From positions 1 through 40,127 of the forward strand of contig JAJPJL010000125.1 of assembly GCA_021324255.1 (NCBI GenBank): a stretch of DNA of 40,127 bases, in the 5' to 3' direction. The stretch is from Bacillota bacterium. Its GTDB lineage: Bacteria; Sysuimicrobiota; Sysuimicrobiia; Sysuimicrobiales; Segetimicrobiaceae. The notes under the pieces are model-generated. The model saw nothing but the letters and a program-made list of their open reading frames with translations, did no database searches and was not told the DNA's origin. This document shows positions 1 through 40,127 of this stretch, piece by piece; within the stretch, counting starts at the first letter, position 1, and every line of letters starts with the position of its first letter. The position numbers and the translations under genes are program-made.

Positions 1-1059
1 CGGCGGCTGGCGGAGGCCAAGAGCAACCTGCGGCAGTGGGGCGACGGCGCGGGCGTGTACCGCCGCGCGGTCAAGCGCTCCATCGTGACGCTGCCGCGCG
101 TCGTGGCCCACTACGGCATCAGCTCGCTATTCGAGCCGTACGAAACGCCGGACACATCCCTCTTCAGCTACACGGTGCACCATCGCGATGGACGCCGCGA
201 GGCGGCCGGCGGCCACGTGCTCGGCGCCGAGCTCGTCACCGTCACCTCCCGCGTCACGGGGGAGACCGCGGACGCGGCCTACGCCGCGCTCCATCTCGGC
301 GGCCACGACCTGCAGTGCGGCGTCCGGCTCGGGGCCACCGAGGCATGGTTCGAGGAGACGAAGCAGGCGCTGGTCGAGGCGTTTCAGGGGCAGGGTGCGA
401 GCGCCGCGCTTCGCACGCTGGACGCCCGGTTCGGCCGCGGCCTGTTCGGCCTTCCCGATCTCTTTGTGGAAGAGCGCCGGAAGATCCTGAGCCTGCTCAC
501 CGAGGACCGGCTCGGCCGCTTCGAGGGTGTATACCGCGAGCTCTACGAAGAGTCTCGCCCGCTCATCGCCTTCATGCGCGACTCCGAGATCCCGATCCCG
601 CCGGCCGTTCTCATGGCCGCGCAGTACACGCTCACGCGCGCGCTGGCCCAGGAGATTCGACGCGCCGCGGACGAGCCGCTGGGAGACCGGGCGTTCGAGC
701 TGGCCGGTGACCTCGACGCGCTCGGGCTCGTGGCGGAGTGGCGCGAGGCGGAGGCGCTGCTGCGGCAGGCCCTGGAGGCGCGCGCGGAGGGTCTGGCGCA
801 CGATCCGCTGGGACCGCCGCTGGCGCAGACGCACCGGCTCCTCGATCTTGCCGACGCCCTCGGCGTGGCCGTGAACCTCTGGCAGGTGCAAAACTTCTAC
901 AACGTCGCGGCCACGCGCCATCGGGACCTGCTCGCGGAGTCCCCGGCCGCGACCGAGGCCGAGGACCGTGCCGCCCTGGCGGCGGAGTTCCGGCGGCTCG
1001 GGAGCCGGCTCAACTTCAACCTCCACGCGGTCCTGGCGAGCGCGCAGACGCCGCCGTAA
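1..1059 (+). CDS. C-terminal part of a GH57-type protein with DUF3536 domain (5' end outside window)
   Basis: The frame is open from base 1, so the true start is upstream; the GTG at 55 is internal. The visible 352 residues match the DUF3536 region that follows the catalytic barrel in a subset of family 57 glycoside hydrolases. Recognisable parts are the opening EAKSNLRQWGDGAGVYRRAV stretch, the HYGISSLFEPY segment, and a long helical tail ending in LGSRLNFNLHAVL. The family acts on alpha-glucans and related sugars, but the catalytic residues lie outside the window, so activity cannot be judged here. The C-terminus looks intact and the stop at 1057-1059 is followed by a 68-base gap to a convergent gene. 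Family assignment is from motif memory and is fairly firm. Confidence 0.75.
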   Translation, partial: RRLAEAKSNLRQWGDGAGVYRRAVKRSIVTLPRVVAHYGISSLFEPYETPDTSLFSYTVHHRDGRREAAGGHVLGAELVTVTSRVTGETADAAYAALHLGGHDLQCGVRLGATEAWFEETKQALVEAFQGQGASAALRTLDARFGRGLFGLPDLFVEERRKILSLLTEDRLGRFEGVYRELYEESRPLIAFMRDSEIPIPPAVLMAAQYTLTRALAQEIRRAADEPLGDRAFELAGDLDALGLVAEWREAEALLRQALEARAEGLAHDPLGPPLAQTHRLLDLADALGVAVNLWQVQNFYNVAATRHRDLLAESPAATEAEDRAALAAEFRRLGSRLNFNLHAVLASAQTPP

Positions 1060-1127
1060 TCGAGACACCGGCCACGCCCCCGGGGGCGCCCCGCCGATTA
1101 CCCTCGTCAACCATCGCGGACGCGGCG

Positions 1128-1613
1128 TTAGAGGCGTGCGGCCACGACGACGCCGGTCACGCGGCGGCGTTCCGCGCCCGTGTCCACGACGAACGTGATG
1201 CCGCGGGCCTTGTACTCCACGAGATCGTAGCCCGGCAGGTGCAGCACGCCCGAAGGGCGCCCGAACGCCTCTTGGACGGTGTGGTCGGTGTCGCCGGGGC
1301 CGACGCCCTCGCGGGTACGGTAGCGTTCGTCGTGCGCGACGCTGATCAAGATGACCAGGTCGTCCACGGCCTCGACGGCGATCGACCGCGGCGAGCCCGA
1401 TGCGTCGCGCCACGTGTACCAGACGGTCCGGGGATCCCGGTCGACCCTCGCGGGGGCTCCGAGGATCGCTTCCACGTCGCGGACGTTCATGCCAAGGCGG
1501 ATGGGCCCCATGCCAATGCCGGGAACGACGAGGTACCGTGCCTGCGGCGGAGCAGCGGATGCGGGGAACACGATCAAGGCCACTGCGAAAAGCGCGACGA
1601 CAGACGAGCGCAT
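1128..1613 (-). CDS. small secreted protein with a BamE/SmpA-like repeat pattern, function unknown
   Basis: 161 residues starting at an ATG with a GGAGG ribosome site 8 bases upstream (1622-1626 on the plus strand). Residues 1-20 form a signal peptide with an AxA-type cleavage site (PASAAPP). The mature part contains GIGMGPIRLGMNVRDVEAILGAPARV, a pattern of the type seen in SmpA/BamE-like and related extracytoplasmic folds (glycine-rich strand, then a helix ending LGxP), and a second weaker copy, TVQEAFGRPSGV. It is probably exported to the cell surface or periplasm. No catalytic motif is visible and the neighbours give no hint of function. Coding status is well supported by the signal peptide and ribosome site. 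Confidence 0.7.
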   Translation of the reverse strand: MRSSVVALFAVALIVFPASAAPPQARYLVVPGIGMGPIRLGMNVRDVEAILGAPARVDRDPRTVWYTWRDASGSPRSIAVEAVDDLVILISVAHDERYRTREGVGPGDTDHTVQEAFGRPSGVLHLPGYDLVEYKARGITFVVDTGAERRRVTGVVVAARL

Positions 1614-1868
1614 GTGTGCGACCTCCGTTGCTGCGATGTGTGCTGCGGCGTACGCGACGGCGGCTTCGCGACGGACGACCCACGGCGTTGCGGCCCGTGT
1701 GTTCGGCAGCCGGGCCCGGCCGGCCTCCTGCGGCCCTTTCTATGATCAGGGCCGGCGGCCGCGGAGTGGCAGGCGCGGCTCGCGCGTGAGCCCGCGGGTC
1801 AGCCCCCCGCGACCGGAAAGCGCCGCGCGAAGAATGCGCTGCCCGCCGTTCGCCCGGCCTCGCGCCGG

Positions 1869-4187
1869 TCAGCCCCCGCCGCGTGCGCGGCGCGACGCCG
1901 AGGCGTTTGGCCGCGCCGGCGGACCGGTGCCCGTCAGGCGGCGCAGCAGGAAGATCGCCGCGCTCTTGTCGAGCGGCGTGTTGAGGTTGCCGCACTTCGG
2001 TGATTGAATGCAGGACGGGCACCCCGCCTCACAGGGACAGGCCGCGATCGCCTCCAGCGTCCGTCCCAGGAGGACCTCCAGCTGCCTGAACCCTTGCTCG
2101 GCGATGCCGACGCCGCCGGGGTATCCATCATAAATGAAGATCGTTGCACGGCCGGTCTGCGGGTGGACCGGGTAGCTTACGCCCCCGATATCCCACCGGT
2201 CGCACATGGCCAAGAGGGGCAGCAGTCCGATCGCGGCGTGCTCCACCGCATGGATGCCACCGGCGAGATCGAGGCCGGCGCGCTCCACCGCCGAGACGAG
2301 CGCGTCCGGGAGCACGACCCACAGGGCCGCGGTGCGCAGCTCCTGCTCCGGCATGTCGAGCGGCTCGACGCCGAGCACGGTGTCCGTGACGAGCTGCTTT
2401 CGCCGGTATTCGACGGCCTGCTGAGACACGCGCACGTCGCCAAACTGCGCCTGGGCCGGGCCGATCGGCGCGGCCGCCGACGTCCTTTCGACCGCGAGCT
2501 CCGTGAGCACGCGCGTTTCGGTGTAGTATCCGCGGGCGTCCGGCTCCACGAGGGCCGCGCGCGCGTCGACGTCGAGCCGGGTCACGCGGTACGACTCTCC
2601 CTGATGCAGGTAGATGGCTCCCTCGTGCAGCTGCTCGAACGCGCGCATGGCATCCACCGTGCCCAGGACGCTCCGGGTCCCGGCGCGCACGATCCGGTAG
2701 CTGTCGCCCGAGGCCGCGCGGATGTCCACGGCCCCCGCGGGGTACTCGCGCCGCGGCGCGTACCAGCGGTCGCCCCGGCGGACGAGCGCGCCGAGCCCCT
2801 CGAGCGCCCGGGCCACGTCGCGCATGCCCGGCCCAAACGCCGGCTCGTCGCCGGGCCGCAGCGCGATCTCGGAAGCGGCGCACCGCAGATGGCCCGCGAG
2901 CACGTACGGGTTGTCCGGATTGACCGCGGCGCGCTCCACCGGACGGCCGAAGAAGTACGCCGGCTGCCGTATGAGATACTGGTCCAGCGCATCCCCCAGC
3001 GCAACGAGGACGGCGACGGACTCGCCGGCGCCGCGGCCCGCCCGGCCGGCGCGCTGCCAGACGCTCGCCATCGTCCCCGGATAGCCCACCAGGATCGCTG
3101 CGTCCAAGCCGCCGACATCGATCCCGAGCTCGAGCGCGCTCGTGCTGACGACGCCGGCCAGCTCGCCGTCGAACAACCGCCGCTCGATCTCGCGACGTTC
3201 GTGCGGTAGATAGCCGGCACGGTACGGGCGGACCCGTCCGGCCAGCTCGGGCGCATCCGCCAGCCCCTCGACCGCGTAGCGGTAGATGAGCTCGGTAATC
3301 TTGCGGGCCTTCGTGAACACGATCGTCCGCAACCCGTGTCGGAGGAACGCGGTAAACAGGCGGCTGGCCTCCAGGTAGGGGCTGCGCCGCGTCATGTTGG
3401 CCCGGTCGATGACCGGCGGGTTCCAGAGGACAAACTGCTTCGGTCCACGCGGCGCACCATCCGACGACACGGGGCGGAGCGGCACGCCCGCGAGGCGGCT
3501 TCCGAACTCCTCGGGATTGGCGATGGTCGCCGACGTGCAGATGAACTGCGGGTCGGCGCCGCGAAGCCGGGCGAGCCGCCGGAGGCGCCGCAGGATGAGC
3601 GCGACGTGGCTGCCAAAGACGCCGCGGTAGACGTGCATGTCATCGAGGACGACGTACCGGAGTGAGCGCAGGAAACCCGCCCATCGAGCGTGTTGCGGCA
3701 GAATGCCGACGTGCAGCATGTCGGGATTGGTGAGGAGGATCCGCGCGTCCCCGCGCAGGCGCCGCCGCGTCTCCGGGGGCGTGTCCCCGTCATACGTCCC
3801 GAGGGGCACGGGGAGGCCGAAGCCGGCCAGCGCGTCCATCTGATCTTGGGCGAGCGCTTTGGTGGGATAGATAAACAGCGCGCGCGCCGCGGGATCGGCC
3901 AGCAGCGTTTCGAGCACGGGCAGCGCGTAGCACAGCGTCTTGCCGCTCGCCGTCCCCGTGGTCACGATGACGGAGGCGCCGCGGCGGACCGCCTCCAGCA
4001 CCTCGGCCTGGTGCGTGTACAGCCGGCGCACGCCGAGACGATCGAGCGCCGATGCGAGGTCCGCCGGCAGCGCCGGATCCTGCGTCCCGAAGCGTGCCGT
4101 CCGCGCCGGAAATTGTTCCCGGTGGACGATCTGGCCGCGATACTGCGGATCGGACGCGATGGCGTCGAGGACGCGGGCAATTTCCAT
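1869..4187 (-). CDS. mrfA: DEAD/DEAH-box helicase with C-terminal DUF1998 zinc-binding region, MrfA (YprA) type
   Basis: 772 residues, the usual length for MrfA. In order: a Q-like motif with LYTHQAEVLEA (about 55-66), Walker A TGTASGKT (about 77-84), a DDMH box in place of DEAH (VVLDDMHVYRG), SAT motif (CTSATIANP), helicase C-terminal motifs including STSALELGIDVGGLDAAI and QRAGRAGR, and a C-terminal DUF1998 domain with the cysteine cluster CPCEAGCPSCIQSPKCGN near residue 740. B. subtilis MrfA is a 3'-5' DNA helicase that works with the nuclease MrfB in mitomycin repair. No mrfB is adjacent here, so the partner would have to lie elsewhere. The ATG at 4187 has no strong ribosome site. Family call is firm; exact function is inferred from family. 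Confidence 0.88.
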   Translation of the reverse strand: MEIARVLDAIASDPQYRGQIVHREQFPARTARFGTQDPALPADLASALDRLGVRRLYTHQAEVLEAVRRGASVIVTTGTASGKTLCYALPVLETLLADPAARALFIYPTKALAQDQMDALAGFGLPVPLGTYDGDTPPETRRRLRGDARILLTNPDMLHVGILPQHARWAGFLRSLRYVVLDDMHVYRGVFGSHVALILRRLRRLARLRGADPQFICTSATIANPEEFGSRLAGVPLRPVSSDGAPRGPKQFVLWNPPVIDRANMTRRSPYLEASRLFTAFLRHGLRTIVFTKARKITELIYRYAVEGLADAPELAGRVRPYRAGYLPHERREIERRLFDGELAGVVSTSALELGIDVGGLDAAILVGYPGTMASVWQRAGRAGRGAGESVAVLVALGDALDQYLIRQPAYFFGRPVERAAVNPDNPYVLAGHLRCAASEIALRPGDEPAFGPGMRDVARALEGLGALVRRGDRWYAPRREYPAGAVDIRAASGDSYRIVRAGTRSVLGTVDAMRAFEQLHEGAIYLHQGESYRVTRLDVDARAALVEPDARGYYTETRVLTELAVERTSAAAPIGPAQAQFGDVRVSQQAVEYRRKQLVTDTVLGVEPLDMPEQELRTAALWVVLPDALVSAVERAGLDLAGGIHAVEHAAIGLLPLLAMCDRWDIGGVSYPVHPQTGRATIFIYDGYPGGVGIAEQGFRQLEVLLGRTLEAIAACPCEAGCPSCIQSPKCGNLNTPLDKSAAIFLLRRLTGTGPPARPNASASRRARGGG

Positions 4188-4288
4188 GTGGCGCAGTTCG
4201 GTATGCTCCTAACCGGCGCCTGCGGCACGGCGTGCCGGTGCGCCGCGCCGCTTCGGCGGAGCCCGCGACGCGAGAGCGCGGGGCGGCG

Positions 4289-5182
4289 TCAGCGCCCGCG
4301 CTTGGAGGGAACCCTCCGTCTCGCCGGCCGGACGCGCCCGTCCAAGGCGGCCTCCCCCTTGTGCGTGTCCGTCGTGGCGGCCCCCGCGCCCTTGTGCTCT
4401 TGGATGATGTTTCCGCCGTCCACGACGATCGATTGGCCCGTCACGTAGCTCGCCGCGTCCGACGCAAGAAACGCGATCACCGCCGCGACCTCGTCGGGCC
4501 GTCCCGGGCGTCCCACGGGTGTGTGGAAGCCCCCGGTCTCCACCGCCGTCTGCGCGCCCCCCGGCCGCGTCAGGATCCAGCCCGGCGCGACGGAATTTAC
4601 CGTCACGCCGTCCCGGGCCAGCTCCAGCGCCAGCGAGCGGGTCAGGCCGTCCATCCCGGCTTTCGCCGCGGCATACGCGCTCCCGCCGTCGTATGCCACA
4701 AACGGCCCGGTCACCGAGGAGACGTTGATGATCCTGCCGTAGCCGCGCTCGACCATGAGCGGCGCCACCGCTCGCGTCATGTGGAACGCCGTCGTGAGGT
4801 TGCGATCCAGCGTACGCCGCCATTCAGCCGGATCGAGCCGCACGAACCTGCGCACCCTCGCCGGCTTGCCGACTTGGGCCAACCCGGCGTTGTTTACCAG
4901 GATGTCGATCCGCCCATAGCGCGCCCGCACCGCCCGCACGAGCGACGCGACCTGGTCCGTCTGCGTAAGATCGGCGACAAAGGCGGTCACCGTGCCGCCG
5001 GCGCCGGAAAGTTCATGCGCACGTTCGTGGATCCGCGCCGTCGTCGACGTAATCGCCACCGCCGCGCCGCCGCGCGCCAGAGCGCGGGCCGTGGCAAAGC
5101 CGATGCCGGTCGGGTTGCCGCAGCCGGTGACGAGCGCAACCCGTCCTGCGAGCGGTTGTCCCGGATCGCGGACTGCTGTCAT
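4289..5182 (-). CDS. short-chain dehydrogenase/reductase (SDR family)
   Basis: About 297 residues of a classical SDR. It shows a Rossmann glycine motif with a short insertion (TGCGNPTGIG), the NNAG strand, the catalytic Ser in INVSSVTG and the YxxxK pair in SAYAAAKAG, followed by PGWI and SIVVDGG near the end. Substrate cannot be read from sequence. An ATG at 5182 is preceded 6-7 bases upstream by GGGGGAG, so I prefer it to the upstream in-frame codon at 5218. After the usual SDR end there is a basic tail of about 30 residues (rich in Arg and Lys) that is not part of the fold. It is transcribed in the same direction as the helicase gene, 101 bases upstream of it. Confidence 0.88.
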   Translation of the reverse strand: MTAVRDPGQPLAGRVALVTGCGNPTGIGFATARALARGGAAVAITSTTARIHERAHELSGAGGTVTAFVADLTQTDQVASLVRAVRARYGRIDILVNNAGLAQVGKPARVRRFVRLDPAEWRRTLDRNLTTAFHMTRAVAPLMVERGYGRIINVSSVTGPFVAYDGGSAYAAAKAGMDGLTRSLALELARDGVTVNSVAPGWILTRPGGAQTAVETGGFHTPVGRPGRPDEVAAVIAFLASDAASYVTGQSIVVDGGNIIQEHKGAGAATTDTHKGEAALDGRVRPARRRVPSKRGR

Positions 5183-5310
5183 AGGCTCCCCCCGCTCTGC
5201 GTCTTCATGGATCCCCATCGCAACGTCCCCGTGACGTTCGTGCCGTGGATGACCAGATTGTAGATGACAAAGAACACGCCGGTGTGGTTCGAGTCACAGA
5301 ATCGGCCGTG

Positions 5311-5937
5311 CTACCTCCGGAACAAGTTGCGCACGAAGAAGAGCACGTTGGCGGGACGCTCGGCGAGCCGGCGCATGAAGTAGGGATACCAGTCCTCGCC
5401 GTACGGCGTCGCGACCAGCACCCGGTAGCCCCGCCGCACCAGGTCGCGCTGGAGGCCCGGGCGCACCCCATACAACATCTGGAACTCGAAGCGGTCGCCG
5501 GCGATGCGCCGCTCGTCAATGAACGCGATCGAGCGCTCGATGATGCGGTCGTCGTGCGTGGCGATCGCCGTGTACCGCCCCTCGGTCAGCGACAGCGCGA
5601 TCAGTTTGAAGAAATTCCGGTCGACGTCCGCTTTCTTCGGGAACGCGACGTCCGGCGGCTCGAGGTACGCGCCCTTGACGAGGCGCAGATTCGAGCCGAT
5701 GGGCAGCAGTTCCCGCAGGTCGCGCTCGCTGCGGTACAGGTACGCCTGCAGTACCGTGCCGACGTTCTCGTGGCCGGCCTCCCGCAGCCGCCGGTAGATC
5801 CGCAGCGTGGCATCGACCCGCGCCGATTCTTCCATGTCCATGCGCACGAACTGCCCGTGCGTTGCGGCCCGGGAGACGAGCCGCTCGACGTTCGCAAAGG
5901 CGACGTCTTCCCCGAGGTCCAACCCCAAGTGTATCAT
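5311..5937 (-). pseudogene. proline dehydrogenase, N-terminal third missing
   Basis: 208 codons that match the C-terminal two thirds of monofunctional proline dehydrogenase, the FAD enzyme that oxidises proline to pyrroline-5-carboxylate. Clear family segments are FVRMDMEESARVDATLRIY, VLQAYLYRSERDL, LVKGAYLEPPDVAFPKKADVD, AIATHDDRIIE, FEFQMLYGVRPGLQ and WYPYFMRRLAERPANVLFFVRN. A complete protein is about 300 residues; here homology begins abruptly at MIHLGLDLGEDVAF, so roughly 95-100 residues, including the first barrel strands, are gone. Immediately beyond this point the DNA encodes, on the other strand, a fragment of an unrelated ABC ATPase. The remaining frame has no stops, so the truncation may be recent. 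Probably inactive. Confidence 0.75.
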
Positions 5938-5938
5938 A

Positions 5939-6226
5939 GCCGTCCCGGCGCACCGGCGTGACATCGCGATGGTGTTCCAACATTATGCGCTGTTCCCGCA
6001 CATAGGGTCCCTGGTTCGTCACGGAGCGCGGGCTGCGCATCCGGCATGGCGGGGCACGCGGAGATGCGACGCTTGTCGGGATCCGTCCCAATCGGATCGT
6101 GCTCAACCCTCCGGCGGGCGCCGCGTACCCCAACCGGTTCGATGCGGTCGTGGAGTTCGCGTGGGATGGCACGCCGAGGACGTGCTGCTGCTGGAGGATT
6201 CACCCATGCCGCAGGACGTACAATAG
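5939..6226 (+). pseudogene. remnant of a PotA-type ABC transporter ATPase (Q-loop piece joined to TOBE piece, frameshifted)
   Basis: Three pieces of a sugar/polyamine-type ABC ATPase are visible on the plus strand. Piece one (5939-5999) reads AVPAHRRDIAMVFQHYALFPHI, the Q-loop region. Piece two, in a different frame (about 6027-6165), reads VTERGLRIRH...TLVGIRPNRIVL...YPNRFDAVVEF, typical of the C-terminal TOBE domain. Piece three (about 6164-6226), back in the first frame, reads WHAEDVLLLEDSPMPQDVQ and a stop, the usual end of the family. The region from Q-loop to TOBE, including the signature and Walker B motifs, is deleted, and there is no Walker A. It is a dead gene. Its 5' edge coincides with the truncation point of the proline dehydrogenase. 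Confidence 0.65.
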
Positions 6227-6448
6227 TCCGTCCGTGAGCGCCGATCTCCCGAGCGTGCCGCGTTCGCCCGCCCCGACGGAAGGGCGCGAGCCGGTTTCGT
6301 GCAGGCCCGCGCACCGGGTCCGCCTCGCCGCCGCCCGGAGCGCGCCAACGGGACGGCAAGCAATTCGAGGCGCCGGCGGCCGCACCAAACGCCGGGGCGG
6401 GCCGGCGTGGTGCGCGCAAACGCCCCGGTCCGTACACGGAGTCCCCCA

Positions 6449-7219
6449 ATGACGCTCCTTGAGGTCCGCAACCTCCGGCGCAGTTTCTACGGCGTCGCCG
6501 CGCTCCGCGGCGCCGACCTCGAGGTCGAGGCGGGCACGATCACCGGGCTGATCGGCCCGAACGGCGCGGGCAAAACGACGCTGTTCAACTGCGTCTCCGG
6601 CCTCGTGCCGCCCGACGGCGGCAGCGTCCGGTTCGACGGCGAGGACATCACGCGCCGGCGGCCCGACGAGATCAGCCGGCGCGGCCTCGTGCGGACGTTC
6701 CAGATCGCGCGCGGGTGCCCGCGGCTAACGGTCATGGAGAATCTGCTGCTCTACGGACCGCGCCAGCCCGGGGAGGCCCTCGGCCCCGCGCTCCTCGCCG
6801 CCCGTGGCATCCGGCGCCGGGAAGGCGAACTCGTGGACCGCGCGCTGCGGATCGCCGGCCGGCTGAACCTCGGCCCGGTGCTCGACCGCCCCGCGGCCGC
6901 GCTCTCCGGCGGCCAAAAAAAGCTGCTCGAACTGGGGCGCGCGCTCATGGCCGAGCCCAGGTTGATCCTGCTGGACGAGCCGATCGCCGGGATCAACCCC
7001 GCCCTCGCCGGCGAGATCGCCGGACACCTGCAGCGGCTGTGCGCGGACGGCATGACGCTGCTCGTGATCGAGCACCACATGGACACGATCGCACGGCTGT
7101 GCGACCCGGTCATCGTGATGGCCGAGGGCCGCCGGCTCGCCCGGGGCACGTTCGCCGAGGTCGCCGCCAACCCGGAGGTGCAGGAAGCGTACATGGGGCG
7201 GCGAGCATGGGCGTCCTGA
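6449..7219 (+). CDS. livG: branched-chain amino acid-type ABC transporter ATP-binding protein LivG
   Basis: 256 residues. Walker A GPNGAGKT at 36-43, ABC signature LSGGQKK near 152, Walker B LILLDEP near 175, and the H-loop histidine in VIEHHMD. The sequence ends with the LivG-type segment LARGTFAEVAANPEVQEAYMG. It is one of two ATPases that power uptake of branched-chain amino acids or amides/urea-type substrates across the inner membrane. I start at the ATG at 6449 (MTLLEVRNL), which has GGAG about 8 bases upstream; the frame stays open further upstream but that stretch has no homology. First gene of the liv operon, overlapping livF by 13 bases. Confidence 0.92.
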   Translation: MTLLEVRNLRRSFYGVAALRGADLEVEAGTITGLIGPNGAGKTTLFNCVSGLVPPDGGSVRFDGEDITRRRPDEISRRGLVRTFQIARGCPRLTVMENLLLYGPRQPGEALGPALLAARGIRRREGELVDRALRIAGRLNLGPVLDRPAAALSGGQKKLLELGRALMAEPRLILLDEPIAGINPALAGEIAGHLQRLCADGMTLLVIEHHMDTIARLCDPVIVMAEGRRLARGTFAEVAANPEVQEAYMGRRAWAS

Positions 7220-7914
7220 GCGCGGCGGGCGTGGTCGCGGGTTACCACGCCGCCGACGAGGTCCTGAAGGGCGTCGGGTTCGAGGTGGCCTCGGGCGAGA
7301 TCGCATGCATCATCGGCCCGAACGGCGCCGGCAAGTCCACGTTGCTCAAGGTCGTGGCGGGCCTGCTGCGGCCGCGAACCGGCGGGGTCGCCCTCGACGG
7401 CGTGCCCATCCAAGGGCGGCGCCCGCGCGAGATCAGCGCCCTCGGGATCGCGTTCGTGCCGCAGGAGCAGAACATCTTCGCCGCGCTGAGCGTTCAGGAG
7501 AACCTGGAGATGGGCGGGTTCGTTGATCCGCGAGGAGCGCGGGCGCGGGCGGCGCGGATCCTGGACCGCTTTCCCGTGCTCGCCGGGAAGCGGCGGCACG
7601 CCGCGCGCACCCTGTCGGGCGGGCAGCGGCAGATCCTGGCGATGGCGATGGCGCTGATGGTGGAGCCGGTCGTGCTCCTGCTCGACGAGCCGTCGGCGGG
7701 GCTCGCGCCGCGCGCGGCGGAGCAGCTGTTCGAGATCGTGATCGCGATCAAGCGGGAGGGCGTGGCGATCGCGATGGTCGAGCAGAACGCGCGCGAGGCG
7801 CTCGAGATCGCCGACCGCGCGTACATCCTCGTGGACGGGCGGAACAGCCGCAGCGGCCCGGCCCCGGAACTCGCCGCCGACCCGGAGGTGCGGCGGCTGT
7901 TTTTAGGGGCGTGA
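7207..7914 (+). CDS. livF: branched-chain amino acid-type ABC transporter ATP-binding protein LivF
   Basis: 235 residues with Walker A GPNGAGKST near 37-45, signature LSGGQRQ, Walker B VVLLLDEPSAGLAP and the H-loop replaced by Gln in MVEQNAREAL, which is usual for LivF. The start is an ATG inside the last codons of livG (13-base overlap), indicating translational coupling. It forms the second nucleotide-binding domain of the LIV-type importer encoded by this operon. The protein ends at the usual family end, VRRLFLGA. Confidence 0.92.
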   Translation: MGVLSAAGVVAGYHAADEVLKGVGFEVASGEIACIIGPNGAGKSTLLKVVAGLLRPRTGGVALDGVPIQGRRPREISALGIAFVPQEQNIFAALSVQENLEMGGFVDPRGARARAARILDRFPVLAGKRRHAARTLSGGQRQILAMAMALMVEPVVLLLDEPSAGLAPRAAEQLFEIVIAIKREGVAIAMVEQNAREALEIADRAYILVDGRNSRSGPAPELAADPEVRRLFLGA

Positions 7915-8167
7915 CGCAGCCAAGAGCGCGCGACGGGGCAAGACACTCGGCGCGAGCGATATATTGAAGCCCGACGCCGGGGGGCGACTGGGACGCGCGG
8001 CGCGTTTCTGGAAACACGCCAGACCGGAGAGCGCGCCGGCAGGCCCGCCGCGGTCCCCCGGCCGACGAGAACAAGCCGGATCGCGGGCGTGCCGAACTCA
8101 CGACGAAGGTACACGCGGTGCCGCGAAACGTCGCCGCGAAGAACACGATACACGGGGAGGGCAACCG

Positions 8168-9385
8168 ATGACGAACGGCAACCGAATCGGAAGACGCACG
8201 GTGCTGCGGGGTGCGGCGGCGGCGGCGCTGGCCGCGGCCCTACCGCTGCCTCGCCGCGCCTGGGCCGCCGGCGAGCCTATCACGCTCGGCGTGTTGACGC
8301 CACTCACGGGCGCCGGCGGTAACGACGGCCCGCGGATGGCCGCGGCGATCAAGGCGGTGACCGCCGAGGTCAACGCGGCTGGCGGCGTCCTCGGCCGCGA
8401 CGTCCGACTGATCGTCGAAGACGGCCAAACCAACCCGGACGCCGCCGTCCGCGCCGCGCACAAACTGATCGACGTGGACAAGGTCCCGGTGATCATGGGC
8501 ACGTGGGCGTCCGCGGTGACGACCGCCGTGGCGCCGGTGTGCTGGGAGTCCAAGGTGTTCCTGACCACGGTGTCGGGCGCGGACTCGATCACGCTGCTGC
8601 CCCACCAGGGCTACCTGATCCGGACCCAGCCGAACAACAAACTCCAGGCGTCAAGCCACGCGGTCTTCATCGCGGGCATCGGCATGAAGCGCGTCTACGT
8701 GATGTCCATCCAGGCGCCGTTCGCGGTGCCGACGCAGACGCGGCTGGCCACCGTACTCCGCGAGCACGGCTCGCAGGAGGTCGGCGCGCTGATCTACGAT
8801 GGCAGCAAGACCACGTACCGCTCCGAGGTCGACGAGGCGATGCGCGCCAAGCCGGACCTCGTCTACCTCAACGGCTACGCGCCGGACGTCTCGGTCATCC
8901 TCAAGAATCTGTACGAGGCGGGGTACGCGGGCGCGAAGTTCACCCAATCGTACGTGATGACCCCCAAGGTCCTGGCCTCCCTCCCGCACGAGGTCACCCA
9001 GGGCACGTACGTTGTGCAGCCGTCGCCGGCCGTGGACTCGAAGGCGTACGCGCTGACGGCCGAGCGGCTGCACCTGGAGCACCCCGACACGTACGTCTGC
9101 CAGGCGACCGACTGGATCAGCCTGGTGACCTTGGCGATGCAGAAGGCGGGCGCCACGACCGGGACCGCCGTCCGGGACCACGTCCGCGACATCTCGAACG
9201 ACGTGTCGGCCACGCACGTGCACAGCGCGGTCGAGGGGCTCGCCCTCCTCAAGCAGGGCAAGGCGATCAAGTACGACGGCGCGAGCGGCCCCTGCGTGTT
9301 CGACCCCAGGGGCGACATCGTCTCGTGCCAGTTCCGGTACGACCGGATCGAGGACGGCGCCTATCGTTTCATCAAGATCATGTGA
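8168..9385 (+). CDS. livJ: LIV-type ABC transporter substrate-binding protein with Tat signal
   Basis: 405 residues, periplasmic-binding-protein type I (Peripla_BP_6 family). The start ATG at 8168 has GGGGAGGG just upstream. Residues 1-35 are a twin-arginine signal, GRRTVLRG followed by an alanine-rich hydrophobic stretch and a probable AWAAGE cleavage site, so the protein is likely folded in the cytoplasm before export. The mature start, ITLGVLTPLTGAGGNDGPRM, is typical of amino acid, amide and aromatic-substrate binders. The substrate cannot be fixed from sequence. A 253-base non-coding gap precedes it; an A/T-rich GATATATT at 7958-7965 in otherwise GC-rich DNA might be a -10 element for an internal promoter, but no good -35 is seen. 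Confidence 0.9.
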   Translation: MTNGNRIGRRTVLRGAAAAALAAALPLPRRAWAAGEPITLGVLTPLTGAGGNDGPRMAAAIKAVTAEVNAAGGVLGRDVRLIVEDGQTNPDAAVRAAHKLIDVDKVPVIMGTWASAVTTAVAPVCWESKVFLTTVSGADSITLLPHQGYLIRTQPNNKLQASSHAVFIAGIGMKRVYVMSIQAPFAVPTQTRLATVLREHGSQEVGALIYDGSKTTYRSEVDEAMRAKPDLVYLNGYAPDVSVILKNLYEAGYAGAKFTQSYVMTPKVLASLPHEVTQGTYVVQPSPAVDSKAYALTAERLHLEHPDTYVCQATDWISLVTLAMQKAGATTGTAVRDHVRDISNDVSATHVHSAVEGLALLKQGKAIKYDGASGPCVFDPRGDIVSCQFRYDRIEDGAYRFIKIM

Positions 9386-9436
9386 GCGCCGGCCGGACGC
9401 CCGGGACACCCGCCGCCGCGAGAGCCGGACCGGCGC

Positions 9437-10303
9437 ATGGCTCAGCAGGTCTTCCAGTTGCTGCTCAACGGGCTGATCGCCGGCACCATCCTTGCGGTGC
9501 CGGCGATCAGCGTCAACACCATTTACGCGGTGCTGCGCTTCCCCAACTTTGCCGTCGCGTCGCTGGCGACGGTCGGCGCGTTCGCCGGCTATGCGGCCAA
9601 CACGTGGCTCGGGCTGCCGGCGCCCGCGGCGACCGTCGTGGCGTTCCTGGTCGCAGCCTTGGTCGGAATCGCCGGCGACGAGATTGCCGTCCGCCCGATC
9701 CGCCCCGGCGGGCTGATGGCCGCCACGATCGCGTCCGTGGCGCTCACGATCGCGCTCGAAAACGTCCTGCGTTTCTTTTTCGGAAACGAGGCGCGCGGCT
9801 ACAACCTGCCCGTCCTGCGCGACTGGCATGTCTTCGGGCTGCTGCTCGGTCCGCAGGAGGCCAAGGACTTTCTGATCGCGGTCGTGGCCATGACCGCGGT
9901 GTTCCTGTTCCTCCGGTTCACGCGCACGGGCAAGGCGATGCGGGCCGTCGCCGACAACCCCGTCCTCGCCGACATCAAGGGGATCGACCCGGTGTTCGTC
10001 GGCCGGCTCGCCACCGGCATCGGGATGGGCTTGGCCGGGGTCGGCGGGATGCTGCTCGCGCTCGACACGACCGTCGACCCCCTGACCGGCTTCCGGGCGA
10101 TCCTCTCGATCTTCGCCGCGGCGGTTGTCGGCGGGTTGGGAAGCATCCCCGGCGCGGTCGTCGGCGCCCTCCTGATTGGGGTGGCGGAGGAACTGTCGCT
10201 GCTCGTCGTGGCGCCGGACTACCGCACCGCCGTCGGGTTCGTCGCGATCCTGCTCGTGCTCACCCTGCGGCCGCGCGGCATCCTCGGAGACCGGGCGTAC
10301 TGA
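9437..10303 (+). CDS. livH: branched-chain amino acid-type ABC transporter permease LivH
   Basis: 288 residues, highly hydrophobic with about eight membrane segments, the normal LivH length. It begins MAQQVFQLLLNGLIAGTILAVPAIS, typical of LivH, where one membrane segment follows the short N-terminus. The coupling region TGKAMRAVADNPVLADIKGID is the family EAA-like loop that contacts the ATPase, and the late segment VVGGLGSIPGAVVGALLIGVAE is the usual glycine-rich signature. Lies 51 bases after livJ and 21 bases before livM, in the same operon. Confidence 0.92.
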   Translation: MAQQVFQLLLNGLIAGTILAVPAISVNTIYAVLRFPNFAVASLATVGAFAGYAANTWLGLPAPAATVVAFLVAALVGIAGDEIAVRPIRPGGLMAATIASVALTIALENVLRFFFGNEARGYNLPVLRDWHVFGLLLGPQEAKDFLIAVVAMTAVFLFLRFTRTGKAMRAVADNPVLADIKGIDPVFVGRLATGIGMGLAGVGGMLLALDTTVDPLTGFRAILSIFAAAVVGGLGSIPGAVVGALLIGVAEELSLLVVAPDYRTAVGFVAILLVLTLRPRGILGDRAY

Positions 10304-10324
10304 GGCGCCGCGGCGGGAGCGCGC

Positions 10325-11275
10325 ATGCTGGACTACGCGGTCACGGTCCTCACATTCGCCGGCCTGTACGGCTTGATGGCGCTCGGCCTCAACATCGCGT
10401 GGGGTATGGCCGGCATGGTCAACCTCGGGCTCGTCGGCTTCTTCGCCGTGGGCGCGTACACGTCGGCGATCCTCACCGTCAAAGTTGGGGCCCCCCTGAT
10501 TGCGGGCGCCCTGGCGGCCCTCGCCGTCGGCGCCGCGTCGGGGGTCGTGGTCGCCCTGATCACGGGGCGGCTGCGCGACGACTATCTCGCGATCGTCACG
10601 CTCGGCCTGGCGGAGGTCATCCGCATCGCGGCCAGCAACGAGATCTGGCTGACCAACGGCACCGACGGCATCTCCGGCCTACCGGGACCGTGGCGGGGCC
10701 AGGTCAGCCCGCAGACGTTCAACCTCATCTATCTGGCGCTGACCCTCGCGGTCATCGCCGTCGTGCTGTCGCTGCTTCAGAACGTGTCCCGTTCCCCCTA
10801 CGGACGCGTGCTCCGCGCCATCCGGGACGACCCGCAGGTGGCCGCGGTAGCGGGCAAGCGGGTGATGCGGTTCAAGGTCGAGGCGTTCGCGGTCAGCGCG
10901 GGCATCCTCGGTCTCGCGGGCGCCCTGTACGGGCACTACACCTCGTACGTGGCGCCGGACGTGTTCGTCCCGCTGCTCACGCTCAACGTCGTCCTCGCCC
11001 TCGTGCTCGGCGGCCTGGGCAGCAACTACGGCGCCCTGCTCGGGGCGCTCGTCATCGTGGCGTTCCAGGAGTCGGCGCGTTTCATCGGCATCGCCGGCCT
11101 CAGCGCCGTGCAGGTCGCGGCGGTGCGCGAGTTTGCGATCGCCGTCGGCCTCATCGCCGTCCTCCGGTACCGCCCGCAGGGGCTCGTCCCCGAGCGCCCG
11201 CCTCGCCTCGCGGCCGCGCCGGCCGCGGGCAGGGAGACGCGCCTGGACGTCGCGGCGTCCGGGCCGGGGCGGTAA
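10325..11275 (+). CDS. livM: branched-chain amino acid-type ABC transporter permease LivM
   Basis: 316 residues and multi-spanning. It has the LivM landmarks GLYGLMALGLNIAWGMAGMVNLG near the N-terminus, the ATPase-contact loop SPYGRVLRAIRDDPQVAAVAGK, and ALVLGGLGSNYGALLGALVIV near residue 230. It pairs with LivH as the membrane pore of the importer. Last gene of the liv operon; it is followed by 78 bases without a clear terminator and then by the convergent end of the type IV secretion cluster. Confidence 0.92.
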   Translation: MLDYAVTVLTFAGLYGLMALGLNIAWGMAGMVNLGLVGFFAVGAYTSAILTVKVGAPLIAGALAALAVGAASGVVVALITGRLRDDYLAIVTLGLAEVIRIAASNEIWLTNGTDGISGLPGPWRGQVSPQTFNLIYLALTLAVIAVVLSLLQNVSRSPYGRVLRAIRDDPQVAAVAGKRVMRFKVEAFAVSAGILGLAGALYGHYTSYVAPDVFVPLLTLNVVLALVLGGLGSNYGALLGALVIVAFQESARFIGIAGLSAVQVAAVREFAIAVGLIAVLRYRPQGLVPERPPRLAAAPAAGRETRLDVAASGPGR

Positions 11276-11353
11276 GTACCCTCCCGCGGCTCCCGGTCCT
11301 CAGGTGCGACTTCGACTTCAATTCTCGAATCCCGACCGTCCCTGTCCCGATCA

Positions 11354-13642
11354 TCATCGTGACCTCATTGTAATATCAGGTGACCACATGTGCCAGTCGG
11401 GCCGGGCACGGATGCCGCAGGCGGCCGTTCCGTCCGCATCACACGCCGCCGCGAGCCGGTCGCGGACGGCCGGGGCGAGCGCCTCCAGCGCGCGGCGTTC
11501 CAGCACCAGGGCCGGCCGGACGCGACGTACCCACCGAAGCTCCGACCAACGCCGCGCAAGCGCATACATCGCTTCCGCACCGCCGCACAGGCGGGCCGCT
11601 GTTTCCGCGTCCACCCGCAGTTCGACCAGACGGTCCCCGCGCCGCAGGCCGCGCGGGGCGCGTCCGTCCGAACCGCGCGCCAACAGGGCGTCGGCGAAGC
11701 GCTCGAGAGCACCGATGTCCTCGGGGGCCGGCACCGGGGAAGCCGGCGCCGTCGGACTGTTTGGTGACGGCGCACCGCGCCGCGCCGCCGGCGCATGAGC
11801 GAAAAACGCGCTGGCGGCAGGCGCCGCGGGACCTGCCTCGCCGCCCGGCACGACGGGTGGGATTGCCTTCGGAGCCGGCGCGGCCGGAAGCGGCGAGATC
11901 CGCTCGGTGTTGCGGCCGGACGGACGGTCCCGATCGACCTCATCCAAGGTGACGGTGCGATCGGCGGCGTCCACGGCGGACGCTCCGGCGCTCTGCCCGG
12001 TAGGGGCAGCCGGAGTCGGGGTCGCGCTCGGGGCCTCGCCGGGCACCGGGGCATGACGCGGCGACGCGGCCGGCCGGCCGGCCGAGCCCGAGGTGATCCG
12101 GGTTCGAAGATCGTGGTACACCGTGATCTCGGCGGTGGTTGGCGGCCGGGTGGGAACGAGGCCGAGATACTCCGGCCGCCGATAATACGGAGGGCACCAC
12201 AAGCGCGCCGGAGGCACGCCCGCGCCGCGAACGAGGATCTCGTGCGAGCCCGCGTCGATCCCTTGGAGTTCCTGCGGCGAGCAGAGCGGCACCCCGACGA
12301 CGCGCCGGTACGGAGCGCTGCCGGAGGTGCGCGGGCCGGTGCTGTGCGCCGCGTCGGGCACGCCGGCCAATCCGAGCGCCCGGCTCAGCCGCTCCGCGTC
12401 CCCGTCGGCCAGCGGCGCGAGGTAGACTTTGGTGACGAGGTTGGCCGACACCGCGGCCCACCCCGCGCGGCCGTAGACGTGTTCGCCCTGCGCCTCACTC
12501 TGAATCGTCGCCATGACCGACACCCCGCGGCTGCGCAGCGTCGCCAGGTGCTCGGCAAATGCCGGCAGTGCGCCCCACGCGGGCAGTTCCTCCAACAGCG
12601 CCAGCACCGGGACCCGTTCGCCCGACGCCCGCGGCCGGAGCAGACGCGAGGTGAGATCACGAAGAAACAGGCGCCACAGCCAGTGGCACCGCTCCAGGGC
12701 GGACTGCGGAATCCCGACGATGAGCAAGATCGGTTCACGGCGGAGACGATCCAGCGGGACGCGGCGGTGCGGGGGCGCCGCCCGCGTCGCGGCGCACACC
12801 GCGGGATCACTCCACGCGTCCAGCCGCGAGGCGATGCCCTGCAGGATGCCCGCTTGGTCCTTCGGCAGCATCGTGCGATAGGCGCCGAGGTGCCGCTCCA
12901 GCAGCTCGGCGGCGGCGTGACCGTGCACGTACGCGCGCACGGCGTCCGGGCCCGCTGCGGAGAGCGCGCGGACGCGATCCAGCCCGGCGGCGCCGCCGTC
13001 GGCCGCCACCGCGCAGATGAGCGCGGCGCAGACGTGCCGTTCGACGCCCGCCCAGTATCCGAGATCGGGGCTTCCGTCCCGAGGCTCCTCGAACAGCATC
13101 GTCGCGATCCGCTGGGCCGCCGCCATCGTCCCGCATCCGTCGAGCGGATTCCAGCACAGCGACGCCGCGTCCAACGGGGCGAACACGCAGACATCCCGAT
13201 CCGCGCGCTGCCAGGCCATCGCCGCGGACGCCAGGGTGTCGTCTTCGCCGTACTTGAGGTCGAAGACGACCGCGGAGACGCCGTGACGCGCGGCCTCGAG
13301 CAAGACCGGCATGGTGACGGTACTCGTCTTCCCCGCGCCGGTGAGCCCTACGACCAACACGTGGCGGGCCACGGCCTCGTTCGGCAGCCGGAGCAGCGGC
13401 CCCCACAGCAACCGCCACAGCCGCGTGGGGCGCCTCCCCGCGAGCCAGCGCGGGATTCCCCGCGGGCGAACGTAGCCGAGCGGGAACCACGCGTCGCGCG
13501 CCCGCCGCAAGCGCCGCAGGTCGCCGCGTCCCGCGAACCGTGCGCCACGCCGGGCGGTCACGCCGGGCGGATCGTCGCGCAGGAGCCGCCACGCCGCCGC
13601 CGCCGCGACGAGCGCCAGCGCACCCCACCACGCCGCCGCCAT
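11354..13642 (-). CDS. VirD4/TraG-type coupling ATPase of a type IV secretion system
   Basis: 762 residues from the ATG at 13642, which lies 7 bases after the stop of the preceding gene; a TTG 18 bases further upstream is less likely. Residues 1-20 form one membrane segment. Walker A GLTGAGKTS is at about 99-107 and Walker B is VLALLEELPAWGAL, followed by ATIQSEAQ and the TraM-recognition (TraG-D C-terminal) segment HEILVRGAGVPPARLWCPPYY. VirD4/TraG proteins bring DNA or protein substrates to the secretion channel. After about residue 500 there is a proline/alanine-rich low-complexity linker and then a small charged domain (about 650-750) that I do not recognise. Last gene of the cluster. Confidence 0.85.
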   Translation of the reverse strand: MAAAWWGALALVAAAAAWRLLRDDPPGVTARRGARFAGRGDLRRLRRARDAWFPLGYVRPRGIPRWLAGRRPTRLWRLLWGPLLRLPNEAVARHVLVVGLTGAGKTSTVTMPVLLEAARHGVSAVVFDLKYGEDDTLASAAMAWQRADRDVCVFAPLDAASLCWNPLDGCGTMAAAQRIATMLFEEPRDGSPDLGYWAGVERHVCAALICAVAADGGAAGLDRVRALSAAGPDAVRAYVHGHAAAELLERHLGAYRTMLPKDQAGILQGIASRLDAWSDPAVCAATRAAPPHRRVPLDRLRREPILLIVGIPQSALERCHWLWRLFLRDLTSRLLRPRASGERVPVLALLEELPAWGALPAFAEHLATLRSRGVSVMATIQSEAQGEHVYGRAGWAAVSANLVTKVYLAPLADGDAERLSRALGLAGVPDAAHSTGPRTSGSAPYRRVVGVPLCSPQELQGIDAGSHEILVRGAGVPPARLWCPPYYRRPEYLGLVPTRPPTTAEITVYHDLRTRITSGSAGRPAASPRHAPVPGEAPSATPTPAAPTGQSAGASAVDAADRTVTLDEVDRDRPSGRNTERISPLPAAPAPKAIPPVVPGGEAGPAAPAASAFFAHAPAARRGAPSPNSPTAPASPVPAPEDIGALERFADALLARGSDGRAPRGLRRGDRLVELRVDAETAARLCGGAEAMYALARRWSELRWVRRVRPALVLERRALEALAPAVRDRLAAACDADGTAACGIRARPDWHMWSPDITMRSR

Positions 13643-13649
13643 GAGGCGC

Positions 13650-14234
13650 TCAGCGTACAAATGGAATGCCGTAGCCCTCGGGGACCGCCTGCACCCTCAC
13701 GGAACACCATGCGCCGGCCCACCGGATGAACAGAAACACCGCGTAGCCGTCGCGCTCGTACTCGGCCAGGTCGCTGACCCACGGCGCGGCCGTCTTCAGA
13801 GCCTCCGCGTCCGCGGACCCGGGCGTCCGCAGGGACGCGATGACCGCCGCGAGTGCGCCGGGCACGGGGACCTCGTGAGAAGCGGCTTCGAGCGCGGCAG
13901 CGGCTTTGGCCGCCGGGTTGGCCGCCGGCGGCCCCGTGATCAACATCATGATCGCGCCCGGACCGGGACAGCCATCCCAGAAGTATGGAACATAGGGCGC
14001 GACCGCGACGTCCGCCGGCGCACCCGGCCAGTGGCGGGTCACCTCGACGACACCGGATGCCGCGTCCACGAGTGACAGCACCGCGGCGGTGCTCCCGGCC
14101 GGCAGCGCCGCCGCGCCGCCGGCACACGGGCCGATGCCTCCGCAAGGACCGGCGCCGGGGGGCGCGCCGAGCGCAAGCGCGGCCGCGAGGATACCGGCGG
14201 CGGTCGCGGCGGCCCGCTGGGCGTCCACGATCAC
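13650..14234 (-). CDS. exported protein of unknown function inside the type IV secretion cluster
   Basis: 194 residues from a GTG start, 7 bases after the stop of the VirB6-like gene and 7 bases before the VirD4-like gene, so clearly part of the operon. Residues 1-28 look like a signal peptide (hydrophobic, alanine-rich, then GAGPCGGIGPCAGG). The mature part has short hydrophobic segments, two early cysteines and two later ones, and ends AVFLFIRWAGAWCSVRVQAVPEGYGIPFVR. By position it could stand in for VirB7, VirB8 or VirB9, but I see no motif of these families. Alternative GTG starts nearby would shorten it by only two codons. Confidence 0.65.
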   Translation of the reverse strand: MIVDAQRAAATAAGILAAALALGAPPGAGPCGGIGPCAGGAAALPAGSTAAVLSLVDAASGVVEVTRHWPGAPADVAVAPYVPYFWDGCPGPGAIMMLITGPPAANPAAKAAAALEAASHEVPVPGALAAVIASLRTPGSADAEALKTAAPWVSDLAEYERDGYAVFLFIRWAGAWCSVRVQAVPEGYGIPFVR

Positions 14235-14241
14235 GCCCCGG

Positions 14242-15279
14242 TCACGACGCGCGGCCCGCCGGCGGCATCACCGTCGCCTCCTGCGCGCCGCCGGCAACGC
14301 TCCAGGTACCGCCCGGTCCCGAGTAGCCCGTGGCCACGTTGGGCTCGAGGGAGCCGGCGGCCGACCGCTCGATCCACGCGGCGGCGTGACGCTGGAGCCA
14401 CAGCGACCCGCCGAGAACACCCTGGCCGAACGCAACCCCTTCGACGAACTGGCCGATCAGGTGCTCGGCGCGAAGCATCGCGTAGACGCCGATGCCGGTC
14501 CCGATCAGCATGAGGAACAGATAGCCGGCGAGGTCGAAGACGAGCAGCCCGACGGCCTGCGCCGGGTTTGCACCGGGTTGCGGGAATCCTTGCCGGACGC
14601 CGGACGCGACCTGCTGCACCGGCACGATCACCGCGAGGTACAACACCGCGGCGTGCAGGACGCGGACACAAAACACCACCAGCGCCGTGCGCGCGACCAC
14701 CACGGCCCAGCGGGCCGTCCACCGCTGCGTCGCCGGCGCCGCGAGGAGGGCCATCGCCAGCGGCGCCAGAAAGACGGCGAGCAGCAACGTCAGCTGCGCG
14801 AAGAACAGGATCGCAAGGTAGACCATGATGCCGGCGGCCAGCAGGAGGATCCCGAGCAGCAGCCCGACGAGCATCGCGCCGAGCGCCCACGGATAGGTGA
14901 ACCAGGGACCGGCGGCGTCGAAGAAGGCGCCCATCTGCGGCACGAGCCAGGTGCGGGTGAACTGCTCCCAGCTCTGCCCGATCAGGCTGTTGAGCACGGC
15001 GGTCCCGGCGTCGCGAAAGGTATCGAACCCGAGCACAATCGCCTGCGTCACGGGCCCCACCGCCGTGAGGAGGCCGCCGGCGACGACCAACCGCCCGAAG
15101 GCTTCGATCAGATCAAATTGGCGGCCCGGCCGGCTGGCCGCGGCGACGTGTCCGAGCCACAGCACCGTGAGGACGGCCCACGCGAGCCGTGACATCGACG
15201 CCGTCGCGCCGGTCGAGACCAACCACGTCTCGAGGCTGGTGAAGACGTCCGCGATCGCCTGCTCGATCCCCGCCGTCAT
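14242..15279 (-). CDS. VirB6/TrbL-like polytopic membrane protein of type IV secretion system
   Basis: 345 residues with about six to seven membrane segments (for example ALGAMLVGLLLGILLLAAGIMVYLAILFF and LLLAVFLAPLAMALLAAP). A soluble N-terminal part of about 60 residues and a long polar C-terminal tail of about 75 residues flank the core. This arrangement, and the place between a VirB5/TrbJ-like gene and a VirD4-like gene, fit the VirB6/TrbL inner-membrane component that contacts the substrate in the channel. Sequence identity to described TrbL is not obvious by eye; the call rests on topology and context. Follows the preceding gene by 15 bases. Confidence 0.7.
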   Translation of the reverse strand: MTAGIEQAIADVFTSLETWLVSTGATASMSRLAWAVLTVLWLGHVAAASRPGRQFDLIEAFGRLVVAGGLLTAVGPVTQAIVLGFDTFRDAGTAVLNSLIGQSWEQFTRTWLVPQMGAFFDAAGPWFTYPWALGAMLVGLLLGILLLAAGIMVYLAILFFAQLTLLLAVFLAPLAMALLAAPATQRWTARWAVVVARTALVVFCVRVLHAAVLYLAVIVPVQQVASGVRQGFPQPGANPAQAVGLLVFDLAGYLFLMLIGTGIGVYAMLRAEHLIGQFVEGVAFGQGVLGGSLWLQRHAAAWIERSAAGSLEPNVATGYSGPGGTWSVAGGAQEATVMPPAGRAS

Positions 15280-15294
15280 GGACGCACGCGCCGC

Positions 15295-16305
15295 TCAGTA
15301 CAGCGCGGCCAGCGGTAGCTCGACGCCGGGCTGTTCGTCGGCGCCCGCCAGCATCTCGGTCAGGGCCTGGGCGCCGGCACGAGCGGCGTCCATGAGCCCG
15401 AGCCGCGCGTCGAGCCCCCGGCGGTCCTGTTCGGCGTCGCGCGCGGTCTCAACGGCGGCCGTCTCGCCGAGCGCCGCCAGCTGCGTGCTTACCGATGCCA
15501 GTTGTTGCGCGAGGACGGCGAGACGATCCGCCACCGCGGTGCTGAAATCCGCCTGCGCCTGCATACCGGCACCCATGCCGGCGACGAGCATCTCGATTCC
15601 GGCGCGCGCGCTCGGGATTTGCGGCGCGCCTTGGAGCAGGGTGGCCGCGGCCTGCCGCGCGGCCAGCGCGGCCGCGGGCACGGCGGGGTCTGCCGTCACC
15701 GACGCCGCGGCTTGCGCGGCGGCAGCCGACGCCGCGTCCTGGCGGACGTTCGCGGCCTCGACCGCGGCGGACGTAACGGCCACGTCGATCGCGTCGTGCG
15801 CCAGCTGGGGGCTTGCCGTGACGTACTGCTGATGAACGGCCGCGGGCGTGCCGGGCTGCACCGTCCCTTGCCACGGCGCGATGGCGGCGGCGAGCGCCTG
15901 GCGCAGCGCGTCCGGCAATCCGGCGACGGTCCCCATCAGACTGGAGAGGTCGACGCCGTTCGGCAGATATCCCGGCGCCGCCCAGATCATCTGCCCGATC
16001 GCCTGACGAAGAGCGTCTTCCGCGCTGCGGATCCAGGCGTCCAATGCCTGCAGCATCTGTTGCACGCTCGTGATGTCGGCGGCGAGATCGCCGGCAATCA
16101 CCGGCAGGCGCGGCGGCGCCGCGACCGCGACGGCATCCCGGCGGGGCGCGGACGCGCCGGGTGCGGCGCTCGCGGGCGCCCCCGTCACCACCAGGACGGC
16201 CGTTGCCGCGGCCGCAACGAGCCCTGCCACTGCCGCCGTGCGCGCCGCGGGCGCGGCGCGAGTCCCGCCCCGGGCGGCCGTACGGACGGCTGGAGACACG
16301 TGCAT
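15295..16305 (-). CDS. VirB5/TrbJ-like exported helical protein
   Basis: About 336 residues. Two in-frame ATGs lie 9 bases apart; the GGGAGG ribosome site (16315-16320) directly abuts the first and sits 9 bases before the second, so I take the second, at 16305. The N-terminus carries a long arginine-rich n-region and then a hydrophobic stretch, AVAGLVAAAATAVLVVTGAPASA, consistent with a signal peptide. The rest is almost entirely helical, rich in Ala and Gln (LAVLAQQLASVSTQLAALGE), like TrbJ and VirB5, which are minor pilus or adhesin-type parts of conjugation systems. It precedes the VirB6-like gene. Assignment rests on composition, export signal and gene order. Confidence 0.65.
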   Translation of the reverse strand: MHVSPAVRTAARGGTRAAPAARTAAVAGLVAAAATAVLVVTGAPASAAPGASAPRRDAVAVAAPPRLPVIAGDLAADITSVQQMLQALDAWIRSAEDALRQAIGQMIWAAPGYLPNGVDLSSLMGTVAGLPDALRQALAAAIAPWQGTVQPGTPAAVHQQYVTASPQLAHDAIDVAVTSAAVEAANVRQDAASAAAAQAAASVTADPAVPAAALAARQAAATLLQGAPQIPSARAGIEMLVAGMGAGMQAQADFSTAVADRLAVLAQQLASVSTQLAALGETAAVETARDAEQDRRGLDARLGLMDAARAGAQALTEMLAGADEQPGVELPLAALY

Positions 16306-16499
16306 CGGCGTCATCCTCCCGTTCTGGTTCCGGCGTTTGGGTGTGGCCTCGTGCCGGGAGCGGACGCTGCCATCATCCGCGTCACAGGCGCTCGGCGGCG
16401 ACCACCGCCCGGCCCCCGTTCCGGCTCACGCTGACAACGACGCGCAGCGGCCGGCGCGGATCCGGGGCTCGCGTCGACGCCGGCGCGCGACGGCGCGCG

Positions 16500-18977
16500 T
16501 CACCCCGTAGACGAGGCTCGCCGGCGCGCGGCCAGCTGCTGCACCGCCGGCCAGATGCCGATTTGGCCGGCGAGCCGCTCCCGTTCCAAGCGCTCCTCCG
16601 CCGTGGTGGTCGCGATGACATAGTCCTCGGGGATGTCCCGAACCACGGCGACGCCGCCCTCGCGTCCTTCCAGCAGATCCAACACGATCAACACCTCATT
16701 GAAAGCGCCTCTACGCTGCCCGAGGGTCTTCCACAGGGCGCGGTACTGATCGCCGAGGTGCAGGGCGGCCGCGACGCGGTCCACGTTCGCCGTGCGGGCC
16801 AAGACTTTCATCGGCGCGTTGTCCAAGATGCCGCGTGCGTGCTCGCTTTCGAAGTCTTCGAGCCGCTGGCTGATCGCCATGACGCCGGCGCCGAATTTCC
16901 GAAAGCGGCGGAACATCCCCACCAGCGACTCGGCGGCCACCGGGTTGAGGAGAGCGGTCCAGGTCTCGTCGCTGACCACGTACTTCGGCCGCGCCGCTTC
17001 GCTGCGAATGCGGCGGTAGACGAGGTGGTTGGCGAGCAGCGCGGCGATCGGTGCAAGTTCCGGGTAGTCCGCGTCGAGCCCCTCGGTGTCGAGGCAGACA
17101 ATCGGCGCGTGCAGATCCACCGTGGACGGCCGGTCGAGAAGACGCGCGTACACGCCGCGATCGCTCCAGCGTTCCAGCCGCCGCGCGATGCCACGGGCGG
17201 CGGCCCAGTCTTCGGGCGCCGCCTCGTGCCGGCCCACCTGCTCGAACGTGCGAAGCGTGCGCACGAGATCACGCAGCATGACCTCTGCGCCCGCGGCGCG
17301 CTCGTAGGTCTGCCGGATCGCCGCTTCGAGCACCGCGACTTCCTGCCGGTTCAAGCCGGCGCCGGGGTCGACCACCATGAGCGCGACCAGGCTGCGGAGC
17401 AGCAGGAGCTGCGCGGGATCCGGCTCCGTCTCGCCGGGAAGCAACTCGAACGGGTTCACCGCCGTGCCGGCGGCCGGATCGAGACGCACGTGCTGCCCAC
17501 CGTACAGCTCGCAGAACGGGCGGTACGCGCCGCCTTTGTCGACGATGACGACGACCGGGTCGAGGGCAAGCAGGTGGGAGAGCCACGCGATCGCAAAATG
17601 CGTCTTCCCGCCGCCGGACTCCCCGACGACCACCGCGTTCCACGACGGCAGCCGCGGGTCGAAGGGGTCGAGGGCGACGACGCTGTCGCCGCGGGTGAGC
17701 AACGGGCACACGGGGCGTTCGGCACCGCGCCACGGCGCGTACGAGGGGATGAAATCCGCGGCATTGCTGCTCAGCATGCGGAGCAGTCGCTCGTTCGGGA
17801 GCCCACTGAACGGCGCCAGCTGGAAAAACTGCCGCCGCAGCGCGACCGATTCGATGCGCGCGTCCGCGCCGGGAATCTGGCGAAAGGCGTCGAGCGCCCG
17901 GCGGGCCGCCTCCCGCGCGGCCTCGGGTGTGCGCTCCTGCAGCACCACGGCGACGCCCACGCGCATGACGCGTTCGCCGGAGACCTGCATGAGGTCCAGC
18001 GCGCTGGCCACCTGCCGCTCGACCGCGCGGGCGTTCGAGTCTCCGCCGTCCTGGGCCCGCACCGCCTGACGGCTCAGGCGGCTCTTGAGTTCGAGCCGCT
18101 TCAGTTGGTCGGAGCGCGGATCGTTCCACGCCTCCATGAGGATCCATCGGGGACCCCGCAGGGCGAGCAAAGGGGCAAGGATGTTGGGCGACGTCGGGCG
18201 GTCCGGCAGGACGTCGAGCGCGACCACGGCATGCGCAAACCCATCCATCCAGAGGAAATCCCAGCGCCGATACAGGTCGGACCGCGCCACCACCGTCCGC
18301 ACCGACGCTCGCCCGAGGCCCGGCCAGGACGCCAGGAGGCGGCGCGGCAACTCGACCTCCTGGGTCGTCGCCGGGACGGGCGGCGGTCCACCCAGGCGCT
18401 TGCGGCCGGGGTTGAAGTACCGCCAGATGGTCGCCACAAGCGCCTCGTCCGTCATCGGCGACGCCCGGAACCCGGCGCGGCCGGCATGCACCACCAGCGC
18501 GTCGCGCAGGAAGCGCAGTTCTTCCAGGTGGCGGGCATACATCGCGCCGTCCACCGGCGTCCACCAGCGCCGGGTACGACGCGGCGGATGATACGAGAGA
18601 TCGAAGAAGCAGCGATAATTCGTCAGTTGCTCGCGTGCGTGCGCGCCGCTCCACGCGGCCACGCGCCGGCGGTGCAGCTCGCGGACGAGCGGATGCGGGG
18701 ACCGGCAGCCGTCGGCGAACGCGCGCAGCAGCCCGGTATAGTCGGCATGGACCTCGACGATCACGCGGAGACACTCGCCCTCGGGGATCGCGGCGCCGAG
18801 CATCGTGCGGAGGTGATCGTTGCTCCTGGCGAGTTGCGCGGCGTCCCACGCCTCGGTGCCGGGGAGCGTGGCCTCGAAGCCCAGCCGGTAGCTCCCGTCG
18901 CGCAGGACGACGACACCGTCGCGCACCGTCCAGTATGGGAGCTCTCGCGTTAGGTTCCCCGCCGGATCCGGCCGCAT
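16500..18977 (-). CDS. VirB4/TrbE-type ATPase of type IV secretion system
   Basis: 825 residues from the ATG at 18977, which is 10 bases after the stop of the VirB3-like gene. Upstream in-frame starts at 19016 (ATG) and 19046 (GTG) would overlap that gene by 29 and 59 bases and seem less likely. Walker A GESGGGKTH is at about 452-460, followed by VVVIVDKGGAYRPF. The Walker B-like CLDTEGLDADYPELAPIAALL comes later, then VVSDETWTALL and AISQRLEDF, a typical VirB4 order. The N-terminal half is the CagE/VirB4 domain. This ATPase energises pilus assembly and substrate transfer at the inner membrane. A 185-base gap separates it from the next gene. Confidence 0.88.
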   Translation of the reverse strand: MRPDPAGNLTRELPYWTVRDGVVVLRDGSYRLGFEATLPGTEAWDAAQLARSNDHLRTMLGAAIPEGECLRVIVEVHADYTGLLRAFADGCRSPHPLVRELHRRRVAAWSGAHAREQLTNYRCFFDLSYHPPRRTRRWWTPVDGAMYARHLEELRFLRDALVVHAGRAGFRASPMTDEALVATIWRYFNPGRKRLGGPPPVPATTQEVELPRRLLASWPGLGRASVRTVVARSDLYRRWDFLWMDGFAHAVVALDVLPDRPTSPNILAPLLALRGPRWILMEAWNDPRSDQLKRLELKSRLSRQAVRAQDGGDSNARAVERQVASALDLMQVSGERVMRVGVAVVLQERTPEAAREAARRALDAFRQIPGADARIESVALRRQFFQLAPFSGLPNERLLRMLSSNAADFIPSYAPWRGAERPVCPLLTRGDSVVALDPFDPRLPSWNAVVVGESGGGKTHFAIAWLSHLLALDPVVVIVDKGGAYRPFCELYGGQHVRLDPAAGTAVNPFELLPGETEPDPAQLLLLRSLVALMVVDPGAGLNRQEVAVLEAAIRQTYERAAGAEVMLRDLVRTLRTFEQVGRHEAAPEDWAAARGIARRLERWSDRGVYARLLDRPSTVDLHAPIVCLDTEGLDADYPELAPIAALLANHLVYRRIRSEAARPKYVVSDETWTALLNPVAAESLVGMFRRFRKFGAGVMAISQRLEDFESEHARGILDNAPMKVLARTANVDRVAAALHLGDQYRALWKTLGQRRGAFNEVLIVLDLLEGREGGVAVVRDIPEDYVIATTTAEERLERERLAGQIGIWPAVQQLAARRRASSTG

Positions 18978-18987
18978 CCCGAGGGCT

Positions 18988-19317
18988 TCACCGCACGTAG
19001 GGGTTCGCGTCAACATCGGGCCCAACGATGTAGGCGTGCGGTTCACCGAGGTACTCCAGCAGGTGGCGCAGGTAGTGACGCGGGGTGCGCTCGCGCACGC
19101 GGCGCCACACGGCGAACAGCACGCCGGTCATGAGCAGCGATGCCCCGGCTTCCGCACGAGGCCAGCCGAACAACCCGCCTACGACGAGGTCGCTCACGCG
19201 CGACAATACCACGAAGGCCACGCCCAACCCGAACCAGTCTTCGAGCTCCACGCTGAGCAGCGTCACCGGGGCGTCGAGCTTCCGGTACACGGGATGCTGC
19301 GGCAGCATCCCGCTCAC
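18988..19317 (-). CDS. VirB3/TrbD-like inner membrane protein
   Basis: 109 residues. It begins with a GTG that overlaps the stop of the preceding pilin gene by four bases (GTGA), a sign of coupling. Residues 10-75 hold the VirB3/TrbD pattern: a short N-terminus HPVYRKLDAPVTLLSVELED, two membrane segments close together, then a basic segment (WRRVRERTPRHYLRHLLEYL). VirB3 proteins sit in the inner membrane and associate with VirB4, which is the next gene here; in some systems the two are fused. Confidence 0.78.
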   Translation of the reverse strand: MSGMLPQHPVYRKLDAPVTLLSVELEDWFGLGVAFVVLSRVSDLVVGGLFGWPRAEAGASLLMTGVLFAVWRRVRERTPRHYLRHLLEYLGEPHAYIVGPDVDANPYVR

Positions 19318-19640
19318 CCGTGAATCATGCGGATGATCTGACCGCCGAAGAACAGGACCACGGAACCGATGATGACCCAGAGCGCGTTGCGCACGCCGTT
19401 CCGGTGGTCGGCGACGATCACCGCGCCGGCGACCAGCAGGGCCGCGGTGGCGTAGGCAAGCCCGAACGCGCCCGACAGGCTCGAGGCGGCTTCGTTGAAC
19501 AGGTTCGTCAACGGCGCGAAGAGATCGCCGCCGGACGTTGTCTGGGCCCCGGCGGCGGACGGATACGCCGCGAGCCCGGCCGCCGCGCCGGCGCTCGCCG
19601 CCAGCACGGCGGCCGCACGCCGCATCACCCGGCGTGACAT
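19314..19640 (-). CDS. VirB2/TrbC-type pilin
   Basis: 108 residues. An N-terminal signal peptide (about 1-32, ending SAAGAQTT) is followed by a short polar stretch and two membrane helices (LAYATAALLVAGAVIVADH and ALWVIIGSVVLFFGGQIIRMI), the standard layout of the VirB2/TrbC major pilin. The start ATG is one base after the stop of the VirB10-like gene. It comes directly before the VirB3-like gene, the usual gene order. Confidence 0.78.
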   Translation of the reverse strand: MSRRVMRRAAAVLAASAGAAAGLAAYPSAAGAQTTSGGDLFAPLTNLFNEAASSLSGAFGLAYATAALLVAGAVIVADHRNGVRNALWVIIGSVVLFFGGQIIRMIHG

Positions 19641-19641
19641 G

Positions 19642-20979
19642 TCACGACGCCTCCGTCACGAGGATGACGAGCGGTGTCCCCGCGGGGAGCTCACTCGTCG
19701 CGATCGGCCCCGAAACGCCGCTCCGCGGCGCCACGGTCCCCGCCAGCGACGAGGCCAGATACGCCCACGGCGGCGCTGTCTGGCCCACGGTCGCCTGTCC
19801 CCAACTGCCGCTGAGCGTCAGGCCCTGCTGGGCAAGCGCCTGTCCGTACGCGGCCGTGGCCTGGGCCGCGGCGATCAACGCTGCCGCGGCGGCCTGCGGC
19901 TGCCGCAACGTGGTCCGGCCGGCAAGCCCGGGAACCAGATGATCGGGATCCAGCGCGACGCCGTGCGCCGTGCCACGGCCCTGGGTCACCGTGAAGCGAA
20001 TCTCGATGCGCCCGTCCGGGCTCAACGTGGCCTCTCCGAGCCACGCCGCGGCCGGATGGTCGGTCTCCGCGATCGCGGGCGACGGCGTCCCGCTCGACGC
20101 CACGAGCACGCCCGTCGCCAACCGGGCGGTCAGGCGCGCGCCGACGGTCCAGCGTGCGTTCTCGCCGGGGCCGGCCGCGCCGTCCGCAAGCTCGGCGCCG
20201 CCGCCCCGCCCGGCCTGCTCCGGGGCGGCGGCATCGCGGTCATAGACCAGCGGCGAGCCGGGCGGGGTCGCCTCGGAGGGAGCGGCCCCGCGCGGCGCCG
20301 CCGTCGCCGAGACCGCGTCCGGCCCCTGTTCGCGATTGAACACCAGCGGGCTGCCCGACAGCGCGGGGTCCGGCGCGGACGCGGCAGACGTCACCGTCCA
20401 CGCCTGGGGCACAGGTGGCAGCGCCGGCAGGCCGGCAACCGGTCCCGCGACCGATGCCGGCCGCTCGGGGATCGTGGGCGCAACGAACCGCGGGCGCGCG
20501 TGCTCGGCCACGAACGAACGCAGCATCAGCGCGTGTGACGCCGGCGGCGGGGTGTGGCGAGCGCTCGGCTCGGGCGCGTGGCGGCGGAAGAACGAAGACG
20601 CAGCCAGTGAGAGCAGGATGAGACCGGCCAGTCCCAGCGGGATCGCGGCCGCGACATGGCGTTTGGCGATCAGCCGGTCTCCCGCATCGCTCTCATACTC
20701 GCCCCACCAGAACAATCGCGCGCGCAGCGCGCGCCACCATCGCGAGCGTGCCAGCGCGCGCTCGCTGTCGAGCCGGATCTGCGTCCCCGACAACTCCGCC
20801 AGGACGTGTGAGTACACGTCCGGGGCTTCCACGGCGAGCCGCGCGAGGATAGACGGCACGGCGCTCGGCGCGAGATCCACGTCGTCGCCAAGCACCTCAC
20901 GGATCCGCTGCGTCGCGCCTGGTGTGAGGGTGATCTCCATGTGGGTGCGCTGCTCCGTCGCCGCCTTGCCGCGGCCCAT
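19642..20979 (-). CDS. VirB10/TrbI-like single-pass protein, divergent
   Basis: 445 residues; first gene of the type IV secretion operon. The N-terminal 105 residues are cytoplasmic and mixed in charge. One membrane segment follows (AAIPLGLAGLILLSLAAS), then a proline-rich stretch (about 135-260) and a C-terminal domain that opens with GARLTARLATGVLVASSG, reads GEATLSPDGRIEIRF and closes with ELPAGTPLVILVTEAS. This layout, and the typical VirB10 elements of a start strand with G-x-L-x-A-x-L-x-T, a helix-rich middle and a final G-T-P-hydrophobic strand, point to VirB10/TrbI, the scaffold linking inner membrane and channel. Homology is distant. ATG at 20979 and ATG at 20940 are both possible starts; neither has a strong ribosome site. 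Confidence 0.6.
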   Translation of the reverse strand: MGRGKAATEQRTHMEITLTPGATQRIREVLGDDVDLAPSAVPSILARLAVEAPDVYSHVLAELSGTQIRLDSERALARSRWWRALRARLFWWGEYESDAGDRLIAKRHVAAAIPLGLAGLILLSLAASSFFRRHAPEPSARHTPPPASHALMLRSFVAEHARPRFVAPTIPERPASVAGPVAGLPALPPVPQAWTVTSAASAPDPALSGSPLVFNREQGPDAVSATAAPRGAAPSEATPPGSPLVYDRDAAAPEQAGRGGGAELADGAAGPGENARWTVGARLTARLATGVLVASSGTPSPAIAETDHPAAAWLGEATLSPDGRIEIRFTVTQGRGTAHGVALDPDHLVPGLAGRTTLRQPQAAAAALIAAAQATAAYGQALAQQGLTLSGSWGQATVGQTAPPWAYLASSLAGTVAPRSGVSGPIATSELPAGTPLVILVTEAS

Positions 20980-21003
20980 CGACGTCGTGATGTTTCATAG
21001 TTC

Positions 21004-21019
21004 TGATGTCCAGACATCA
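21004..21019. promoter_or_regulatory. 16-bp perfect palindrome between two divergent genes, likely operator
   Basis: TGATGTCCAGACATCA is perfectly symmetrical around its central CA. A further TGATGT half-site lies at 20988-20993. A TATACT that could be a -10 for the rightward Lon-like gene starts two bases after the palindrome (21021-21026). The stretch is A/T-rich compared with the GC-rich surroundings. It lies between the first gene of the type IV secretion operon (leftward) and the Lon-like gene (rightward). That position would let one DNA-binding protein control both. No regulator gene is adjacent. Confidence 0.5.
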
Positions 21020-21085
21020 CTATACTTCTGGAGGCGCGCGCGTCAAGAGGCGAACTGTTGCTCTCCACCGAAGTGCATCCGCACC

Positions 21086-23548
21086 ATGACTGCCTCTCCC
21101 CACGATGCCCGGCAACTCCCCGCCGACGCGCTCGCGTGGCGCTGCGATCCGCAGCAGCTCGCATTTCGATCCACGGAAGAGGTATCGCCCGACGTCCAGA
21201 TCATCGGCCAGACGCGCGCCGTCCGGGCCCTCGGGTTTGGGCTCGGCGTCGAGCACAGCGGCTACAACATCTTCGTGAGCGGGGCGCCGGGCACGGGGCG
21301 CAGCACGTACACGCGGGCCGAGGTGGAACGCGTGGCGCGCACGCGGCCGGCGCCGCCCGACTGGTGCTACGTCCGCAACTTTGCGAACGCCAGCCAGCCC
21401 ACGGCCATCTCGCTGCCGCCGGGGCGCGGGGCGGCGTTCCAGCACGACGTCGCGGAGATGGTCGCCGAGGTGCGAGAAGGGCTCCGGCGCGCGTTTGCCA
21501 GCGACGTGTACGAGCGCCGGAGAACGGAGGTCATCAAGCAGTACGAGCAGGCGGTCGGCGCGATCTGGCAACGCCTCGAGGAGCAGGCGCGGCAGCAAGG
21601 GCTGCTGGTGCAGCGCACCCCCGCCGGCGTCGTGACGGTGCCGGTCGATCTGCAGGGGCGCGCGATTTCCGAGGAAGTGTTTCAGCAACTCCCCGAGGCG
21701 GACCGGGAGCGGATCCGGCAGCGCACCCAGGCGCTCCAGGACGCGGTCGCCGAGATGCTGCGGCAGGTTCGGGCCAAGGAACGCGAAGGGCGCGAAGCGC
21801 TCCGGGCGCTGGAGCAGGAGACGGCGCGGTACATGATCGACGCGCCGGTGTCACGCCTCAAGGACGAGTACGCGGACCACCCGGCGGTCACGGCGTTTCT
21901 CGACGCCACGCGCCGCGATATGCTGGAGCACCTCTCGGAGATCCGGGGCGACGGCGAGGAGGACGGCGGGCCTCGACCGGAGCTCCCGATCCCGCGGCGG
22001 GACCCGTTCGCGCGATACCAGGTCAACCTCTTCGTCTCCCACGCGCAGGAGTCGGGGGCGCCGGTCGTCGTCGAGCCCAACCCCACGTACTACAACCTCG
22101 TCGGCAAGAGCGAGTATCGCGCCGAGTTCGGCGCCATGGTGACCGATTTCACGATGATCAAGCCCGGCGCGCTGCACCTGGCAAACGGCGGCTACTTGAT
22201 CCTGAACGCACGGGACGTGCTGCTCAACCCCATGGCGTACGACGGCCTCAAGCGCGCGCTGCGGAGCGGGCAGGTCCGCATCGAGTCGCTCGCCGAGACC
22301 CTCGGCATGATCCCGACCGCGACCTTGAGGCCGGACCCGATTCCGCTCGACGTGAAGGTCGTGATGATCGGCACGCCCGAGCTCTACCACCTGCTGTACG
22401 CGCTCGACGAGGAGTTCGACAAACTGTTCAAAGTGCGCGCGGATTTCGACGTCGTCATGGATCGCACGCCCGAGACGATCCAGGAGTACGCGCGTGCGAT
22501 CGCCGCGATCTGCCACCGGCACCAGCTCTGCCACCTCGATCCGACGGCGATGGCGAGCATTCTGGAGTACAGCGCCCGTCTCGCGGCGCGTCAGGACAAG
22601 CTCAGCACGCGCTTCAACGAGGTCGTCGAGATTGTGTTCGAAGCCACGGCGTGGGCGCGGCAAGCCGGCAGTTCGCTGGTGACGCGCGAGCACGTGATGC
22701 GCGCGATCGAGGAAAAGGCCTCTCGCTCGAACATGGTGGAGGAGAAGATCCGCGAGATGATCACGCAGGGCCAGATCCTCGTGGACACCGCGGGCACCGT
22801 CATCGGGCAGATCAACGGCCTCTCCGTGCTCCAGCTCGGCGACTACACGTTCGGGCAACCGAGCCGCATCACCGCCCGGGCCTACGTCGGCGGCCGGGGG
22901 GTCGTGAACATCGAGCGTGAAACGCAGATGTCCGGGCGGATCCACAGCAAGGGCGTGTTCGTCCTCTCCTCCTTTCTGGCCAGCCGGTTCGCACAGCAGC
23001 AGCCGCTCAGCCTCTCCGCCTCCCTGACGTTCGAGCAGCTCTACTCGGATGTGGACGGCGACAGCGCGAGCTCCACCGAGCTGTACGCGCTCCTCAGCGA
23101 GCTCTCCGGCCTGCCGATCGACCAGGGAATCGCGACCACCGGGTCCGTGAACCAGATGGGCGATCTGCAGCCGATCGGCGGCGTCAACGAGAAGATCGAA
23201 GGCTTTTACTACGTGTGCAAGGCGAAGGGGCTCACGGGACGGCAAGGCGTCATCATCCCGCATCAAAACGTGTCGCATCTCATGCTGCGGGACGAGGTGG
23301 TCACGGCCGTGCGCGAGGGTCGCTTCCGGGTGTGGGCCGTGCGCGATGTGGACGAAGGCATAGAGATCCTCACCGGCGCGCCCGCGGGCACGCCCGACGA
23401 GTCCGGCCGCTACCCCGCGGGGTCGGTCAACGCGCGGGTCGCCGCGCGCCTCGCCGAGCTGGCGAGCCGTTATCGAAAGTTCGGGGAACGCGACGGGCGG
23501 CCAGACGATCGGCCGCCTCAGGGCACGCCGCCTGCGCCCGGCGGCTAG
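21086..23548 (+). CDS. Lon-related ATP-dependent peptidase (AAA_32/LonB-LonC type)
   Basis: 820 residues. An N-terminal segment leads into an ATPase domain with Walker A GAPGTGRST at 66-74 (Arg in place of the usual Lys, as in several members of this family). A long helical insertion follows (about 120-300), then the second ATPase part with YNLVGKSEYRAEFGAM, HLANGGYLILNARDVL and ALDEEFDKLFKVRADFD. The C-terminal Lon protease domain has the catalytic Ser660 in DGDSASSTELYALL and Lys703 in GGVNEKIEGF, 43 residues apart as in E. coli Lon. It should degrade unfolded or specific proteins in the cytoplasm. I start at the ATG at 21086; no strong ribosome site is seen. It is transcribed away from the type IV secretion operon. 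Confidence 0.88.
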   Translation: MTASPHDARQLPADALAWRCDPQQLAFRSTEEVSPDVQIIGQTRAVRALGFGLGVEHSGYNIFVSGAPGTGRSTYTRAEVERVARTRPAPPDWCYVRNFANASQPTAISLPPGRGAAFQHDVAEMVAEVREGLRRAFASDVYERRRTEVIKQYEQAVGAIWQRLEEQARQQGLLVQRTPAGVVTVPVDLQGRAISEEVFQQLPEADRERIRQRTQALQDAVAEMLRQVRAKEREGREALRALEQETARYMIDAPVSRLKDEYADHPAVTAFLDATRRDMLEHLSEIRGDGEEDGGPRPELPIPRRDPFARYQVNLFVSHAQESGAPVVVEPNPTYYNLVGKSEYRAEFGAMVTDFTMIKPGALHLANGGYLILNARDVLLNPMAYDGLKRALRSGQVRIESLAETLGMIPTATLRPDPIPLDVKVVMIGTPELYHLLYALDEEFDKLFKVRADFDVVMDRTPETIQEYARAIAAICHRHQLCHLDPTAMASILEYSARLAARQDKLSTRFNEVVEIVFEATAWARQAGSSLVTREHVMRAIEEKASRSNMVEEKIREMITQGQILVDTAGTVIGQINGLSVLQLGDYTFGQPSRITARAYVGGRGVVNIERETQMSGRIHSKGVFVLSSFLASRFAQQQPLSLSASLTFEQLYSDVDGDSASSTELYALLSELSGLPIDQGIATTGSVNQMGDLQPIGGVNEKIEGFYYVCKAKGLTGRQGVIIPHQNVSHLMLRDEVVTAVREGRFRVWAVRDVDEGIEILTGAPAGTPDESGRYPAGSVNARVAARLAELASRYRKFGERDGRPDDRPPQGTPPAPGG

Positions 23549-23552
23549 CGAC

Positions 23553-24161
23553 GTGCCCCGCTCCGCCGCGGCCGGCGCGTGCGGCGCGGCGGGGGTGTAT
23601 CCCGTCGTCCGGCGACCATCGGACCACGCCGCCACCGCACCGTGCGGCCGTGCGGCCACGGTGCTCTACCGGTGGCGAAGCGCGGCGGCGCGCCTCTGGT
23701 CCCGCCTCCCACTGTGGGCTCGATACACGCTCGTGTGGTGGCTCAACGCGCATTTTGTCATCGGCGCGGTCGCGGTGGTGCGCGACGACGCCGGACGCGT
23801 GCTCGTCGCCCGCCACACGTACCGGCGCCGGCGGCCGTGGGGCCTGCCCGGCGGCTGGGTGCGCCGCGGCGAGGATCCGGCCGACACGGTCGTGCGCGAG
23901 GTCCTGGAGGAATCGGGACTGCGCATCCGGGCGATTCGACCGATGACGGTTCAGCGGGAAGCGCCGCACCACCTGACCGTGGTGTACGCGGCCCGTCCCG
24001 ACGGCGGCGCGTTCCGCCCGAGCGACGAAGTGGCAGAGGTTCGGTACATCGTCCCTGGCGAGTGGCCGGAGGGATTACGGGAGGACCACCGGTCGCTGAT
24101 CCTCGCGTCGGTCGGGCATCCGTCCTTCGCCGAAGGGCCCGCGGCCGCGAGCCGCCCGTGA
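23553..24161 (+). CDS. Nudix hydrolase
   Basis: Up to 202 residues. The Nudix box is complete: GWVRRGEDPADTVVREVLEESGL (about residues 105-127), with REVLEESG holding the metal-binding glutamates. The core VIGAVAVVRDDAGRVLVARHTYRRRRPWGLPGG is typical. The substrate (oxidised nucleotide, nucleotide sugar or other) cannot be told. The N-terminal 70 residues before the fold are low in homology but include an amphipathic stretch, LWSRLPLWARYTLVWWLN, seen in some membrane-near Nudix proteins. The GTG at 23553 follows the Lon-like stop by 4 bases, so the two may be cotranscribed; a later GTG near 23660 is an alternative start. Confidence 0.82.
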   Translation: MPRSAAAGACGAAGVYPVVRRPSDHAATAPCGRAATVLYRWRSAAARLWSRLPLWARYTLVWWLNAHFVIGAVAVVRDDAGRVLVARHTYRRRRPWGLPGGWVRRGEDPADTVVREVLEESGLRIRAIRPMTVQREAPHHLTVVYAARPDGGAFRPSDEVAEVRYIVPGEWPEGLREDHRSLILASVGHPSFAEGPAAASRP

Positions 24162-24344
24162 TCGCCGCGACAGACGGCGCGCCGCGCCCGGACCCGTATC
24201 CGATCGCCTCGTGTGGGGCCGCGCCGTTATCGAGCGCGCCGACGGTGTGGGCGCGTGCTCGCGTGGCTGCGCCCCCTGGGCCGTGGCGTGCGTGCGTGCG
24301 TGTTGGCGGGCGCGCCGGCGATGTGCTAAGGTGATCGAGAAGTT

Positions 24345-24422
24345 GCCCCCATCGTCTAGGCCGGCCTAGGACATCGGCCCTTCAAGCCGGTAACGCGGGT
24401 TCGAATCCCGCTGGGGGCACCA
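24345..24422 (+). tRNA. tRNA-Glu (anticodon TTC), CCA encoded, unusual loops
   Basis: A full cloverleaf can be drawn. The acceptor stem is GCCCCCA with TGGGGGC, followed by discriminator A and an encoded CCA. The anticodon arm is TCGGC-CCTTCAA-GCCGG, and the T arm is GCGGG-TTCGAAT-CCCGC. The anticodon is TTC, which reads Glu, and the body resembles bacterial tRNA-Glu (start GCCCCCATCGTCTAG). Two features are odd: position 33 is C instead of the nearly universal U, and the D loop is two bases longer than usual, producing a perfect palindrome CTAGGCCGGCCTAG. It may be a functional variant or a decaying copy. Confidence 0.85.
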
Positions 24423-24499
24423 ACCTCGAAGCCCCCGGGAATGATCTCGTGCGCATGATGACAGCGCAGCCCTGTTGCCGCGCGGGGTCTGAGCATATC

Positions 24500-24527
24500 T
24501 TGACGATATATCCGTTGGAGATATACT
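24500..24527 (+). promoter_or_regulatory. promoter and operator of the vapBC pair
   Basis: TTGACG (24500-24505) and TATACT (24522-24527) are separated by 16 bases, a good sigma70-type match in an island of A/T-rich DNA. Overlapping inverted repeats are present: ATATC-ttgac-GATAT (24495-24509), and TATATCC with GGAGATATA around the spacer. These fit binding sites for the VapB ribbon-helix-helix dimer, as expected for an autoregulated toxin-antitoxin operon whose first start codon is 25 bases downstream. Confidence 0.55.
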
Positions 24528-24552
24528 TCGAGGGTAAAGAGAGGTGTTGACC

Positions 24553-24759
24553 GTGGCCAAGACGCTCCTGGATATTGAAGAGAAACTCCTCGACGACGCC
24601 CGCCGGCTGGCCAAAGTGCGCACAAAGCGTGAGGCCGTCGAAGTCGCCCTGCGGGAGTTCGTGAAACGCCACCGTACCCGAAGCCTCATATCGGCTGCCG
24701 GGACAAGCTCGATCCGATGGACCCCCGCGGACGTCCGGGCCATGCGTGAGGGCAGCTAG
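24553..24759 (+). CDS. vapB: VapB-type antitoxin
   Basis: 68 residues from a GTG at 24553, with GAGAGG about 8 bases upstream; a TTG at 24544 is too close to this site. The N-terminal part, AKTLLDIEEKLLDDARRLAKVRTKREAVEVALREFV, is a ribbon-helix-helix of the VapB (type II antitoxin) family, which would bind the operator as a dimer. The C-terminal part ending WTPADVRAMREGS would wrap the toxin. The stop is directly followed by the vapC start. Confidence 0.85.
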   Translation: MAKTLLDIEEKLLDDARRLAKVRTKREAVEVALREFVKRHRTRSLISAAGTSSIRWTPADVRAMREGS

Positions 24760-25188
24760 TTGCTGCGGCTCATCGACGCTTCCGTGTGGATCACGTACCT
24801 CCGTCCGGCGCCAGATCCGCGTATCGTCAAGGAGGTCCGCCGGGCCCTGGCCACCGGAGAGGCTGCCGTCGCCACCCCCATTCTCGTCGAGGTGCTCAGT
24901 GGGATTCGTGACCCGCACGAGTACAGTGTCCGCGAAGCGGACTTTCGATCCCTCCCCCATGTGGAAGTTGACGGCGAGGCCAGTTACATTGCGGCAACCA
25001 TCGGCAAAGGGCTTGCTGAGGCCGGCAAGACGGGCAAGACCGTTGATCTCCTGTTGGCGGGTTCCGCCATTCGTGCGGGTGCGGAACTCTGGTCGCTACC
25101 GGACGACCACTACAGGGACGTCCAAGCGCTGCTCAAGCGCGGCGAGGTCAAGGTAGCGCGGTCCTTCCGAATTCGTTGGCTGCCGTAG
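24760..25188 (+). CDS. vapC: VapC-type PIN-domain toxin ribonuclease
   Basis: 142 residues from a TTG at 24760, immediately after the vapB stop. PIN-domain acidic residues are visible: Asp6 (LIDASVWI), Glu44 (ILVEVLSG), Asp96 (TVDLLLAG) and Asp115/116 (LPDDHYRDV). These coordinate metal for RNA cleavage, typically of tRNA or rRNA, when the antitoxin is lost. The 3' end overlaps the convergent truncated GHKL gene by 41 bases. Confidence 0.88.
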   Translation: MLRLIDASVWITYLRPAPDPRIVKEVRRALATGEAAVATPILVEVLSGIRDPHEYSVREADFRSLPHVEVDGEASYIAATIGKGLAEAGKTGKTVDLLLAGSAIRAGAELWSLPDDHYRDVQALLKRGEVKVARSFRIRWLP

Positions 25189-25639
25189 CGTCCGAGACCG
25201 TGGTGCGGGGCTGCAGATCCCAGCGGTCATCGGCGCCCTCCCAGGCCTGCTTGTCAAACACGACTTCCGCCGCAAACGAACCACGCTGGGTGAATACGAC
25301 GAATCGTTCGCAGGCAGATAGCGTGGCGAATTTTCCGATCCCGAACTGGCCGATCCGCGGACGCCCGAACCGCGGAGACTTGGGATGAAGGCGTTTGTCC
25401 GACGTGCCAATGGTGAAATACTCGCGTAAGCCGTCGAGATCCATCCCGAGGCCGTCGTCCTCGACTCGTATCTCCGCATCGCTGATGGACACGTGGACTT
25501 GGGTGGCGTCGGCGTCATAGGCGTTATTGACCAGCTCGCGAATCAACTCGACGCTTTCGGCGTAGAGACGCTCGCCGATCGTGACCAGGTGGCTCTTGTC
25601 CACACGGATTGGCAACGTCGCCGAGTCCATCACGGACAC
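25148..25639 (-). pseudogene. N-terminal fragment of a GHKL (Hsp90-like) ATPase
   Basis: 163 codons. The frame shows the N box ELVNNAYDADATQV, the G1 box VEDDGLGMDLDGL and the G2-like region FGRPRIGQFGIGKFATLSAC, which together form the ATP pocket of Hsp90/MutL-like proteins. Proteins with this beginning are normally several hundred residues long. Here the homology stops near residue 140, and the frame ends inside the 3' end of vapC. It is therefore a 3'-truncated gene, cut by the event that placed vapBC beside it. The start could be GTG 25639, GTG 25633 or ATG 25630. A short standalone ATPase fragment is a less likely reading. Confidence 0.6.
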
Positions 25640-25896
25640 TATACTCCGACGAATCCGGGACTCCTGGAGGCGCTTCGATTATGGCTCCCGGCGATGCCCG
25701 GCAGCCGCGCGAAACGTTCAAATGTGAGGTCGTCGCCTGTGGCAGGAGCGGTGGCGGGCCACAAGAGAAAACAGCGGGCGCGGCGAGGACGGGAGCTGGG
25801 CGTGCGGCGCGGGGGGGCCGTACTCCGAGGCCGAGTGAGCATCACCGGCCGCCATCTCGTGCAGCAGGCCGCGCGGTCCGCGCATTGGACCAGCCC

Positions 25897-25910
25897 CTCG
25901 GTGTACCGAG
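25897..25910. promoter_or_regulatory. short perfect inverted repeat upstream of the secreted-repeat gene
   Basis: CTCGGT and ACCGAG flank a central GT, 26 bases before the ATG at 25936. It could be an operator or part of the leader. The rest of the 296 bases between the GHKL fragment and this gene holds nothing I can assign. Confidence 0.25.
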
Positions 25911-25935
25911 TCAAAATCCGCGGGAGGTGTGCGGC

Positions 25936-26394
25936 ATGAGGAGCAAGCGGTGGGCGTGGTTTGGAAGCGCAACGCTGCTCGTGATGGCGGCGATGGCGGG
26001 CGTCGGCCCGCTACCCGGCGACTCGCAAGCGGCCATGACCGTGAACGTCGCAAACGCGACGGTAGGGGGGCAATCGCGACAGATCCTCGTCGACGGCAAG
26101 GGGCTAGCGCTGTATTACCTCACCTCGGACACGGCCACGACGAGTGCGTGCACCGGCGGCTGCGCGGGCTTCTGGCCCCCGCTCACCAGCACGGGTACAC
26201 CGACCGGGCCTTCTTCCCTGCCGGGTAAGCTCGCGGTCGTGAAAACGGCCAACGGCTCGCAGGTCACCTACAACGGTCACCCGCTGTACCGGTACGCACC
26301 CGACACGAAACCGGGAGACGTCGGCGGCGACGGAAAGCCCGGGCCGCAAAACGGCACGTGGCATGTCGCCACGCCGGCGATGCCGGCCATGTAG
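25936..26394 (+). CDS. secreted repeat protein of the COG4315 (Yx[FWY]xxD) type
   Basis: 152 residues. The ATG at 25936 has GGGAGG 8 bases upstream. Residues 1-33 are a signal peptide (WFGSATLLVMAAMAGVGPLPGDSQAAM). Two copies of the family repeat follow: ILVDGKGLALYYLTSD with a nearby CTGGCAGFWPPL, and VTYNGHPLYRYAPDTKPGDVGGDG. The family has the conserved Y-x-[FWY]-x-x-D motif and has no settled function; the protein is exported, and the conserved CxxxC might bind metal or form a disulfide. Confidence 0.82.
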   Translation: MRSKRWAWFGSATLLVMAAMAGVGPLPGDSQAAMTVNVANATVGGQSRQILVDGKGLALYYLTSDTATTSACTGGCAGFWPPLTSTGTPTGPSSLPGKLAVVKTANGSQVTYNGHPLYRYAPDTKPGDVGGDGKPGPQNGTWHVATPAMPAM

Positions 26395-26468
26395 GCGGGA
26401 ACTCCGCCCACGTCGCTTCCCCGTGCTGCATCAGGTACAGTCTCACGACGAGATTCACCGGGGAGTCG

Positions 26469-26496
26469 GGAGGGGCGGCCAGGGCGCCGCCCCTCC
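26469..26496 (+). terminator. strong GC-rich hairpin after the secreted-repeat gene
   Basis: GGAGGGGCGGC (26469-26479) and GCCGCCCCTCC (26486-26496) form an 11-bp perfect stem with a 6-base loop, between the end of the secreted-repeat gene and the convergent gene fragment. There is no run of T after it on either strand. It may terminate transcription without a U-tract or stabilise the 3' end. Confidence 0.4.
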
Positions 26497-26508
26497 GTCG
26501 CGACGTGT

Positions 26509-26742
26509 CTAGAGCTTCATCTTGCCGAGACCCGCCTTCAGGTCATCGGCGTTCATCACGGGCGTAAATTCCACGGTCGCATTGAGCCCCATGAAGAAGG
26601 GCTCCGCGATCCGCGGCAGGTCGCTGGAGTCTTTGAGGTCGAAGACCACGAATCCGCCGCGCTGTCCTCCTCCGAGCGTCGTAAAGTAAGCCGCTTCGGG
26701 CTCCAGATCCTGAAGCGCCGATTGAACGACGCCAATCCCTAC
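26509..26742 (-). pseudogene. 5'-truncated fragment of a small DUF3303-like protein
   Basis: About 78 codons match the C-terminal part of a small protein family of about 95 residues (often labelled DUF3303 or, misleadingly, pantothenate synthetase). Visible are LQDLEPEAAYFTTLGGGQRGGFVVFDLKDSSDLPRIAEPFFMG and NATVEFTPVMNADDLKAGL. The usual opening strand is absent in all three frames and no start codon fits the beginning of the homology; upstream codons are unrelated GC-rich sequence. I read it as a decayed remnant. The family call is from memory and tentative. Confidence 0.45.
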
Positions 26743-26827
26743 GCCGGGCGCGCCGCGGGCAGGCCCCGCGCGTTCCGCGGGTGAACATAGGGACCGCTGC
26801 ACGCCGGTTGGGGGGAGCGGCTTCGAC

Positions 26828-27652
26828 GTGTTCATCGAGATCCTCGCCTTGTCCGTGGTAGCGGGCGTGCTCGGCGCCCTGCTCGGCCTGGGCGGGGGCA
26901 TCATCATCGTCCCGGGACTGACGCTGCTTCTCGGGTTGCCGATCCGCTACGCCGTCGGCGCCAGCATTGTCTCCGTGATCGCGACGAGCAGCGGGGCGGC
27001 GGCGGCCTACGTGCGCGGCGGCATCGCAAACCTCCGCATCGCGATCGCGCTCGAGGTCGCGACCACCGTGGGGGCGCTTTCGGGCGCATTTCTCGCCGGT
27101 CATGTCCCAGCGCGCTGGCTGTACATCGTGTTCGGCATCCTGCTCGCCTACTCGGCCGTCGCGCTGCTGGGCCGGTTGACGGTCGAAGTCCCGGGCGAGG
27201 TCCCTCCGGATCCGCTGGCCGAACGTCTCGGGTTGTCGGGTGAGTACTTCGATCGCGCGCTCGGACAGCGTGTGCCGTACACCGCGACGGGCGTGCTTCC
27301 AGGCGGTGCGATGATGTACGTGGCCGGCGTCCTCTCCGGACTCCTCGGCATCGGCAGCGGCTCGTTCAAGGTGCTTGCGATGGACATCGTCATGCGCCTG
27401 CCGATGAAAGTGTCGACGGCGACGAGCAACTTCATGATCGGCGTGACGGCCGCGGCCAGCGCGGGGGTCTACTTTGCCCGGGGCGACATCCACCCGTTGA
27501 TCGCGGCACCCGTCGCGCTCGGCGTACTGGCCGGCGCGTGGAGCGGCACGCGCGTGATGCAGCGCCTGCGCAACGTGACCATCCGCAAGCTGTTCATCCC
27601 GGTGCTCGCGGTCACGGCGGTCGAGATGGTCCTTCGAGGATTCCATGTGTAG
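26828..27652 (+). CDS. TauE/SafE-family membrane transporter
   Basis: 274 residues from a GTG preceded by GGGGGGAG. Seven to eight membrane segments, with the family's two repeated motifs: LGGGIIIVPGLTLLLGLPIRYAVGASIVSVIATSS near the N-terminus, and GIGSGSFKVLAMDIVMRLPMKVSTATSNFMIGVTAAA in the second half. Members export sulfite, sulfonates or related anions, or take up sulfur compounds; the substrate is not set by sequence. Its stop overlaps the start of a DUF1634 gene by 8 bases, a recurrent pairing in which the DUF1634 protein is probably an accessory subunit. Confidence 0.88.
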   Translation: MFIEILALSVVAGVLGALLGLGGGIIIVPGLTLLLGLPIRYAVGASIVSVIATSSGAAAAYVRGGIANLRIAIALEVATTVGALSGAFLAGHVPARWLYIVFGILLAYSAVALLGRLTVEVPGEVPPDPLAERLGLSGEYFDRALGQRVPYTATGVLPGGAMMYVAGVLSGLLGIGSGSFKVLAMDIVMRLPMKVSTATSNFMIGVTAAASAGVYFARGDIHPLIAAPVALGVLAGAWSGTRVMQRLRNVTIRKLFIPVLAVTAVEMVLRGFHV

Positions 27653-28067
27653 CGTCGCCGTCGATCGCAGCGCCGACCCGCAGACGGCGGCCGGCGCTGC
27701 CGGCGCCGACGCCGCGATCAGCCGCGTCTTGCGCTGGGGGGTCGTGACGGCCGGGGCCATCATCCTGATCGGCGTCGCCTTGTTCGTGGCCCACGCCGGC
27801 ATGCGCGCCGTGCTGCTGTCCCCGGAGCACCTCTCTGGAAGCTCGGAGCAGGATCCGCACGCGCTCCGGGTGGTCCTGCACGAACTCCTGCCGCCCCAGG
27901 CCGCCGCCGTGACGGACGTCGGACTGCTCCTCCTCATGGCGACCCCGGTCGTGAGCGTTGCCGTCGCGGCCGTGACGTTCGCGGCGCGGCGGGATTGGCT
28001 GTACCTCGTGCTGGCGGGCTTCGTCTTCACGATGCTGATGGTTGGGTTTGCCGTCGGCCGAACCTGA
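27645..28067 (+). CDS. DUF1634 membrane protein
   Basis: 140 residues with three membrane segments (about 30-52, 90-110, 118-135). The final part, RRDWLYLVLAGFVFTMLMVGFAVG, and the middle LLLLMATPVVSVAVAAVTF match DUF1634. It overlaps the TauE gene by 8 bases, so the two are translationally coupled. DUF1634 genes are commonly found beside TauE/SafE-like transporters; the role is unknown. Downstream are 115 bases to a convergent gene, containing a 14-base direct repeat (GCGGCCGAGCCGGC, twice). Confidence 0.8.
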   Translation: MCSVAVDRSADPQTAAGAAGADAAISRVLRWGVVTAGAIILIGVALFVAHAGMRAVLLSPEHLSGSSEQDPHALRVVLHELLPPQAAAVTDVGLLLLMATPVVSVAVAAVTFAARRDWLYLVLAGFVFTMLMVGFAVGRT

Positions 28068-28182
28068 CCCCCGGCACACATCGGCGGCCGAGCCGGCGCA
28101 CAATGCGAACCGGGCCAGCACGGGCCGGCGACGGGGTCAGCGCGAATGAGCGGCCGAGCCGGCTCGACGTCGCGACCGCCCA

Positions 28183-28962
28183 TCAGCGACCGACCCAGCG
28201 GGCCGCGCGCCGCTCGCGAAACGCGGCGATGCCTTCGCGGCAATCCTCGGTCTCGTACAGTTGCCGCTGCAGCCGGCCTTCGAGCTCGAGCCCCTCCTCG
28301 AGGCCACGGGCAATTCCGGCGCGGATCGCCTGCTTCGCGGCGCGGATCGCGAGCGGCGCGTTGGCCGCAATGACCCCCGCCACCTCCAAGACCGCGGGCA
28401 TGAGCCGGCCCCCGGGGACCACCGCGTCCACGAGTCCGATGCGGTAGGCTTCCGTCGCGGTGACGTGCGCGCCGGTATACACGAGCGCCATGGCGCGCGA
28501 GGAGCCGATCAGTCGCGGGAGCCGCTGCGTCGCGCCCGCTGCCGGCATGATGCCGCGCGTCACCTCGGGGCACCCGAGCACGGCGGTCTCGGCGGCCCAC
28601 CGCAGGTCGCATCCCAGGGCCAGCTCGCATCCCCCGCCGAGCGCCGGCCCGTTGATGGCCGCGATCGCCGGCACCGGCAGCCGCTCGAGCGCGTCCGGGA
28701 TCGCCGCGATGCTGCGGTTGTGTGCCCACAGCGCCTCCAGGGTCGCGCCCTCGCGCTCGCGCAGGTCGGCGCCCGCGCAAAACGCCCGTCCCTCGCCGGT
28801 GAGCACCAGGACGCGCGCCCCGGGATCCGCCGCGACGCGAGCGAGCGCGGCCGCCACCTCCCGGCACAACGCGACGTTGAGCGCGTTCAGCACCGCCGGC
28901 CTGCGCAGCGTCAGGGTAAAGATCCCGTCCCGGCCGTCCAGCGTCGCTCCCGTAGGTTGCAT
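28183..28962 (-). CDS. enoyl-CoA hydratase/isomerase family protein
   Basis: 259 residues. GGGGAGGG lies 8 bases before the ATG. The crotonase fold is clear: the oxyanion-hole segments AFCAGADLRE and GPALGGGCELALGCDLRWA, and GCPEVTRGIMPAAGATQRLPRLIG. The first catalytic Glu (CPE) is present. The position of the second (usually an ME or AE before the next strand) reads SRAMALVYTG, with no Glu. It may therefore catalyse an isomerase, lyase or methylglutaconyl-type reaction instead of classical hydration. It follows the class III aminotransferase gene by 16 bases in the same operon. Confidence 0.85.
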   Translation of the reverse strand: MQPTGATLDGRDGIFTLTLRRPAVLNALNVALCREVAAALARVAADPGARVLVLTGEGRAFCAGADLREREGATLEALWAHNRSIAAIPDALERLPVPAIAAINGPALGGGCELALGCDLRWAAETAVLGCPEVTRGIMPAAGATQRLPRLIGSSRAMALVYTGAHVTATEAYRIGLVDAVVPGGRLMPAVLEVAGVIAANAPLAIRAAKQAIRAGIARGLEEGLELEGRLQRQLYETEDCREGIAAFRERRAARWVGR

Positions 28963-28978
28963 GCGCTATGCCCTCCCC

Positions 28979-30334
28979 TCACTCGCGCGTGCCGCGGCGC
29001 CGCGCCGCGAGTCCCCGCACCGACGCGCCCACGGCCTCCACCAGCCGTGTGAGCTCGTCGTCGGACACGACGAGCGGGGGCGCCACGATCACGGGATTGT
29101 CGACGAAGCACAGGACCCCGCGGCTGCGGAGGTCCACCTCGAGACGGCGCAGCCCCCGCGCGGACAACCGGGCCGGGGCGCGCGTGCGGACGTCCTCGAC
29201 GAGCTCGACGGCCGCCATCAGCCCGATGCCGCGCACGTCGCCGACGATCGGACATCCGGCAAGCTCCGCACGGAGACCGTCGAGAAGGCGGCGGCCCAGG
29301 TGGGCGGCGCGAGCCACGAGATGCTCGTCTTCGAGAATCCGCAGGACCGCAAGCGCGGCCGCGCATGCGGCCGGGTGCCCGCTGTACGTAAAGCCGTGCG
29401 GGACGGCGCGGCCCGCCAGCCGCTCCGCAATGCGGCGGCGCGTCACCACGGCGCCGAGGGTCTGATAGCCGGCGGTCATCCCCTTGCCCAGCACCAACAG
29501 GTCGGGCACCACGTCCCAGTGGTCGCACGCAAACCATCGCCCACTGCGGCCCCAGCCGGTGACGACCTCGTCGGCGACGAGCAGCACCCCGTGCCGGTCG
29601 CACAGCGCCCGCACCGCCGGCCAGTACGGATCCGGGGGCACGATCACGCCGCCGGGTCCCGGCACCGGTTCCGCGAACACGGCCGCAACGCGATCGGGAC
29701 CCGCGCGAACGAGCACGTCTTCGAGCGCGCCGACGCACGCCAGCGTGCACGCGGGCTGTTCCGCGCAATAGCGGCACCGGTACCGGTACGGGATGGGAGC
29801 GAAGCGGACGCCCCGCAGGCCCGGTCCGACGCCGCGCAGGAGTCCCCGGTCGGGATCGCTGAGCGACAGCCCGGCGTAGGTGCCGCCGTGCGCCGAGTAT
29901 TCGCGGCTGACGATCATCCGGCGCCGACGATCGCCGCCGGCGTAGTGGAAGAGCCGCGCGAACTTGAGGGCGGTGTCCACCGCCTCGGAGCCGGTCGGCA
30001 CGAGCGCGACGCTGGCGAGGTCCCCGGGCGCGAGCGCGCCGATGCGGGCGGCGAGTTCCTCCGCGACCGGGGCCGCGGCATCGGTGAGCGGCGCAAACGA
30101 CAGCGCCCGGAGCTGCGCGGTCACCTCGGCCACGATCTCGTCGCGACCGTATCCGAGCAGGACCGCCCACAAGCCGGATCGCGCATCCAGATAGGCGTGC
30201 CCGCGCGAGTCCCAGACGCGGCTGCCCCGACCGCGCACGAGCCAGAGCGGACCCCCCGCACGGGCCAGCGCGGTCTGCACCTGTCCCTGGTACCACAGCG
30301 ACGGGGAACCTACATCGAATGCGCGCGGAGGCAT
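28979..30334 (-). CDS. class III pyridoxal-phosphate aminotransferase
   Basis: About 451 residues from the ATG at 30334 (MPPRAFD), with GGGGCGG close upstream. Landmarks are GSEAVDTALKFARLFH (phosphate-binding), the conserved Asp in LLVADEVVTGWGRSG, the Schiff-base Lys in LGKGMTAGYQTLGA, and FTYSGHPAACAAALAVL. It belongs to the omega-amino acid or amine:pyruvate-type branch; the amino donor is not determined. A four-cysteine stretch, RCRYCAEQPACTLAC, as in some taurine-pyruvate-like enzymes, could bind a metal. First gene of an operon with the crotonase gene; the divergent FAD oxidoreductase begins 95 bases away. Confidence 0.9.
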   Translation of the reverse strand: MPPRAFDVGSPSLWYQGQVQTALARAGGPLWLVRGRGSRVWDSRGHAYLDARSGLWAVLLGYGRDEIVAEVTAQLRALSFAPLTDAAAPVAEELAARIGALAPGDLASVALVPTGSEAVDTALKFARLFHYAGGDRRRRMIVSREYSAHGGTYAGLSLSDPDRGLLRGVGPGLRGVRFAPIPYRYRCRYCAEQPACTLACVGALEDVLVRAGPDRVAAVFAEPVPGPGGVIVPPDPYWPAVRALCDRHGVLLVADEVVTGWGRSGRWFACDHWDVVPDLLVLGKGMTAGYQTLGAVVTRRRIAERLAGRAVPHGFTYSGHPAACAAALAVLRILEDEHLVARAAHLGRRLLDGLRAELAGCPIVGDVRGIGLMAAVELVEDVRTRAPARLSARGLRRLEVDLRSRGVLCFVDNPVIVAPPLVVSDDELTRLVEAVGASVRGLAARRRGTRE

Positions 30335-30429
30335 CGCCGCCCCAGTGTTCTCCCCGAGCGCCGGCCGGTCCCGTCTGCGCGCGCGCGCCGGCAGGAGCAC
30401 CCACGCCTCCGCCGAAGCAACGTTCCCGC

Positions 30430-32364
30430 ATGCCGGGTCCTCAAGAAATCGAGATCGTCTGCGATATCCTCGTCGTCGGTGCGGGACTCGGAGGATGCGC
30501 CGCGGCGCTCCGGGCGGCGCGGCTCGGGCAGCGCGTCTGCCTGGTGGAGGAAACAGGATGGCCCGGCGGGCAGATCAGCACGCAGGGCGTGTCCTCGCTC
30601 GACGAACACCGCTACATCGAGACGTTTGGCGGCACGGGCTCCTACTACGCGCTCCGCAACGCCATCCGCGACTACTATCGCACGCAGTACACGCTGAGCC
30701 CGGCGGCGGCCGCCGCGCCGCAGCTGAACCCAGGCAACGCGTGGGTGAGCCGCCTGTCGTTCGAACCGCGCGCGGGCGCGGCGGTGCTGGAAGCGATGAT
30801 GGCCGGACCGCACGAGCGCGGCGCGCTGCAGGTGTTTTACCACACGCGGGCCGTCGCGGCCGAAGTCTACGATGCGCGCGCGGCGTCGGTGCTGACCCGG
30901 CACCGGGAGAACGGGACATTCATCCGCTTCCGGGCCGACTACGTCCTCGACGCCACCGATCTCGGCGACGTCCTCGTCTACACGGCGACGGCGTACGCGC
31001 TGGGCCAGGAGTCCCGGGCCGAGACCGGTGAGCCGTCGGCGCCGGAGACCCCGAATCTCGCCTGTGTGCAAAACTTCACCTTCCCCGTGGCCGTGGAATA
31101 CTGTCCGGGCGAGCATCACACGATCCCGAAGCCGGACGGCTACGAACGCAATCGCGAGGCGCAGCCCTACACGCTCGTCTACCGTCCGTGGCTTCCAGGG
31201 TCCGCGCCCTACAAGATGTTCGCGACGGCGCCGGGCGCCGGCGGTCCGTTTTGGACGTACCGGCGGGCGCTCGACGCGCACAACTTCAACGACCCGCGCG
31301 TGCCGCGGGACGTGAGCATCATCAACTGGACGAGCAACGACTTCCGCGGCGGCACGGTCGTCGATCGGCTGCCCCAGGAGCAGGACGCCCGGTACCGCGA
31401 GGCGCGGTTGCTGAGCCTCGGCTTTTTGTACTGGCTGCAAACCGAAGCGCCGCGCGACGACGGCGGCACCGGCTATCCCGAGCTTCGCCCGCGGCCGGAC
31501 GTGATGGGGAGCGCCGACGGCCTCTCGCAGATGCCGTACGTGCGCGAGGGCCGGCGCCTCAGGGCGCTCTACACGATCGTCGAGCAAAACATCGCCGCGC
31601 ACGCGCATCCGGAATCCCGGGCCGCGCGTTTTGCGGACGCCGTCGGCATCGGATTTTACCCGATCGACCTGCACGGCTGCGGCGAGCGGACGACCGACAT
31701 CGACACCAAGCCGTTCCAGATTCCGCTCCGCGCCATGATCCCGGTGCGCACGCTCAACGTGCTGCCCGCGGCGAAGAACATCGGAACGACCCACCTCACC
31801 AACGGAGCGTACCGGCTCCACCCTACCGAGTGGGCCGTCGGAGACGCCGCCGCCGCGGTGGCCGTGTTCTGCCGGCGGGAGGGGATCGCCCCGCAGGTCC
31901 TCGCCGCCCGGCCCGATCTGCAGCGCCGCCTGCAGCTGCTGCTGCTCGACGAGCAGATCCCGATCTACTGGTACGATGACGTGCCGCTCGGCCACCCGGC
32001 GTTTGCGGCCACGCAACTGCTGGCGGTCGAGGGCGTGTGGGAAGGCGGCGACGCCGACCTCCACTTCGGGCCCGACCTGCCGGTGCGCACGGACGCGGGC
32101 AAGCGCTGGATCGCGGCCGCCGCGGCGAGCATCGCACGGTGGGGCGGCGCGGCGGATCCCGAATCCCCGGCGCTAGCGCCGGCGCCGGAGGACGACGTGC
32201 TCCCGCTCCGCCGCGACGCGGCGGCGACGCTCGTCGCGCTGAGCATCACCGGAGCGCCGCCCACGGGTCAGGAGGACGCGGCGATCGTCACGCGGGCCGA
32301 ACTGGCGCGCACCCTCGGGGCGCTCCTGCGCGCCGCGATCGAGCGCTACACGCCGGCCTCGTAG
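30430..32364 (+). CDS. FAD-dependent oxidoreductase (FAD_oxidored family)
   Basis: 644 residues starting at ATG 30430. The N-terminus carries a dinucleotide-binding motif, ILVVGAGLGGCAAALRAARLGQRVCLVEE, then GGQISTQGVSSLDEH, typical of PF12831 proteins. A central part has VLDATDLGDVLV. Near residue 420-440, FYPIDLHGCG is followed by the second nucleotide-contact region, RTLNVLPAAKNIGTTHLTNGAYRLHPTEWAVGDAAAA. The last 150 residues are less conserved. These enzymes are mostly of unknown substrate; some act on sugars or amines. Divergent from the aminotransferase operon, which may mean shared regulation. Confidence 0.85.
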   Translation: MPGPQEIEIVCDILVVGAGLGGCAAALRAARLGQRVCLVEETGWPGGQISTQGVSSLDEHRYIETFGGTGSYYALRNAIRDYYRTQYTLSPAAAAAPQLNPGNAWVSRLSFEPRAGAAVLEAMMAGPHERGALQVFYHTRAVAAEVYDARAASVLTRHRENGTFIRFRADYVLDATDLGDVLVYTATAYALGQESRAETGEPSAPETPNLACVQNFTFPVAVEYCPGEHHTIPKPDGYERNREAQPYTLVYRPWLPGSAPYKMFATAPGAGGPFWTYRRALDAHNFNDPRVPRDVSIINWTSNDFRGGTVVDRLPQEQDARYREARLLSLGFLYWLQTEAPRDDGGTGYPELRPRPDVMGSADGLSQMPYVREGRRLRALYTIVEQNIAAHAHPESRAARFADAVGIGFYPIDLHGCGERTTDIDTKPFQIPLRAMIPVRTLNVLPAAKNIGTTHLTNGAYRLHPTEWAVGDAAAAVAVFCRREGIAPQVLAARPDLQRRLQLLLLDEQIPIYWYDDVPLGHPAFAATQLLAVEGVWEGGDADLHFGPDLPVRTDAGKRWIAAAAASIARWGGAADPESPALAPAPEDDVLPLRRDAAATLVALSITGAPPTGQEDAAIVTRAELARTLGALLRAAIERYTPAS

Positions 32365-32429
32365 CCGCGCGCGCCGCGCGCCGGACCCGGACCCCGGCCC
32401 GCACCCGGCTCCCGCCCCGGGCGTGGCGG

Positions 32430-32771
32430 CTACAGGTCGAGGTATTCCTTCCGCAGCGGATAGAAGACGTCGAGGACGCGCGCAGGTCCGCGGACCGCCC
32501 AGGCCGCATGCCGCGTGCCCCCCGGGATCACGTACGCATCGCCCGCCCCGAGCGCGCGGCGTTCGTCCCCGATCTGCATCTCGATCTCGCCGGACAGCAC
32601 CACGCCCAGTTGCTCGTGCGGATGCTCATGGAGCCGCACGGTCGACTCCGGCGCCAGGTCGACACAGGTCAGCATGACGTGCTCGCCGGCGAGGGGGCGC
32701 ATCATGACGCCCTGCGCGATGTGCTTGCCTGGGAGCGCGTCGAGCGACGCAAAGACATGCCCCTTGCCCAT
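32430..32771 (-). CDS. single-domain cupin
   Basis: 113 residues. Motif 1 is LHEHPHEQLGVVLSGE with metal ligands His48, His50 and a Gln/Glu at 53-54; motif 2 is GDAYVIPGGTRHAAW with His88. Such small cupins bind iron, manganese or zinc and act as dioxygenases, isomerases or ligand-binding proteins; the substrate is unknown. It converges on the FAD oxidoreductase gene, 65 bases away. Upstream there is a 218-base gap to the first small membrane peptide. Confidence 0.85.
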   Translation of the reverse strand: MGKGHVFASLDALPGKHIAQGVMMRPLAGEHVMLTCVDLAPESTVRLHEHPHEQLGVVLSGEIEMQIGDERRALGAGDAYVIPGGTRHAAWAVRGPARVLDVFYPLRKEYLDL

Positions 32772-32989
32772 GAGTGTCCTCCCCGGCCGCGGCCGTGGAC
32801 GGGTCGCCCGGCCATGTGACCTTCGGCTTCGCGAACCGCACCGGCGTCCCTGCCCAGCTCACCCGTGTCGGCCGGGTTCGCGGCCGGCGCCCCGGACGCC
32901 TAAGCGGGCGCGCGCGAGCGGCGGAGAAGGAATTGCTCCGCGCCCCGCGAACCCGCGGGTGATATCTCGTCGCGAAGGAGGTGAACGCG

Positions 32990-33061
32990 GTGGCACTCGT
33001 CGCATTTCTCGCGCTCGTCGGCATCACACTGTGGGCAACCGGCCACCTCATCGTCCGCTGA
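32990..33061 (+). CDS. tiny single-pass membrane peptide, copy 1 (23 residues)
   Basis: The reading frame is GTG followed by ALVAFLALVGITLWATGHLIVR and a TGA. An exceptionally good ribosome site, AAGGAGGTG (32975-32983), lies 6 bases before the GTG. The peptide is one hydrophobic helix ending in a polar, basic tail. The ending ATGHLIVR is nearly repeated by the second peptide at 33256, which argues for selection and not chance. Function unknown. The GTG at 32981 is in frame but is itself part of the ribosome site. Confidence 0.6.
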   Translation: MALVAFLALVGITLWATGHLIVR

Positions 33062-33098
33062 CCGCGACCGCAGCGGGAGATCAGTACGTGCGCATCTC

Positions 33099-33128
33099 GA
33101 TGAGGGGGGCTCGATCATCCCCCTCATC
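33099..33128 (+). promoter_or_regulatory. 10-bp perfect stem-loop between the two small peptide genes
   Basis: GATGAGGGGG (33099-33108) pairs with CCCCCTCATC (33119-33128) around a 10-base loop. No T run follows, so it is not a standard terminator. It sits 38 bases after peptide 1 and 128 bases before peptide 2 and could be an attenuator, a protein-binding site or a processing signal. Confidence 0.4.
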
Positions 33129-33255
33129 GGCGTTCTCGAGGGCGCCGCGCCGGCGCCGCCGGTGGATCGCGCGGACAACCCCCGCGGGAACGATGTTTGT
33201 GCCTCGGCCGTCCGGGGGATAGACCTGGGTGGATGGAACGAGGGGGGATGGTCAG

Positions 33256-33321
33256 GTGATCGTCTTTGTCCTGCTGGCGCTTCTCATACTCGCCGCCACG
33301 GGCCACATGATTCTCCGCTAG
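33256..33321 (+). CDS. tiny single-pass membrane peptide, copy 2 (21 residues)
   Basis: The frame is GTG followed by IVFVLLALLILAATGHMILR and a TAG. A GAGGGGGG site lies about 8 bases upstream. The same hydrophobic helix and the same ATGH-M-I-L-R ending as in peptide 1 are present. Its stop is 14 bases before the ATG of the secreted TPR gene, whose GGAGGG ribosome site comes right after, so it is probably cotranscribed with it and could act as a coupled leader or partner. Confidence 0.6.
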   Translation: MIVFVLLALLILAATGHMILR

Positions 33322-33335
33322 GCAGTGGAGGGACC

Positions 33336-34142
33336 ATGAAGATCCGGTGGAGCACGGGCATCCTCGTGGCCGGGGCGGTGCTTATGCTCCAGGCGCGCAC
33401 ACCGGCGATCGTCGCGGCTCAGTCCTCGCCGGGCGCAGCGCCCGGCCAGACGCCCAACCAGATCGAATCCGTGACCCTGGCCAAGGGCATCAAGTCGGCG
33501 TCGCTGTTCGGGAGCGGCACGCTCACCGCGGTCGACCCCGCGACGACGTTCGTGAATTCAGATCTGCCGTACGCGATCGTACGAATCAAGGGGCTGGCGC
33601 CGGACACGACGGTCGCCTTGCGCCTGAGCGATCCAATGGGCGAAGCCTATATGGTCCAGGCCAAGATCCCCCCGCACAAGGGCAACCCCAAGACGTTCGA
33701 CTTCGCGGCGCCGCTCTATATCCTGGGCACGGACCTCGAGTCGCACACCGGAACCTGGCACCTCCAGGTCCTGATCAATAACACACCCCAGAACGAGACG
33801 GCGTTTCAGTGGCAAGCCGCGACGCCCGCGGACGTGGACAAGATCAAGGCCGCGGTGGATGCATCCCCGCTCAGCGCGGACCTGCACTGGCGCTACGGCG
33901 CGGCGCTCGCGCTGGTGGGACGCCTCTCCGACGCGGTCACCGAGCTCCAGAACGCGATCCGGCTGGATCCGCAGTACGCGCTGTACTACATCACCCTGGG
34001 CCGCGTGTACGAGGCGCAGCACCGCGTCCCCGATGCCACGGCGCAGTTTCAAAAGGCGCTCACCGTCCACGGGAGCGCCTACTACGACTCGGTGTTTCAA
34101 GGGTGGGCGCGCGCGGATCTGTCCCGGCTCCAGGGACATTAA
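33336..34142 (+). CDS. secreted protein with C-terminal TPR repeats
   Basis: 268 residues; ATG preceded by GGAGGG. Residues 1-28 are a signal peptide (STGILVAGAVLMLQARTPAIVAAQ). Residues about 40-165 look like a beta-rich domain (GLAPDTTVALRLSDPMGEAYMVQAKIPP). Residues about 175-265 hold two tetratricopeptide repeats, LHWRYGAALALVGRLSDAVTELQNAIRLDPQ and YALYYITLGRVYEAQHRVPDATAQFQKAL. Probably an extracytoplasmic protein-protein interaction module. It directly follows small membrane peptide 2. Confidence 0.75.
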   Translation: MKIRWSTGILVAGAVLMLQARTPAIVAAQSSPGAAPGQTPNQIESVTLAKGIKSASLFGSGTLTAVDPATTFVNSDLPYAIVRIKGLAPDTTVALRLSDPMGEAYMVQAKIPPHKGNPKTFDFAAPLYILGTDLESHTGTWHLQVLINNTPQNETAFQWQAATPADVDKIKAAVDASPLSADLHWRYGAALALVGRLSDAVTELQNAIRLDPQYALYYITLGRVYEAQHRVPDATAQFQKALTVHGSAYYDSVFQGWARADLSRLQGH

Positions 34143-34283
34143 CCTAGCCGGCGCGCCCGTGCCGCACGCTGCGCATGGCGCGTCCGTACCGGCCGCGACC
34201 GGGCGTAGGTCGGCGGACCGGTTCGGTCCCGCCGGCGGGCCCGGCCGTCGCCTGATCGCGGGAGCGCGGAACGGTCGGCCCAG

Positions 34284-34775
34284 ATGACGGGCGAGCAACG
34301 GCCCGCCGCGCCGACCCACCTGCGCACGCTGTGCTTCATCCGCTACGGCGACCGGGTGTTGCTCCTCCGACGGCGACACCCGCCGAACCAGGGCCTCTAC
34401 AATGCGCCGGGCGGCAAGATCGAGCGGGACGAGGATCCCTACGAAGCGTGTCTGCGCGAGGTCCACGAAGAGACGGGCATCCGGCTCCGTAAGGCCCGGC
34501 TGCGGGCCATCCTCACGGTGATCAGCCGCTCCACGGGCGCGCGCTGGCTGCTCTTTGTCTTCATCGGCGAGCGGCCGTCCGGGAGCGCCGACCCGGTGAC
34601 CACCGATGAAGGCACGCTCAGCTGGGTGCCGTTGTCCGAGGTACCGTCGTTGCCGGTGCCGGCGGATATCCCGCTGATCCTACCGCACCTGTTCACGCCC
34701 GACCCCGGCATCTTGATCGGCAAGATCCACGCGGACGACGACGTCCTCGTGGATTACGAGTTCCGCATGGCGTGA
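34284..34775 (+). CDS. MutT-like Nudix hydrolase
   Basis: 163 residues from ATG 34284. The Nudix box is GGKIERDEDPYEACLREVHEETGI, with RE-x2-EE intact. The substrate region NQGLYNAPGG and the family tail resemble 8-oxo-dGTP diphosphatases (MutT/NUDT1-like), which clean oxidised nucleotides out of the pool. It is the first of three genes on the same strand; the last is an OGG1-like 8-oxoguanine glycosylase, which supports a role in handling oxidised guanine. Confidence 0.85.
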   Translation: MTGEQRPAAPTHLRTLCFIRYGDRVLLLRRRHPPNQGLYNAPGGKIERDEDPYEACLREVHEETGIRLRKARLRAILTVISRSTGARWLLFVFIGERPSGSADPVTTDEGTLSWVPLSEVPSLPVPADIPLILPHLFTPDPGILIGKIHADDDVLVDYEFRMA

Positions 34776-34815
34776 CGCGCAGGAGTTGCCGGCGGCAAGG
34801 GACAACTTGAACGGC

Positions 34816-35409
34816 ATGCCCGAGCAGGTTCTCGTGGTGCCGCGGGAGCGGCTGTTTCCGCACGGCGGGTTTCACGGCTTCACGCGCGACGGGCTCGCGG
34901 CCTACCTCGACGCCATCGAGGCCCACGCGTTCTTCACCCTGCGCGATCGCGTCGAGAACGACCCGGGTCTCAAGCAGGTCATCCCCTACGTGATCCTCCG
35001 TCACGGCGGGCAAATTTTTCTCGTGGAGCGCACGCGGGGCGGGTCCGAGGCCAGGCTTCGCGACAAGCTCTCCATCGGGCTGGGCGGCCACATCAACCCC
35101 GGGGACGGCGACCACGCGGCCGACCGTGTCGCCGCCGGGATGGAGCGCGAGCTCACCGAGGAAGTCGACCTGCCGCCGGGCTGGCGGGCCAGGCCGGTCG
35201 GGCTGCTCAACGACGACGTCGAGGCCGTGGGCCGCGTGCACTTCGGCCTCGTCTACGTCGCCGATCTCCCGTCGCCGCGCGTCCGGATCCGTGAGACGGC
35301 CAAGCTCGCCGGCGAGTTTGCGACCCCCGAGGCAATCCGGGCGGCGTACCCGCGCCTGGAGTCCTGGTCGCAGTTCGTGGTGGATGGGGTGGATCTGCTC
35401 GAGATCTAG
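34816..35409 (+). CDS. second Nudix-fold protein, divergent box
   Basis: 197 residues from the ATG at 34816 (MPEQVLVVPRERLF), a typical start of this subfamily; a TTG at 34786 is less convincing. The Nudix region reads GGHINPGDGDHAADRVAAGMERELTEEVDL: the metal-binding RELTEE is kept, while the usual Glu after the glycine loop is Asp and there is a short insertion. A conserved opening, VIPYVILRHGGQIFLVERTRGGSEARL, precedes it. It is likely a pyrophosphohydrolase on an unknown nucleotide-like substrate. It lies 40 bases after the MutT-like gene and 4 bases before the glycosylase gene. Confidence 0.8.
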   Translation: MPEQVLVVPRERLFPHGGFHGFTRDGLAAYLDAIEAHAFFTLRDRVENDPGLKQVIPYVILRHGGQIFLVERTRGGSEARLRDKLSIGLGGHINPGDGDHAADRVAAGMERELTEEVDLPPGWRARPVGLLNDDVEAVGRVHFGLVYVADLPSPRVRIRETAKLAGEFATPEAIRAAYPRLESWSQFVVDGVDLLEI

Positions 35410-35413
35410 GCCC

Positions 35414-36400
35414 GTGTGGACGCTCGAGCCCGCGGGCCTCGATCTCCGGCGTACGCTGGACTCCGGCCAAGCGTTCCGGTGGCGGTGGGAGGACGGCCAC
35501 GACGGCGGTCCGATCGCCACGGGGATCGTCGGCCGCCATCGCGTCCGGATAACGCAGGACCAGGGCGGCATCCATCTGTTCGGGCCGGTGACGGGCGGGG
35601 CGCGCGCTGCGATCGCGCGGTACCTCGGCCTCGGGCCGGGCTCAGGCTCCTACGCGCGGCGCGCCGGTACGCCCGCGACGGCGGACGGCGGAGCGCCCGG
35701 CGGGGTGCGCGACCGGCCGCGGTCCCGCCCGCACGCGGCGGCGGGGGCCGGCCTCGCGCGGATCGAGGCCGCGCTCGCGGCAGACCGGGTGCTCGCACGC
35801 GTCATCCCGCACACGCGCGGCACCGGGCTGCTGATCCAGGATCCGTGGGAAGTCTTGATCTCGTTCATCGTCTCGCAGAACAACAACATCCCCAAGATCA
35901 GCCGGTCGATCGACGCCCTCGCGCGGGCGCTCGGCGACCCCGTCGACGAGACCGGCTACGCGTTCCCGCCGGCGGAGCGGCTCGCCGCCGCGCCGGCCGG
36001 AGTCCTCCGGGCGTGCCACCTCGGCTACCGAGCGCCGTACGTCCGCGCGGCCGCGCGCCTGGTGGCGTCCGGGCGGCTGGATCTCGCGGCGCTCGGGCGG
36101 ATGCCCGAGGAGGAAGCGCGGGAGACGCTACGCGCCGTGCCGGGCATCGGCGACAAGGTCGCGGATTGCATCCTGCTGTTCGGCCTCGGGCACACGACGG
36201 CGTTTCCGGTGGACGTGTGGGTCTGGCGGGCCATGGAGCGCTTGTACTTCGAGGGCCGGCCGCGGCCGCTGCGCGACATTCGCGCCTTCGCGCGGGCCCG
36301 CTTCGGCCCGCTCGCCGGGTATGCGCAGCAGCACCTGTTCACTTACGCCCGCGAGCACCTCCGGCCCCGCGGCGCCCACGTCAGCGCGCGACCACGGTGA
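35414..36400 (+). CDS. OGG1-like 8-oxoguanine DNA glycosylase/AP lyase
   Basis: 328 residues from GTG 35414 (VWTLEPAGLDLRRTLDSGQAFRW). The N-terminal OGG_N-type region is followed by the HhH-GPD domain. ETLRAVPGIGDKVADC holds the Schiff-base Lys248, and TAFPVDVWVWRAM the catalytic Asp267, the same 19-residue spacing as Lys249/Asp268 of human OGG1. It should excise 8-oxoguanine from DNA and nick the AP site. No iron-sulfur cysteine loop is present. Unusual is a low-complexity insertion of about 40 residues (about 77-115, rich in Ala, Gly, Pro, Arg) between the two domains. The 3' end overlaps the convergent selD by 20 bases. Confidence 0.87.
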   Translation: MWTLEPAGLDLRRTLDSGQAFRWRWEDGHDGGPIATGIVGRHRVRITQDQGGIHLFGPVTGGARAAIARYLGLGPGSGSYARRAGTPATADGGAPGGVRDRPRSRPHAAAGAGLARIEAALAADRVLARVIPHTRGTGLLIQDPWEVLISFIVSQNNNIPKISRSIDALARALGDPVDETGYAFPPAERLAAAPAGVLRACHLGYRAPYVRAAARLVASGRLDLAALGRMPEEEARETLRAVPGIGDKVADCILLFGLGHTTAFPVDVWVWRAMERLYFEGRPRPLRDIRAFARARFGPLAGYAQQHLFTYAREHLRPRGAHVSARPR

Positions 36401-37433
36401 TCTCGCCCTCCCCGCGGCCGCTCACCTGACCGATCACGGCGGCCGCCGGCGTCCCCCGCTCCCGGAGCGCTCCCACCAGCCGATCGACGCGGCTCTCCGG
36501 GACCGCGATCAGGAGCCCCCCGGACGTCTGCGCGTCGCACAGCAGCACCTGCGCCTCGTCCGCCACCCCGTCCCAGCGCACCGCGCGCTCCAACGCCGCG
36601 CGGTTGCGCTGCGTCCCGCCGGGGACGGCCCCGCGCCGCGCCAGGCTCCACGCCTCCTCGAGGATTGGAACCGCCGCGAGGTGGACGCGCGCCTGGACGC
36701 CGGCCGCGCGGGTCATCTCGTGCAGGTGACCGAGCAGGCCGAACCCGGTAATATCCGTGGCGGCGGACACGCCCGTCTCGATCATCGCCTCCGCCGCGGT
36801 GCGGTTGAGCGCGGCCATGATGCGGATCGCCTCGTCCACCGTCTCGCGCGACGTGTGCCCCTGCTTGATCCCGGTCGTGATCACACCCATGCCGAGCGGT
36901 TTGGTCAGGACGAGCGCGTCGCCGGCCTCGGCGGCGGCGTTGGTGACGACACGGTCGGGGTGCACGAACCCGGTGATGGCGAGCCCGTACTTGGGCTCGG
37001 GGTCGTCGATCGTGTGGCCGCCGATGATGGTCACGCTCGCCTCGGCGCACTTGTCGCTGCCGCCGCGGAGGATCTCGCCGAGGATGTCGAGCGACAACCG
37101 GCTGCGGGGGAACGTCGCGATGTTGAGCCCGAGCTTCGGCACGCCGCCCATCGCGTAGACGTCGCTCAGCGCGTTCGCGGCGGCGATCGCGCCGAACCAG
37201 TAGGGCTCGTCCACGATCGGCGTAAAGACGTCGACGGTCTGGACGAGCGCCAGATCCGGCGTGAGCCGGTAGACGCCCGCGTCGTCCGCGGTGTTCGTGC
37301 CGACGAGGACGGCGGGATCGGTGATCGGTGGCAGGTGGCGCAACACGTGCGCCAGGTCCGTGGGACTCAGCTTGGAGGCTCAGCCCGCGCAGGCCACCAT
37401 GGTGGTCAGCCGGATCCGGTCACGCTCCGTCAT
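36381..37433 (-). CDS. selD: selenide, water dikinase SelD, itself a selenoprotein (UGA at 37380-37382)
   Basis: 350 residues when the in-frame TGA is read as selenocysteine. The ATG at 37433 has GAGGTGAGG upstream. The first 30 residues read MTERDRIRLTTMVACAG, Sec18, ASKLSPTDL; this C-A-G-U-A-S-K-L motif is the classical SelD active site. Further motifs are TNTADDAGVYRL, QTVDVFTPIVDEPYWFG, NALSDVYAMGG, GGHTIDDPEPKYGL and TDITGFGLLGH, and TSGGLL near the end. SelD makes selenophosphate from selenide and ATP for Sec-tRNA and selenouridine. A gene finder that ignores Sec would call a short gene from 37346. A hairpin just after the UGA (37351-37371) fits a bacterial SECIS. Confidence 0.93.
37351..37371 (-). 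promoter_or_regulatory. candidate bacterial SECIS hairpin of selD
   Basis: Read on the minus strand, GCTGAGTCC and GGACCTGGC pair around a CAC loop, with 8 of 9 positions paired (two G-U wobbles, one A-C mismatch). It begins 8 bases after the UGA codon and ends within the coding sequence, as bacterial SECIS elements do. SelB binding cannot be judged by eye. Confidence 0.5.
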
Positions 37434-37542
37434 GGCCTCACCTCGGCGGCCGGCACCGCCTGCGACGCGGCCGCGCCGGTCCATGGGTTGCCTCCATTCT
37501 AACATCCGGCCGGCGCCCCTCCTCACAGCGAGGCGGCCCTGT

Positions 37543-37548
37543 TATAGT
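37543..37548 (+). promoter_or_regulatory. possible -10 element of the lysR-type gene
   Basis: TATAGT lies 20 bases before the ATG in a short A/T-rich spot of the selD/LysR divergent region (134 bases). No good -35 hexamer is seen at the expected distance, so an activator might be needed. On the other strand TAGAAT (37496-37501) could serve selD. Confidence 0.25.
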
Positions 37549-37567
37549 AGGACCCGGGGACGGCTCG

Positions 37568-38479
37568 ATGGCCATCAACCTGCACCAATTGAAGATCTTT
37601 CATACCGTCGCGAAGTCGGGGAGCTTCTCGCGCGCGGCCGCGGAACTCAAGATCAGCCAGCCGTCGGTGAGCATCCAAGTCGGAGAGCTCGAGCGGCAGT
37701 TTGGGGTCGAGCTGTTCGAGCAAGCCGGGAAATCGGTCCGGGTGACCGAGGCGGGCCGGATTCTCGACGATTACGCGGGCCGGATTCTCGCCCTGATCGA
37801 CGAGACCCGGCGCGCGATCGACGACGTCAAGGGGCTCGGGCGCGGGCGGCTCGCGATCGGCGCGACCCCGACGCCGGCCGCCTATTGGCTGCCGGGCCTG
37901 CTACGGCGGTTTCGCGAGGCGCACGCCCGCGTCGAGCTGGCGCTGCGCGTGGCGGGAACGCGGCGCATCCAGGAGTGGCTCCTCGGGCGCGAGGTCGACC
38001 TCGGTGTCGTGGGATGGCGGGTGACGTTTCCGGACCTCGAGACGGTGCCGATCGCCACGGACGAGCTGGTGCTCGTGGCCGCGCCGGAGCACCGGTTCGC
38101 CTCGATGCCCTCGGTGCGAATCCCGGACCTGGCTCACGAGCCGTTCATCCTGCGCGAGCGGGGATCCGGCACCCGCGACGTCGTGGACGACGCCCTGCAC
38201 CGGGCCGGCATCCACATCGCCCCCGCCATGGAGCTCGAGGGCGGCGAGATGGTCAAACAAGCCGTGGCCGCGAACCTCGGCGTGTCGATCCTCTCCCAAC
38301 AGGCGGTGCGCGCGGACGCCGCGGCGGGCCGCCTGCGCGTGATCCCCATCGAGGGGCTGCGAATCGAACGGGACATTCTCCTTGTCTACCACCGTGACCG
38401 GCGCCTGCCGCGCATTGCCCGGGCCTTCTTGGACATGGTGACGCCGCCCGCCGTGCTCGACGCCGAACACCGACCGTAA
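37568..38479 (+). CDS. LysR-family transcriptional regulator
   Basis: 303 residues. The winged helix-turn-helix is at residues 1-62 (LHQLKIFHTVAKSGSFSRAAAELKISQPSVSIQVGELERQFGVELF), followed by the linker helix and a two-lobed effector-binding domain (GRLAIGATPTPAAYWLPGLL, EVDLGVVGW, PFILRERGSGTRDVVDDAL, AAVAANLGVSILSQQAV). The effector domain resembles CysB/CysL/CbbR-type members. LysR proteins often control the divergent neighbour, here selD, but no binding site is proven. The ATG at 37568 is preceded by GGGGACGG. Confidence 0.9.
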   Translation: MAINLHQLKIFHTVAKSGSFSRAAAELKISQPSVSIQVGELERQFGVELFEQAGKSVRVTEAGRILDDYAGRILALIDETRRAIDDVKGLGRGRLAIGATPTPAAYWLPGLLRRFREAHARVELALRVAGTRRIQEWLLGREVDLGVVGWRVTFPDLETVPIATDELVLVAAPEHRFASMPSVRIPDLAHEPFILRERGSGTRDVVDDALHRAGIHIAPAMELEGGEMVKQAVAANLGVSILSQQAVRADAAAGRLRVIPIEGLRIERDILLVYHRDRRLPRIARAFLDMVTPPAVLDAEHRP

Positions 38480-38518
38480 CGCCGGCTTTGGCGCGGATAC
38501 CGCCCATCGGCGGCGTCG

Positions 38519-38707
38519 GTGCTCCGGACGCACGAGCAGCGGCGGCGGAAGCGCGTTCCAGTCGCGCTCGCGGCCATGAAGATGCTCGGCATCCGCGGGC
38601 CGAAGGCGATCGCGCCGGTCCGCCGCCGCCGGCCCGGCGCGCTTGGGAACGCCGTCATTACGGCCTACCTCGAGGCGCTGCCCCCGCCGTCCGGGACCGC
38701 CGTGTGA
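38519..38707 (+). CDS. possible short ORF, uncertain
   Basis: 62 codons in the 232-base gap after the LysR gene. The product is very basic (QRRRKRVP, RRRRPG) with a mixed C-terminus, GALGNAVITAYLEALPPPSG. There is no good ribosome site and no homology that I recognise. GC-rich DNA gives open frames by chance, so this is listed only because the gap has no other content. Confidence 0.15.
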   Translation: MLRTHEQRRRKRVPVALAAMKMLGIRGPKAIAPVRRRRPGALGNAVITAYLEALPPPSGTAV

Positions 38708-38711
38708 GCGC

Positions 38712-40127
38712 CTACCGTTCCGTCAACCACGTCGTCCGCAGCCCGATGTACGACGTGTTGAGCCAGTGGCGGTAGCCGTGGACGTTCCGGCGCACCGCTT
38801 CGTACTGCGTGGAGTGGAACAAGAACACCATCGGCACCGTCTCTTGTAGCCGCAGCTGGGCCTGCTCGTACAGCGCGCGCCGCTTCGCTTCGGCGGTCAC
38901 GAGGCGCGCCTGCTCCACGAGCTTGTCGAACTGCGGGTCGGAGTACCCCACGAAGTTGTTGCCGGCGCCGGTGTGGAAGTTGTTGTACAGGTAGTCGTCG
39001 GGATCGGTCTGCCCCGAGGTCCCCAGGATCGTCAGCGTGAAGTGCTTTTGAAACACGGTCGGCAGGTACACGCTCCAGTCGGCGGCGACGATCTTGGTCC
39101 GGATGCCGATCCGCGCGAGCTGCGCCTGGATCAGCTCCGCCGGCGCCCGGAGAAAGTCGTACGTGCTCGTCACGTAGAGCTCCGCGTCGATGCCGTTGGA
39201 GAACCCGGCCTCGGCGAGGAGGCGCTTCGCCCGGTCGACGTCGACCCTGTCATACACGTTCTTGGTGAGCGCGTAGTAGCCGCCCGGCGGGATCGCCGTG
39301 CCCGTCGCCACCACCCCGCCGACGCCGAACAGCGCGGTGTCGACGATCTCCTTGCGGTTGATGGCCCAGGCCATCGCCTGGCGCACCTTGACGTTGCTGA
39401 ACGGCGCCACGGCGTTGTTGATGTACAGGGCGCGGAAGTTCGCGGAGAGCCCGCCGACAACCGTCACGTTTGGGTCGCTCCGCAGGCTCTGCACGTCGGA
39501 GGACGGCACGTACTCGATCCAGTCCACGTTGCCGGTGCGCAGCGCGGTCGACCGCGCGACCGCGTCGGGGTAGAAGACAAACTCGATGCGGTCGATATAC
39601 GGCAACCGCCGCCCCGTGGCGTCGCTGCCCCAGAAGTCGCCGCTGCGGACGAGGGTCAGGCGCTGCTGCGGCGTGTAGCCGACGAACCGGAAGGGGCCGG
39701 TCCCCACGGGTTCCTTGTTGAGGTCCCCGTCCCGCTCCACGACCTCCCGGGGCACGATGACGTTGGTGGACAGCGCCAGTTTGGCGAGCAGCGGCGAGAA
39801 CGGCTGCTTGAGCCGGATCGTCACCGCGAGCGGGTCCGCGGCCGAGACGTTGTCGACGACCGCGAAGTCGGACGCCCGGGGCGACTTGGTCTTGGGATCG
39901 CGGATGCGGTTGAGCGAATACACCACGTCGTCCGCGGTCATCGTGCGGCCGTTGTGGAACTTCACGTTCGGCCGGAGCCGGAACGTCCAGGTCAGCCCGT
40001 CCGTAGATGTGGTCCAGGAGGCCGCGAGGCTGGGCTGCACCCGCAGCATCGGGTCGACGGTCACGAGCGTGTCGTAGACGTTTTCCATCATGTTCCGCGT
40101 CGCGGTCGCCGTCGTGGTGTGCGGGTC
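38712..40127 (-). CDS. oligopeptide/dipeptide-type ABC transporter substrate-binding protein (5' end outside window)
   Basis: 471 codons, open to the right edge: 12 codons before the first ATG (DPHTTTATATRN) continue the frame and match the family, so the real start and signal peptide are beyond the window. It is an SBP_bac_5 protein. Typical segments are ENVYDTLVTVDPMLRVQPSLAASWTTSTDGLTWTFRLRPNVKFHNG, TADDVVYSLNRI, PVGTGPFRFVGY, VRQAMAWAINRKEIV and AKRLLAEAGF. Family members bind peptides, nickel, opines or sugars outside the membrane for DppBC-type permeases, which should lie to the right. The C-terminus, ending GLRTTWLTER, looks complete. Confidence 0.88.
   Translation of the reverse strand, partial: DPHTTTATATRNMMENVYDTLVTVDPMLRVQPSLAASWTTSTDGLTWTFRLRPNVKFHNGRTMTADDVVYSLNRIRDPKTKSPRASDFAVVDNVSAADPLAVTIRLKQPFSPLLAKLALSTNVIVPREVVERDGDLNKEPVGTGPFRFVGYTPQQRLTLVRSGDFWGSDATGRRLPYIDRIEFVFYPDAVARSTALRTGNVDWIEYVPSSDVQSLRSDPNVTVVGGLSANFRALYINNAVAPFSNVKVRQAMAWAINRKEIVDTALFGVGGVVATGTAIPPGGYYALTKNVYDRVDVDRAKRLLAEAGFSNGIDAELYVTSTYDFLRAPAELIQAQLARIGIRTKIVAADWSVYLPTVFQKHFTLTILGTSGQTDPDDYLYNNFHTGAGNNFVGYSDPQFDKLVEQARLVTAEAKRRALYEQAQLRLQETVPMVFLFHSTQYEAVRRNVHGYRHWLNTSYIGLRTTWLTER

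Follow-up and report, generated by a model that had tools for sequence, protein, structure and literature searches.

A lineage-specific multicopy family of very short predicted membrane peptides in Segetimicrobiaceae, with SigB/SigF-type promoter candidates before a minority of copies

The window analysed here is a 40,127-nucleotide stretch of DNA (contig JAJPJL010000125.1 of assembly GCA_021324255.1, positions 1 to 40,127), in which two tiny open reading frames, peptide A and peptide B, lie upstream of a gene for a secreted TPR protein. The features of the locus are as follows.

32928-32951, plus strand: candidate promoter of A, AGGAATT (32928-32934) N13 CGAA (32948-32951), aligned in genomes G000, G001, G002 and G005.
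32975-32983, plus strand: Shine-Dalgarno of peptide A, AAGGAGGTG, read from the sequence and conserved in four genomes.
32990-33061, plus strand: peptide A, GTG start, 23 aa, MALVAFLALVGITLWATGHLIVR; family profile E 8.9e-10 in its own genome, pN/pS 0.15.
33098-33129, plus strand: 12-bp stem-loop, probable terminator of A, with 12 predicted pairs and no clear T-run.
33195-33223, plus strand: SigB/SigF-type promoter candidate of B, GTTTGT-N15-GGGATA, aligned in four genomes as GTTTG...GGG(G)A(A/T)A; the motif is enriched in the family.
33240-33247, plus strand: Shine-Dalgarno of peptide B, GAGGGGGG, read from the sequence.
33256-33321, plus strand: peptide B, GTG start, 21 aa, MIVFVLLALLILAATGHMILR; family profile E 2.1e-7 in its own genome, pN/pS 0.09.
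33336-34142, plus strand: secreted TPR protein gene, ATG start, Pfam TPR_2 E 8e-9.

The initial annotation had described two tiny frames 195 bases apart, each behind a strong ribosome site, with a 10-bp stem-loop between them and the second frame 14 bases before the secreted TPR gene. Both frames and both ribosome sites were found as described, and the coordinates leave 14 bases between the end of B and the start codon (ATG) of the TPR gene; the gap between A and B is 194 bases, and the stem-loop is present with 12 predicted pairs instead of ten. In favour of the start assigned to peptide B, the relatives G002 and G005 carry an ATG one codon after the GTG. A DNA search of relatives recovered the pair, with its order retained, in three further genomes. 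The sole Rfam match in the window is a tRNA gene at 24345-24419.

The peptide family was searched for in the genome and its relatives with a profile whose final version was built from 53 sequences. At E <= 3.3e-4 this search returned 68 copies, scattered at 3 to 12 per genome over all 12 genomes of Segetimicrobiaceae, with E values per genome of 1e-10 to 3e-4. Six copies belong to the window's own genome (contigs C92 twice, C48, C49, C94 and C121), and one copy from another genome is truncated at a contig end. All but a few of the genomes are draft metagenome assemblies, which makes the copy numbers lower bounds. Among the 31 remaining phylum genomes nothing scored better than E 0.0175; the best matches there (E 0.0175 and 0.1) both lay within long frames, and weak matches in G012 and G023 were left out of the count because they fell inside long open frames. 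A further profile match, G001:C81, had an in-frame stop and lacked the family features, and was dropped as chance. Because the profile finds the family in 12 of 12 genomes on one side and nothing comparable in 31 on the other, A and B are not chance frames.

The scan beyond the phylum used an exact DNA pattern for one peptide subtype, the W-type. Across 84,980 species genomes it matched 11 stretches, all of this lineage (MAGs called ANGP1 or Centralia 'Bacillota'). In those five genomes the pattern recovers 11 of about 24 known copies and is blind to A-, F-, V- and L-type copies; absence outside the lineage is thus well supported but incomplete. No match to the W-type pattern was found in 2.9 million viral contigs, and a phage link was rejected on this ground. 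The named relatives are Candidatus Segetimicrobium, ANGP1 being Candidatus Segetimicrobium genomatis (Segetimicrobiaceae, Sysuimicrobiota), and Segetimicrobiaceae is the family of phylum Sysuimicrobiota most abundant in soil (PMC11604079). Judged from sequence, A and B are members of a previously undescribed, lineage-specific multicopy mini-gene family in Segetimicrobiaceae, and this family almost certainly exists as translated genes.

Changes among related sequences are mostly synonymous, with a pooled pN/pS of 0.08 over eleven groups of like sequences (pS 0.41, pN 0.034) and values of 0.15 for A and 0.09 for B; the within-group pairwise counts are not independent, and the ratios are a description and not a test. 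The selection at the protein level first suggested for the two frames is borne out by these values. Synonymous change is lower in peptide A (pS 0.05-0.42) than in neighbour genes of the same genomes (0.21-0.61), which is suggestive only at about 19 synonymous sites, and the synonymous sites of peptide B vary freely (pS 0.61 pooled over the same genomes). Rare codons are over-used just before T-G-H, with GCA at codon -8 (Ala) seen 16 times against 2.4 expected and TTG at codon -10 seen 21 times against 4.4.

Peptide anatomy was read from the 63 copies available in full. They are 19-23 residues long, start with ATG (49 copies) or GTG (14), and form one uninterrupted hydrophobic helix with a mean GRAVY of 1.9, in agreement with the single helix originally proposed for A and B, the helix being called by hydrophobicity only. 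The helix is just long enough for one membrane crossing and carries a fixed polar C-terminal motif, T-G-H-x-x-x-(R/H/Q), within the consensus ...(W/A)-A-T-G-H-(L/M)-I-(L/V/I)-(R/H/Q)-stop. In the alignment, the T and G of T-G-H do not vary. Of the residues D, E, K, R and H, only three placements recur: Asp2 in 5 copies, His at -5 (five codons ahead of the stop) in 62 of 63, and Arg or His at -1 in 57. Gln occupies position -1 in the remaining copies, and the stop follows immediately with no further residue. By the positive-inside rule, and from charge only, the topology should be N-out/C-in, with a cytoplasmic C-terminus.

No significant relative of the peptides was found in Pfam, NCBIfam or the PDB sequences. 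Isolated weak profile matches to COX14, FixQ, MgtR and MgtS (E 0.046-0.5) are at chance level, the best NCBIfam match to MgtR having E 0.086 and occurring in 3 of the 53 members. The L-W-A-T-G-H stretch of W-type copies (in the window, within 32990-33061) is reminiscent of the motif at the C-terminus of bombesin-like peptides in animals, and 32 of 53 members match Pfam PF02044 weakly (best E 0.019). A bombesin-like identity was rejected as a few-residue chance likeness, below significance and with no biological link.

Comparison of neighbours across 65 loci revealed only two locations that are retained, each in about ten genomes, and two copies at least are therefore probably ancestral. One is marked by cupin, TPR and NUDIX genes, the other by a carboxypeptidase-like or small-protein gene, an amidohydrolase-like and an aldehyde dehydrogenase-like gene (assigned by eye from sequence); around the remaining copies the neighbours are mixed. 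The next downstream gene lies on the same strand at 32 and on the opposite strand at 28 of 60 loci, and within 150 bases the figures are 11 and 24. The TPR gene follows the peptides at the present locus in about ten genomes and not at other copies; here it is possibly co-transcribed with peptide B. A general partnership with the TPR protein, and the operon idea with it, was rejected, since neighbours differ at other copies and 24 of 35 close downstream genes are on the opposite strand. The initial annotation thus stands in its account of real coding peptides with protein-level selection, a hydrophobic helix and ribosome sites. Its local pair tied to the TPR gene gives way to a wider family, A and B being two of six copies in their genome and of 68 overall, most of them without a common neighbour.

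Of 200 shuffles of the 66-base stretch that contains the stem-loop between A and B, 196 fold less well than the native sequence (z -2.64). Four genomes retain the hairpin, and the alignment, read by eye, shows both partners of two pairs replaced in G005; in the family as a whole 31 of 63 copies have a downstream hairpin that beats all 20 shuffles, where 3 would be expected. On this enrichment and retention, the stem-loop at 33098-33129 is read as probably the transcription terminator of A and not a shared regulatory element; a consensus terminator scan requiring a T-run did not call it. From their sequence surroundings, most copies look like free-standing mini-genes with a good ribosome site and their own transcription unit.

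Upstream regions were compared with those of predicted genes near the same loci, taken from a simple gene caller. In 21 of the 63 copies, GTTT-N14-18-GGG(A/T)A stands in the 150 bases upstream; the motif precedes 1 of the 190 control genes and turns up 0.19 times per shuffled set. An unguided dyad search returned the same GTTT/GGG(A/T)A dyad among its top results, and in first place once one base of spacing slack was allowed. A leave-one-out PWM accepted 24 of 63 copies at a score reached by 2% of control upstreams, the number of independent promoters being smaller than this since some copies are orthologous to each other. These 24, a minority of the copies, are taken to carry the GTTT-N12-16-GGG(A/T)A promoter that marks a SigB/SigF regulon, and in about 60% of copies no promoter of the GTTT/GGG(A/T)A type was recognised. 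A narrower form, GTTTN14-18GGGTAAA, was found genome-wide just 3, 3 and 4 times in three genomes; six of these ten occurrences stand before the peptides, and the others precede unrelated sequence or genes. The family motif matches the published promoters of SigB homologues, GTTTAA-N12-14-GGG(A/T)A(A/T) (PMC8346170).

A SigB/SigF/SigG-type sigma factor (TIGR02980) was found in 12 of 12 family genomes, in 11 of them over the curated cut-off, compared with 7 of the 31 other phylum genomes, and the sigma protein of the window's genome gets its best scores from SigF/SigB models. SigB/SigF-type sigma factors also occur in the rest of the phylum, which lacks the peptides, so the sigma link is only correlative; for the motif-bearing copies, a SigB/SigF link is likely. 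In the window, the promoter candidate of B scores 9.3, below the threshold of 12.3, and its -10 is an imperfect match. Upstream of A the element differs: GGA(A/G)TT-N10-15-CGAA occurs in six peptide upstreams, five of them at the same locus as A, against 1 of 190 controls. The AGGAATT...CGAA element is also present at one independent copy and is kept at L071 and L081. The AGGAATT-N13-CGAA before peptide A may be the promoter of another alternative sigma factor.

We propose, with roughly even confidence, that the peptides are single-pass membrane mini-proteins under partial SigB/SigF-type control that act via a membrane partner or self-association. They would be made under general stress or starvation and would insert N-out/C-in. 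The T-G-H face would make helix-helix contact with an integral membrane partner or with another copy, and this contact would tune a membrane function, as in known stress-linked small membrane proteins. The partner protein is guessed rather than seen, since no gene neighbour is common to most copies. By analogy, the closest in likely use would be stress-linked small membrane proteins such as YohP, a 27-aa single-helix peptide with N-out/C-in topology (PMC7549839). With YohP, MgtR and MgtS the peptides share a single short helix, a gene of their own, a stress link (here from promoter type only) and the predicted topology; they differ in being shorter, in having 3-12 paralogues per genome and in giving no significant profile match. 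As in the SigB/SigF general-stress regulons of Bacillus and actinobacteria, a common GTTT-N-GGG(A/T)A promoter is accompanied by a matching sigma factor in the genome; here six of ten strict promoter matches in three genomes precede the peptides, and the regulon is a putative one. More tentatively, and with some doubt, these about 22-residue transmembrane peptides, with one motif and 3-12 dispersed copies in one family, could be a stress-controlled set constituting a new class of membrane regulator, or an oligomer with a buried T-G-H, with no relative elsewhere.

The initial annotation had also raised type I toxin-like peptides, under which stress-induced, membrane-depolarising peptides would slow growth and be checked by antisense RNAs, like Ibs/Sib or Ldr. 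The Ibs and Ldr multicopy type I toxins of E. coli are the closest systems in layout, likewise very short hydrophobic single-helix peptides in dispersed copies from free-standing small genes, and the family here fits in size (under 60 aa with a membrane helix), hydrophobicity and multicopy arrangement. Also in favour, IbsC is 19 aa long, and in most type I toxins the C-terminus is positively charged and faces the cytosol (PMC8309996). The few synonymous changes in A (pS 0.05-0.42) are such as an overlapping RNA could cause, whereas the synonymous sites of B change freely (pS 0.61). Antisense sigma-A-like promoters numbered 1 against 1.1 expected, in a test that covers the sigma-A-like type only and is weak in an uncharacterised GC-rich phylum. 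The peptides have no sequence family match to Ibs/Sib or Ldr and differ from them in their many SigB/SigF-type promoters and in a near-invariant T-G-H; IbsC stays toxic despite extensive mutation, even frameshift (PMC7192591). Because of this near-invariance, unlike IbsC, and the lack of an excess of sigma-A-like antisense promoters, action through a partner or self-association is preferred, and a toxin role is considered unlikely.

It is similarly improbable that the peptides serve a membrane enzyme, such as a respiratory oxidase or a transporter, as small accessory subunits, with the copies as condition-specific isoforms. Many known single-helix subunits are about 30 aa long, and an invariant T-G-H in the helix suggests a fixed docking site or ligand. 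The profile matches that would point this way (COX14, FixQ, MgtR and MgtS) are those at chance level, and among the 65 loci no copy lies consistently beside a membrane enzyme gene.

Leader peptides or regulatory RNAs, in which translation of the small frame controls the downstream gene or the mRNA is the functional product, would accord with the 14-base spacing of B and the TPR gene, with a hairpin after about half of the copies and with the codon bias before T-G-H (GCA 16 against 2.4, TTG 21 against 4.4). A fixed co-oriented downstream gene, the mark of a leader or attenuator, was not found; the differing neighbours and the mostly opposite-strand close downstream genes (24 against 11) disfavour such a role, and it is the amino-acid sequence that is conserved (pN/pS 0.08), not a run of regulatory codons, which makes this reading very unlikely. 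A role as short signalling peptides that are secreted and act through the C-terminal ATGHxIxR is scarcely credible: a hydrophobic N-terminal part with a conserved C-terminal motif, and a TPR protein adjoining B, are set against the lack of a positive N-terminal region as in export signals, a TPR protein that looks secreted and has no DNA-binding domain match, and no receptor gene recurring near copies at the 65 loci.

The peptides rank among the shortest bacterial proteins with selection at the protein level that can be demonstrated over many genomes, and they make up a multicopy family instead of an isolated case. As far as promoter and sigma-factor sequences indicate, they look like a recognisable component of a stress programme of SigB/SigF type in an uncultured, soil-abundant phylum. 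The GMSC small-ORF catalogue covers 9-99 aa, a range that includes such frames, and according to its authors similarity search recovers sequences of 20 aa poorly (PMC11364881). Such genes largely escape standard annotation and similarity search, and comparable families may therefore hide in other lineages. The family is a ready set of natural variants for testing the specific action of a 20-residue helix.

Genes that by eye resemble DUF948, YtxH and RsbW form an apparent operon with the SigB/SigF-type sigma gene (L142-L145 of G002, G009, G004 and G007), a cluster that looks like a general-stress operon. In three genomes GGTTAC-N-GGGTA, resembling a SigB-type promoter, stands before the YtxH-like gene of this operon.
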